Translations under genes and position numbers: made by a program
The notes under the pieces: generated by a model
The model's database searches: none
Told to the model about the DNA's origin: nothing
What the model saw: the letters and a program-made list of their open reading frames with translations, nothing else
Part shown: positions 1-64,000 of the stretch, piece by piece
How positions within the stretch are numbered: position 1 is the first letter of the stretch
Layout: each line of letters opens with the position of its first letter
Assembly (NCBI GenBank): GCA_032622095.1
Contig: CP136062.1
Location: 2,914,001-2,978,000 of the forward strand
Length of the DNA: 64,000 nt
Source: Siphonodentalium dalli
Taxonomy: Eukaryota > Mollusca > Scaphopoda > Gadilida > Siphonodentaliidae
Direction of reading: 5' to 3'

Positions 1-57
1 TTATTGAACTTACATAGATACAATGCATTGCCAGTGAGATACCACATCCTACCCCAA

Positions 58-393
58 CTAATCGTAGACACAATCAGGATTTTCTTTTTCTTTAAGATGC
101 CTCCCTGATCGTCTGGAATATACATTGCTTGATGTCCTCCCATCAAGTTTCTGGTCAACCAATGGTTGATCTGAGTCTATTGGAACTGTATCCAAACCTC
201 CTGATCGTCCTGCATATACATAGCTTGATGTCCTCCCATCAAGTTTCAGTTCAACCAATGGTTGATCTGAGTCTATTTGAACTGTGTCCACATCTACTGT
301 GATGCCAGTAAAAGGTTGATCAGAGTCTATTTCCACTGTGTCAGTTGAACATAGTTGAGAACTAGGATATTGTCTTATGTATTCTGCATATCT
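58..393 (-). CDS. Fragment of a protein with 32-residue tandem repeats (unknown function)
   Basis: An open frame on the minus strand ends with a stop at 58-60. It contains two adjacent 32-residue repeats and a third partial one. Each has a core like DTVxIDSDQPLV followed by KLDGRTSSxVY and RSG. At the DNA level the unit is 96 bp: ctgatcgtc occurs at 105 and again at 201. The frame stays open further upstream (to 534), but that part lies in the foldback element at 404-1345, so its N-terminal residues are probably element-derived. No known domain was recognised. It may be the last exon of a repeat protein whose 5' part was cut by the insertion, or a chance open frame over a tandem repeat. The unit length is a multiple of three, which mildly favours coding. 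Confidence 0.3.
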   Translation of the reverse strand, partial: RYAEYIRQYPSSQLCSTDTVEIDSDQPFTGITVDVDTVQIDSDQPLVELKLDGRTSSYVYAGRSGGLDTVPIDSDQPLVDQKLDGRTSSNVYSRRSGRHLKEKENPDCVYD

Positions 394-403
394 AGTAACA
401 AAC

Positions 404-1345
404 ACACGGACCCTGGCTCTTACGGACCCTGGCTTTTTACGGCCCTCCGGCTCATACGGACCTGGCTTATACGGACCCCGGCTGTTACGGACCCTGGCTT
501 TTACGGAGCTCCGACTCATACGGATTTCATTCAAATTAAATTAAAATTTATTTTATTTATATTTTTATTTTATTTTGTATATATCTTCTAAATGATTATA
601 AAGGATTATTTCCTTTTAACTTTAAATTATATTTGTTTGTTACTCACTTGTTGTAAGATAATACAATGTATAACTGACTTATTTCCGTTGTGTTCTGGCT
701 TGTAAACATTTAGTGAATGGTGTTCATACCTGAACATTAAAATGATAGGATACTACTGTATACGTTATCGAACGATGCGAAGAACATATTAATTTTGACA
801 AAAGTGAGATGGTCCCATAAATGGCCTATTGACTATTTGGTGTTATGTGCCCTATAATCACGTTACTTTTGTATACACACGTGTTTGTGATACTTTCACC
901 GCTGTATAAACATACACGCTATGATGAGTGGTCAGTCATTGATGATCAGCATGAATCCACTGAGTTCGATTTGTTGTGAAAACAGGTTTTTAAAAACAAA
1001 TATGATATATAGATTTCTTAAGATTTTTAAGATCGACAATGGTTTTAGGAAAGGCAACAGAAAGCTAGTATCCAGTGGCGGCTATATGCTTTGTTTAGAA
1101 GCGGACCCAGAAGAAGATATGAATTTTGTCAGTATTTTAATTTATTTTATTTTAATCTATTTAAATAAAGAAACATATACCTATATAATTAAAACATTTT
1201 AGTTTAGTTTGAATTGAGGTCCGTGTGAGCAGGAGGTCCGTAAAAAACATAGTCCGTAAAAGCCGGGGTCCGTAAAAGCCAGGGTCCGTATCAGCAGGGT
1301 CCGTAAGAGCCAGGGTCCGTATCAGCCGGCATTCGTATTTATCAC
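404..1345. mobile_element. Foldback element with arms made of GGTCCGTA-type subrepeats
   Basis: The left end (about 405-530) holds seven or so head-to-tail units like acggaccctggctctt. The right end (about 1219-1336) holds the reverse complement units (ggtccgtaaaagccag). Inside these, the sequence after the left arm (ttcattcaaattaaattaaa) matches the reverse complement of 1195-1218, so the arms extend past the subrepeats. Inverted arms made of short tandem units are the hallmark of foldback elements. The roughly 590-bp middle has only a short open frame (921-1202) with no recognisable domain. No clear target duplication was found, so the exact ends are uncertain by about 15 bp. Confidence 0.55.
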
Positions 1346-1530
1346 TTCAAAGATATTTGAGGCTAAGTCTCGAATAACCACATTTTTTGTTGGTTCGAAC
1401 TGAGGAGTTAATTTTGTTCTGCCTGAAACTGGCCAACATCATAATATCATCCACTTTAATTCCATCTGAGTAAGATTTGTGAAACATTACTACTTTCTGC
1501 TAAACACCTTCACTGAAAAACTTTACCGTG

Positions 1531-1700
1531 TCAAATGACACGATAAGTTGTCCATATAAAGCGCGTCAAATGACACAGTAAACATGTCATGTGACACAGT
1601 AAACGTGTCATGCGACACACCAATCGTGTCAGGTGACACTCTAAACGCGCCACAGAGTTGTCCATAGAAAGCGCGCCAGGCGTGTTAAGTGACACGTTTG
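1531..1700. repeat. Array of GTCA(NN)TGACAC palindromes spaced 21 bp apart
   Basis: Imperfect palindromes of the form GTCAxxTGACAC begin at 1565, 1586, 1607 and 1628, exactly 21 bp apart. Outlying copies lie near 1530 and 1690. The inner block is bracketed by two direct copies of agttgtccatanaaagcgcg (about 1547 and 1654). Spacing of two helical turns puts every palindrome on the same face of DNA. Open frames here are by-products. Confidence 0.6.
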
Positions 1701-1714
1701 GGCCGACACGTGAG

Positions 1715-2255
1715 TGTCTGTATGGCCAATGGTGAGGTGAACAGGTATACAAGGAGTGACTGTATTATCATGAATGTGGCGAATATGTATACAGAGAGTG
1801 ACTATATGGTCATGGGTAAGGTGTATGAGTATACCCGGTGTGCCTGTATGGCTGTAATGTCATGTGTAGGGTGTACGGGTATACATAAGTGTGACTGTAT
1901 GGTTATGGAGAGATAAGTGTATAAAGTGAGTGGCTATATCGCCATTAGTGAGGTGCATATGTTTACCTAGAGTGATTCTATGTATATCTTGCATGTCTAT
2001 TTTGCCATGGGTTTGGTGAACATGTATACAGTGAGTGACGTATGACCAACGGTGAGGTGAATTTGTATACAATGATTGACTGTATGATGATGACTGTGTT
2101 GAATATAGGTACACAGTGGGTGACTATATGGTCATGGGTCAAGTGTATGAGTATACCTAGTGTGCCTGCATGGTGACTCATGGCTGTATGGGCATGTGTG
2201 GGGTGAACATGTATACACGAGTCTGGATATATATGGTCATGGTTTGATTTAAACA
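1715..2255. repeat. Degenerate ~50-bp minisatellite, block 1
   Basis: The stretch is built from diverged units containing tatggtcatgggt, aggtgaa, tgtatac and gagtgact in the same order, recurring about every 48-50 bp. Several overlapping open frames on both strands (for example 1860-2114 and 1978-2256, minus) come from this repetition and look unreal. The interval 2256-2690 shows nothing recognisable. Confidence 0.6.
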
Positions 2256-2689
2256 TATTTTATTATCCCTCAATCAATAAACAAAATACAAATAAAGAAA
2301 ATACAGTTGGTGAATAAGGATGAGAGGCGATAAAGGGATCGGAGCACAAGTTACAGAACTTAAAGAAGCTCCTATCCCTTATATGAACGGAGAATACTGT
2401 TTCATTGCATTTAGGTCTCAAGATGAGTTGTGTAGACATAATGGTCAAAAAGCTGAAGAAATTTCATTATCATTACTATGTTTTTTTTGTTTTATATGTA
2501 TGTAGTATCAATAAAATAATTCCAAAGGTAGGGGGATGAAATTCTTAAATGTAATTCTTAAATGGAGGTCTTAGTCGGTTAAATTTAATTTAGTTTGGTG
2601 TGGTTCACTGCCTATATTCTTCACTAGAAATAAAACAAGAATTGGCTTTAGTTGAGTTATCAAGTTGGTAATAGGACAAGTGGTCATGG

Positions 2690-3010
2690 GTGAGGGGTAC
2701 GTATATCAAGCGAGTGGTTATATGGCCAATGGTGAGATGCATTGCATATGTATACATGGAGTGACTCTATGGTCATGGATGGGGTGAAAATGTTTATCTT
2801 GAATGGCTATTTTGACCATGGCGAATAGGTACACGGGGATTGACCGTATGGCCAATGGTGAGATGAATAGGTATACAAGGATTAACTTATGGTCATGAAA
2901 GTGGTGAGTAGGTATACAGGGAGTGAATATCTTGTCATTTGTGTGGTGTTTATGTATATATATGGAGTGACTGTATGTTACTGGGTTGGTTATACATGTG
3001 TACATTGGGT
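2690..3010. repeat. Degenerate ~50-bp minisatellite, block 2
   Basis: The unit type is the same as at 1715-2255 (tatggccaatggtgag, gtatacaagga, gagtgactgtatg). About 430 bp of unrelated DNA separates the two blocks, so one array was probably split or the unit was copied. The minus-strand frame at 2718-3026 is an artefact of the repeat. Confidence 0.55.
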
Positions 3011-3178
3011 TGCTATTGCTTTCCACAATAACTCAATGACATATTAGTCGATAGAGAGGTCATGTCAGAGAGTTCTCCATCTTGATGCCGTTTATGCACG
3101 TTGGAGAAAATGGTAAATTATTTCCCCCTGATAATAGTTAATAAATTTTGAGGCTAATGGGCAGGTGATTCAAGTCAA

Positions 3179-3606
3179 ATGTACAGAAGAATGCACTTAT
3201 TGGGTTCCATTCCTTCACAGGTAATGATACCTTCCAAAAAGGAAAAAAAAATTGTCTGGAAGTTGCTGGAAAGACGATCAAAATATATGGAAGTCATGGC
3301 ATATTTAGGAATGAATTGGGTTTTGAACAGTGACACGCATGTGCTTAATATGTTCAAAGTTCGAGAAAAGTGAATCAAGCTAGGCGGATAATGTTCCCAC
3401 AGAAGTTCGAGAATCAGCAGCAGCTACTTGATCTTTCTACACTTCCACCATGTGAGGAATCTTTAATTCTACACTCAAAACGATCCAACATGATAACAAA
3501 ACAGTGGAGACTTGAAACCGTTGCCAAACCAACCACTCCCGGTGTAGCACTTCATGGATGGACGGCCGATAGGCAGCCTGAGTTGTTTGAACCATTATCC
3601 CGGTAA
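3179..3606 (+). pseudogene. Broken coding fragment of an uncharacterised invertebrate protein family
   Basis: Two neighbouring open pieces (3179-3373 and 3370-3606) lie in different frames. The second contains LPPCEESLILHSKRSN, then a conserved-looking tryptophan (KQWRLE), then a GWTADRQPELFEPL tail. From memory this resembles a motif (LPPTRxSLxxHxxRANYQ...W...GW) common in uncharacterised multi-copy proteins of molluscs, echinoderms and cnidarians. The first piece contains KYMEVMAYLGMNWVL, which would fit upstream in the same family. No function is known to me. It is broken at least once and looks like a remnant of a multi-copy gene rather than an active gene. Confidence 0.4.
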
Positions 3607-4340
3607 GATGTTGCACAGAAATTATATTGACTGATACCATCACATTTAATTTGATGAAATTGACAATGAAGATGAGATTGCATAATCCGTGGGCAGAACT
3701 ATTGCAATTTATGATATGAATTATATCCACTTAAGTATGAACAACCTTTCGAGTTTAGTATAGCATACAATTGAGAGCATTGAGAACACTATCTTGTGGT
3801 AGGGTTAAGTTTTACTTTATTTCTCAATTCTGGTCTGGTACATGATTATAGCATTTCATGTCTGATATTGGGGAAGAATTCATGCTTATTGTGGTGCATG
3901 TTGTGCAGCTGTATCCATACAACTGACAAAGTGATGGGAATTTTTCAGAAAATGTTCACTTAAAATCAAAATTTTAGCTAATTTATTCCAAAAAAATCAA
4001 AAAGTTTAACAAAAATAGATTCTACCATAACATAAACCTCCTCAGATACATGCTAATTCCATGATATATGATAAGACTCTGAATTGGTTAACAAAACAGA
4101 ACGAAAACGGGCTATTCTGACTTGACAGGTATTTTCAGATAGAAAATCAGTTTTAGGGGGGTGGGTTAAGTTTTTGGGAAAAATGAATATTGTATAGGAA
4201 ATCTTCTGGAATTTTTTTTGGAAAAAGCACTACAATTTATGCATTTTTTGGGGCATTTTCGTTAATTTTTCCAAAAAATTGTTGATTAATATAACTTTTT
4301 GCACATAATAAATGTTAAGCAACCCAGATAGAATAAATAT
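3607..4340. other. No gene seen
   Basis: This is AT-rich sequence with many stops in all frames. No repeat or motif was recognised before the target duplication at 4341. Confidence 0.5.
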
Positions 4341-4410
4341 CTGATATGCAGTGTTCACCCTGCCGTTAGCAAATTTAGCAAATTGCGAAAAAAAATACGA
4401 AGTGGCTAAA

Positions 4411-4861
4411 GGTTACACTGGTGTAAATACTATAGCCAGCTCCCCCTGCGGTTGCGGGAGGAGTATAGAGTTTCACAGTTAAAACACTCTGGGCTGTGAT
4501 TGGTTGCATGAATTAAATGTAAACTGTTGACAAAAATTCAAGGAATCATTCTCCCACAAACTTCATTTGCCAAGAGGCCCATTCATTAAAGGTGAAGTCT
4601 GTTGTGGCTGTTTAGAAATTTTAAGTGTGATTGAAAAAATGACAATATTTTTTTAGTGCGGAACTGACCCTAGTCATGAAAAAACGAAAATTTGAAGTGG
4701 ATTCCCTGCTAGACGGTGTTGATTTTTTTATTGGGAAAGTTTCCACAGATGTCAAGCTCACATAATCCGAAGGCAGTTTGAACAGTTTCCATTTGACCTC
4801 TGATGCAGATCAACAAACGTTAACATTGAAGCCTATGGGAAATATTTACACCAGTGTAACC
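4411..4861 (+). mobile_element. 451-bp TIR element, left copy
   Basis: It has perfect 19-bp inverted ends, GGTTACACTGGTGTAAATA, at both termini and TAAA on both sides. By eye it is base-for-base identical to the copy at 8898-9348, which implies very recent duplication or gene conversion. It has no open frame of note, so it is a non-autonomous (MITE-like) unit. Family uncertain. Confidence 0.85.
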
Positions 4862-4942
4862 TAAAGGTATTTATCCAGTTCCTGATAGCATGTCCCAAAT
4901 CCAATTTTTAAACACACATTTAAGTCATACAAGTGAATAAAC

Positions 4943-5341
4943 ATGGAGGAGAGTCAATTTTATGATTTTTACAATGCGAAATTATCCGAAAAATCGAGAT
5001 TTGAGGGGTTGTTCGACTGTCGCGTTTGGACAGGTCGGACAAGAAAGGACGGTTATGGATATTTATATGTCAAGTTCCCTTCGAGTTATAATTCTGAGCC
5101 CGGTCAGCCGAGAAAGGATTGGGGTGTCCACCGAATAGCATTCGTCATAAAACACAGACTCGCGATGTCTCCACCCGCCTATTACCCTGGCAGCCTCGAA
5201 CTTAGTCACATATGCCATAGGAAGACATGTGTAAATCCCGACCACATTGTTATGGAAAGCCATGAAAAAAATGTTGAACGACGCCATTGCGAGGGACAGA
5301 AATATTGCACTAGGGCACATAGACCCTTTTGTCTGATTTGA
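4943..5341 (+). CDS. HNH / His-Me finger nuclease-like protein
   Basis: This is a complete 132-aa frame with a good start context (aaacATGG). Residues 25-45 (DCRVWTGRTRKDGYGYLYVKF region) match the CWxWTG...DGYGxF opening of HNH endonucleases. GVHRIAF (61-67) matches the VHRxAY helix. LSHICHRKTCVNPDHI (87-102) followed by N110 and RRHC (113-116) carries the His, Cys and Asn residues of the zinc-binding His-Me finger of homing endonucleases (zf-His_Me type). Such proteins cut or nick DNA. The gene sits 81 bp inside the left 451-bp TIR copy and converges with the DDE gene. I infer a role in mobility or target cleavage of the element, but no partner is proven. No intron is needed. Confidence 0.75.
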   Translation: MEESQFYDFYNAKLSEKSRFEGLFDCRVWTGRTRKDGYGYLYVKFPSSYNSEPGQPRKDWGVHRIAFVIKHRLAMSPPAYYPGSLELSHICHRKTCVNPDHIVMESHEKNVERRHCEGQKYCTRAHRPFCLI

Positions 5342-5361
5342 GTTAAAGAGAAAGGTACATT

Positions 5362-7959
5362 TCACCTCCTTGGTTTAACCCTTTTCCACTTGGATGACTT
5401 AGTGTATGTGTGTTCCTTTAACTGTTTGGGACATGCTTCAGGTGGAATCATGATATCCTTCTGATAGGCAATTTCCTCACTATGTTTGTCGTAGAGAGCA
5501 TATAACTTTGCCCTCCTGTCCACTCTTGCCCGTTTGGACTTTTTGGTCATTTTATATGATCTCAAGTCATTTCCAGCCTTCTGCACTGCTGCAAGTCTTT
5601 TGGACACTTTTGATCTTGGGTGAATCTCACAATCAAGTTCTTTACACAACACAGATATGGAATTCCCACAGCCTACATTTGTGGAATGGCAAGCTGAATG
5701 TGCACGCCCACTAACATTTCGGGTAAATGTCACATTTTTGGGCAGAGATACCCGAATTGCTCTGTTGAATGCCTCGGCTTTTTGCGTGTTCATGCCAAGA
5801 AAAGTCTTGTCAATCATTTGTGGACACAGTCTGTAGTCAACACACTCCGTGAGAATATCCGAACAGTCCGAAGTTTTATTGATCGTAAATTTGGGTCCTA
5901 GCACAGTTTCATTTTTAACGATCCAGTTGGATTTTTTCGTTCCCTTGCACAGATATGAGTATTTTTTACACATAACATGGGAGTTTTGGAAACACTTCAC
6001 TATTGCTTCTTTCACATTCAGTAAATGTTTCTTCATTCCTTCAGCGTTGGCTTTGAAATGCTTTCCCGCAGATGTCAATTCACCCTGACATCGATCAGAA
6101 ATGTTCATTGCGAGTTTATTTATCAGTTTTGATTTGCTTTTTAGGTCAGGTCCAGCGATGAGAGTTGGCAGCGTCTTATGGTTTTTGATGAATTTCCGAT
6201 GGTTTCTCGACACATGAGCTGAGTCCAGTTGATGAGTTGGTCTGGTCGCTGTTGCTCCTTCGTCATAGAGATCCTCACAGCCTTTGAAGCCCGCTGCATC
6301 GGGATCAGTAACAAGGTGACCAATCTCGATATTGCTATTGGTTTTCATTTCACCAAATGCTTCTTTCGCCCATGTTCTCTCATCGCCGATGCTCTTCTCA
6401 AATGGAATCGTTGCGAAACAGTCTTTCCCACATGTGTGATTATCACATTTGTTCAGGTGTTTGCGTTTCGAACAAAGCTTGTTGTGCACCACAAGTCCAA
6501 TAATGTCATGTGACGGCGTTAGATTTTCAACAACACTGTATATAACTTGAGTGCTTGGTTGAAATGGGTTTCTGCCACACCCAGAATAAATCGGATTATT
6601 ATAAAGTCCATCTGCCTGTGCGTCGATGATATGTGGACTCTTCTTTCCATCAGTTTGTTGTTTATGTATGAGTTTCGAACGTCTTTCTCGGAGATCCTTT
6701 TTATTTATTTCCTCAATTTTTGGTAAACTTTTATTTGCTGTGCTCTGAATTGACTTTTCGGCTGGCGGGGGAATATTAGCACTTGCACATATGCGTCTGA
6801 ATCCTCCTGCTGCAATGGGTGTTTTAGATAATCCGACTGAAAGTCCAACATTTGGTTTTGCTGGTCTCCTGCCAGGGTTCCCTGTTATAATTTCATCATA
6901 CAGGTTGAAAATTTCAGATCTAAAATCACAACACGTGCAAATCATTTTCTCTCTACATCCAATTCCACGAATTTCCTCAGCGTTCATGTCCCAGTATAGG
7001 AATCCTGTACACGTGGGTTTATATGCCCTATGTTTTTCGAAGGAAGAGTTCCACATCATCGCATTTCGGCGTATATTGACCACCCTGTTTGATCCGCATT
7101 CGCATTGCCAACCACTGACACATCTCTTGTCTGGGCTATCATTTCTGAAAATTAAAAAGTAAAATCCTAAATTTTACTCTTTGAACCATATATATTAAAG
7201 GTACATACATATCGGTCTAACTGTGAGATATTTTTTTTCTTTAAAAACACTGCCTGCTCCAAACAGTCCTTTGAATGAATAGTAAACTAAAGCACTCAGT
7301 GCTGCAATTTAATTTATATATATCTGCATGCAAAGCAATGTTATACCTGTGCTGTTTGCAATTAGTGACCCAATTCATATGAACAGAATAAGGGGAGTAA
7401 CTCTATCTGCAAATTATTAGGCTGAAAACCTGTGTTTTGACTCAGGGTACAGTTTTCAAATCATTTCCTGCACACAGAGGGATGGGGGCATGTCAAATTA
7501 ATTTTTGTTGTCATGCAGGAGGACACAGCCAAGATTTTGAAAAAAGATTTTAAAGTCATACACTTGATTTGAGAAGATCAAATATATGTTTAGTTTATTG
7601 ATATTATAATGCTGAATTTCATACCCCCCCCCTATTTCTTATCTATATGATGAAAAGAACATGCATATAACATTGTTTGTTGCATGGAATATTGTGAGAG
7701 ATGTTTACCTTTCATTTTTTCTTTCAGGCTCTTTGTTGTCAGATTGACCCTTCCCTCTTGGATTAAGACTGTTTGCAGCAGACCGAGTTTGATGTGCTCT
7801 CACAGAGTTTGGCTTTTCGAGAATGTCCAGTGATGTAATGATCGTTCTTTTGCGTAAATGTTTCACTACTCTGTTATCCACATATGGTTCTCGCTTGGCT
7901 TTATACAACTGTTTGTGTCCTGGTTTGAATCTGAGGGGATTATCAAATGTAAACTTCAT
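5362..7959 (-). CDS. Two-exon DDE transposase-like protein (Mutator-like type)
   Basis: Exon 2 (7144-5362) holds a 593-codon open stretch. Exon 1 runs from an ATG at 7959 to 7709. Donor GAAAG|GTAAAC and acceptor TTTTCAG|AAATG join in phase, removing a 564-bp intron and giving about 677 aa. A Cys-rich N-terminus (WQCECGSN; then CREKMICTCCDF) suggests zinc binding. Counting from the methionine at 7083, the candidate catalytic residues are D158 (AQADGLYNN), D260 or D262 (VTDPDAAGF) and E437 (MNTQKAEAFNRA), within an RNase-H-like core. The Cys/His segment CKKYSYLC and the LPKNVTFTRN...GRAHSACH block resemble invertebrate Mutator-like transposases as I remember them. All three acidic residues are present and the frame is intact, so it could be active. 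Its 3' end is 20 bp from the HNH stop. Confidence 0.7.
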
Positions 7960-8897
7960 TGTCTCACAGTCCTCACAAATTCCAAAATCCACTCAACAAC
8001 TCTGTCACATTAACAGCATTAATTTGGAAAATTCTTCTCGTGAATATACAACTTCCAGAATTTTTACAATGAGAAATGATATTTGTCTCGAGAAATGATG
8101 ACAACTAACCGTTCTGAGATCAGCACCTTGCTTTTAAGGAGTTTTGAAATTAATGATGCTTGAAAATGTCTGCCATCTTATCTGTTGATATATTACTACT
8201 TTATCAGCTGAAGGAACATGTTGTCATTATAACCTCATCATTGGCACCCCCTGTCCAATGTTAGTTAACGACATTTGATACTGTGAGACAATAGATTAAG
8301 GATTCCTTCTAATTGGGATTGCAGCAGACATTACAAATTTTAGCACCATTTTCAATCAGGAAAATTCACCTGACCCAGGGTTAAAACACCCTTGTCTGAG
8401 CTCATTGTTTAAATAATTTTCCACTTAATGTTTCTGATTTTGGGACAAGTAGTAATTGTTCTTCAAAATTATGCCAAGTTTACTGACTAATGAACCCTCC
8501 ACACTATTTATTTTTCAAAGTAAAGGCATTTTTTGTGTGAATCTGCAGCTGATTTGCATAGGGTTAAATGAAACCTGTGCATATCTGTTCCTGTGGAGAA
8601 ATTAAATTCATGGGACACAACAGATGAAAGCCAAGTGAAAACCTGATCAAATGAATGTGGTATAACTTCTCATGCTTTATTAGATGCCTCATATTATTAA
8701 ATTAAACTCAAATCCAACCTGCATTTTGGCTTTTTATTCTGAATGGGTGTATTATTGGGTGGGTTCCAATTAAAGGGTCACATGGCATTAAAAACACATT
8801 TTTTTAAAACAACATCAGTTTAATAATTATAGGTATATATCAAGGTTCACAATGGGTTATGCACAAAAAATATGAAGAAAGGCCACATGGCCCTTTA
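7960..8897. other. 5' flank of the DDE gene inside the element; no gene seen
   Basis: About 940 bp lies between the DDE start codon and the right TIR copy. It has no coding potential and no clear promoter motif. It probably holds the transposase promoter, but this is only inferred from position. Confidence 0.4.
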
Positions 8898-9348
8898 GGT
8901 TACACTGGTGTAAATACTATAGCCAGCTCCCCCTGCGGTTGCGGGAGGAGTATAGAGTTTCACAGTTAAAACACTCTGGGCTGTGATTGGTTGCATGAAT
9001 TAAATGTAAACTGTTGACAAAAATTCAAGGAATCATTCTCCCACAAACTTCATTTGCCAAGAGGCCCATTCATTAAAGGTGAAGTCTGTTGTGGCTGTTT
9101 AGAAATTTTAAGTGTGATTGAAAAAATGACAATATTTTTTTAGTGCGGAACTGACCCTAGTCATGAAAAAACGAAAATTTGAAGTGGATTCCCTGCTAGA
9201 CGGTGTTGATTTTTTTATTGGGAAAGTTTCCACAGATGTCAAGCTCACATAATCCGAAGGCAGTTTGAACAGTTTCCATTTGACCTCTGATGCAGATCAA
9301 CAAACGTTAACATTGAAGCCTATGGGAAATATTTACACCAGTGTAACC
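8898..9348 (+). mobile_element. 451-bp TIR element, right copy
   Basis: It is identical in length, orientation and (by eye) every base to 4411-4861, with perfect 19-bp inverted ends. The left flank is TTTA and the right flank TAAA, so this copy alone lacks a matching 4-bp duplication. Confidence 0.85.
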
Positions 9349-10110
9349 TAAAATAATATGCTTGTGGCTAAAAATATGGCGACAAACATTTTATGTGTCG
9401 AACGGGGAATCAACGACAATTTATTGTAAACAAAGAGACTTAACGTTATTAGCGAGAGATGACGAGAAGTGCGAGATTACGGGTGTGTTCTATTAGCTAT
9501 AATATAGTTAATGATCGTTTAGAGGTGGATTCTTAAGACGCTATATAGCACAATTGAGTAAACATAGGTTTATGAAATGGCTTCCTGTGTGACAAAAGAG
9601 CTTTATTGTACGGTGTTCTAAACTGATTGCAAAAGAGTGAAGTCGTATATACGCTCAATTCAATAGCTTCTCACATTCCCCCGCAATGGATAGTGTTGAA
9701 TGGGACGAGACTCGCGCCTGTTATGAATCAGTATAGGCTTTAGGGGCAATTAATTTGAATAGACCAACGCATTCAGGCTTTGTTAACTAATTCGGAAGTG
9801 TGGATACCACAGGGCCTCCAATTGACCAGTTTGATTTTGAACTTGCATTCAGAAAGTGGAAAGATGTGAAATCGCGTAGGATTTTTAACAGTGTTTGAAA
9901 TTTGAACGTTATTGTTAATTTATTGATATTGTATATTGTTATGTGTTAAAAGTGCTGATAACTTTGAGTAAATTAATGTTTATATCGTATTACATCTTGT
10001 GCTAATTTATCCCACAATATGTGGCTAAACGTTTTAAAAAGTGGCTAACAAAATTGCACAAGTGGCTAAAAAAAATGGCTACAAAAAATTTCGGACCAGG
10101 TCGAACACTG
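9349..10110. other. Right-hand non-coding part of the CAGTGTTC element
   Basis: About 760 bp lies between the nested block and the outer right end. The last 100 bp has four ggcta-containing motifs, which look like subterminal transposase-binding repeats. The frame starting at 10021 crosses the element end and is not a gene. Confidence 0.5.
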
Positions 10111-10118
10111 CTGATATG

Positions 10119-12130
10119 CAAGTATATTTTATTCAACATTTGTCTTATTTTATTGGTTTTCCTGATTATACTGAAATTTGCAGGTCAAAAACACCAAAAA
10201 GGTAAAACAATAAATATTTCCCACTTGCTCCGCCCTGGATACCTCAGCGTTTTGGAACCCCCATGTGACAAGGATAACTGGAGATAGCGTCAAAATTTCT
10301 ACCATTTCGTGTGACACTACCCTCATCTGGGGGCCGGTCTATGTCCCTAGAGAAATTTACATTGAACAGCCTTTAACGGCTAAAGGAGAGTAATCAGTTC
10401 TATACAAACGGTTGTCAAGGAGCAGTCTGGAGTAAACTACATACCCACATATAAAAAATAGTGGGTCTGACGACCTTTCGTTCAGTTTTCATTTCCCAAA
10501 CCCGGGATTCCTTGTAATTACCGCCAATCAAAACTTAGGTCCAAGAAATGTGTGCCCCAACACAAAAAAAGTAACATGTCACGTGCTCTCGGTGTGGAAA
10601 TTCCGAAGGCTAAATGTTGTTAAAATAGTATCCATGACGTCATGTTATACCGGACGAGAAATTTACAAATCGACAAATAAAGTAGATTGTTGACGAGCGG
10701 TCGAAAGTTTAAAATCAAGAATCACCGGAATTTGGATTGCACGCAACTGTAATTAGGGTACAACTGGCCAATCTTTGACGCTAATAATACGGCTGTGTAA
10801 GGTCGGGAGGGTTTCGGTGGGGTTGGTGGTAGAATTGTGTTGCTCTTCGCTCGTTTTGGCTGCGGTGGTACTACTGCCGGTGCTGGGGAACTGATAGATC
10901 GTTTTGTTTATGTCATTTAACTTTTTTTTAGTTCTGTAGTTGTTTTAGCAGATAGTCCCGACATTCATGTATTTTTGATTCGTGGCCGTTGATTTGTGTT
11001 ATTTTTTGACAACATGGGCGACAAATCGCCTGGCCAATCTAAAAAATAATTCGGTCTGAGTCCAAGTGATCCACATAAATTGACATTTTTTATAATTTCA
11101 AGAAGATCTGTCTTAGTTATTGTACATATTATTTTGGATCCCGGAAGTTAGCTGTTTCGCTTTATTGTCAGTAAAACAATTAACCGCCGAACGAAAAGTC
11201 ACAAACCCTGCAACTTCAAGTGCAACTATTAATTCCGATTCTTAGAATCGGCTTCACAGGGTTGAAGCGGCCATGACGGCACTGGCACGTGACCATGTTT
11301 ACGCCTGTCAATGACAACTAATTTCAGATTTATATTTAGTGCGGTGTGACGTAATTTGGGGGAAGCCCACAACAGTTCAGAAATAAAAGTTGATGGTAAT
11401 GCAATAGACCCAGTATCAGTATGAATCTGAGTGTATGTTTACATAGACTGGTCAAGGAGTACACTAAATAAATTGGGAGCATGGTTTCTCAATCCTTCAA
11501 AACACTAGTAGTATATATGCATTGAATGGGTAAAGTTTAAGAATCAATACTGAAATAATTTTGTATCACGAAGATGCTTGTTGTGTTGCCTAATTAATGG
11601 TCATTGGAACAACATATTAGCTGATTAGTATGTGCATATATGATATCGTTGACATGGAAACAGGTTTTTTCCTGACACATGACCCATAGCCGGGAGTCAT
11701 TGATTGGTGTTTTGTCAATGCAATTATCATGTTTGAAATAAAAGAAATGTACACGCAGTTACTGGTCAACCGTAATTTACAATGGCTTAGAATGGGAGGA
11801 AAACAAACGTTTTCACCAAAATGGTTGCCATGTCAACCATGACAAATTTCCAGTTTGGTATGATAACCAAAATTACTATTCATGTGTTTCAGATGTGTGC
11901 CAAATGTTGCACTTTTACCATAACATGCACAAATTTTCATATATCCGCCCCACTAATAACATCCCATGTATAAGGATGACTGTGGCCCATTTACGTATAC
12001 AAGTTATGAAACCCACAATAACAAGACGCCACACCTACTATACCATCGCTACTGTTTTGTTAGCAGCCAATGGTTGTTCCAGGAATCAAATTTTACATTT
12101 CTAAAAAAGCTACCGATCCAATAAAGCTAC
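10119..12130. other. 2-kb stretch with no gene seen
   Basis: No convincing coding region, RNA gene or repeat was recognised on either strand. The short frame at 11895-12104 has no recognisable features. Confidence 0.5.
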
Positions 12131-12136
12131 ATTAAT

Positions 12137-12570
12137 GTGTGGCCTAGCGGTCTTTTACCCCCCCCCCCCCCCGACATTCCGTCAGAGGATAATAATAATG
12201 AGCCTCGTCAGTGCGTCCGTGTGTGCGTGGGAATGTATGCCCGTACGCCCGTCCGGAACTTTGTCCAAGGCTGCATGTATTCTGTCATTTTAAACTTGGC
12301 ACACATATCAACCTGCATGGGAACCTGCGCACTTGCGATTTTGAGGTCGGTCGGGCTCACTTTGGCGGTTATTGCCCTTTTTCGGCATATAATCGCACAT
12401 CATGGGACGCATTTTTTGTCCGAGTCTGTATGTCGTCATTTTCCAGTCATTTTTTTAAAATCTTGGCACATAACCATAATGGGAAACTTCGCACCTGAGA
12501 CGTTCAGTTCAGTCGAAGTCATTTTGGCAGATATTGCCATTTTTCGACATAGGAATGCTTTACTGTAAAA
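12137..12570. repeat. Interspersed repeat with two diverged ~165-bp units
   Basis: After a poly-C run (about 12157-12173), two similar units follow. Each has ttgtcc, tgtatgt or tgcatgt, tcatttt, cttggcaca, a cgcac(t/c)tg core, ttttggcrgttattgcc and a cgacata or cggcata end. Units lie at about 12260-12395 and 12415-12552. The frames at 12137-12568 and 12211-12498 run across this repeat and are not supported as genes. Confidence 0.5.
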
Positions 12571-12807
12571 TCCTTTTAATTCGTGGGGGTCTGTTATTCG
12601 TTGATTTCGTGCTTTTGCTCAACCACGAAAATCAACAACCAACAAAATAGTCGACTCTTGCGTTGAATGAACAAAAAACCCATATGATATACGAGATGGA
12701 AATAAAGATCGGACATTAAGGTCTGTTTTCTAAAAGCCGTAAAATTTATGTATAGAAAAACAAAGACGAGTTGAAGCGTAATCTTTTTCAATACATTATC
12801 ATTCATT

Positions 12808-13640
12808 CAGAGACGTGGCGACAGGGGGGTTTGGGGGGGGGGTGTCAAAATTTTCAACAGTTGGAAATTTCATACCTGCCAAAACATTAGTTCGAAATTT
12901 CACACCAACAATATGTTGAAAATATTCTTGTAGTTTGATTATAAAACAATTTATTGGGGGGATTTTATTGTTTTAGGACCAATATTTGCATGTGTTCCTA
13001 TTTTGGGTAAACAATTTGGACAGAAATGGTCATAATTTGGAAATTTTCCAACCTTAGGGGGGTGACAGGTTGGAAATTTCAAAACACTTGGAAAGCTTGT
13101 GTCCTGGTCCCTCCCCCGTGGCCAGTCAAAAACTTCTAGTTAATTTAAGAAAACAATATTGTCATACATTTGGTCAACATTGTCATTGGAATTGTCATCA
13201 GTTGGAAATTTTCCAACCTAAGTGGGGATGTAGCGTTTGAAATTTCCAACTGTAGGAAGGCTTGAGGCTAGTCTAGATGCTAGGATTTTGCGATTTTCTT
13301 GTTCAGATTTCAAACTTTTCTCACACCGGGCCGAACAGCCATGGTCGGCACGGTGTGTCCTGGTCTCTTGTCCGTAGCCGTGTGCATTTTTCTGGAATTA
13401 AACCAGTAGGTGTTTTTTGGTGCATTTTTCAGGTTAACATATTTGAACGTTCTCATACCGGGAATATAGAACCATGGCTTATGAATATATAGGAAATTAG
13501 ACCTGAGCATTGAGGTACAAGGGGGGTGCAAATGGAATTATGCTAAATTTGTGTTTGGTCTGATTCTGAATCAAGAGGGGTGGAGTTGGAATTTCCCAAG
13601 GTGGACACCCCCCAACAGAGACCCTCTAGCCACGTCCCTG
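12808..13640. mobile_element. Non-autonomous hAT-like element (CAGGGACGTGGC family), copy 1
   Basis: The ends are CAGAGACGTGGC and the inverse of CAGGGACGTGGC. An exact 8-bp duplication, cattcatt, lies at 12800-12807 and 13641-13648. The interior is rich in ttggaaattttccaac motifs and G/C runs and has no coding potential. An internal near-palindrome around catggtcggc (about 13329-13352) has a counterpart in the copy at 43 kb. The 8-bp duplication and CA...TG ends suggest mobilisation by a hAT transposase. Confidence 0.8.
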
Positions 13641-13959
13641 CATTCATTCACCGAAACGAATTTGATATGCTACATCATCTGATATCGGCTATCATAGTTT
13701 GCATAACAATGCTCAATGCATTGGTTTCTTTGAAAGGCTATTTGTTTACCAGTAACGACATGCAGACTGCATAATACAATAAATACCTACTTGGCCAAAG
13801 TTTGAAATGAAGCTGGTAGGTATTATGGTGATGATTACGTGATGTGCTTTCAGCGCAGGAATACTTTGGGGTCTAATTTCACAGTAGTACACACATACTT
13901 TTTGTCATGCAGCTGCTATTGTAGGACCTGTTGATGTGCATTAAAATGATAGCTGCTCC

Positions 13960-14240
13960 ACGAATTCATGTACCAGCGAAAAAAGGGAGATAACTCCACC
14001 AAAGAAAGTCACACAGACGTCATAATTGCAAGTGCACAGGTTCCCATGGTACTAAGTATCTGTTCCAAGTTTTAAAAAATTGACCTAAAATAATAAATGC
14101 TGGGAAAGTTTCACAGAAAATGATAAATAAAAACAACTGAGAAAAACTCAGGACAAATTTGTGTCCACGGACGACGGACGGACGACGGATAGACGGTCAA
14201 GCTGATCCCAGTATACAACCACAACCTTCTGTCGAGTTCT
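13960..14240. repeat. Interspersed repeat with gggagataactcc start and (ACGG)n-rich end
   Basis: It starts near aaaagggagataactccacc (13979), passes through an AT-rich middle, and ends in a cgacggacggacgacgga tract and a segment leading to cccagtatacaacc. I associate this organisation with a common molluscan repeat, but I cannot name the family. Confidence 0.4.
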
Positions 14241-14244
14241 GGGC

Positions 14245-15385
14245 TATTCAGAGACCCGGATTCCAGTTTTCACTCATTAATTATTAAAAACGTATTGCCG
14301 TGGTAACATCAGAACCTGCCTACACGTGTCCACTAGCACATTATTATATTTATTAATTATATCAAAAACATAAACTATAATTTGATAACACTGGGAATTG
14401 CTATAAGAAATGTCTGCATTAATGTTTACTACATTGTAAGTGGTGATTCCACAATTCTCTCATGTTTCACACAAAACAGCATTTTTTTTTATTCGAAAAT
14501 ATAATCCCAGAAAATTGACGTACCCGATAATTATCTTATGGTAGGTGAACATGATCACACTTTGTTATTTACTTAACTGGATTCCATTTGTGACTGGTTT
14601 CACTCACGAAAAAGCCTATTTTACCCCAAAATCAGAAATCGCTCAATATTTCACAAGAAGGCAACACCGGCATGTTATCTGCTGTACCAATATGAAACTT
14701 TTTATACATAACTAATCTTGTTACTCTTCCACATGCTTCAATTCGAATAAGTGCCGATTCCGGCCCCGCTAATACATGTGTAGGGCCTATATATATAATT
14801 ACAAGTAAAGGGGATGCTACTCAGAGTACTCAAGTCCAGTTTTTACTGATTTTATTAATTCAAATCAGATTACCCTGGTAACTATAGAACCTGCCTTATT
14901 CCAAAACTGCCTTGTTAATTTATTATCTACATCTAAAACTTAATTTTTTAACATTGAAACTGGGATTTTTTTTGTAAAATGGAATGAATTAATGATGCAT
15001 ATCTTGTTGTGGTAGATTCCAGAATTATCTATTTTGTTCACAAAAAAGCGATATTTACCCCAAAAACAAACCCTAGAACATTGACATACTCCAAAATACT
15101 TTTACAAAATGTGAGCATGTCCAACCTCTATTGTTTATTGGTGTTTGCATAACAAAATAGATGTAAATGTTATTTAGGGAGCTGGATTCCATTGTTCACT
15201 GATTTGTTTCACGAAAAAGCCTATTTTACCCCAAAATAAGAACTTGTACAACACTACACGAAAAGGCAACACCGGCATGTTAGCCGCTGTATCAATACGG
15301 ACATTTTGATATATAATTCAGTTTGTTACTCTTACACTTGGTTGAACTCGAAAAATAACGCCCAATTCTGGTCCCAGCTGCTCCA
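14245..15385. repeat. Diverged tandem duplication of a ~570-bp unit
   Basis: Two successive blocks (about 14245-14775 and 14815-15370) share, in order, a ttccagttttcact / gtccagtttttact start, ggtaac..agaacctgcct, cacgaaaaagcctattttacccc, ggcaacaccggcatgtta and ttgttactctt. Identity is clearly well below 90 percent, so the duplication is old. No coding potential. Confidence 0.6.
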
Positions 15386-15474
15386 CTATAGGTCTCCTGT
15401 TTGACATCATCTGGGCGGTGGCCATTTTGGATCTGTAAGGAATGGGTATCCACCATACAACACGCTTTATTTGA

Positions 15475-15872
15475 CCAAATGTAGTAAAAATTCCAACTGA
15501 TGACAATTCCAATGGCAATGTTAACCAGTTGTAGGACAATATGTTTTTCTTAAATTAACTAGTAGTTTTTGACTGGCCATGGGGAGGGACCAGGACACAA
15601 TCTTTCCAAGTGTTGGAAATTTCCAACCTGATACCCGCCCCATAAGGTTGGAAAACTTCCAGCTGATGGCCATTCCAGCCCAAAATTTTGATAAAAAGTA
15701 GGAAATTATGCAAATATTGGTCCGAAAACAATACCCCCGCCAATATAATGTTTGAAAATCAAACTACAAGATCATTTTCAACCTATTGTTGGTTTGGAAA
15801 TTACAACTAATGTTGTGTCAGGTATGAAATTTCCAACTATTGACAAATTTGACCAAAGTTGCCACGTCCCTG
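15475..15872. mobile_element. CAGGGACGTGGC family, truncated copy
   Basis: The right end (gccacgtccctg, ending at 15872) and the body (ggaaatttccaacctgatac, ccagttgtaggacaatatg) match the element at 12808-13640. The other end is missing, so it is a truncated fossil of the same non-autonomous family. Confidence 0.6.
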
Positions 15873-16635
15873 TCCGTGTTCAATATTCGAAATACACGGG
15901 TTGAAATGACAACGAACGCTAAAACACATTCGCCAAGCCCGAGTAACAATTAATCAAAACAGATTTGTCTGTCACAATGCTTCGGCGTTGACCGTGATGT
16001 GTAGCGGACACGATGTATACTCACACGAACTAATACCGTTTTCTTTCTGTGTGCATTTCTATATCAACCCGTTTACACTAGTCTGCGTGTAGATCTGTGT
16101 ACAGTTATATAGCAATGTAAATGCACCCTTAGTCATCAATCTAGATATTAGGAAAAGAAGATATGTAGGAACATAATATAATTTAGAGGGTGAAAACGTC
16201 GTTTGCACAAAGGTACCGCAGTCTTAAAAGGCGAAAATACTTGAATATCCGAAGAAAGTAGTAGCATTTCTCCGAAGAAAGGCAAATCCTCGAGTACAGA
16301 CTTACACACTGTGTGATATAGGCACTTGTAGTGGTTTCAAGACATATTATGTACTTATTCGGGTGCTTGTAACTGATAAGTTAGTATTCAGGTGCTATGC
16401 CAACTGCAGGAATATGTAGCATTCTACTAACATCACCGAAAATTTTAAGCAAATCGACCGTACCACTCCATAGAAAACATTGTCTGAACCACAGGTATTA
16501 GGCCAAAACAAAAATTGGCAAAACAAAATAAATACAAAAATATAAAGGTTAGTATCAAGGCTGATAGTGAAAATAGGAGGTAAAAATCATCCTCACAAAC
16601 GAAAAATTTGTTTATCAAATTGATCTGGAATTCTA
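15873..16635. other. No gene seen
   Basis: Mixed AT-rich sequence. The minus-strand frame at 16445-16639 is hydrophobic but has no recognisable family and overlaps the start of the next element. Confidence 0.4.
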
Positions 16636-18661
16636 GCATTATGTGCCCAAGTAATCATATTTTTTGTTTAAGCTTAGCTTTCCGCCGTACTTTAAACAAG
16701 TGAGCATAGAAAATAATTCGAAGTTGTCAATGATATTTATTTTTTGGTTCCCGAAACGTCCGTCCAATGAAATATCAAAAAATCAAATAATCCAACCGGT
16801 AATCACCGAAATCTATACTATTATCATCAAACTAAATAGCCATATTGTCAAACAGACGTTGTTTCATGAAGTACAGCTAATTTGGGGTGGTACTCAACAT
16901 ACATCGAGTTTAATAACGATTTATGCAGGGGGGGGGGGCGTGAAAAAATTTACACATACAAGGCCCAAAAAAAGAATTACAGCCCTTTTGCTACCCACCC
17001 ACCCTTTTTGTGCAAACAAAATATTTTTTTTCCGCCTGATTTTTTTGGACCCACCCCCTAAAATAAGACAAAATGCATTTTAAATCTATTCAAGACCATA
17101 TCAAACAGAATCAGACGTAAGTTTTAAATTGGTCCGTTTCTGGCAGATTCCAAGTGTTCAAACAATTGAAAAACTATCAACGGTTATGATGTTGTTTTCG
17201 ACATTGAAAAATACATTTTTAAATAAAAAAATGTTTTATTCTACAGTATGCACATATATTGTGATGCAATATTTATAGTGCCAATAAGCCAACATTGTGT
17301 TTAATTTTTACATAAATAGTCCAGTTACTAATTAATGACTTCTTCACTGTTGCTCCCAAAAAGGTGCCACCAACCATCATATCAGAACACCTTATAGCCA
17401 TACCTGCAATGACAGTTATATAGTATATAAGTATCACTCTTTGGAGCTAAATAAACAGGCTGGCATGTTTATTTTTTTAATTTTAGGTATTATGTTAGCC
17501 AGCACTCTGCAGCACTAGTATTATTTGGTCATTAGACATGCCAAAGTGAAAATGCCAGCACTATCAGGCACTATTCAATATTAAGTTTAGGTGAAATGCA
17601 AACCAGCACTCCTATTCAGTCATCACTTTTATTTGGCACCAGAGAGTGCTTTATCTTATACCTACATATGTTATTAAGTGTTGGTTAAGGTCATAATCTA
17701 TGTGAGAACACATTTATTAGTGAAAACAACTTAAAACAATGTCCATAATGTGGGTTGAAAAAAATTTGCACAAACAATTTTTTTCAGGCCTCTGAGATGC
17801 ACCCACCCCGCCCGGTGTAGGTATGATTTTGGAAGATCTCCCCTGTATTACTTATGTCTTATAGCTACCCTGTTCCTAAGTGTCTGTAAAGGCCATAACC
17901 TGCCTTAGAACACAATTATTAATGAAGATATTTGAAAACAACTTAAAACAAGGGGAAAAATGTGAATAGAAAAAAAATTGCACGAACTCATTTTTCGGGC
18001 CTCTTCGGACCCACCCACCCTGGTCCTGTATGATACAACTTTTGTGCGCCCCCCCCCCCCTGATTTATGTCCTTTTTTTTCGTTTGTTAAACATATTTCT
18101 TTTCGCGGGAGGCCATTTTGCAAAACTGAAAGCGAAACTAACTTGAACTTTATTAAATTAATTTTAATATCTCTTTTAATTGATATCCGGCATTCTTAAT
18201 GACAAAAATCATGCGGTGGATATATAATACCCACTAGATAAGGAATTAGATAAAACTTTTTTTTTTATCGATGTAAAATTATTTTATTTTGGAGTCATTT
18301 ACTGCAGCGTTTATCGAGTTTGTTTCGCACTTTCAAAATGGCCTCCCGCGAAAAGAATCATGTATAGCTGACGGAAAAAAAGACAAAATTCGTTATTAAA
18401 CTCGATGTATGTTGAGTACCACACCCAAATTAGATGTCCGTGAAACAATATCTGTTTAACAATGGGGCTATTTAGTTTGATGATTAGAGTATAGATTTCG
18501 GTTATTTAGGGTTGGATTGTATTTATCATTGGACGGACGTTTCGGGAACCAACCAAATAAATTTGATTAACAACTTTAAATGTTTTTCTATGTTCACTAA
18601 TCTCAAATACGACGGCAAACCAAACTTTTTTGAAAACTATGATTATTTGGTCACATAGTGC
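16636..18661. mobile_element. 2.0-kb foldback element with ~290-bp inverted arms
   Basis: The left arm (16636-16925) and right arm (18370-18661) are inverted copies. They share GCAYTATGTGNCCAARTAATCATA termini, then the cgtccgtccaatg / cattggacggacg and ggtactcaacatacatcgag / ctcgatgtatgttgagtacc segments. The interior holds two diverged ~165-bp units (17640-17815; 17850-18010) plus cccacccaccc and poly-C tracts. No transposase. Target duplication unclear. Confidence 0.65.
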
Positions 18662-19060
18662 TGCAATTACAGATCAATCAAAAAATAAAATGTTGCTTTT
18701 GCAGAGAAAAATGCTGACCTCTATTAAAAATGAGATAGATACCTTTCCGAGATTTTTATTAAATTAAAAAATAAATTGTGCCTAAATTAAATACCTGTGG
18801 TCTGAACTACGCTAAATTGTATATATTACTACTCGAATCGGGACGCTTCTATCGGCGATAAACTAACGAAAATGATTTCGCCATCGGCAGTCACTGCATT
18901 TAATTAATATATAAGAATGTCAGTGTGTTGTCAATTTAGATATAATATTTGTAAAAAATAACTACGTACTTTGAACAAGATTATTCCCCATTTATATTTG
19001 ATCACCCTACAGGAGTGTTTCACATGACTTTAAATGTGAAATAACTAACGGGTTTGTAAC
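18662..19060. other. No gene seen
   Basis: AT-rich sequence without recognisable coding regions or repeats. Confidence 0.4.
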
Positions 19061-19061
19061 A

Positions 19062-20090
19062 CCATCGTCACCGAGAATACCGTGCAAATACAGATAAACT
19101 TTGTTCTCGTGTGTCGTATTGATGACTCTCCCGTAACGATATGTCGCCTGTTGCAACCACTGTTATGTAAACATTACTGTTAAATTGAAAATAATTTTAT
19201 CAGCAAACAGCGCCAAAGGTTTAATTTGAATACCTGTCTTTTCTTGAACACTTTTCATTCCTCCGATCATCTGTAATGTAACCTTCATTATTTGATGCTG
19301 AAACATTAAAGACCCTGTGCCAATGCATTATCTTAGATATGCGAGTCGACCTTAGATCGCCTCGCCTATATAAGAGAATGCATTGGCCTAACAATTAATT
19401 ATCGTTATTTATCAATTTTTCTTACATTCTTTAACAATTGTTATAATTTTTATATTTGTTTCTTACATTCTATAACAACATTTATTTTAATTTCTTATAT
19501 TCTTTAACACATTTATCATCTGTAATGTATGCCTTCATGATTTGATCAGCATTTGGCGGTCACTAAGAATACAAGGCATAGACAGATAAACTTTGTTCTC
19601 ATGTGTCGTATTGGTGACTCTCGCATGTTGCAACCACTGTTATGTAAACATTACTCTTAAAGTTAATATAATTCTATCAACAAATAGCGCCAAGGGTAAT
19701 TGCAAATTGAATGTTTAAGTTGAAAACCTGTCTTTTCTGGAGCACATTTCATTGCATGGAAAATCAAACTAATGAAACATTTAGTTAACCCTTCATGACG
19801 GGAGCTGCGCTGGTGAGACATGAAAGCCCCTGTCGCCTCGCATATATAAGAGAATTCATTGGCCTAACAATTAATGATCGTTATATATCAATTGTTCTTA
19901 CATTCTTTAACAATTTGTATCATTTTTATATTTTTTTCTTACATGCTTTAACAAATTTTATATTTTCTTATAATATTTTCTTACATTCTATAACAATATT
20001 TATCATTTTTTCTTTAACAAATTTATCATCTGTAATATATATAATAATATGTAATAATACATTCATGATTTGATCAGCATTTGATAAACT
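19062..20090. repeat. Two copies of an AT-rich module carrying a hairpin
   Basis: Module 1 (about 19070-19445) and module 2 (about 19555-19905) share cagataaactttgttctcrtgtgtcgtatt, gttgcaaccactgttatgtaaacatta, agcgccaa and cctaacaattaat(t/g)atcgtta, followed by ttcttacattctttaaca repeats. Module 2 has lost half of the hairpin. It also contains one unit (tcatgacgggagctgcgctggtg, 19791-19814) of the 37-bp minisatellite found at 58 kb. Confidence 0.55.
19320..19386. repeat. 67-bp palindromic hairpin
   Basis: CCAATGCATTatctta... pairs with ...tataagagAATGCATTGG around a short centre containing gcgagtcgacc and gcctcgc. It is related to the two hairpins inside the TIR element at 45.4-45.8 kb. Confidence 0.6.
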
Positions 20091-20756
20091 ATTTGTTTAT
20101 AAAATGGCTGGCATGTAACAGTAATGTTTACGCAGCAAATTTTGACTTGTCACTGTCATTCCGGAGGTCTATGTGCGATTTGGGCTGACCCTGTAAGAGT
20201 TGTCACTTGGACAGACACCCACGAACACGGCCATGGTCAAATGGTTCTGCTAATGTGCAATGATGCTGGTGGGTCCTGCTGAATAGGGCAAACAGATGCT
20301 GTTAAGAAAAAGTACTGTTAATTTGTACAAAGTTTTCATTTTCGCGGTGTCCATCTAATCTGAACATATCGAGGAAAAGCCATTATGTGAATCAAACATT
20401 CAAAAACAGATTAGCCAAATATCGCGAAAAACACAACTTTATCATATATAACGGTACTTATTATTAGCAACATCAGTTTAATCTACCAGTAGTATAGAAA
20501 ATCAGCAGGACCCCAACTCCATAGCAGACTAGCTGGACCACGTGACCAGGGGTGGTACATATATACACAGAACGACACGATGTGTAAATGGGTTTTTCGA
20601 TGTATACGGCATGTCGTTCTGTGTTTATTACACGCTTCGCGTCCTAGAATCCGTGCATTAAACATACAGGCTTAGAAGGTTTATTTGGGCACAGAGAGGG
20701 CGTGTTTTGTCATGTGTGGTGGTGCTTTTATTTTATAGATCCGGTTTCATGGTTGA
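20091..20756. other. No gene seen
   Basis: No coding evidence. The short inverted pair cagaacgacacgatgt (20569) / acggcatgtcgttctg (20607) is the only structure noted. Confidence 0.4.
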
Positions 20757-20790
20757 GGCGAACGTCATGTACGTCATGTTACGTCAACGA
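20757..20790 (+). promoter_or_regulatory. Cluster of three ACGTCA (CRE-like) sites
   Basis: ACGTCA occurs at 20762, 20771 and 20781, spaced 9-10 bp, about 120-150 bp upstream of the ATG at 20909. ACGTCA is the half-site core bound by CREB/ATF bZIP factors. The position fits a proximal promoter of the gene starting at 20909, but no TATA box or start site was identified. Confidence 0.4.
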
Positions 20791-20908
20791 GATGCGTATG
20801 GAACGTACGTTACATACGTATATGTAAATATGGAACAGCAATAATACTGTATTTCTCGGAACAAGCGTGTAATCAAATGGTTAACCTACAAACATATTTC
20901 CAGACACC

Positions 20909-21055
20909 ATGGCGCAGAAACGTCTTCTTTGGGCGATCGTCTTGGCAATCTTGGCTGTCGCGCTGGTAGTTCACCTTTCATCGATTAGAAAAGACATTGT
21001 ACATATACTGCCGTTGCCGGGAGATAACCTGTCTAGGATGCTGCCTTGTATGGAG
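20909..21055 (+). CDS. First exon of a membrane-anchored protein, probably the methyltransferase gene
   Basis: The ATG has an excellent start context (gacaccATGG). It encodes a short basic N-terminus (MAQKR), a single hydrophobic segment at residues 6-24 (LLWAIVLAILAVALVVHLS) and a short stem ending LPCME. This is a type II signal-anchor layout. The frame stays open to 21151, but GAG|GTGGGA at 21055/21056 is a usable donor leaving a phase 0 edge. That matches the phase 0 acceptor of the methyltransferase exon at 40577. Invertebrate proteins of that methyltransferase family often have such an N-terminal anchor, so a shared gene is plausible. Other exons between them cannot be excluded, and transcript data would settle it. 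Confidence 0.5.
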
Positions 21056-21955
21056 GTGGGACAAACGATGCAACAAGAGATACACTGTCTAGAATGGCGA
21101 ACAGAATCCAACACAACGCTGCCAAACTTCGATGCCAATTGGAAAAATTAACAAAAAAGGTAATTAAGGTTTAACCAAACCACTCCAATATGGACTCTGA
21201 TAACAAGTTGGATAAATTTTTAAATAAAAACAAAAATGGCACCAACTTTACAGAAATTGGAAACATGTGATAATTTCTTCACAATTTAACTTGATTGATG
21301 TATTGCACAAGTCACATAACAGTGAAACAAGCAAAATATATATACACTATGTACACAACTTTGGATATCACATTCACCATTGTTCATTTCATATACACAT
21401 CGTTGCCTGAGAACTATAATGTCGTAAGTCCATTTTTCCATTTCCCGAGAAAACGAGTTTGAAATTTCGGATGGTCTGTTTCCGGATATAAACAGTTTGC
21501 ACATATTGGAAATCGTGACCATATGATGGAAAACATCAATATATACACTAGTGTGGAAAATCGTGACTAATTATTCGCACGTTTACGATTAAATGACGAA
21601 AACGTGTTTGGAGATACGACATTCTGCGCAAATAACAGCTGTCACGATTCCGGATTATAATGTCGAAGGAGATACGACACTCTTGCATACATATGCATAT
21701 ATATGGTATGTGTGCAATACTGTCTGTAATATAATACTCACAATTTGTCATTGTATATGTACGCAATAAACAATGGACTCAATGTGCATGGTTATGGATT
21801 TTGAATACCTAAATATATATAGAGATAGAGTATTTCGTTAGTCAAACGCGCCCCGCGCCCAGCCGCGATCTGGTACCGTACATATATACGCGCGTTCACA
21901 TACGTTACTCTATCGAACTATATTGAGTATATGGCCAAACTATTTAATACGGGTA
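21056..21955. other. No gene seen
   Basis: This is the presumed start of the long intron. It is AT-rich with short minus-strand frames (21286-21522, 21548-21766) that have no recognisable family. Confidence 0.4.
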
Positions 21956-21959
21956 CGTA

Positions 21960-22920
21960 GCACCTCATATGGGGTTTGTTTTTTTTTGGAGGGGGGGTCC
22001 TTATGTTTAAACAGGGATGTGTCAACTGAAATGTGCATGGCTCTATGTTGGGGGGGGGGGCAATGTCTTATATTACATTGATAAATAATCGGAAATGAAG
22101 ACTTTGTTGGGTAGGAACACTTCTATTTATCACAGATATGTGTGTGTGGGTGGGGCGCTCTAGTGTTTATTCAGGGATGACTAAATTATCAGATCAGATT
22201 AATAAAACGGGTACACTGTGCGCCGGGGTACTGTTTTCTATACGTGGATAGCCACCGCAAATGGCTATTTTGTGTTGGGGCATACTCATGTTTGATACAA
22301 GGACTCATTAGCGGTAATGGTTTATCTGGGGCTACATATATTTAATGCAGTGTTGTATTACTGGAAATGGGGGCACTTATTGGGGGGGGGGTAGCAATTT
22401 CGTTCGACACGAGAGTGAATACTTGAAATGAAGCCTGTGTTTTGAATGGGAGCGCTTCTATTTCATGCAGGGATGTATACTTCGGTATATGACCGCGGCT
22501 TTTTAATACAGGGATGATAGTACCATAATTGTGGTTCGGTTGGGGGGCATACTTATGTTTAATGAAGAGATGTGTCTCCGGAAATGGGGGTCTATGTGGG
22601 GGATACATTCTATTACATTGATAAATAATTAGAAATGAAGTGTTTTGGGCAGGAACGTTTCTATTTAATACAGGGCTGTGTGTTTGTGGGGGGCGAACAA
22701 CTGTTTAATGCAGGGGTGTATCAAAGTGGGGACCCTGTGTATGGGGCTACTGCTTTTAATACAGGGGTATTTGCCAGAAATTGCTACTTTGCATTGGGGC
22801 ATACTTATGTTGCACACAAGGACCGAAAATGGAGTCTGTATGGGCTTACTTCTAATTAAGGCAGTGGTGTGATAACGGAAATACGGGCTCAATGTTGGGG
22901 TGCATGGCAATGCCTTTTAC
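21960..22920. repeat. Degenerate G-rich minisatellite (~55-60-bp units)
   Basis: Diverged units contain cttatgttta, atncagggatgtgt, ggaaatg and ggggg runs (22041, 22381). Near-identical longer stretches (ttacattgataaataat at 22072 and 22613) show higher-order copying. Overlapping frames on both strands (22342-22608 minus; 22635-22910) are repeat artefacts. Confidence 0.5.
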
Positions 22921-22929
22921 TGCATGGAT

Positions 22930-23705
22930 GAATACCTGGAAATGTATTTCACCAACTACGCACAACTATGGGTCATAAAGTTAAGTTATTTGAGTAGGCC
23001 TAGTTCTATCATCCACGCACCTATAATTGATGGACGCAACTGTCATTTTCAAGAGATAACCACGGGGCCAGATACTATAATTTAATCACGTGATTTCATG
23101 GTTCTTGTGCATCTGAAACTATATTGCACCACCCACCCACATCTAAGAGTCATAAAGTGCAGTTATTTGGGCAGGTACTCCACCCAAGCATCTAATGATG
23201 ATGGGACGCATTTGGGATTTCCAGAAATATGTGATCACATGATAAGATACTATGCGTGATCACGAGAGTTGATGGTTCTGACGTATTTGAGGCTATATTG
23301 CACGATCTACGCACAATAATGCGTCATTGTGTGGGGTTATTTGGGCAGGTACACCAGCCAAGCCTCTAAAAATGATGGGACGCAGCTGGGATTTTCAGAA
23401 ATAGGTCACCACGGGAGAAGATAGTATGATTGATGAACGATATTTGATGGTTCTGACGTGTTTGACCTTATATTGCACCACCTACGCACAGCTGTGCGTC
23501 ATAGAAAGGACTTATTTGGACAGGCGCACCAGCCTAACATCTAAGAATGATGGGACGCAGCTAATTTTTTCAGAAATAGGTCACCACGGGAGAAGATACT
23601 ATGATTGATGAAAGATATTTGATGGTTCTGACGTGTTTGATCTTATATTGCACCACATACGCACAAGTGTGCGTCATAGAGTGTAGTTATTTGGGCAGGT
23701 GTCAC
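22930..23705. repeat. Tandem array of ~175-bp units (about 4.5 copies)
   Basis: Each unit has tatattgcaccacctacgcac, a gcgtcata..ttatttgg segment, caggnrcaccagcc, gatgggacgca and cacgggagaagatactatgattga. Copies start near 22935, 23105, 23285, 23460 and 23643. The last one is cut off where the F-box/LRR remnant begins. Confidence 0.65.
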
Positions 23706-24180
23706 TTTATTGAAAGAAATGTACACAGACCGTAGTGCAGCACAGTTCTTGATGAATACAAAGTTTTCGTCGGATATGTTCAGACAGTCTGATATGTCGA
23801 GGAACTCTAAGTTATGCAATGCTGGTAAAAAGCACAGAGTTCCGATTGCACATCCAGCTATGTTTAAAGAAATCAGTTTATTGGCTTGAATTAAGCCGCG
23901 GGTGATACAGAATTCAATGTCCTGAACAGGGGTGTCTATCGTTGCGTATATATAAGCTATCTCGAATCGACGGAATGATTTTGAATGTCTCATTATGATC
24001 TGAAGGCCCTGTGTACCCAACATCAAAACATACGGGAACTCGAAGATTTTCTATAACTGAGAAGAATCTCTTATACGATACTGTTGATGCGTTTGCAAGT
24101 CAGTGAAACATTGGTCACAAGCTCGTACAATGAGATGTTTTCTAGAATGATGATGATGATTTCGTCAGGAAGATCTAATA
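23643..24180 (-). pseudogene. Decayed F-box / leucine-rich-repeat gene
   Basis: Minus strand 24178-24074 encodes an F-box-like helix set (DLPDEIIIIILENI...LVTNVSLTCKRINS), typical of SCF ubiquitin-ligase adaptors. Downstream, 24026-23643 is an open frame with leucine-rich repeats: LISLNIAGCAIGTL, LHNLEFLDISDCLNIS, CAALRSVYISFNKV. In FBXL proteins the F-box binds SKP1 and the LRR binds substrate. Here the F-box frame runs into a stop after NSIV, and the LRR part is in another frame with its own upstream stop. At least two disruptions separate them. The 3' end runs into the 175-bp tandem repeat, so the last residues are repeat-derived. An unrecognised intron is a less likely explanation. Confidence 0.55.
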
Positions 24181-24282
24181 TACCCGGAGCATCCGACCTC
24201 GAATAAAACAACGAGAACATCGCTAGTGCGTGGCAACACACGCATGTGATAATTTCAATAAAGGGATATACTGAGCAATCTA

Positions 24283-24796
24283 TATGAGGGTATCAGCCCC
24301 TACCCCTTGAATCCTGAATACCATTTAATTTTGGGAGGTGAATGCTGAATACATGTTCCTAAGTCCCAGACAAAAAAAATGGAGAGCATTTAGTTTCTAG
24401 GCGCTTGCCACGATATCTTGCCCCACCGTTCCTAAACAAAATCACCCACCCACCCCCACCCCCAGAAAAAAGACATAATTCTGTATCCTTGGCCCCAGAT
24501 AACGTGGACAGCATTTAGTTTCTAGGCGTTTGCCAGGATGTCTTGTCCCATCCGTTCCCAAACAAAATATCGCGTTCTGGGGGTTATGAGGCCGTTATGA
24601 TACGATTAATGATATTTTATGATGTCATGGTGGTCGAATATGCCCAATAAGCTATATTACCCACTCATTCATACATATAACTAGCACAAAATATTATTTT
24701 GCACTATCAAAACCTGCGTCCAACATGTTTTGCTTGAAGCCGAATACCAGTTAATTCGGGTGTATGAATCCCGCGTACGGCGATACCCTCATATGT
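24283..24796. mobile_element. Possible short TIR element
   Basis: ATATGAGGGTATC at the left is matched by the inverse GATACCCTCATAT at the right. Inside is a two-fold direct repeat of about 120 bp (tagtttctaggcgcttgcca at 24389; variant at 24508) with a caccc-rich tract. No clear target duplication, so this is tentative. Confidence 0.35.
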
Positions 24797-25139
24797 GCCA
24801 CATTTGAAGAAGACAAAAACAGATAACCAAAGCAATCACACAGAAACCAACATTAAATAATATTCAAACTATAAGTCAAGGACCAATACTCCAGTTAAAA
24901 TAGACGGATGGAACCTAAAGTTGAACGACCTGTATTTTCATATACATGTACCAAATTTGAAAACAGCAAGACAAAATTTATCTTCAGGAAAATCAAACTA
25001 ATTGGCGAATTCTAAGTCAACAATGACTTTCATTCCGGTAAGAATAGACCTGTATATTGTATGCTAGTAATCTCACATACCAAATTTCATTCCATTCATT
25101 ACAAACTTACTAAAATTATCATCCAGAAACGACAATTGA

Positions 25140-26440
25140 GTGCACATGTCAACTAAAAGGGCCCGTGCCAGTGTCGGTTCAGTGTTGTGGGTCAGGGGAG
25201 GGGTGGTCCGAGGTACCAAAATTTATTTCGTCTCCGAATTATATGAAACTTGGAATATAACATCTACCATACACGCTAATAACAAATCTGAAAACAGATC
25301 GTAAATCCGTTAAAAACTGGCGGAGATTTTGGAACTCAAAGTTTGAATATGGGCCCATAATCTTTCCAATAACCAAAATGTTGTTCTTTTCCGAATCAGA
25401 TGAAATTTATAATATGCAATCTCAGTAAGTAGCATATAACAAAACTTAAAACAATTTTAAAATCCATTGGAAAATCACGGAGTTATGGTCCTTCAAAAAT
25501 TGCATTTTGGGCCTGGTGTGACAATTTCCCAATCCCGTCACCCAATTTCGAGGCAGGAGTGGGGTCAATTATATCAACACACAAATGTTAAGGACAGTAC
25601 ACAATCATCTTACTTCATATTTTCCATCCCTAAACTGCGAATTGTTCAGTTCATGATTCGCCCTATTATTATACTTCCATGGTGTAACCAAGGAAGTATA
25701 TTGTTTTTCTATTGGGGTAGTTTTCCGTTTATTTGAAAATACTCAGAAACTAATTGCAGCAGGACCGCGAAATCTTTAACGAATATAGGCATCTGAGGTC
25801 TACTAAAGATAATGATATCCGGATTTCGGCCCATTGTTTCAAGACAGAGTTATAGCCCTTATTCGATTATTTTTCATTATTATTATTATACTACAGTATT
25901 ATACTACAGTATTTTTCTCTGAATGTATTAGTACTAGAAAACTCAAGTTTGGTAAGTATGTTGGGGTAAATGAGTTCTATGCCTTTGGCTCATAACGGAT
26001 ATTGTCCGCATTTAACCCGTGGAGTTATCTCCCTTTATATGAAAAAATGTCATTTTATTATCTCGGAAATTATAAGGAGCAGAGCATCGAAAATTGGACC
26101 GTATGTACACCTCGGTATGCCCTACTGCCCACGGGCATCAAAACTTGTGTCCGCGCTTTCCCTGAAGAGTTACCGCCCATAAACAGGGGAACCTCTATTG
26201 TTTGGGACATTTGCTTGTGACCACATCTCCTCCGAAGATGTCGAATTTTGGATGTCAACTGATACGCCAACGTGTGCGGACGAAAGAGTGCACGCGGTGG
26301 GCCAAATGTTGCCAGTGTCTGTTCATTATTGTGGGTATGGGGAGGGTGGTCCGTGGTACCAACAATCATTTCCAGAGTGGTATATTGGTATGAGTTCATA
26401 TCGGAGCCGTTATAAAGCAAATAACTTGGATTTTAATATA
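25140..26440. repeat. Older copy of the 2-kb repeat family found at 31.5-35.7 kb
   Basis: Segments such as gtgccagtgtcggttcagtg, caatttcgaggcaggrgtgg, the tatacttccatggtgtaacc / aaggaagtata hairpin (25672-25706) and ctgcccacgggcat recur in the same order as in the tandem pair at 31.5-35.7 kb, with more divergence. All frames here (for example 25467-25736, 26070-26420) are non-coding by-products. Confidence 0.7.
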
Positions 26441-26905
26441 AACCCACCTATTCGTAAATTGTGTAGCCCATGGTGTGTGGTAAATTATCATTTTATCGTG
26501 TATAGTGTGTCATGAGCTATCTGCGTGCGTGCATTTCACTTTTGTATTTTCTTTCGCATCTTCAACGCATTGCATATCATATACAACCAAACAAAATACA
26601 AACATTACATTAATTTGATCAAACGAACCTTCGTTATACGGTGTATATTTCTACTAACGTAATGACGACGTAAAGCCAATTATTCCATTTGCGATAACAA
26701 CGATAGACACATAGAAACATGCAAACATCATCATTTTCGTAAGAACAATTTGTATATTGTTATAAACCGTAGTATACTGCTGATAGACATTCAATTAATT
26801 TCCGTCAGTATATGTCTGCTGAATTGGAAATGAATCCTTTTATACTTTCGCAAAATAAAACACCACTGATAGTTTCGTTCACCGTCATTTAAGTCTTGTC
26901 AAAAA
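26441..26905. other. No gene seen
   Basis: AT-rich sequence without recognised features. Confidence 0.4.
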
Positions 26906-26911
26906 GCAAAC

Positions 26912-27232
26912 ATGAATCAACCGCTCATTATTCCTACCATAAAGGAAACTACTTATAGAGAACGCTCTTTTCTGTTCGATTACGTTCAAACTCTTTGTGT
27001 GTTGTTGTTAATTACTCATTATATTCTTCGGACCGAACGTTCATTAAGCGCGCTTCATGTTATATATGCGAAAACCGACCCACGTGTTTATTGTTTTATA
27101 TCCGATTCAATAACACATCGACGTTTATATTCTAATTATTTATCGAATATAAAAAGCATCTTTACATTATCTTTAGTTTGGTATTATTCGTATTTGATGA
27201 TTAAAATACACCAAAGCATGTTGAAAATATAA
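26912..27232 (+). CDS. Unrecognised 106-aa open frame
   Basis: The start context is fair (aaacATGA) and the product has a leucine-rich hydrophobic stretch (TLCVLLLITHYIL, about residues 27-39). No family was recognised, and the AT-rich codon make-up resembles its surroundings. It may be chance. Confidence 0.15.
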   Translation: MNQPLIIPTIKETTYRERSFLFDYVQTLCVLLLITHYILRTERSLSALHVIYAKTDPRVYCFISDSITHRRLYSNYLSNIKSIFTLSLVWYYSYLMIKIHQSMLKI

Positions 27233-27244
27233 AACAAATAGTAG

Positions 27245-27330
27245 ATAATTTGACGGGATTCGAACTCACGTCGCAATAAAACACTAACTGAAGGTTTGAC
27301 GCTCTCATCACTCGACTACGCACTGCGCTG
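27245..27330 (-). repeat. tRNA-like sequence (SINE head or tRNA pseudogene)
   Basis: On the minus strand the order is a box A-like TAGTCGAGTGATGAGAGCG, then about 35 bases, then a box B-like GAGTTCGAATCCCGTC. Both are internal pol III promoter elements. The two ends do not pair as an acceptor stem, so it is not a working tRNA. It is more likely a tRNA-derived SINE head or a degraded tRNA gene. Confidence 0.5.
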
Positions 27331-27469
27331 TTAATTTATAAGAAAATATATTAGTATTAAATATATAGGCATATAACTGTGTATATTTAAACTTTATATC
27401 CAAACTGATTGAAATGCGTGACTATATATACCCCTTTCCGCTATACGGGGAACGGGAAAATGCCCTATT

Positions 27470-28460
27470 CTTCCCACCAAATCCAAACGGGCTAATTAAA
27501 GAGCAAGGTAATGCCATAGCAGGTACATTTGGATATTCTATTCAAGCCACCACCCCCCAAATCTTGACCGCTATACTTTAAAAGTAACCTACCCAACGGA
27601 GAATGCAAGATGGGGTGGGTTGAGACTTTTGGTAAATTCCACCGAAAATCTAAAGTGCCATTTTCGAATTTTCAGATGGATCGGTTTACTCGTGACAACG
27701 CTATCTACTACATGTTTTGGGACTTCTGTCTGTTTGTCTGTTAGGTATGGCCGGGAAAACAGCCGGACGGATTTCGACGAAATTTGATATCTAGGGTTAC
27801 TTTTGTACGGGGAGTGTTTTTGACCCCGACCTGGTCATGACTTTAAAAATGGTCAATTCAATGTCAAATCGTGTAAAACGGATGGATTTCCACGAAATTT
27901 GATACCTATGGGTACGTTTGCCCGGGGAGTGTTTTGGACCGGTAAAACTGTGTCCCCGACCTGACCTTTACCTTTAAAATGTTCAATTCAAGGTCAAATC
28001 GCGCCTTTCGACGGGATTTTGATGAAATTGATACCTAGGGGTAATGTTTTACACGGTCAAATCGAGTCCCCGACCTGACCTTGACCTTCAAAATTGTCAA
28101 TAGGGAAAACAGCACGGGCGAAGTCTGGTCACCCTGCTAGTATAATATAAATATTTATACTTAAGTAGTCTATCACTAACCTAATTGTAGCCCCAAATCC
28201 AAACGTGCTAATAAAGATCTAGTTTAATGCAGGAGCATGTACGTCGGTATACTGTAGGTACGCCTCCAAGATGTATGCTCAGCGGAGAGCTTGCGTCGGG
28301 TGGGTTCAGACTTGGCAAATTCCACCGCAAACAAATGTGGAAAATTACTTAAAAAATAAAACTTTGAGACGAAAATTTGTTGACGTGGTCAGAAGTATCC
28401 AGGTGCAACTTTCGAACGATTGTATAAGTTTTAGAGTGGACCGTTTAATCCTGGTAGCGC
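27470..28460. repeat. Diverged direct repeats flanking a Helitron-like segment
   Basis: The left block (27470-27700: aatccaaacgggcta, ggtgggttgagac, aaattccaccg, gatcggttta) and right block (28193-28460: aatccaaacgtgcta, ggtgggttcagac, aaattccaccg, gaccgttta) are clearly related. The segment between them (27715-28139) is unrelated. The frame at 28271-28480 lies in the right block and is not supported as a gene. Confidence 0.5.
27715..28139 (+). mobile_element. Helitron-like 3' end with ~125-bp internal repeats
   Basis: Three diverged units carry cgaaatttgatacctaggggtac, a ggggagtgtttt-gacc segment, ccccgacctgacctt and caattcaaggtcaaatcg. The segment ends gcgaagtctggtcaccctgCTAG followed by T. 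CTAG before a T, preceded by a GC-rich inverted motif, is the terminal signature of Helitrons. No Rep/helicase gene is present, and the 5' end was not found. Confidence 0.45.
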
Positions 28461-28709
28461 GTAACATTGTTAACGGGTGAAATATATTACTCAAATTAAT
28501 ATGATTTGCACCCTTTTGATATATATATACATGCCGATTACTCTATATTCAGACACACCAAATTTCGTGACCGTTGAACAGGATTTGGGCATCCAGGGGA
28601 GCGGTTATAATTAGCCATAAAATGTATCCCTACTGAATACAAATGAACTAATTGGCTGGGTGAATGGTGACTCAGTTGGTCAGGACCATGATGCATTAGA
28701 CAGTCATTA

Positions 28710-31360
28710 ATCATCATGACATAAACCTTTGGAAAAAGCTCAGAACAAAATCTATTAAACAGAAACCATGGATTACCAAAGGACTTATTAAATCTTCAGA
28801 ACACAAAGCTAAGCTCTTTCATATAAAATTAAAGGAACCATGTGAACTGAATGTAAATAAATATAAAGAATTTTGTAAATACTTTAATAGAATTAAACGA
28901 GCAAGTAAAACCTTTCATTATAAACATATGATTAATGAATACAAATATGACATGAAAAACACATGGAAACTAATTTCAGAGATAATCCAAAAGAGATCTA
29001 AAAAAATGGAATATCCTTTGTCATTTAATATAGATGGCATTGACAGATCAGATCGTAAAGATGCTGCAGAAGCATTTAATAACTATTTTTCTAACATTGG
29101 AGCCATTGAATCTGAAAAAATACAAGTACAGGGAAACATTTTTCTTCATACCTACCTACACCGTGTAATGAAACACTTTTTTTCCGCCCTACTACACCAG
29201 AAGAATTACAAAGAATCGTCTCTTCTTGTAAAGTAAAACATAGCACAGACTGTGATGGTCTTACTTCTTCACTAATGAAGAGTGTCATCAATGAAATTTC
29301 CAAACCTCTAAGTTATATCATTAATCTATCTATGGAAACTGGAATTGTTCCTGACAACATGAAGATAGCACGGGTCATCCCTTTATTTAAATCTGGAGAT
29401 CCAAAACTGTTAGAAAATTATCGCCCTATTAGTATTCTTCCTACATTTTCAAAAATCTTAGAAAAAATTGTCTGTTTAAGACTTGTCGAATTTATTAACA
29501 AGCATGATGCCCTCTGTCACAATCAATATGGATTTCGTAAAGAACACTCCACAATTCACCCCATACTGAAGTTAATTAACGGCGTGGGTCTAAATAATGA
29601 TAAGAAAACAAAAGATTGTACACTCTCTGCATTTATCGACTTCTCCAAAGCTTTTGATACAATAAACCACAAAATTCTATTAAAAAAACTTGAAACCTAT
29701 GGAATAAGAGGCAAAGCCAATCATTGGTTTAGAAATTATTTGAATAATAGATTTCAATACGTGGATCTAGAAGGTAGGGTTTCATCTAAACTTCCCATTA
29801 CATGTGGAGTCCCACAGGGATCAGTGGCCGGGCCGATTCTCTTTTTGATTTATGTAAACGATATGCACAAATCTACTGACTTGTCATTGTTATCTTTTGC
29901 AGATGACACCACTGTATACTCATCAAACCATAACCTTGATTATTTGTATGACAACTTTAACAAAGAACTTGCAAAACTAAGTAAATGGTGTCGAACTAAT
30001 AGGCTATCACTAAACACTAAAAAAAACAAATATATGCTGATACAACCTAACAATGGCCCATATATAGTTGGAAATCACACACTAACTATAAATGGAGAGC
30101 AAATTATAAGAATTGGAGTAGACTGTCAGGAGAAATCATTTAAGTTTCTTGGAATACACATTGATGAACACCTATCACTCGAACACCACGTGAAAGCTGT
30201 TTGTGCAAAAATTAGTAACTCCTTATATGCTATAAATCGAGTAAAAAATTTCCTTCCGTTTGACTGTCTACGTATGCTGTATCTTACATTAGTACACTCC
30301 CATATTCTCTATGGAATTGAGCTATGGGGCAATGCCGGTACCCACAACCAAGTTGTTGTTTTACAGAAAAAAGCTATCCGAGCCATTAACAAAAAACGCT
30401 ACAATAGCCATACTGAACCTTTATTTAAAACTAACAACATCTTGAAATTACAAGACCTTTACATGCAACGGGTATGCCTTTATATGCACAACTGGATGAA
30501 TACCAACCTCCCCAAGTCATTTAATAACAGCTTTAGCATATACACACACCCGAGTATGAATACCAGGTCGTCCTTTGTGAACCACATTTCTAAGACAATT
30601 ATTGGGAATTATTCACTGACTGTTAATGCACAAACAGATTTTGTCCAGATTGTTCAACATTAACACAGCTCACTCTGTATTTTGGTACTAAACGGAAAAA
30701 AAGAATACGTCAATATAAGTCGTACCTCACTTATGTGCGATATGATTTCAGATTTTTGATTTCTTACTCTCATCTTATTTTAATTCAATAACCTATTACC
30801 GTTGTCTCATTCACGTCGCACGTTCTGGCAGGTGCCTAGTTCAGTGCTATTACGGTGGAAATATATATATGGAAAAATATATATTGATTTTATATATTTA
30901 CTAATACATTGAAATATACCATATATATACTTGTTATGCTAATGATATATGTGCAGGTGGACTTTCAGTATAACATTTTAATATTATCTTGCAAATTTAA
31001 TCAAAGAATTCACTTATGGGAACAGTTCGAGGATATACACGAAATATCAAACAGTCCACTTGCACCATTAAATAAATTGAATGCTGTAGTAAACCGACAA
31101 ATTCTATTCTAGACGAAATATTTAACTTAATCCTGAACAAATGGATAAACGACGATGTAACCAGCTCTCACATGTCATGACCGGATTTATTATTATCAAA
31201 GAATCAATAACAATATCGTTAATTTTAGGGTGGCGACAGGAAGACGACCCGATAGGTCATGTCGCCTCCACATGACTTGTCTATTTTTGTTATATTTACT
31301 TTTTTATGTACTAGATACAATATATGATTTGTCATGAAATAAACTATTCTGATTCTTTTG
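28710..31360 (+). mobile_element. 5'-truncated CR1/Jockey-type LINE
   Basis: Coding sequence begins abruptly near 28710, in the linker after the missing endonuclease (KPWITKGLIKSS...FNNYFSNIG). It continues through reverse transcriptase and ends in a 3' UTR of about 700 bp. The last part has a ggtggcgaca...tgtcgcc hairpin (31228-31267) and aataaactattctgattc (31337-31354), typical of CR1-like 3' ends. The missing 5' end is the usual result of incomplete target-primed reverse transcription. Confidence 0.8.
29275..30663 (+). CDS. LINE reverse transcriptase domain (CR1/Jockey group)
   Basis: The 462-residue frame holds the standard RT blocks: ARVIPLFKSGDP and NYRPISILPTFSKILEKIV (fingers), IDFSKAFDTINH, GVPQGSVAGPILFLIYVNDM, and the catalytic FADDTTVY. 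The LGIHID thumb-side motif follows. The post-RT region (LQKKAIRAINKKRYNSHTEPLF) resembles the outer LINE at 46.5-50.3 kb, so both belong to one family. The linker upstream lies in another frame, implying a frameshift near 29.12 kb, so this copy is not intact. The RT core itself is open. Confidence 0.9.
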   Translation: MKSVINEISKPLSYIINLSMETGIVPDNMKIARVIPLFKSGDPKLLENYRPISILPTFSKILEKIVCLRLVEFINKHDALCHNQYGFRKEHSTIHPILKLINGVGLNNDKKTKDCTLSAFIDFSKAFDTINHKILLKKLETYGIRGKANHWFRNYLNNRFQYVDLEGRVSSKLPITCGVPQGSVAGPILFLIYVNDMHKSTDLSLLSFADDTTVYSSNHNLDYLYDNFNKELAKLSKWCRTNRLSLNTKKNKYMLIQPNNGPYIVGNHTLTINGEQIIRIGVDCQEKSFKFLGIHIDEHLSLEHHVKAVCAKISNSLYAINRVKNFLPFDCLRMLYLTLVHSHILYGIELWGNAGTHNQVVVLQKKAIRAINKKRYNSHTEPLFKTNNILKLQDLYMQRVCLYMHNWMNTNLPKSFNNSFSIYTHPSMNTRSSFVNHISKTIIGNYSLTVNAQTDFVQIVQH

Positions 31361-31479
31361 GAGTATATTTAGTATTTAGAAATGTCAATGCAAGTCCACT
31401 ATCGGATCATTAATCACCAATGTGAATTCGAATTAAGAGGAATACACATATACGCATAACACTCACATGGGATGGGATG

Positions 31480-34400
31480 GGATACCATGGAAGTATATCT
31501 GATTCCATGGAATCTGACCTCTAGTTATTATTATTATACTTGACACTTTTGTAATCACTATTACTCGAAAAGTGAATGTAGCGAATGTAGGCATCGAAGG
31601 TTTACTAAATATAATGGTATCAGGATTTCCGCCCAATGTTTCTTGGCGGAGTTATGGCCCTTTTGCGATTATTTTTCATTGTTATTATTATTATTATACT
31701 TGACACTTTTGTAATCACTATTACTCGAAAAGTACAAAAATTAGGACACTAAAACTTGGTAAATAGGTTGGGGTACATGAGTTCTATGCCTATGGCCCAT
31801 AACGATTTTGTCCGCGCTTTCACCGAGGAGTTATTTCTCTTTATTTGAAAAAATGTCATTTTATTATCTCGGAAATTATAAGAAGCAGAGCATCGAAAAT
31901 TAGACCGTATGCACATCTCGATATGCACTACTGCCCACGGGCATAAAACTTGTGTTCGCGCTTTCCCTGAAGAGTTACCGCCCATAGTTGGCAAACCTCT
32001 ATTTTATTGTACTCTGTTGTCCTCCCGTATCATTCCAGATAACTGTATTTGGTTTTTGTAGTCGTGTTGACCGTTGTCAGCTTAGTCCGAAGAAGAAAAT
32101 TTGACAGGGTTGGCCATATATTTTTACACTGGGGTGGGGGCAAAATTTTCGCAATTTTATTTTTTATTGACATTCATCTATTTATGTATGTAGATTCCAT
32201 GAACGAAAACAAACCCATACCGGAAACGATTTTTGTAATCCGAGAAGAAATGCAAGAGTTACGGGCCCTCAAAGTTTGCAATTTGGTACCATGTGCTTGT
32301 GATCACATCTCCTCCGAAGATGTCGAACTTTGGATGTCATCTGATACGCCAATGCGTGCTGTCTGAAGATAGCACGCGATGTGCCAAATTTTGCCAGTGT
32401 CGGTTCAGTGTTGTGGGTCAGGGGAGGGGCGGTCCGGGGTACCATTTTTTTAATCTTCTCCGAATCAGATGAAACTTGGAATATAACATATATACCGCCA
32501 ACCGATATAGAAACTGAAACAGTTTCGAAAATCCATTGAAAAATGACGGAGTTGCGGTCCTTCAAACTATGCAAATTTGGGCCCATGTGCTTGTGATCAC
32601 ATCTCCCCCGAAGATGTCGAACTTAGGATGTCATCTGATATCCCAGTGCGTGTTATCTGAAGAGAGCACGCGATGTGCCGAATTTTGCCAGTGTCGGTTC
32701 AGTGTTGTGGATCAGGGGAGGGGCGGTACCAATTTTTTATTCTTATCCGATCATGAAACTTGGAATATAACATCCATACCGCCAACCGATCTAGAAACTG
32801 AAACAATTTCGAAAATCCATTGAAAAATGACAGAGTTGTGGGCCTTCAAACAATGCAAATGTGGGCCCATATGCTTGTGTACACAGCTCCTCCGAAGATG
32901 TCGAACTTATGATGTTATCTGATATCGCAGTGCGTGCGGTCTGAAGAGAGCACGCGAAGTGCCAAATTTTGCAAGTGTCGGTTCAGTGTTGTGGGTCAGG
33001 GGAGGGGTGGTCCGAGGTACCAAAATTTATTTCGTCTCCGAATCATATGCAACTTGATATATAACAACAACCATACAAGTTAATCATAAAACTGAAAACA
33101 GATTGTAAATCCGTTAAAAAATGACGGAGATTTGGGCCCTCAAACTTTGAATGTGGGCCCGTATTCTTTCCAATAAACAAAATGTTATTCGTCTCTGAAT
33201 CAGACAAAATTTATAACAAATAATCAATGTAAGTAGCTGATCACAATACTCAAAACAATTTTTAAATCCATTGGAAAATAACGGAGTTACGGGCTCTCAA
33301 AATTCGCATTTTGGGCCGGGTTTGACAATTTCCCTATCCCGTCACCCAATTTCGAGGCAGGGGTGGGGTCACTTCCAAACACTTGAGATCAACCCATACA
33401 TGTGTTAAGGGAAAGACATAATCATCCTACTTCATATTTTCCGTCCCTTAACTGCGACTTATTCAGCTCAAGATTTGCCCTATTATTATACTTCCATGGT
33501 GTAACCAAGGAAGTATATTGTTTTTCTACTGAGGTCGTTTTCCGTTTATTTCGAAATACTCAGTAACTGATTGCAGTAGGAACGCGAAATCTCTAGCGAA
33601 TGTAGGCATCGAAGGTTTACTAAATATAATGGTATCAGGATTTCCGCCCAATGTTTCTTGGCGGAGTTATGGCCCTTTTGCGATTATTTTTCATTGTTAT
33701 TATTATTATTATACTTGACACTTTTGTAATCACTATTACTCGAAAAGTACAAAAATTAGGACACTAAAACTTGGTAAATAGGTTGGGGTACATGAGTTCT
33801 ATGCCTATGGCCCATAACGATTTTGTCCGCGCTTTCACCGAGGAGTTATTTCCCTTTATTTGAAAAAATGTCATTTTATTATCTCGGAAATTATAAGAAG
33901 CAGAGCATCGAAAATTAGACCGTATGCACATCTCGATATGCACTACTGCCCACGGGCATAAACACTTGAGTCCGCGCTTTCCCTGAAGAGTTACCGCCCA
34001 CAGTTGGCAAACCTCTATTTTATTGTACTCTGTTGTCCTCCCGTATCATTCCAGGTAACTGTATTTGGTTTTTGTAGTCGTGTTGACCGTTGTCAGCTTA
34101 GTCCGAAGAAGAAAATTTGACAGGGTTGGCCATATATTTATACACTGGGGTGGGGGCAAAATTTTCGCAATTTTATTTGTTATTGACATTCATCTATTTA
34201 AGTATGTAGATTCCATGAACGAAAACAAACCCATACCGGAAAGGATTTTTGTAATCCGAGAAGAAATTCAAGAGTTACGGGCCCTCAAAGTTTGCAATTT
34301 GGTCCCATGTGCTTGTGATCACATCTTCTCCGAAGATGTCGAACTTTGGATGTCAACTGATACGCCAATGCGTGCTGTCTGAAGAGAGCACGCGATGTGC

Positions 34401-35727
34401 CAAATTTTGCCAGTGTCGGTTCAGTGTTGTGGGTCAGGGGAGGGGCGGTCCGGGGTACCAATTTTGTAATCTTCTCCGAATCAGATGAAACTTGGAATAT
34501 AACATATATACCGCCAACCGATATAGAAACTGAAACAGTTTCGAAAATCCATTGAAAAATGACGGAGTTGCGGTCCTTCAAACTATGCTAATTTGGGCCC
34601 ATGTGCTTGTGATCACATCTCCTCCGAAGATGTCGAACTTAGGATGTCATCTGATATCCCAGTGCGTGTTATATCTGAAGAGAGCACGCGATGTGCCGAA
34701 TTTTGCCAGTGTCGGTTCAGTGTTGTGGATCAGGGGAGGGGCGGTCCGGGGTACCAATTTTTTATTCTTATCCGATCATGAAACTTGGAATATAACATCC
34801 ATACCGCCAACCGATCTAGAAACTGAAACAATTTCGAAAATCCATTGAAAAATGACAGAGTTGTGGGCATTCAAACAATGCAAATTTGGGCCCATATGCT
34901 TGTGTACACAGCTCCTCCGAAGATGTCGAACTTATGATGTTATCTGATATCGCAGTGCGTGCGGTCTGAAGAGAGCACGCGAAGTGCCAAATTTTGCAAG
35001 TGTCGGTTCAGTGTTGTGGGTCAGGGGAGGGGTGGTCCGAGGTACCAAAATTTATTTCGTCTCCGAATCATATGAAACTTGATATATAACATCAACCATA
35101 CAAGTTAATCATAAAACTGAAAACAGATTGTAAATCCGTTAAAAAATGGCGGAGATTTGGGCCCTCAAACTTTGAATGTGGGCCCGTATTCTTTCCAATA
35201 AACAAAATGTTATTCGTCTCTGAATCAGACAAAATTTATAACAAATAATCAATGTAAGTAGCTGATCACAATACTCAAAACAATTTTTAAATCCATTGGA
35301 AAATAACGGAGTTACGGGCTCTCAAAATTCGCATTTCGGGCCGGGTTTGACAATTTCCCTATCCCGTCACCCAATTTCGAGGCAGGGGTGGGGTCACTTC
35401 CAAACACTTGAGATCAACCCATACATGTGTTAAGGGAAAGACATAATCATCCTACTTCATATTTTCCGTCCCTTAACTGCGATTTATTAAGCTCAAGATT
35501 TGCCCTATTATTATACTTCCATGGTGTAACCAAGGAAGTATATTGTTTTTCTATTGAGGTCGTTTTCCGTTTATTTCGAAATACTCAGTAACTGATTGCA
35601 GTAGGAACGCGAAATCTCTAGCGAATGTAGGCATCGAAGGTTTACTAAATATAATGGTATCAGGATTTCCGCCCAATGTTTCTTGGCGGAGTTATGGCCC
35701 TTTTGCGATTATTTTTCATTGTTATTG
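31480..35727. repeat. Recent tandem duplication of a ~2.02-kb repeat unit
   Basis: gcgaatgtaggcatcgaagg occurs at 31581, 33596 and 35621, giving periods of 2015 and 2025 bp. The two full units differ at only a small fraction of positions. Each unit holds about four ~285-bp subunits (tgtgcttgtgatcacatctcc, gaagatgtcgaac, gtgccagtgtcggttcag, gaaacttggaatataacat). It also holds the tatacttccatggtgtaacc hairpin and gagttattt(c)ccctttattt. The parallel frames at 32049-32366 and 34065-34382 differ mostly by amino-acid-changing substitutions, so they do not look like protein under selection. Confidence 0.85.
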
Positions 35728-35764
35728 AAATATACGAAATATCACATGTGTCTGTTACAGTAAA

Positions 35765-35910
35765 TCAGTGAAATTAGTAATTTCGCGAAATCCCTAGGGA
35801 TTACATGAAACCACTAAACAGCGTCCGTGATTACACGTAATTACTGAAAGAGTCAGGGATTTCATGAAACCACTAAAAGTGGCTAGGGATTACGCGTAAT
35901 CACTGAAATT
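35765..35910. repeat. Cluster of 10-12-bp palindromes (ATT-N-CGCG/ACGT-AAT type)
   Basis: The palindromes atttcgcgaaat (35791), attacacgtaat (35831) and attacgcgtaat (35889) lie in a repeating frame of tgaaaccactaaa (35808, 35867) and actgaaa (35847, 35901). They come just after the 2-kb tandem repeat and before the integrase fossil. They look like subterminal protein-binding repeats of a mobile element. Confidence 0.5.
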
Positions 35911-36076
35911 TGTTACTTGATTTAATAAGTGTAATGGATTTTAAGAGTCACATTTGCTACTTTACACAATATAAGTCCGGATAATTTGTTTCAACGGTTA
36001 ATTAGCTTCTCTTCTGGCATTATTATAATTTAACAGCGAAATGCGATTATGGAAGTTGTTTATTTTAATCATTTGA

Positions 36077-36846
36077 GTGATACTAAAATTAATAGCTGCA
36101 CAACACCCCCAACGCCAAGGTTCGATTGAAAGGGCCAATGGTGATATCAAGGATATGCTAGTGGATTGGCTCGCTGACAATGAAACAACAGACTGGCCTA
36201 ACGGTTTGAAGTTTATTCAGTTCCAGAAGCATTCAGCTCACCATTCTGGCATTAAATGTTCGCCTTATTCAGCTGTGTTCGGCTGTGAAGCTCGGATTGG
36301 CCTGTCCAGCACCTCGTTGCCAACTGAGTTGTTATCGATGATTGCGACAGAAGCAGATCTGATTGACGCAGCACAAGATATAGGTGGCACGACGATATCA
36401 GCAGAACCCGTGGAACTTTCTGTTTAACCAGTTCATTAAGCAGTCGGTACCTCTGAACGATCAGGTGCAACCAGACTCGGGTATTACTGAGCAAATAGAT
36501 TCGCTCTGCAACAAACGGTTAAAGGCTTGTGAGGCCCAGCTAAAACAAGCTGAAAGAATGGTGAAACGCAGCAGAGTGGAACTCAAAACAGCTGAAGTTA
36601 ACGAACATGTTGCCATTCCAATACCACAATCATGTCGATCGTGGGAGAGGTGATCCGAGAAACATTTTAGGGGTTGTTGTCGACAGGAACCTCGACAGAG
36701 TCTTATACACAATCGCTATCAAATCAGGCGTTCTGAGCGAAAAGTATTCTCGCAACCAATTTGATTTGTTCCCTGAGAGACTTTTGTCTACCGATCACAT
36801 CTGCCAGTTATTAACTGAACTAAATGGAATGAAATATGGTACGTAG
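36077..36846 (+). mobile_element. Integrase-type element fossil (KRBA2/SCAND3-like integrase)
   Basis: The region preserves motifs of the integrase C-terminal half found in animal KRBA2/SCAND3-like proteins: QRQGSIERANGDIKDML with the putative catalytic glutamate, then HHSGIKCSPYSAVFGCEA. Further downstream come ERMVKRSR and the GRGDPRNILGVVVDR...YSRNQFDLFP tail. These integrases are related to those of LTR elements and Ginger-type DNA transposons. The copy is broken, with about two or three breaks, and lacks the N-terminal part. It appears to be an old fragment with no intact gene. Confidence 0.7.
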
Positions 36847-36984
36847 GTTCAATACCACAAAATACAGGTCAATATCAATATTGGAAACCGGCCGTTCACT
36901 TTTAACAGAGTTGCGACACTTGTATCAGATTGGGCTGATTTTTCCTTTTATTGGTTTTCGGCAGTTACCTTCTGGTTATGGAAG

Positions 36985-39605
36985 GTAGCATACGTACTAT
37001 AAGTGTCTAAGTACATGTAACATACGTATTATAAGTGTCTAAGTACATGTAACATGCGTATTATAAGTACCTAAGTACATGTAGCATACGTATTATAAGT
37101 GTCTAAGTACATGTAACATGGGTATTATAAGTGTCTAAGTACATGTAACATGCGTACTATAAGTGTCTAAGTACATGTAACATACGTATTATAAGTGTAT
37201 AAGTACACGTAACATGCGTATTATAAGTGTCTAAGTACATGTAACATACGTATTATAAGTGTCTAAGTACATGTAACATGCGTATTATAAGTGTCTAAGT
37301 ACATGTAACATACGTATTATAAGTGTCTAAGTACATGTAGCATACGTATTATAAGTGTCTAAGTACATGTAACATACGTATTATACGTGTCTAAGTACAT
37401 GTAACATACGTATTATAAGTGTCTAAGTACATGTAACATACGTATTATAAGTGTATAAGTACATGTAACATACGTATTATAAGTGTCTAAGTACATGTAA
37501 CATACGTATTATAAGTGTATAAGTACATGTAACATACGTGTTATAAGTGTCTAAGTACATGTAACATACGTATTATAAGTGTTTAAGTACATGTATCATA
37601 CGTACTATAAGTGTCTAAGTACATGTAACATACGTATTATAAGTGTATAAGTACATGTAACATACGTGTTATAAGTGTCTAAGTACATGTAACATACGTA
37701 TTATAAGTGTCTAAGTACATGCAACATACGTACTATAAGTGTCTAAGTACATGTATAATACGTATTATGAGTGTCTAAGTACATGTAACATGCGTATTAT
37801 AAGTGTCTAAGTACATGTAACATGCGTATTATACGTGTCTAAGTACATATAACATACGTATTATAAGTGTCTAAGTACATGTAACATACGTATTATAAGT
37901 GTCTAAGTACATGTAACATACGTATTATAAGTGTCTAAGTACATGTAACATGCGTATTATAAGTGTCTAAGTACATGTAACATACGTATTATAAGTGTCT
38001 AAGTACATGTAACATACGAATTATAAGTGTCTAAGTACATGTAACATACGTATTATAAGTGTCTAAGTACATGTAACATACGTACTATAAGTGTCTAAGT
38101 ACATGTAGAATACGTATTATAAGTGTCTAAGTACATGTAACATACGTATTATAAGTGTATAAGTACATGTAACATACGTATTATAAGTGTCTAAGTACAT
38201 GTAACATACGTATTATAAGTGTATAAGTACATGTAACATACGTATTATAAGTGTCTAAGTACATGTAACATACGTATTATAAGTGTATAAGTACATGTAA
38301 CATACGTGTTATAAGTGTATAAGTACATGTAACATACGTATTATAAGTGTCTAAGTACATGTAACATACGTATTATAAGTGTCTAAGTACATGCAACATA
38401 CGTAATATAAGTGTCTAAGTACATGTAGAATACGTATTATAAGTGTCTAAGTACATGTAACATGCGTATTATAAGTGTCTAAGTACATGTAACATGCGTA
38501 TTATACGTGTCTAAGTACATATAACATACGTATTATATGTGTTTAAGCACATGTAACATACGTATTGTAAGTGTCTAAGTACATGTAACATACGTATTAT
38601 AAGTGTCTAAGTACATGTAACATGCGTATTATACGTGTCTAAGTACATGTAACATACGTATTATAAGTAACTAAGTACATGTACCATACGTATTATAAGT
38701 GTTTAAGTACATGTAACATACGTAATATATGTGTCTAAGTACATGGAACATACGTATTATAAGTGTCTAAGTACATGTAACATACGTATTATACGTGTCT
38801 AAGTACATGTAACATACGTATTATAAGTAACTAAGTACATGTAACATACGTATTATAAGTGTTAAGTACATGTAACATACGTATTATAAGTGTTTAAGTA
38901 CATGTAACATACGTATTATATGTGTCTAAGTACATGTAACATACGTATTATAAGTGTCTAAGTACATGTAACATACGTATTATACGTGTCTAAGTACATG
39001 TACCATACGTATTATACGTAACTAAGTACATGTAACATACGTATTATAAGTGTTTAAGTACATGTAACATACGTATTATAAGTGTTTAAGTACATGTAAC
39101 ATACGTACTATAAGTGTCTAAGTACATGTAACATACGTATTATAAGTGTCTAAGTACATGTAACATACGTATTGTAAGTGTATAAGTACATGTAACATAC
39201 GTACTATAATTGTCTAAGTACATGTAACATACGTATTATAAGTGTCTAAATACATGTAAAATACGTATTCTAAGTCTCTAAGTACATGTAACATACGCAT
39301 TATAAGTGTCTAAGTACATGTAACATGCGTATTATAAGTGTCTAAGTACATGTAACATACGTACTATAAGTGTCTAAGTACATGTAACATACGTATTATA
39401 AGTGTCTAAGTACATGTAACATACGTATTATAAGTGTCTAAGTACATGTAACATACGTACTATAAGTGTCTAAGTACATGTAACATACGTATTATAAGTG
39501 TCTAAGTACATGTAACATGCGTATTATAAGTGTCTAAGTACATGTTACATACGTACTATAAGTGTCTAAGTACATGTAACATACGTATTATAAGTGTCTA
39601 AGTAT
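36985..39605. repeat. 2.6-kb minisatellite, 32-bp unit, about 82 copies
   Basis: The unit is aacatacgtattataa + gtgtctaagtacatgt (32 bp). It contains the palindromes tacgta and gtacatgtac. Variants (tgcgta, gtgtata, tacgtg, atgcaac, tataac) recur in blocks. One variant string repeats 672 bp (21 units) apart: gcaacatacg at 37721 and 38393. The array lies in the presumed methyltransferase intron. Confidence 0.95.
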
Positions 39606-39731
39606 AAGTAACGTCCCTGCATGGTAGAGAGGAACTGGAGTTGAGCTGTACTGTTATATCGCGTTTACTCGTGAATTGCGACACATGTAGAACTGTCAGT
39701 TCAAGGATCATTCATATACCCCCGATGTTTC

Positions 39732-39755
39732 ACGTGCTCATGGTTATGAGCACGT
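39732..39755. repeat. Perfect 10-bp inverted repeat with 4-base loop
   Basis: ACGTGCTCAT, loop ggtt, ATGAGCACGT. An outer cccccg (about 39718) and cggggg (about 39764) can extend the structure. It stands in otherwise plain sequence between the two tandem arrays (39606-39904), which shows no gene. Confidence 0.6.
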
Positions 39756-39904
39756 TACGGTGACGGGGGCATGGTGATTTAAATGTGGCGTTGTAGCCAA
39801 TCAGATTGCTAGTTACAACCGGGTGTGGGGACAATCATATCTACATATTATAGTTTAATATAACTATAATATCTGAATTTATGATGCTCTGAACTGATTA
39901 TATT

Positions 39905-40575
39905 GAATACATCTGTTTAAATCAAAACTGTTATTCCATGACAGAAAGGGTTTGTGACGTCGTCTGAATAAATCAAAACTGTTTTTCCATCACATAAAGG
40001 GTTTGTGAAGTCATCGTTTTAAATCAAAACTGTTATTCCATTACCGATATTGTTTGTGACGTCATATGTTTAAATCAAAACTGGTATTCCATTACAGAAA
40101 GGGTTTGTGACGTCATATGTTTAAATCAAAACTGTTATTCCATTACATAAAGGGTTTGTGACGTCATATGTTTAAATCAAAACTGTTATTCCATTTCAGA
40201 AATGATTTGTGACGTCATATGTTTAAATAAAAACTTTTATTCCATTACAGAAAGGGTTTGTGAAGTCATATGCTTAAATCAAAACTGTTATTCCATTACA
40301 GAAAGGGGTTGTGACGTCATATGTTTCAATCAAACCTGTTATTCCATTACGTAAATGGTTTGTGACGTCATCTGTTTAAATCAAAACTGTTGTTCCATTA
40401 CAGAAAGGGCTTGTGACGTCATATGTTTAAATCAAAACTGTTGTTCCATTACAGAAATGGTTTGTGACGTCATATGTTTAAATCAAAACTGTTATTCGAT
40501 TACATAAATGGTATGTGAAGACATATGTTTAAATATGGAATGCATCTGTTCTAATCAAAACTGTTATTCATTACA
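39905..40575. repeat. 51-bp tandem array of splice-acceptor-like units with TGACGTCA boxes
   Basis: The unit is about 51 bp: tttaaatcaaaactgttatt + ccattacag + aaagggtttgtgacgtcata. The gacgtca-type core lies at 39955, 40006, 40058, 40109, 40160, 40211, 40262, 40313, 40364, 40415, 40466 and 40517. Most cores are TGACGTCA, the full CREB/ATF palindrome. The array ends exactly in the real acceptor (gttattcattacag) of the methyltransferase exon at 40577. The exon start agtgggacgttgacgtca resembles the second half of the unit, so the array seems to be an amplified intron-exon junction. Confidence 0.85.
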
Positions 40576-40576
40576 G

Positions 40577-41137
40577 AGTGGGACGTTGACGTCAGACACG
40601 GGAGCATTTTGCTTTAATGGCATGGGAGGACATATCACCGATATGAAACTCGTCAAGACACTGATTGACCTCTTCGAAGGAGCGAGCGTAGGGAGTTTCG
40701 GAGATGGAATGGGGGTCTACAAGAGAGAAATTCTTAAATCGCACAGGGTACCGGTATATGACGCCTATGACGGAAATCCTTACTGCGAGGACTTCACAAA
40801 CGGGAGTGTGCAATTCATGGATCTGACCATTCCACAATACGGGATACCGATATACGACTGGATAATATCACTCGAAGTAGCTGAACACATTCCGAGGCAA
40901 TACGAAAGCGCTTTCGTCGATAATGTTGTTAGGCATGCTAAGAAGGGGATTGTGATGAGTTGGGCAGTGCTGGGGCAGGGGGGATACGCCCACGTTAATA
41001 ATCGACCGCCTGAGTATGTAGTGGATCTCATGAAATCCAATGGATTCATGTTACAACCAAATATGAGCAAGATTTTACAAAAGTCAGCGACACTTACTTG
41101 GTTGATAAGAAACACGAATGTGTATCTTCGGGCTTGA
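40577..41137 (+). CDS. SAM-dependent methyltransferase domain, last exon
   Basis: The 186-residue exon begins after ttattcattacag (phase 0) and ends at a stop. Key parts: FCFNGMGGHITDMKLVKTL (entry), VGSFGDGMGVYKREIL (glycine-rich SAM-binding motif I), PVYDAYDGNPYCED (second strand acidic region), FMDLTIPQY, YDWIISLEVAEHIPRQYE (motif around the substrate side), then GIVMSWAVLGQGGYAHVNNRPPEYV and a TLTWLIRNTNVYLRA end. This pattern matches a class I methyltransferase family common in lophotrochozoans. The substrate is unknown. The frame also runs upstream into the tandem array (ATG at 40508), but that part is intronic repeat. The exon is intact and looks functional. It probably belongs with the membrane-anchor exon at 20909-21055. 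Confidence 0.8.
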   Translation, partial: SGTLTSDTGAFCFNGMGGHITDMKLVKTLIDLFEGASVGSFGDGMGVYKREILKSHRVPVYDAYDGNPYCEDFTNGSVQFMDLTIPQYGIPIYDWIISLEVAEHIPRQYESAFVDNVVRHAKKGIVMSWAVLGQGGYAHVNNRPPEYVVDLMKSNGFMLQPNMSKILQKSATLTWLIRNTNVYLRA

Positions 41138-41598
41138 TATTAAAATTATCAGATGTAATATATATATATATATATTGGGTTAAAAAGATGGCGACCTGAA
41201 GGGACTGGTTGGAAATAGCAGTCTACAATTGTAGATTTTCATAATCTTGAAGATCGATCATTTTCCAAACAACCACAACTTTGTGTTACCTGAACATAAT
41301 TCACCGACTGGGGATAATTCCGCCCGACACTCGCCGTCATTTGCTGACGTAATTTGACACTGGTTTGAAATCGAAATCGAAATCTCCCAATTTCGATGTA
41401 AATAATCCTTTTTTACAAAACACTGAGAACGGGTTCCTGTTATGCCAAAACGACAAAACATGAGCGCATCCAGCAAAGTTGAAAGCAGGGATCAGTCTCA
41501 GAAGTCGGAAATGTAACCAAAGAATAAACCAAATCAACAGACAAGTACAGGAAAAGGATCTGTGAATAATTTAAAACTTCAAAAAAAAAGGCAAGAGT

Positions 41599-42357
41599 AT
41601 GGAAGAAATGCTTCACGATTTGAGCACACAACAACTAGAAATGCACAATACAATTTATATCTTCATCACAATTGAGGCCCTTGATACAAAGTTGAAAAGC
41701 TTAGAGGACACAATAATCAAAAAGGAAGACCTGACCAAAATCAAAGAAGAATTAATTGAAATTGTAAAAACTGAGGTACAAACAACTGTGAATGAAAAAA
41801 CCAAAACACTAGTAGCAGAGAATACTAAACTTAAAGAAGAACTAACACAAGTAACAAAACAACTTACAGAACAGGCAGTGTCAATAACAAAAACGATCAG
41901 ATAGAGTAGATGCTAATGAAAATAAGAACAGCCTGCTTGAACAACACACACGGACGGAGAGCATAAGAATTACCGGTATCCCTGACCCTGGTAACGCTGA
42001 GAGTATTTATGAGTGTGAAGTAGCAGTTTTGAAAGTCCTAAATGGAATTCTTGGACTAACAGTTGGACAAAAAGACATCAGTATAGCACATCGTCTTGAA
42101 TCATATAGCACCAGTAAACCAAGGCCAATAATAGTAAAATTCATTTCTAGGAGAACCAAGTTGGCAGCTATTAGAGAAAGGAAGAAGCTGAAGGGTATAA
42201 CTATTTGATAAGAGAAGACCTGACCTTACATAATCATGAGTTAGTTATGAAAGCCAAAGATGATGAAAAGGTTGAAGATGCTTGGACTCTAGATGGCAAA
42301 GTTTATGTTAAGCCCAAATCCGGCAAAATCCACAAAATCTCCAAATTGGGTGATGAT
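41599..42357 (+). pseudogene. LINE ORF1 remnant (coiled coil plus RRM-like nucleic-acid-binding domain)
   Basis: The first piece (41599-41904) is a coiled coil rich in K/E/L heptads (LDTKLKSLEDTI...LVAENTKLKEELTQV). After a frame change near 41.89 kb comes SIRITGIPDPGNAES, VLNGILGLTVGQKDISIAHRL, then RPIIVKFISRRTKLAAIRERKKLKG. After another change near 42.21 kb comes REDLTLHNHELVMKAK with DGKVYVKPKSGKI. This order matches ORF1 proteins of L1/CR1-like LINEs, which bind LINE RNA. No ORF2 follows, so this is a dead fragment with at least two frameshifts. Confidence 0.75.
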
Positions 42358-42439
42358 TGAACATCTGATCTTAATTTTGATGTACCCAATGTGCTGAGCA
42401 TTAGTGAGTTCTTGCATAAGTATGAGATTATAAGTGGTA

Positions 42440-44720
42440 ACATTATATTTCATCATCCGACAAGGGAATGCTCCCTTTAGTGTTGTCCATGGATTCCCAT
42501 CCACCGTTTGTAGGGATGTTCACGTGGGAGATCCCACATTCAGGCTTTGTCTGTCTGTGTGATTTCTTATTTAAACATTCCTGCATGCAACTGCATGGTA
42601 ATCAAGTAACCACTCGTCAGTTAATGATCAAAGAGTTAAATACATGTGTGGGTATATGCATGTGGGAGGTACAGCATGCAGGCTTGGCATGTTTGTGGTA
42701 TTTCTTATTAGTGTATTCATTCATGTGAATGCATGGGAATAAAGTAACTACTCATTAGTAAATGTTTATATATCATAGGATGAAATAGTTTGATGTAAAT
42801 GATAATATAAATATAGTAAGTTCAAAATGCTTGTAATTTATATGAGTTGTGCTAAGTGTATGTGCTGAGCTATACGTATTAAGTTTATGTATGAATGCGT
42901 TCGTGCATAAGTATGAATCTAGATGTGGTAACTTTATAAGTCATCATCTGACAAGAGAATGCTACCTTTAGCGTTGTCCATGGATTCCCATCCACTGTTT
43001 GTTGGGGTGTTCTTGTTGGCAGGGATGTGGCTAGATGGTCTCCATTCGGGGGGTGTCCACCTTGGGAAATTCCAATTGCACCCCCCCCCCCCCCTTAGTT
43101 CAGATAGCATCTAGACTGGCCTCAACTGAAGCTTCCCTAATGTTGGAAATTTCAAATTTCATACTCCCTCTTAGGTTGGAAAATTCTCCAACTGATGACC
43201 ATTTCAGTCCACAAGTTTGACCGAATATACTATACTATTGTTTTGTTAAACTAATTAGCAGTTTTGTATTGGTCACGGGGGAGGAACAGTGACACACCGG
43301 GCCGACCATGGTTCGGCCCGTTGTTCGAAAATTTTGAAATCTGAACAAGAAAATCGCAAAATCCTAGCATCTAGACTAGCCTCAAGTCTTCTTAGAGTTG
43401 GAAATTTCAAACCTGACACCCCCCCACTTAGGTTGGAAAATTTCCAAATGATGACAATTCCAATGACAATGTTGACCAAATGTATCACAATATTGTTTTC
43501 TTAAATTTAGTAGAAGTTTTGACTAGCTACGGGGGAGGACCAGGACACAAGCTTTCCATGTGTTGGACATTTCCAACCTTTCACCCCCCTAAGGTTGGAA
43601 AATTTCCAACTGATGACCATTACAACTAATGTTTTGGCAGGTATGAAATTTCCAACTGTTGAAAATTTTGACCAAAGTTGGGGGTGTGACACACCCCACA
43701 CCCCCTCTAGCCACATCCCTGCGTGTTGGAGATCCCAAAGGCAGGTTTTGTCTGTCTGTGTGATTCCTTATTTGAGCATTCCTTCACGTGAATGCATGGG
43801 AATCAAGTAATTACTCATTAGTAAATGTTTATATATCATAGGATTAAATATTTTGATGTATATGTAAGTGCAAAATATGTGGGTTTTATATGTGTTGTGC
43901 TAAGTGTATGGGTTGTGCTAAGTTTATCTATTAATGAGTTCTTACATAAGTATGAGACCATAAGTGGTAACGGTGTAAGTCATCATCTGACAAGAAAATT
44001 ATCCCTTGAGTGTTGTCCATGGATTCCCATCCACTGCTTGTGTGGGTGTTCATGTGGGTGGGAGATCACACAGACAGGCTGTGTTTGTCTGTGGGATTTC
44101 TTATTTGAGCATTCCTGCATGCAACTGCATGGTAATCAAGTAACCACTCGCCAGTTAATTAAAGATAAGTTATCAAAGAGTTAAATACATTTGCGGGGAT
44201 ATTCAGGTGGGAGATCCAGCAAGCAGGCTTGGCCTGTATGTGTGATTTCTTATTTGAGTATTCCTTCATGTGAAATCATGGGACTAACGTAACTACTCAT
44301 TAGTAAATGTGTATCTATCATATGATTAAATAGTTTGATGTATATGATAATATAAATATAGTAAGTCCAAAAGGCTTGTAATTTATATGTGTTGTGCTAA
44401 GTGTATGCGCTGAGCTAAGTTTATCTATTAAATGAGTTCTTACCTAAGTGTGAGACTTTTAGGTGTAACTTTACAAGTCATCATCTGACAAGAGAATGTT
44501 CCCGTGAGTGTTGTCCATGGATTCCCATCCACTGTTTGTGGGGATGTTTGTGCGGTGGGTCGAACAAGCAGGCTTTGTCTGGCTGTGTGATTTATTTCTT
44601 ATTTGAGCATTCCTGCATGCAACTGCACGGGAATCAAGTAACCACTCGCCAGTAAATGTTTAGTTATCAAAGAGTAAAATACATTCGAGGGGATGTTCAT
44701 TTGGGGAACCCAGCAGACAG
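42440..44720. repeat. Complex tandem array with ~490-bp higher-order units
   Basis: gtccatggattcccatccac occurs at about 42485, 42977, 44018 and 44513. Spacing is about 490 bp once the element at 43020-43721 is removed from the second interval, which then holds a shortened unit. Each unit contains two related submonomers (ttcwtgtgggagatcc, gcaggctttgtctgtctgtgtgattt, cttatttgagcattcctgcatgcaactgcatggtaatcaagtaac). Frames such as 42468-42728 and 43825-44184 derive from it. Confidence 0.75.
43020..43721. mobile_element. CAGGGATGTGGC family hAT-like element, copy inside the tandem array
   Basis: Termini are CAGGGATGTGGC and its inverse. The flanks cttgttgg (43012-43019) and cgtgttgg (43722-43729) form an 8-bp duplication with one mismatch. 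The body matches 12808-13640 (ggttggaaaatttccaa, caggacacaagctttcca) and has a 16-base poly-C (43079-43094). It splits one tandem-array unit, so it inserted after the array formed. An internal palindrome cgggccgaccatggttcgg lies at about 43299. Confidence 0.8.
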
Positions 44721-45403
44721 GTTCAAAGTAATTTTTTCAAATAACGCTCAAGAAATATAATATTTATTTTGTAGTACATAATTCATCACAGTATTCAGTA
44801 CATATTCCCATATTTGATTCTTAGATATGGACTTTATTTTTCTTGGACCATTGCATGTAAATTTTATTTTTTTAAATCTCAATAAAGGTCACATTTTGTA
44901 TTTCTAACATAATCCACCAGGAAGTATGCACTTAAAATGTTGCATCAATTTGCATGGTTTCTGTGATTACTAACATACATTATCATAATCCTTTTTTGGA
45001 AAAATTGGGTCCACAAAGCCCTTAAATAGTTTGATTTACATGACAACATAAATGTTGGCAATTCCAAAATATGTGTACTTAATATGGAGTTGTACTAAGT
45101 TTATATGCTGTGTTAAGTTCATGCATTGAACGGGTTGCTACATAATCAACTAACTACTCATTTGTAAAGGTTCAGTTGTGAAAAGATTCTGCAGTCTGTA
45201 GTCTCTGTTGTCTGATTCACATGACAAAAAATAAATGATGGTAAAGTCCAGAACATGTGTAGTGTACATGCATATGCATAACACTCACTCGTTTGTATTA
45301 CAACAGTCCGGTTCGACATCGTATAACTGTCACATAGTTCTAGATGTGGTAACTCACCATCACAAACGGAATACAGCAAATCGTATCATACATCCGACAT
45401 GAT
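44721..45403. other. No gene seen
   Basis: AT-rich sequence with faint array-like words near 45050-45160 but no clear unit and no coding evidence. Confidence 0.4.
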
Positions 45404-45846
45404 ATATGTGACCCGCCATATCAAATCCAGTCGTAAATCGGGATTGTTTTACCCTGTGCCAATGCATTCTCTTATATATGCGAGTCGACCATATGTCGCC
45501 TCGCATATATAAGAGAATGCATTGGTCTAACAATTTTTTACAATTTTAATAATTATTTCTTGTATTCTTTAATAATTTTATAATTTCACCCATACAGAGC
45601 CCCAGACAAACATGAGCAGACGACACTCTTCTATATGCTTCTATATATGTGTGGGGCTCCCTGCAGGGTAATGGATGTTTTTTTTATTTTATGTCCTAAA
45701 AATTTATTTAAAAAAATTGTTAGGCCAATGCATTCTCTTATATATGCGAGGCGACCTGCGGTCGACTCGCATATATAAGAGAATGCATTGGCACAGGGTA
45801 AATAAATCCCGACTTACGACTGGATTTGATATGGCGGGTCACATAT
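45404..45846. mobile_element. TIR element carrying a hairpin in each arm
   Basis: Inverted ends of about 40 bp (ATATGTGACCCGCCATATC onward, with cagtcgtaaatcggga) are followed in both arms by accctgtg and a 67-bp palindrome. The palindromes lie at 45459-45525 and 45725-45791. Each has about 30-bp stems beginning CCAATGCATTCTCTTATATATGC's first bases and ending in the inverse. The ~200-bp centre is AT-rich. The same hairpin type occurs at 19320-19386. Confidence 0.8.
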
Positions 45847-46474
45847 TTCTAGACTTAAAGAACATAGCATAAATGTATCCTTTACAGTGACTTCCGGATT
45901 TGTCAGATGATCTAGTTTGATATAATCATGTCAGTGTTTTTTTTTTTCATCCTTAATTTTCCCGTGATACTCGTGACTACGGTGACAAATGATCGTCCTC
46001 AATCTGACCGACATACCAAGCATGATGATCAACCAATTCAGTTCCAATTGATCAACATTCGATATCACAATAAAAGTTATAACTTTGTGTCAGCAAAATA
46101 CATACAATAGGTCGCGATCTAGTTAAAGTACATTGTCACGTTTCAGATGTAGAGTGATCTCCCTCGCAACGCATTGCACATTGCATGCGCATACTAAGCC
46201 TACATTAAAGTGACTTTGGAGTTGTGTATTTACCATTTAATAATTTAATGCGCACTTAAGACATGAATGATAAATACACAAACGAGTTCTAACCACCTAC
46301 AGTGAATTCAACAAGCATAAAACTTGAAGTGATTGATGGTTTACTGTTATTTCCAGCCCACCCCTGCATCAATTGATGTACAGGTGTTGTTCAATAATGT
46401 CAATGTATGTGACTGCTTTTGCATTGTGTATTTTGCTGTGTTTGCTTAGTAACATTATTATTATGTCCTTGGTC
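45847..46474. other. No gene seen
   Basis: No coding evidence. The frame at 45928-46110 has no recognisable features. Confidence 0.4.
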
Positions 46475-46869
46475 CAATTATGCACATCAATCAATTATGT
46501 CTACGACTACCAATAGAATAACATTAGACGAAATACAGGAGCTAGATAAATATCATCTCTCAAAACTTCATGCTGAAGAGATAAAATCTATTTTTTCAAT
46601 GTATGAACAAACATGCCCATATATATCGATATATCAACTGCAATTTAAATCTAACGCCCACAAAGCTGGACTTTCAGTCATGCATCTGAATATAAGAAGT
46701 CTGACGGCTAACTTTGATTCGTTTTGTGAATTAGTGTCGACATACCATGACAAAGGCAATCCCTATGATATCATGGGAATTTCCGAAATTTTAAAAATAC
46801 ATAATTATATTAACTATGATATAAAGGATGGTCAAAGCCACCAACAAGCAATTTTTTCCGCAACTAACA

Positions 46870-47305
46870 AAAAAATTTCCTGCTTGTTTTTTAGTGTTTT
46901 GGCAAGGAGTTGGGCTTCAAACCCACTTTGGATGAGAGAAATAATGTAATTCTAAATGTAAACTGACTGCAGGCAGTTATCGTGTTGTAATTTGTTGCAA
47001 ATTTTGAAATCCAAGATGGCCGCTGGCAGCCATGTTTTTTTGGCCGAATGACCTAAAATGACTCATTCCTATTTACATGTCCATGTTAACATCCATGATA
47101 AATAGTATGCACAGAAATTCATATACAGCTGTTTACAGTGAATCCCCCCCGCAAATCTCTGTTTTAGTGCTAAAAGGGGGGTGGGTGTCAAAAAATGGTC
47201 GGAAAAAACTGCCGAAAACGGAAAAAAAATTGGCGGTGGGGGTGGGTGGGTACAAAAAATGATCGAAAGGGAAAAAATGCCATATGTGCCTGAAATTTTT
47301 TTCCG

Positions 47306-47347
<42 letters not shown>

Positions 47348-47350
47348 TGT
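46870..47350. mobile_element. Insert with ccacccaccc motifs and 41-base poly-C inside the LINE
   Basis: The LINE endonuclease reading is lost near 46860 and regained at 47354. The intervening sequence has ccaagatggccgc (47013-47025), gggggtgggtgg runs and an uninterrupted C run at 47307-47347. The two minus-strand frames across it encode poly-glycine and are artefacts. Related motifs occur in the foldback at 16.6-18.7 kb. Confidence 0.5.
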
Positions 47351-49159
47351 GTGACACAAATATAAATTTATTAAATTTTAAGAATCACACACAAACGAAC
47401 ACATTTATAGAAAACCTTTTTAGTGACGGTTTCCTGCCTCTTATATCCAAACCAACAAGAGTTGCGAATTATACGGCAACACTAATTGATAACATATTTA
47501 CGAACCACCCAAGCAAATTCCAATGTGGAATCTTGCTAACTGACATATCGGGCCACTTCGCAATTTTTGCGGTTAAGGATTTGGATAATAACACTAAAAC
47601 TGACAACTCAAACTAGGAGACATTTCAGTTCATCCAACATAGATAGGATTAAGACAATCCTTAGTTCTACAAATTTTGACGAGGTAATTAATTCTGAATC
47701 CCCAAATGAAGCGTACGACAATTTCTTAAGTATCTACTTTAGTGCCTTTAACGATGTATTTCCAGTAACACGCATGCACAATAAAAACCGATACACAAAA
47801 CGAATGCCTTGGATGACTTCTGGATGTTAAACTCTTCAATAACAAAACAGAAACTATACAAACTCAAACCCAAGAACCCCAGCGATGCTAACATTGAGAA
47901 ATACAAGATTTACTGCAGTCTATTAAATTAAATTAAGCGTGCTACTAAAAGTCGATACTATGAAATTATTATGGATGAAAATAAACAAAATATAAGGAAA
48001 ACATGGGGGATTCTAGGGGACCTAATAAGAAGTAAAAAGCCTTTGCCACGAAATCCGGCATACTTTACAAATAGGAATAACGGAAGTAGCTGAGACATTT
48101 AACGAATTCTTTGTTGGCATATGTGAATCTACCAGTAACAATATCGACTCTAAAACATCCACAGATTTTAGAGACTACCTTAAAAATGAACATCAAGATA
48201 ATTTCGTACAGATGGTCACGGAATTTCAACCAAATCGATAAAGGGAACTATTTCTAATATAGCTTCGCCCCTCAGACATATATTCAACTTATCATTTGCA
48301 AATGGTATTTTCCCCACATCTGTGAAAACAACCAAAGTTATACCAATTTTCAAAAATGGAGACTCAAAATTATTTAATAATTATCGACCAATAAGTATTC
48401 TACCTTCATTTTCAAAGATATTGGAAAAACTTATGTCGAAACGATTAACGTCTTTTTAAACTAAGTTCGATCTTCTATATGAGCATAAATACGGTTTTCT
48501 AAAATCGCATACAACAACTCAACCGCAGTTTTACGGCGTAAGGGGTATTCTTGTCTTGGTTTAGAAGCTACCTCGCAAATAGACGTCAATTTGTAGATTG
48601 TAATGACCACAAATCCTCATATAAAAGCATTCCATGTGGTGTCCCACAAGGATACGTTCTTGGACCCACAATATTGTTACTGTACGTCAATGACCTACCC
48701 GAAGCCGCACGCCTAAATACACTATCTTTCGCGGATGTCACAACTTTATATACTACCGATTCTAACATGAAACTTCTTACCACTACAGCCAACTCAGAAT
48801 TATGTAAATTGTATGATTGGTGTTGCAGTAACAAGCTGAAGATAACTATAGACAAAATTTATGTAGATATATGCTGATGCACCACCCAAATAACGACCAC
48901 AAGACTTCTCAGATTAACCTAACCCTCAATGGCAAAGCATTCATATGTGTTAGTAATAGAAATACTGAAACATCAGTAAAGTTTCTTGGTGTGCGAATGT
49001 ACGAAAACCTTAAACTTACATCCCACGTCGAGAACATTGCATCCAAAATATCAAAAGCGATCTGCTGCATACACAGAGTGAAAAATATCTTGACACGTGC
49101 ATTAAAATCCCTATATCATGCATTAATCCATAGTCACTTATTGTACGTAATCCAGATAT

Positions 49160-50075
49160 AATAAATAATAATAAATAATAAATTTAGTTTAAAGCCGTAA
49201 ATCCTCATAGAGCTCTTAGGCTTTACATCAATACAAATATAATGATGATTAGAACATACTAAGAAATATAAATTATGAACAATGAGCTGCTCATCTGGCT
49301 ACCATCAGTTGATCGGATGATACACGCGTTGAAACAGATGCATTTTAAGTTTGTGAACATTTTGAGCGACTGGGGTGTCCTCAACTGAGCAGGCAATTTA
49401 TTCCAGAGAACTGGTGAAGCCACGGAAAAGGCCCGATCACCAGCTGTTACGAGGTCACCAGGTACAAACACAAGGCTGTGAGAACTTTCAGATCGCAGAG
49501 GCCGCGGAGGAACATATCGAGAAATCAAGTCTGCCAAGTATGATGGGGCCTCGCTATTCAGACACTTGTGCGTTAATTTCAAAATTTTGAATTCAATCCG
49601 TTCCCTCGGAGGTAACCAGTGGAGCTCGCGCAATAATGGCGTGTCATGATCATATTTACGGCTCATAAAAATAATTCGTGATGCAGATTTCTGCACATTT
49701 TCGATTTTGTCCAAGATGGACTGGTTGCAGCCGTACAACAGAGAATTGCAGTAGTCCAGCCGACTGGTAACAAAGGCATGTACTAGCTGTTTTGTGGTCT
49801 CGACGTCGATAACATTCCGCACCCTGCTGATATTTCTAAGATGGTAATACGAGGACCTGCACACTTGCTCGATGTGTTTTTCAGCAGACAGGTTCTCATC
49901 CAAGAAATATCCGAGGTTGCGGACTGTGCTGGATGGCGAGACAACACTTCCTTCAATATTGAGACTATGTTGAACATTTTGAAAGTTGCTGTCGCAAACC
50001 AATATATATTATTTCAGTTGTATCTGCATTCAATTTTAGGAAGTTGATTGTCATCCATGATCGGATATCAGCGAT
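49160..50075 (-). mobile_element. L2/CR1-type LINE 3' fragment inserted in reverse
   Basis: Minus-strand frame 50002-49259 encodes the region after the RT catalytic site: VRNLGYFLDENLSAEKHI, HAFVTSRLDYCNSLLYG, LRELHWLPPRERIEFKIL, GDRAFSVASPVLWNKLP. This order is diagnostic of L2/CR1-like LINEs. A 3' tail of AATAATA-type repeats lies at 49160-49185. The outer LINE reads IHSHLLYVIQI just before the insert and WGHVSLTSKLF just after, with gatat at both junctions. The outer element was therefore interrupted cleanly. Confidence 0.85.
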
Positions 50076-50454
50076 ATATGGGGACATGTATCACTAACCA
50101 GTAAACTGTTTAAATTACAGAAACGAGCAATACGAGTTATCTGCAGAAAAAAATACAACAGCCACACCAGTCCTCTATTCAAATCAGAGAACATCCTTAA
50201 ATTTGAAGATCTATATAAACTACACGTTTCACTATTTATACATGACTGGCATTATAATGCACAACCAAATGAATTTATCTCATATTTCCACACAACAAGC
50301 AGTAGAACGAGACAACGCGGTGACATCGCTTGTGAATTGCTTTATTCTCTGATCCAATTAAATAACAAGAATGGATATTGAGAAAACAAAATTATATACA
50401 AAGGATGGACAGAATAACGAAAAGTATTTATTTACAAAATATACAGTGACCTCC

Positions 50455-50800
50455 CAAACGTCTTCATCGTCACCTCCATCTTCATCATCATCACCATCGT
50501 CATCATCATCGTCATCATCGTCATCGTCGTCGTCGTACTTGTCGTCGTTGTCGACTTCATTGTTGTTGTCATCACCATCATCGTCATCATCATCATCGTC
50601 GTCATTATCATTGAAACATCATCATCATCCATGACATAATCACCATTAGCGTTACATCACCACCATCATTATCATAAGCTTCATCATCATAACCATCATC
50701 ATCATCAGCATCATCATCATCGTCGTCGCCCTCCTTGTTAACACATCATAATCCCTTCATCGGCATCATCATCACCACAATTCACAACAACAACTAAAAC
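50455..50800. repeat. TCN trinucleotide microsatellite (tca/tcg/tcc)
   Basis: Imperfect repeats of tcatca, tcgtcg and tcatcgtc with interruptions. Plus-strand frame 50371-50634 is poly-serine and the minus-strand frame is poly-Met/Thr. Both are artefacts. 50341-50454 shows no feature. Confidence 0.85.
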
Positions 50801-50823
50801 AACAACAACCACAACTATGTACT

Positions 50824-51842
50824 TTAATCACTGGCATCCAACTTAAGGTTAATCAGTCGGATAAAAGAGCAGAGTCTACGTAAGGAAATTACGTCTTTCA
50901 AATTTAGTATGTCGTCTAGAATACCAATAGTCGCATGTTCTATACTTGTAAATTTCTTAAACATGAACCGATTTCCAGCCTCATCAGGCTCATCTAAACA
51001 TTCACATTCCATCAAATAATGCATTTCATTTGACGTTTATGGCACAGGGGACACAGTCTACGAAGTACAGTAACTGTTGTTTCGTTCAACAGTCATTTCT
51101 CTATAGGCAGATGGTGGTCACTGGTTCTGATTGGCACATAGTTATTCTATTCTTGGTATCCAAACAGTTCAGGTATCTTTCGAAATGTATGTCATGTATA
51201 CAAATCTTATAAGTGTTACCTCTGCTATAATGTTCTATATCAGATAACCAGATGGTTCGGAATTTACTATTTAAACTGCATTTGAAATATGGTGTTAATT
51301 TTTTTGGACATGAAATATTCTCCATGTTCCACAGATGAATCTGTCTACAATCTGTTAGGATGTTCTATATTTTTTCTATCCACTGAAAGTTCACTGACGA
51401 AGCACCGCATACTTTCAGGGATAGTAAATACAAAATTTTGCAAAATCTGTTCTGGTTCATATTCTTAATTTTCATCCAATATTTCGCAATACGCAAGTTG
51501 ATTGTGTATTCAATAGGCAGCCTACCAATTTCGCCATATAACATATAATTGGGGGTAGACGACCTCAGATGGAGAATGTGTCTTATAAATGTTCTGTGTA
51601 TGACTTCAAACATATCATTATTCCCTGATCCCTTAAACACATAAAACATCATTTTTCTATGAACTTCCGGTTTTTTCGGTCATCAAAATCTGGTCTAGCT
51701 TCCACAAAAATTTAAGAAAGCTCACATCAAGAACTATATTCAAATCTCTTTTGGTCAAATCAACGTTATCAATGTATCCGTCAAATGTTAAATGTAATAA
51801 TACCAAGTTCCATGATTGTAGACAATTCCGTGCTAACTCCAA
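50824..51842 (-). mobile_element. C-terminal fragment of another LINE (post-RT region)
   Basis: Reading from 51842 down, fragments include HLRSSTPNYMLYGEIGRLPIE and LRIAKYWMKIKNMNQNRF (51652-51365). A later LCPLCHK-type zinc knuckle near 51.05 kb is followed by MHYLMECECLDEP (51024 onward). STPNxMLYGExGRxP plus a terminal CPLC...HxLxxC knuckle is a pattern I know from invertebrate LINE C-termini. Several frames are involved, so it is a broken remnant. The rest of that element was not found. Confidence 0.55.
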
Positions 51843-52475
51843 TATTGATTAATCAACCCCCACAGTCCAATCGACACTCATGTACTCGTCAAAACCTAAA
51901 TATGTGTAAATATTATATATTATATATGGACCAGGGACATATAAATATAACTTTATTAATATACTTGTATTTATGTTTAACGAAATCATCACCTGACTTC
52001 TCGCCAATAATTATTATGTATCTGCACATGGAGGTGACGGTAAGATGGCAATCGGCATTCGTGCTAATTCAGTCTTTGTGTATTTATTCAATTTTTATAA
52101 CTATATATGTGTTGCTTAACAAATATACATAGTACTCATAGCAGACTCGTACAACATGGCTGCGTTTGGAAAATTTCAATTTCCTTCCTGGTTTATAAAA
52201 CTGAATTTTTCAATAAATACGAGAGATACGATGCCGTGATGTGGCATGACAGGTTTGGGTGGGTCAGTAAACAATTCCGCTTCTATTGATGTATAATATA
52301 TATTCTACTTACCGCTGAGTGTGTTTTTTAAGCGAAAGTCGGTGTAAAAACCGAACTTTTTGACCCAGTTTAGCGGACACCATCTCGAACGAGTGAAATT
52401 TTACAGCCGGTTTGCGTTTGACCTGTGCTCATAACCGGAGTTTTTCTTGACCAATTTTTACAAGGGACATTCAGT
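51843..52475. other. No gene seen
   Basis: AT-rich sequence. The frame at 51785-52132 has no recognisable features. Confidence 0.4.
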
Positions 52476-53010
52476 CTGGGTCCCAAATTGACAGTGTGCA
52501 TTCACGGGCCACACGTGTCAACTGAGTTCTCAGTTGTCACATACAAGGTCCCTACTATCCATAGATATAAATGTTAAAGAATCGGGAACTCAGAGTAATG
52601 GTGCTTTTAGTATTTGTATAGAATTAGGGTGGGTGGAATGAGGGTCATTATCAGGAATCAGGTCTCAGAGACCGAAAATAATACAGCACAATCCATACAG
52701 TAGTTGAACAATACCCCATATCATATTGAGCTCCATATTGCCCATATCTGTTATAATTCCGGGGTAGTCTCCATTCGGTAATATGTATCAGTTGGTCCCC
52801 AGAATGCGTTGTTTGCACTGTCTGGGTCCCAAATTGAAAGTCTGCATTCATGGGCCACACTTGCCAAACGGAGTCCTCAGTTGCTACGCACAAGGTTCCC
52901 ATTTGGTATATAAAAATCACGTTCCATATATTTAATATTGCAGCAATTTGACATCCTGAAACGCGTTGGGAGGGGCATATAGAGAATATCAACTGTCCTT
53001 TCTTCATCCG
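52476..53010. repeat. Dispersed ~310-bp repeat, partial copy and second copy
   Basis: A short piece (52476-52585: tctgggtcccaaattgacag, cacgggccacacgtgtcaac) is followed by a fuller copy (52695-53010: atattgagctccatattgcc, ttccggggtagtctccattcgg, cctgaaacgcgttgggagg). The same order recurs at 54265 and 59690. Confidence 0.7.
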
Positions 53011-53829
53011 TTCTCTATTATTAAAACTAATTTGAACAAAGCGGGTAAATCTCCTGAACTAGCCTTTGTATTGCTGCTGTGTATTCATAATCCTATATTG
53101 CGTGTGCACCACTAGTCTTGCTGAAACCTGGTATGTCCTGTATATAAAACCAGGTTAACAACCCACTCATTAGTTCCATGCACTGCTAGTTTACGGAATG
53201 ACTAAGTTATACTTCAAAAGTATCACCCAGTGTTCATCTTTCCGGGTTGAACAATTCGCATACCACATTTTTCTCCTACACATGATTTTATATTGAGCAA
53301 TTGAAAAATCAATTTCGATAGGATTGTAACGAATATTGATTCGGTAGCTGAGATGAGTACCATGTTGAGCCTGTGTATTTCGGGTCCCGTATTGCAGGTG
53401 TGCATTTTCTCTTTATTTGAGTCTCCTATTGCTACCGTGTATTCTCACCCCGTGTGTGTGCAGCAATTATTTAGAAATCTACAGTGTCTTCTTGTAAGAT
53501 CGCACGAAAAAAAATACCCCAACTATCTGCTCATTGTTCACACTATTTCAATGGATGATGGGAATTCGTGGAACTGGCAGAGTTGAAACAGCCTTTGTGA
53601 GTTAAGGATGTATTTGAAGTGGTCTACTGGTGTTGTTTATTATGAAGATATGATGAGTAATGATAACAAATCCGAGTGATAACAAAGCACTCTGGAATAT
53701 TGTATTCAAGACATTTCTATGTTCTCACAAATATCACGGTACCTCCTCTCAGTCTCATAACATGTGAATGCAAACCAGAAAACCGAGAACAGGGTGGATA
53801 ACTGTGGAATTTCAGATTAAGCAATACTA
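53011..53829. other. No gene seen
   Basis: No coding evidence. Short frames on both strands have no recognisable family. Confidence 0.4.
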
Positions 53830-54650
53830 GTAGAGACAGCCAGTGGTGACTGGTCAAATCTGATACCAGAATAGTTTGGGTTCAATTAAAAAAACGTTCA
53901 AGTTTTTGTCACAATCAGGACAAATACGTAATGCATGTATACAGTATAGTAATTTAGTCGAGAAAAATGTTTTGAGGAAGTCTGCAATTGATGACACTGA
54001 GACAGTAAAATAGTTCAAGGTATCTGAAAAAGAAAATTGACATATTCATCTGTCAAATCCGGATACATTGAATCCTGTGTTTGCGTGGGTTGGAACAAAT
54101 GCTGCATATATATGAGGAGTTGACCAACTCAGTTAATTTCCTCATTGCTAATCCGCAATTAGAATGTTCTGTGACCTAGGTGTGAAGAGCCGTGCAAATT
54201 AAGGCTCAACAATGGTTTTTCAAACCCTCGTCAATACCTTGGTAGCGCATGGGTGTTCGGTGTGAACGTGACCCCATGTCATAATGAGCTCCATTTTGCC
54301 CATATCTGTTATAATTCCGGGGTAGTCTCTATTCGGTAATGTGTATCAGTTGGTTCCCAGAAGGCGTTGTTGTGTCTGGGTCCCAAATTGACAGTGTACA
54401 TTCACGGGCCACACGTGTCAACCGAGTCCTCAGTTGTCACATACAAGGTCCCCACTATCCATAGATATAAATGACGTTCCATATATCTAGTATTACAGCA
54501 ATTTTACATCCTGAAGCACGTTGGAGGACATATTGAGACCAGCAACAGTCCTTTCTTTCTCAGCTATCTACTGTTAGAACAATACAATCCTCATTTGGTG
54601 CTGTTCTGCCCCCCCCCCCCTTCTGAGGAAATTTCTGTGAAATTGGCAAA
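53830..54650. repeat. Long copy of the dispersed repeat
   Basis: From 53845 (ccagtggtgactggtcaaatc, tataccagaatagtttgg, cagtatagtaatttag) and again from 54265 (gagctccattttgcccata, ggggtagtctctattcgg, gaagcacgttggagg), the sequence is collinear with 59480-60015. About 240 bp extra lies in the middle. The copies are paralogous segments. Confidence 0.65.
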
Positions 54651-55122
54651 ACGGGCAAATCTCCTGAACTAGCCTTGTTATGCTACTGAAGCAGCTCGAC
54701 CAGCTTTTCATCAGTTCGTGTTCCTTCCTGAAGCAAATACTTATGCTTCACGGAGAAACAAAACGACCGTTCTCATGCTGATGTGCTTAGCTAAATCCAT
54801 TGCCACGGAATGAGGGTGACGACCCCCCTTTTCGTACGCCGGATGCGGGGTCTGTTATGGCGTATTCCGGATGCCAGACCACCGTACGCCGGATGACGTC
54901 GGGCACATATATCGGATGCCGGATGCTTCCATTGATAATTTTTCTTGACGTTAAACAGCCATTCTGAACTCCTCGACCTGTGACCTCTGCGGGCCAAGGA
55001 TGACGGAATCTGACGAGGTTTGCCGAATGGTTAAACAGCAAAAACACAACGAAATTACGTCCGCTAACTTCAGACTTCAGAGTGATGGTAAATGGAGGAA
55101 AATTGTATCGACCCCCTTGTCC

Positions 55123-55610
55123 TTAAAGGTACTCAATCCGATAAAACTCCTCTCAATTACTATTTCAATGGGTTTGGGGGTCAAAAATATTTGATTCGAG
55201 TCGATGAAGTCACCCATCAAAGCTCAGATTTGTTAGATATCGATTTTAGAAATCTATTATTTTTCATTATCGGGAATACTTTCTGGCCCAGAACTCAGTC
55301 AAAATTGCGTTATTATTACCACTTGATTTTAGAGTTATCCATCCTTGTCTGTTTGAATAGATTTTGGTGTACATATCCCGAGCAGATTACGGCATTTGAA
55401 GGCAATTATTAGTACTCATCTCGAGCAAATAACAAATTTCAAAAATCAATATCTAATAACTCTGAGCTTTGTTTGGTGGGTTCCTCGACTCGAATCAAAT
55501 ATTTTTTACCCCCAAAGCCAAAGAAATAGTAATATAGGACCCTTTGGTCGGATTGTTGTTGTTGGAATCTGTTGAGATGGGGATCCTCTGTTCGGATTGA
55601 GTACCTTTAA
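55123..55610. mobile_element. Foldback element with TTAAAGGTACTCAATCCGA ends
   Basis: The left arm (55123-55265) and inverted right arm (55430-55610) share the terminus, then tactatttctttgg/tgggtttgggggt, aaaatatttgattcgagtcga and tcagagttattagatat variants. Similar ends occur at 57233-57248 inverted. Short frames on both strands (55092-55412; 55495-55680) share the residues GTQSxx because they lie in the arms. The interval 54651-55122 shows no gene. Confidence 0.65.
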
Positions 55611-56185
55611 ATGGGGTGATATCCACTATTAAAACATAAATTTGCAAAGCGGAATATCCCCTCAATGAGATAGCGACCACAGCTTGCTCTCACCCGATAA
55701 CTTTAATAGAAATTCCGACTCATTTCCGCTTTTATCATAAATAGTAGACACATTCTGACGTTAGGTGGTTCGTTTGAACCATAATTATCAGTCGTAGATG
55801 GTGGATACTGTGTGTATCAATAGAAAAATATATGTTTAATTAACCATAAAATTGTCCAACCTGCAGATCGGTTCGCAAAAATACTAGCTAAGTCCAAGTG
55901 TGGGTACCCATCATAACTTCGGGTATCAAAGCCGCAGATCGATCATGCGATGAAATGTCGCCAAACCAGAGCTGGGATGTCAAAGATGCGAATGATATGC
56001 TTCACATTTTGACCGTTTCTGCTTGAAAATATCCCAATCATAATTCGGACAGACCGGCACATGGATCATCTTTAGGGTGTGGGTGCATGCGCAAGAGTGA
56101 AAGTATGTATGTTTGTTTGTGTTTCATATTCTGATGTCATTAATAGTATAGGCTATGTATTAAATCAGTGTAACTCACGAGTTAG
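55611..56185. other. No gene seen
   Basis: No recognisable coding, RNA or repeat features. Confidence 0.4.
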
Positions 56186-56290
56186 CAGGGACGTGGCTGG
56201 AGGTCCCTGTTAGGGGTGTTCACCTATAGTTTCTAAATGCACCCTTCCAGTAATTTCTATTTGCACCCCATGTTAGGTTCGAGTTTCCAT
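56186..56290 (+). mobile_element. CAGGGACGTGGC family, end fragment
   Basis: It starts CAGGGACGTGGCTGGAGG with a ggtgttcacc stretch like the left end at 43020. Similarity fades after about 100 bp, so only one terminus remains. Confidence 0.5.
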
Positions 56291-57230
56291 CGAGTTTACA
56301 ACGGGTTCTTCCAACATTCGCAAATATAGATATAGCGAGTAATGCAGCATCATACAATTAATAGCTACGTGGGGTTCATGATCGAGATTCCAACGTTTCA
56401 GCCCATAAAACACCTGCATGATAGATCGACATCTCGATGTTATGCATGAAACGGTCATTAAATCGCAATGTCTCATGTACTCGATTTGTTCTTTGTTGTG
56501 TACGCATATATTACCTCCTGCACCAACGAAGCGTCATTTTCCCCTCCCTTAATTTCCATATGATTGAAACACTCGTCAAGCATGCACGGATAAGCATAAT
56601 GCCCTGTATATCCAGGTATATCATGGACATTACGCAATTCGAAGTATCTCCATGTGAGATGAATTATTTAGCCCTTTCTTTATACTAAATGGAATAATGA
56701 CATTCAATTATAAAAAAAAACTGGTGTAAGGGTGTACTATATTAATTCTGAGGGATTTTCATGTAATATGAGCAGAAGAAAGATACATATATACACTATG
56801 ACATTTTCATATAATGGGGAGGTTTAGATTGATAAACCGTCTAACGTGGCCCTTCCAACATAACTGACTATTAACCGAGAGCCTGCTGGGTTTTATTTAC
56901 ACAATCGCCTACGAAAGGTGTTACACCCCAGGAATGTTCAAATAAATCAGATTTTCTAGGTTCCGTATTCCTCCAGAGACCCCACGCCCCCCCCCCCCCC
57001 CCATAATGACTATATTTGCACTTATGAGTACGAAGCTGATTTTTATAATATTAATAGTGATCCAGGAATCAATGTTGATAAATAACAGGTTTTGCAGGGT
57101 TTTGTGGAATTTTATACTATAGTTGATTGTGCTTTTCGTTATATTTGGGCAATTATTAGATTATGATAAACGAAGTGGCATTTCAAAACATGTTGTCGTT
57201 TTTGTTGGAATGTGATGATATGGAGACCCT
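56291..57230. other. No gene seen; poly-C run at 56984-57002
   Basis: AT-rich sequence with one poly-C tract and no coding evidence. The segment from about 57120 to 57248 ends in attgagtacctttaa, a single end of the foldback family at 55123-55610. Confidence 0.4.
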
Positions 57231-57473
57231 CTGATTGAGTACCTTTAATTTGAAATATTAAATATTAAAAAGATGTTAGTTTTCTATTTGCGTGTCCCTG
57301 GTGTTCAATACTACCGTGTACGACCATGAACGGTCACCCAAGATTGGCTATATAGGTGGTTTCCGCACGTATGCCACTTCAACTTCTCCTCATTCAGTAT
57401 ATTATACCACTCCTGTCATTTGGAACATGGTCTATGCCTTTCACCCCCACCCAATACGCCATATCATGTCATT

Positions 57474-57720
57474 AACTCGCGGCCATATTAGATCCACCAT
57501 GCATGCAGGTCCGTTTCCATGGTATCAGATATTCTTCCATGCAGTCCCGGTTGTTTTATCGCTACAGATCAAAGTTCTGAAGTAGCATTTCCATATATGG
57601 AGCTTTTGAATATTCATGACTTCCATTTATGTCAAATATGGAAATGCTACTCCAAAACTTTGAACTGTAGCACTAAAACCACGGAACCGGACCTGGTGGA
57701 TCCAGTATGGCCGCGAGTAA
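57474..57720. repeat. Foldback palindrome with ~85-bp arms
   Basis: The left arm (actcgcggccatattagatccacca ... gctacagatcaaagttctg ... gtagcatttccatat) pairs with the right arm ending tggatccagtatggccgcgagt (57699-57719). The left arm has about 45 extra bases. The frames at 57292-57585 and 57519-57725 cross it and are not supported. Confidence 0.65.
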
Positions 57721-58254
57721 GTTAGACAGGGCGTATATATATATGTATGATATGAGATCATACATTTAGTAAAAAGTTTAATCTTTCCGGAATGACATTA
57801 ATAAAAGAAGCTTTAAAACGCTAGTTCGACCCAGGTTATCTTCGACGTACCGGCTTGAACCACACACAATGTGAAAGACTTCCCCACCCCAACAAAGGCG
57901 AAATTGCCTAATTTTGGGCAACTATTTCATGCGTAACCTAAATTTCTGGAAATAGGATTTTTCTGTCGTTTTCAATGTTTTATCACACAAAAATGTATGA
58001 ATCGATGTGTCCTTGAACATGCCTGGCCTCTGGCAATATCATATCATGGTTGTTTATACCTTAGGCAGGTGAATGACGTCATACAATTTTGTTTATACTT
58101 TCTATACGATGAGAGGAAATTCAGGAAAGAGTGTATGCTATTTAGCGAAATTGACACGTGACTTCCGATTAGCAACTGTTTAAAATTGCGGAATCGGAAG
58201 TGGAACAACGAGATGAAATGCCACGGCTCATGACGTCATTTACGTCATGTTTGC
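57721..58254. other. No gene seen
   Basis: No coding evidence. TGACGTCA-like words occur at 58074 and 58231 without array structure. Confidence 0.4.
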
Positions 58255-59425
58255 TGCGTAGGTGCAGCATTAACCCTTTCACGTTATGAGATGCGCTGGT
58301 GCAGCATTAATGTTTTTATTACGGGAGCTGTGCTGGTGCAGCATTAACAATTTCACGACGGGAGCTGTGCTGGTGCAGCATTAACCCTTGCATGACGGGG
58401 AGCTGTGCTGGTGCAGCATTAACCCTTTCATGCCGGGAGCTGCGTTGGTGCAGCATTAACCCTTTCATGACGGGAGCTGTGCTGGTGCAGCATTAACCCT
58501 TTCATGACGGGAGCTGCGTTGGTGCATCATTAACATTTTTATGATGGGAGCTGCGTTGGTGCAGCATTAACCCTTTAATGAAAGGAACTGTGCTAGTGCA
58601 ACATTAATTATTTTATGATGGGAGCTGTGCTGGTGCAGCATTAGCATGTTTTATGATGGGAGCTGCGTTGGTGCAGCATTAACCCATTCATGATGGGGGC
58701 TGTGCTGGTGCAGCATTAACCCTTTCATGGCGGGAGCTGCGCTGGTGCAGCATTAATTACTTCATGACGGGAGCTGCGTTGGTGCAGCATTAACCCATTC
58801 ATAATGGGAGCTGCGCTGGTGCAGCATTTATCCTTTCATGACGGGAGCTGCGCTGGTGCAGCATTAATTATTTCATGACGGGAGCTGCGTTTGTGCAGCA
58901 TTAATTATTTTATGATGGGAGATGCGTTGGTGCAGCATTAACCCTTTCGTGACGGGAGCTGTGTCGGTGCAGCATTAACCATTTCACTTTTTTATGATGG
59001 GAGCTGTGCTGGTGCAGCATTCATTCTTTTATGATGGGAGCTGTGCTGGTGCAGCATTAAACCTTTTTTAAGACGGGAGCTGCGTTGGTGCAGTATTAAC
59101 CCTTTCATGACGGGAGCTGTGCTGGTGCAGCAATAACCCTTTCATGACGGGAGCTACGTTGGTGCAGCATTAACCCTTTCATCAAATGAACTGAGCTGGT
59201 GCAGCATTAATTATTTTATGATGGGATCTGTGCTGGTGCAGCATTAACCCTTTCATGACGGGAACTGTGCTGGTGCAACATTAACCGTCCATGGTGGGAG
59301 CTGCGTTGGTGCATCATTAACCCTTTCACGACGGGAGCTGTGCTGGTGCAGCATTAACTCTTTCATGATGGCAGTTGTGCTGGTGCAGCATTAATTCTTT
59401 TATGACGGGACCTGCGTTGGTGATG
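58255..59425. repeat. 37-bp minisatellite, about 31 units
   Basis: The unit is cattaaccctttcatgac + gggagctgtgctggtgcag, with variants gcgttgg/tgtgctgg and ttatttta/ccctttca. One isolated unit lies at 19791-19814. The unit length is not a multiple of three, and the array encodes nothing recognisable. Confidence 0.9.
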
Positions 59426-59439
59426 AAAAGCAAATTCGG

Positions 59440-60030
59440 GATAGAGCATGTGTGGTTGCCCCACTATGTGTCACGTATGATTCATATTAGTGACAACCAG
59501 TGGCGACTGGCGACTGATCAAATCTTATACCAGAATATTTTTGGTACCAGTCATAAAAAAACGTATACGTGCACGTTTTTAACATAAACAGGAAAAATAC
59601 GCGATGTACAGTATAGTAATTTAGAGAAAAATACTTCTTCGTCAGAACTCACACCGAAAATAATACATAAAATCCATATATTTGTAAAACAATACCCCTT
59701 GCCCTAATGAGCTCCATAGTGCTCGTCGAATATGTTATACTTCCGGGGTAGTCTCCATTTGGTAGTCTGCATCAGTTGGTCCTCAGAAGGCGTTATTGAG
59801 TCTATGTCCGTAATTGACAGTGTGCATTCATGAATCAGAGGTGTGTAAATCGAGTCCTCAATTGTTACACACGAGGTCCCCATTTGCTGGACAAAAGTCA
59901 CGTTCTAAATATGCAATATTGCAGTAAATTTATACCCTTAAACACGTTAGTAGACACATAGAGAATATCAACAGTCATTTCTTTTCTCGCTATCTATTGG
60001 TAAAACTAAAGTCCTCATTTGGTGGTGTTG
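59440..60030. repeat. Third copy of the dispersed repeat
   Basis: It is collinear with 53830-54650 (accagtggcgactgg, cagtatagtaatttag, gagctccatagtgctc, ttccggggtagtctccatttgg, aaacacgttagtagaca). It directly follows the 37-bp array. Confidence 0.65.
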
Positions 60031-60034
60031 CGTC

Positions 60035-60647
60035 ATGGGTCCTCGATTGGCGCCTAAAACCTATGTGTGTGTCTGTCTGTGTGTTCGCGATGAACTCGAA
60101 AACGGCACACCCGATTTCGATTAAACTTAGTATGTGGGGGTGTTTTCGGCCGGGTACGAACATAGGCATATTCATTTGTCCGTGCGACGTCACCTTGACC
60201 TTGAAATCGGGTCATTTCAAGGTCAAACGCCCGAATATCACGAGATTTCGATGAAACTTGGTATGTGGGGGTACTTTCTTATGGCGAGTCTCATAAGCAT
60301 ATTAATTTGCCCGTGCGACGTGACATTGACCTTGAAATCGGGTAACTTCAAGGTCAAATCGCCAATTTTGATGGGATTTCGACGACATTTGATACGTGGG
60401 GTTACTTTTGTCCACTGATTGTTTTGGACGGGTCCAATCGTGACCCCGACCAGACCTTGACCTTCAACATGATCAATTCAAGGTCAAATCGGGTAAAACC
60501 GGATATATTTCGACGGGCACGTTTGTTGGGTAGTTTTGTCCGGGCAGTGTTTTTGGACTGGTCAAATCGTGACCCCACTTGACCTTGACCTTCAAAATGG
60601 ACAATTCAAGGTCAAAGCCCGGACCAAGTCGGGTCACCTTCTAGTAA
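60035..60647 (+). mobile_element. Helitron-like 3' end, second copy
   Basis: Units with gatttcgatgaaacttggtatgtgggg, cgtgcgacgt, ccttgaccttgaaatcggg and caaggtcaaa recur about every 120-130 bp. The segment ends cccggaccaagtcgggtcaccttCTAG before T. The cccg/cggg inverted motif upstream of CTAG fits a Helitron terminus. It is the same family as 27715-28139. Confidence 0.5.
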
Positions 60648-62040
60648 TATATACATGAGCCATTCTAATATGCAATCATCTGACGATTAAATGTCCTTCA
60701 GTTTGAATGAATATATGTATCTCTTAAATAGATTGATATAAATAAACTTTTAATGCTTTCTTCTATGTATCTTTGTTGCTAGATCATTATAGGAATGCCC
60801 TGATTTCCGTCCCCATATAAATATGACATTTGAGAGGATATAATTGTTCCAGTGACTTAATTCGGTCACCATTCGTCAAGATTGTGAACTTGGAATGCCA
60901 GAAACTCCTTAGAACGACATGGAGATGGCCTGGGAGATAACTTTGTTGGATATCGGCGAATTGAACAATCTTATAAATGCTAGTGAATCTCCTCTCGTCA
61001 CCCATGACCCAAAACGACCTCAAGTGTGATTTAATTAATCATATCATTAGAGGTGCATGAATTTGGTGGTAAGTGCTAGATATATCTGTATCAACTGTGG
61101 TGCAACTCCCCTCATGCATGACTTGAACCGCGCCACGTTTGACATATATAGACCACGTCTATTAGACTTATGCATTCATTATATAATGGAGATCATTATA
61201 TATAAGTTTGGTGGTAATCGGCAGCTATACAAATTCTTATAATAGTTATTACCCCCCCCCCCCCCCCATCTCTCAACCACCCAAACGGCACCAATTTCGC
61301 GTCTTTAAATCACACCTTTATATTCCACGTATCACGGAGAAGAATAATATATCAATTTGGTTGAAATCTGCGCTAAAAATAGCCCTTCCCCTGACACCAA
61401 CAACGTAACTTTAGAAAATTTCAACCCGTACCATTATCTTACTCGTAAAACGTTACCCTTGTTAGACCCTCTTGGTGCCATCTCGATTGTACCCTTAAAG
61501 TTATATATAGAACACAGTCAGATATTCGCGAATATTTGATTAATTGTAATATGACCATACGTAAACGTAATAAAGCCCACGTAGATTAAATCTGGCAGTT
61601 TGTGACACGAAATACATTTATAATAATTACCGCTTTTGAATTATACCGGTATCGAAATTAGTCGACGAAATTGATGTGACAAAGGTAAAGGGAAATAATG
61701 ACATTTCTTCCTGTGCTCAAATAGAACTTTCGAAGAGGTGTTCTTTTGTGCGACACTGTTCAGATTTTCACAACATTTTTTACTCGATGCGTTTACTGTT
61801 AACACCGAAGATCTTGTCTGCTTGACAGCGTGGAAATATAATAAAATTACATTACAAAATGCTCCAAGTTGTGTGTTGAAATTCTGCACTACATGTGGAG
61901 TGATTACAGGGTGTGCTGTATAACTCATGGTGTGTTGCTACACAGCTAAGTCATTTAGTCCGAAAATATCCAACGTCTATTAAAATCTGAGATAGAAATG
62001 CTTATTTGCATAAGTTGGAGGGAATTGTGTGAGCACATGG
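60648..62040. other. No gene seen; poly-C run at 61251-61267
   Basis: AT-rich sequence. Several 60-95-aa frames have no recognisable domains. Confidence 0.4.
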
Positions 62041-62044
62041 TGAC

Positions 62045-64000
62045 GTCATACAGTATAGTACAGGGGAGGGGTTGAAAGATGGGGAGAAAAGTAGACGAAA
62101 TTCCATCTAGGTCGTTCCAGACCGTTACTGGCTCGGTATCCATACAAATTAAGGCGCGTTAACCTGACTGGTGCTATGCTATCAACATAAGGGGTGCATT
62201 AGAAATATTCGAGTTGAAATCAAGCACAAAATTGACAGGGATGCGGCCGTGAGAGGGGGTTGAAGAAAACGGAGAATAAGTAGACGACGATATGTCGTCG
62301 CGTGGCAAGAAATTGATTTTCTGGCAAACCAAAAACATCCAAAATTATTTTTTTTCTTTAAATCGGTTAAGCTAATTGACACGCATGGTAGCACAGACAG
62401 GATATTTGTCATGGGATCCCAAGAGAGCTCACAGCGGGAATTATGTCTCGTAAAAAGTCAATTTACATGTTATAACTCAATAATAAATAACACCCCTAGT
62501 CGCCATTTTAATATGTTTAGCACCATATACTTCATTTCCGTCGGTTCCATTTGTCACAGGAGTATTTTCGGTAGGTATGACGAACGGGGCGAATAATCTA
62601 ATATGCGTTGGGGAGGGGTTGAAAGATGGGGAGAAAAGTAGACGAAATTCCATTCTAGGTCGTTCCAGACCGTTACTGGCTCGGTATCCGTACAAATTAA
62701 GGCGTTAACCTGACTGGTGCTATGCTATCAACATACGGGGTGCATTAGAAATATTCCAGCTGAAAACAAGCACAAAATTGACAGGGATGCGGCCGTGAGA
62801 TGGTGTTGAAGAAAACGGAGAAAAAGTAGACGACGATATGTTGTCGCGTGGCAAGAAATTGATTTTCCGGCAAACCAAAAACATCCAAAATGAATTTTTG
62901 TTTCATTAAATCGGTTAAGCTAATTGACACGCATGGTAGCACAGACAGGATATTTGTCATGGGATCCCAAGAAAGCTCACAACGGGATTTATGTCTCGTA
63001 AAAAGGCAATTTACATGTTATAACTCAATAATAAAAAACACCCCTAGTCGCCATTTTAATATGTTTAGCACCTTATACTTCATTTCCGTCGGTTCCATTT
63101 GTCACAGGAGTATTTTCGGTAGGTATGACAAACGGGGCGAATCATCTGACCTGCGTAGGGGAGGGGTTGAAAGATGGGAAGAAAAGTAGACGAAATTCCA
63201 TTCTAGGTCGTTCCAGACCGTTCCAGGCTCGGTATCCATACAAATTGAGGCGCGTTTACCTGACTGGTGCTATGCTATCAATATAAGGGATGCATTAGAA
63301 ATATTCGAGCTGAAATCAAGCACAAAATTGACAGGGATGCGGCCGTGAGAGGGGGTTGAAGAAAACGGAGAATAAGTAGACGACGATATGTTGTCGCGTG
63401 GCAAGAAATTGATTTTCAGGCAAACCAAAAATATCCAAAATGATTTTTTTTCTTTAAATCGGTTAAGCTAATTGACACGCATGGTAGCACAGACAGGATA
63501 ATTGTCATGGGATCCCAAGAGAGCTCACAACGGGATTTATGTCTCGTAAAAAGGCAATTTACATGTTATAACTCAATAATAAAAAAACACCCCTAGTCGC
63601 CATTTTAATATGTTTAGCACCATATACTTAATTTTCGACGGTTCCATTTGTCACAGAAGTATTTTCGGTAGGTATGACGAACGGGGCTAATCATCTGACC
63701 TGTGTAGGGGAGGGGTTGAAAGATAGGGAGAAAAGTAGACGAAATTCCATTCTAGGTCGTTCCAGACCGTTCCAGGCTCGGTATCCATACAAATTGAGGC
63801 GCGTTTACCTGACTGGTGCTATGCTATCAATATAAGGAATGCATTAGAAATATTCGAGCTGAAATCAAGCACAAAATTGACAGGGATGCGGCCGTGAGAC
63901 GGGTTTGAAGAAAACGGAGAATAAGTAGACGACGATATGTCGTCGCGTGGCAAGAAATTGATTTTCAGGCAAACCAAAAACATCCAAAATGATTTTTTTT
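62045..64000. repeat. ~549-bp satellite, at least 3.5 units, continuing past the window
   Basis: The word gatgcggccgtgaga occurs at about 62241, 62787, 63337 and 63886 (periods 546, 550 and 549 bp). Units are highly similar (aggggttgaaagatggggagaaaagtag, cggtatccatacaaatt, gggatcccaagagagctcaca). Later units are closer to each other than to the first. A 61-62-aa frame (MGSQESSQRxLCLVK...) recurs in successive units but carries frame-specific differences and no known domain. The array continues beyond 64000. Confidence 0.9.

Follow-up and report, generated by a model that had tools for sequence, protein, structure and literature searches.

A KolobokP transposon with an I-PpoI-type nuclease gene, very probably nested in an older hAT-like element of Siphonodentalium dalli

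Results

We find that positions 4411-9348 of the window (the whole 64,000-nucleotide stretch of S. dalli DNA analysed here) are almost certainly a KolobokP element, and very probably a complete and recently inserted member of that lineage, nested in an older hAT-like element. KolobokP was described in 2022 (Kojima & Bao, Mob DNA 13:24; PMC9587614), and each of its defining features that we tested is present: the long terminal direct repeats (LTDRs), their tips, the target duplications, the transposase, the nuclease, solo LTDRs and multimers.

The element carries two convergent genes with 20 bp from stop to stop, as the initial annotation had described. On the plus strand, an intact ORF (4943-5341) encodes a 132-aa His-Me finger nuclease of the His-Cys box, I-PpoI type, with the PF05551 homing endonuclease signature (E 2.8e-13) and I-PpoI as its best PDB match (E 5e-4), confirming the HNH/His-Me finger gene first proposed from the letters. 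Across seven aligned families, residues H89, N110, C26, C91, C96, H101, C116, C122 and C130 are invariant, and the His preceding the last Cys varies. The nuclease is under purifying selection: dN/dS against the window copy, a comparison that the initial annotation had suggested, is 0.14-0.34 in seven of eight cases, the eighth (1.0) coming from only 5 differences. Among four diverged copies the six pairwise values run from 0.28 to 0.88; these, and the single value of 1.0, are expected if copies decay after insertion.

The transposase gene, on the minus strand, also stands as an intact two-exon DDE gene (5362-7959). A canonical GT-AG splice across a predicted intron (7145-7708, acceptor TTTTCAG) joins the open frame of exon 1 (7709-7959) to exon 2 (5362-7144), giving an uninterrupted frame of 677 aa; the best donor and acceptor were chosen by eye, and alternative splice pairs keep the frame too. 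Its PF20700 match (E 8.8e-48) is that of a Kolobok/Mutator-like DDE transposase. The DxxH motif reads DSAH and a CCHC cluster, CSKRKHLNKCDNHTC, was found by pattern match; the catalytic triad was assigned by eye only.

Where the mobile unit ends had been read differently in the initial annotation, which placed both genes inside one element at 4341-10118. A single hAT-like element with these boundaries, carrying both genes as cargo, has in its favour that both lie inside an exact 8-bp duplication, CTGATATG (4341-4348 and 10111-10118), with short imperfect inverted tips flanking 4349-10110. The duplication is real, but it does not bound a two-gene element. It flanks a hAT-like element of about 820 bp with tips CAGTGTTC..GAACACTG, present in the window as a plus-strand left piece (4349-4410, tip CAGTGTTCACCCTG), whose last four bases are the KolobokP target duplication, and a plus-strand right piece outside KolobokP (9353-10110, tip CAGGTCGAACACTG). 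The right piece is matched at least 66 times genome-wide, with 40 of 378 candidates scored, and of 20 hAT loci printed, 12 cross the insertion site uninterrupted, seven were printed elsewhere and one is the window. One of the uninterrupted loci, L010, is the window locus in a second copy, 1.9 Mb away and 99.7% identical over 1500 bp upstream; it holds the hAT-like element within the same 8-bp duplication, and neither the nuclease nor the transposase gene. The unit 4411-9348, moreover, sits at many unrelated sites with 4-bp duplications of its own. L010 and these other sites rule out 4341-10118 as the mobile unit, and we give the single-hAT reading practically no chance. At about 820 bp the hAT-like element is too short for a hAT transposase gene of its own.

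L010 thus supplies the matching empty site that the initial annotation had proposed looking for, with an uninterrupted hAT at the insertion point. Comparison of this empty site (GTGGCTAAAATAATATG) with the filled one (GTGGCTAAA..TAAAATAATATG) fixes the ends of the element at 4411 and 9348, with a 4-bp duplication, TAAA, at 4407-4410 and 9349-9352. Between these lie a left LTDR of 451 bp (4411-4861, plus strand, inverted tips GGTTACACTGGTGTAAATA..TATTTACACCAGTGTAACC), an internal region (INT) of 4,036 bp (4862-8897) that starts TAAAGG and ends CCCTTTA, and an identical right LTDR of 451 bp (8898-9348, plus strand). Each LTDR has perfect terminal inverted repeats of 19 bp, with tips GG..CC. The identical 451-bp direct repeats, which were missed in the initial annotation, are the real element ends.

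Might the nuclease instead be a separate homing element, which invaded a Kolobok transposon and moves independently? His-Cys box nucleases are known for intron homing (PMC9587614), and among 70 PF20700 matches outside the window family, 69 have no compared nuclease position within 10 kb, in a comparison that mostly left out the window family's own nuclease copies. Within the family the picture is opposite: with array units counted singly and the window among them, 75 of 77 scored transposase matches lie within 10 kb of a nuclease match that converges on them, orientation and spacing are exactly the same in 56 of the 77, and all five other families whose elements were read hold both genes, with the transposase convergent. 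Among the copies read, none showed a nuclease bounded by separate ends, and in published families the nuclease is characteristic of this one lineage in 7 phyla, with a few families that appear to be without it (PMC9587614). The near-constant pairing among scored matches, the shared spacing and the five other families lead us to reject the nuclease as an independent insertion, and a separately moving homing element is very unlikely. The pairing suspected in the initial annotation is borne out; DDE copies regularly lacking the HNH gene, which it had named as evidence against such pairing, are found only outside the lineage.

Nuclease matches lacking a scored transposase nearby (65 of 150) are a mixture of deletion derivatives, members of other families and copies with an unscored transposase. 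The whole-genome searches scored part of their candidates (40 of 1528, 40 of 378, 150 of 444, 150 of 390, 76 of 699, 40 of 1141 and 114 of 668), so that copy numbers are lower bounds. The window family is a KolobokP family in a 2.23-Gb, 9-contig genome, and its LTDRs of 451 bp compare with lengths of about 450-460 bp and of 648 bp in the other families.

We examined 44 insertions, of which 6 were unresolved; 34 of the 38 with both outer tips read have 4-bp duplications, and these vary from site to site. Such variety, with the absence of a strong target preference in the published lineage (PMC9587614), speaks against the suggestion that the HNH enzyme chooses targets. Duplications of 4 bp likewise flank four solo LTDRs, all of which match the LTDR of the window at 100% identity.

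Matching duplications are absent from four of the 38 insertions (C2:22.18, C1:212.62, C7:77.94 and C2:178). A single pattern for these, in which the INT-tip TAAA is kept on one side, was considered and came apart when relatives of the targets were read. The simplest reading of C2:22.18 is a TAAA duplication in which one base differs; for C7:77.94, relatives of the target were sought and none was useful. The insertion at C1:212.62 Mb is a true scar, with target TATA and right flank TAAA+A; the empty sequence is given by three of the four repeat copies read, the fourth diverging after 16 bp. The scar starts exactly at the LTDR/INT boundary, the right flank keeping the INT tip TAAA, and is best read as a loss of INT+LTDR rather than of the LTDR alone. 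Four further candidates for LTDR-less copies were rejected, as at least an inner or outer LTDR tip is retained; one is truncated and one partly seen.

Copies of the window family are recent, and have formed tandem (LTDR-INT)n-LTDR arrays. Three arrays, of 3, 3 and 4 units, have outer ends with matching duplications, and an INT-INT junction, CCCTTTAAGG, agrees with the published description (PMC9587614). At C8:164.87-164.91 Mb, all eight units read in an array with 13 or more nuclease units have lost 478 bp of the transposase, and each has an intact nuclease identical to that of the window. Another array, of at least 16 units (C3:3.22-3.29 Mb), has nuclease matches that start only at residue 40-41 in 12 of 16 cases, the first 42 residues forming a separate frame in four of those 12. 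Arrays can thus grow without an intact nuclease in cis, and plain unequal crossing-over could be enough.

I-PpoI-type homing endonucleases cleave at specific sequences and leave 4-nt 3' overhangs. Compared with the 15-bp I-PpoI site, both LTDR/INT junctions of family E (648-bp LTDR) match at 12 of 15 positions in the cut register, the outer flank matching at 9; the chance for both junctions, given TTAA and GG, is about 8e-4 before correction for the six families examined. In family C (also 648-bp LTDR) the right junction matches at 11 of 15, the left at 9 and the flank at 8. These three junctions are the sole stand-outs: outer-flank junctions of the same elements, used as the control, score 7-9, and in the 450-bp lineage an I-PpoI-like junction was not borne out, with scores of 9 and 9 in the window's own family A, 8 and 8 in B, 9 and 7 in G, and 8 at one junction of H. 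A match of 12 is not rare in itself, as the family E stretch has one other 15-bp match at 12 and one at 11 off the junctions, and family H has a 12 of 15 match in both its repeats. In PMC11325842, the I-PpoI substrate used is a palindrome of the other half-site, CTCTC; the half kept by family E is thus not necessarily the more important.

Discussion

What the nuclease does for the element can be considered in the light of these arrays and junctions. Judging by the lineage and by the protein families, we would expect the transposase to recognise the inverted tips of one LTDR, and so to mobilise anything from a single LTDR to the whole monomer, by cut-and-paste or via a circle, with 4-bp duplications as the result. 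The nuclease would then make a staggered break at LTDR-linked sites, rather than choose targets, and repair of that break from a sister or ectopic LTDR could gain or lose LTDR-INT units, yielding arrays and restored composites. Break-induced array change is a reasonable candidate for the nuclease's role, which we hold tentatively, at somewhat less than an even chance.

The nuclease could alternatively be dispensable for arrays, with ordinary unequal crossing-over of LTDRs producing them, and could act at another step such as the opening of circular intermediates. The C3 array, with its mostly split nuclease frames, is consistent with this, and two tips brought end to end around a 4-bp spacer would create the sort of palindrome that His-Cys box enzymes cleave, as was also proposed in PMC9587614. 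Dispensability explains less well the C8 array, in which the units read keep the nuclease while the transposase is deleted, although the same pattern is to be expected of any young array; and a nuclease acting in trans would permit arrays with broken nuclease genes to grow. We regard a dispensable nuclease as a serious possibility that nonetheless falls somewhat below an even chance.

A further and rather unlikely proposal is that the homing site of the nuclease is the LTDR/INT boundary itself, with the LTDR tip and the INT tip as half-sites and the 4-bp spacer as the 4-nt overhang. An ancestral I-PpoI site would have been kept as the element ends, transposase and nuclease would cut the same four bases, and the nuclease would excise INT+LTDR circles and re-insert them at the ends of LTDRs, which would maintain the composite. 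Two leads bear on this boundary-site proposal: the 12 of 15 matches at both junctions of family E, and the scar at C1:212.62 Mb (INT tip TAAA against TATA in the empty site). With young copies, long arrays, the C8 array and a concrete 15-bp candidate site, the purpose of the nuclease, which PMC9587614 left as a model, would be testable in this genome.

The claim that the combination of nuclease and transposase is new can be closed: the pairing is that of the published lineage (PMC9587614), and the apparent ends were those of the host hAT. Published KolobokP elements have an LTDR-INT-LTDR anatomy, with LTDRs of about 450 or about 660 bp that carry their own short terminal inverted repeats (up to 18 bp, tips 5'-RR..YY-3'); target duplications of 3-5 bp around monomers, solo LTDRs and multimers; a Kolobok-type DDE transposase with a C/DxxH motif and a CCHC zinc finger that follows the first D; and a convergent I-PpoI-like nuclease, solo LTDRs, (LTDR-INT)n-LTDR multimers and INT-INT junctions (PMC9587614). 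The window family shows no defining difference from these, its perfect 19-bp tips comparing with the published maximum of 18 bp. What is added here is a directly read empty site for the window copy, an array in which eight read units have a deleted transposase next to an intact nuclease, and a scar whose best reading is that INT+LTDR was lost, not just an LTDR.

Other Kolobok lineages (Kol0, KolobokD, KolobokE and KolobokH) share the Kolobok-type DDE transposase, 4-bp duplications and RR..YY tips, but have other accessory genes or none, and are without long direct terminal repeats (PMC9587614); their targets are TTAA-specific, whereas those of the window family are varied. I-PpoI itself shares with the window nuclease the His-Cys box sequence match to PF05551, the catalytic His and Asn and most Cys/His ligands (equivalences drawn by eye), but resides in a group I intron, whereas the window nuclease is encoded in a transposon. 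Bacterial composite transposons and IS26 translocatable units likewise hold cargo between two mobile direct repeats, with a unit made of repeat plus interior (PMC9587614); in these, however, the transposase is encoded in the repeats, and in the window element it lies in the interior.

Results

The nuclease and transposase genes proposed for this locus are both intact, and they converge with 20 bp between their stops, in a genome of 2.23 Gb in nine contigs where the window occupies C2:2914001-2978000. The nuclease gene (4943-5341, plus strand) is a 132-codon ORF with a PF05551 His-Me/His-Cys signature (E 2.8e-13), the best solved relative of its product being I-PpoI (E 5e-4). The transposase gene (5362-7959, minus strand) has two exons which, joined across a GT-AG intron (7145-7708, minus strand), give an open 677-aa protein matching the PF20700 Mutator-like transposase (8.8e-48).

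Around the genes stand two direct repeats (4411-4861 and 8898-9348; long terminal direct repeats, LTDRs), each of 451 bp with no base different between them, and each with its own perfect 19-bp inverted ends. The initial annotation had bounded the two-gene element by an exact 8-bp duplication, CTGATATG, which lies outside the LTDRs and flanks the tips CAGTGTTC..GAACACTG. That boundary does not hold for the two genes: a genome search with 9353-10110 gave at least 66 matches (40 of 378 candidates scored), and 12 of the 20 hAT loci examined cross the insertion site without the two genes, seven others being read at another place and one being the window. Among the 12 is L010 (C2:4826723-4830480, at 4.83 Mb), a second copy of window 2912-12011 at a distance of 1.9 Mb along the same contig, with 99.7% identity over 1500 bp upstream and pieces of about 97-99% downstream; the pair is either a segmental duplication or a retained second haplotype. 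L010 has the same 8-bp duplication without the two-gene putative KolobokP unit (LTDR, internal region or INT, LTDR), and thus the outer element is a separate, earlier hAT-like insertion of about 820 bp. Comparison of this matching empty site, GTGGCTAAAATAATATG, with the filled site of the window, GTGGCTAAA[GG..CC]TAAAATAATATG, gives a 4-bp target duplication, TAAA, and places the element at exactly 4411-9348.

We examined 44 insertions of the window family, 40 with an interior and four solo LTDRs. Both outer tips were read for 38 (in the other six a tip fell outside the sequence taken), and an exact 4-bp duplication flanks 34 of these but is absent from the other four. The duplications differ by site (TATA, TCTA, TACA, ATCA, TTAG, CACA and others), so that the family picks no fixed target. 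All 40 LTDR matches scored, among 1141 candidates, are 100% identical across 451 bp, which argues that the family moved recently. By a simple Nei-Gojobori count on eight diverged, stop-free nuclease copies (proteins 89-97% identical), dN/dS against the window copy was 0.14-0.34 for seven, while the eighth, with only five differences, gave 1.0; six pairs among four diverged copies gave 0.28-0.88, in agreement with decay of the copies after insertion.

The pairing of the two genes recurs. A transposase search gave at least 77 matches, the window included and array units counted singly (76 of 699 candidates scored); among the 77 listed, a convergent nuclease match lies no more than 10 kb away in 75, and in 56 of the 77 the distance between match ends is identical, at 27 bp. 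For other families 18 nuclease neighbourhoods were taken and five extended, and all five have an opposite-strand transposase as well as a second LTDR, of which at least the beginning is present. Conversely, 65 of 150 scored nuclease matches are without a scored transposase close by, which is partly a matter of the scoring limit and of other families, and partly real, as in the C8 array and the dispersed copy at C3:143.54 Mb described below. Whether such transposases regularly stand without the nuclease has a divided answer: not within the window family (75/77 paired), but outside it 69 of 70 PF20700 matches are without any compared nuclease position within 10 kb, on a partial list holding other-family positions and 13 from the window-family search. 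Matches without a nuclease are as expected of other Kolobok lineages. Many PF20700 transposase frames were seen (for example C1:177539428), several of 900-1017 codons and stop-free in equal-scoring copies; these frames are apparently from other Kolobok-like lineages. Neither the nuclease nor the transposase family was found in 14 control genomes.

Nuclease spacing in the genome reveals arrays of 2-16 units. The longest (C3:3219360-3289247, 3.22-3.29 Mb) has at least 16 KolobokP units, mostly of about 4.48 kb; 12 of its 16 nuclease matches start only at residue 40-41, four of these having their first part in another frame, and most of its transposase matches start at query residue 71. Growth of this array thus needs no intact nuclease in cis. 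At C8:164865764-164914648 (164.87-164.91 Mb) there are at least 13 tandem nuclease units; each of the eight units read has a 478-bp deletion in its transposase, with about 28 bp of filler in one locus (L077), and a nuclease identical to that of the window, and a dispersed copy at C3:143.54 Mb (L033) has the same deletion. Three units at C9:23152937-23165749 have a period of 6.2 kb, 1.7 kb above normal, so that an extra insert was seemingly multiplied along with them. Outer-end duplications match in arrays of three, three and four units, so that each is one insertion, grown in place or inserted whole; the outer ends of an eight-unit array at C2:178 have no matching duplication.

The sole result of a pattern search was an INT-INT junction at C7:88.11 Mb, CACATGGCCCTTTAAGGTATTT, in which five of eight spacer bases are left. 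At C1:212.62 Mb, TAAAAGCTGG stands directly after the right LTDR; of four repeat copies of the target, three continue across the site as CACATATAGCTGG, the first four bases of the right flank are those of the INT tip, and the duplication is three bases short. This single locus is most simply the scar of an INT+LTDR loss, cut at the LTDR/INT boundary. A second candidate, at C2:22.18, was explained away; two further candidates were seen at C7:77.94 and C2:178.

Discussion

The I-PpoI site is a 15-bp semi-palindrome, CTCTCTTAAGGTAGC, a string present in two papers together with I-PpoI. Cutting leaves a 4-nt TTAA overhang (PMC9587614). In family E, which has 648-bp LTDRs, both LTDR/INT junctions (TTCCT-TTAA-GGTAGC and CTTCT-TTAA-GGTAGC) score 12/15 against it, with the cut position on the LTDR/INT boundary; the outer flank junction there scores 9/15, and one stretch off any junction also reaches 12/15. 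TTAA and GG are brought by Kolobok ends anyway; given these, the chance for both junctions is about 8e-4, and since six families were examined we treat the likeness as a lead and not a result. Family C junctions score 11 and 9; those of four families with LTDRs of about 450 bp, the window's included, score 7-9, as do their outer flanks, and this is background. The available passages of PMC9587614 suggest that the nuclease might cut where the tips abut on a circle, or else within the LTDR, and contain no comparison of LTDR/INT junctions with the I-PpoI site. A block around GCCTATGG(G)AAA, subterminal near the right LTDR tip, is common to families A (the window's), B, G, H and I, whose LTDRs are largely unalike outside it; it is a possible transposase binding site.

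We propose that the transposase would recognise the tips and insert an LTDR, a monomer or a multimer by a presumed chemistry that makes 4-bp duplications, a step supported by the target duplications. The nuclease may make staggered cuts in LTDR-linked DNA, and these would provoke repair between LTDRs, by which units are added or removed; we hold this role of the nuclease tentatively, with somewhat more doubt than belief. Arrays with a broken nuclease count against a decisive part for it, although a nuclease acting in trans could explain them.

The combination of nuclease and transposase, put forward as possibly novel, has already been described, in the parts of Kojima & Bao 2022 (PMC9587614) available to us, for KolobokP; no other paper using that name was found in the literature searched. 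As described there, KolobokP has an LTDR-INT-LTDR structure, its LTDRs measuring about 450 or 660 bp and having their own inverted repeats, and codes for a Kolobok-type transposase with, in most families, a convergent I-PpoI-like nuclease downstream. It also occurs as solo LTDRs and as tandem multimers, its INT-INT junctions show losses of 3-4 bp, which the loss at C7:88.11 Mb resembles, and it spans 228 families in seven animal phyla (PMC9587614). All features that we tested agree with KolobokP, to which the window element can be assigned on its sequence: an ordinary, well-kept member of a published, little-studied lineage.
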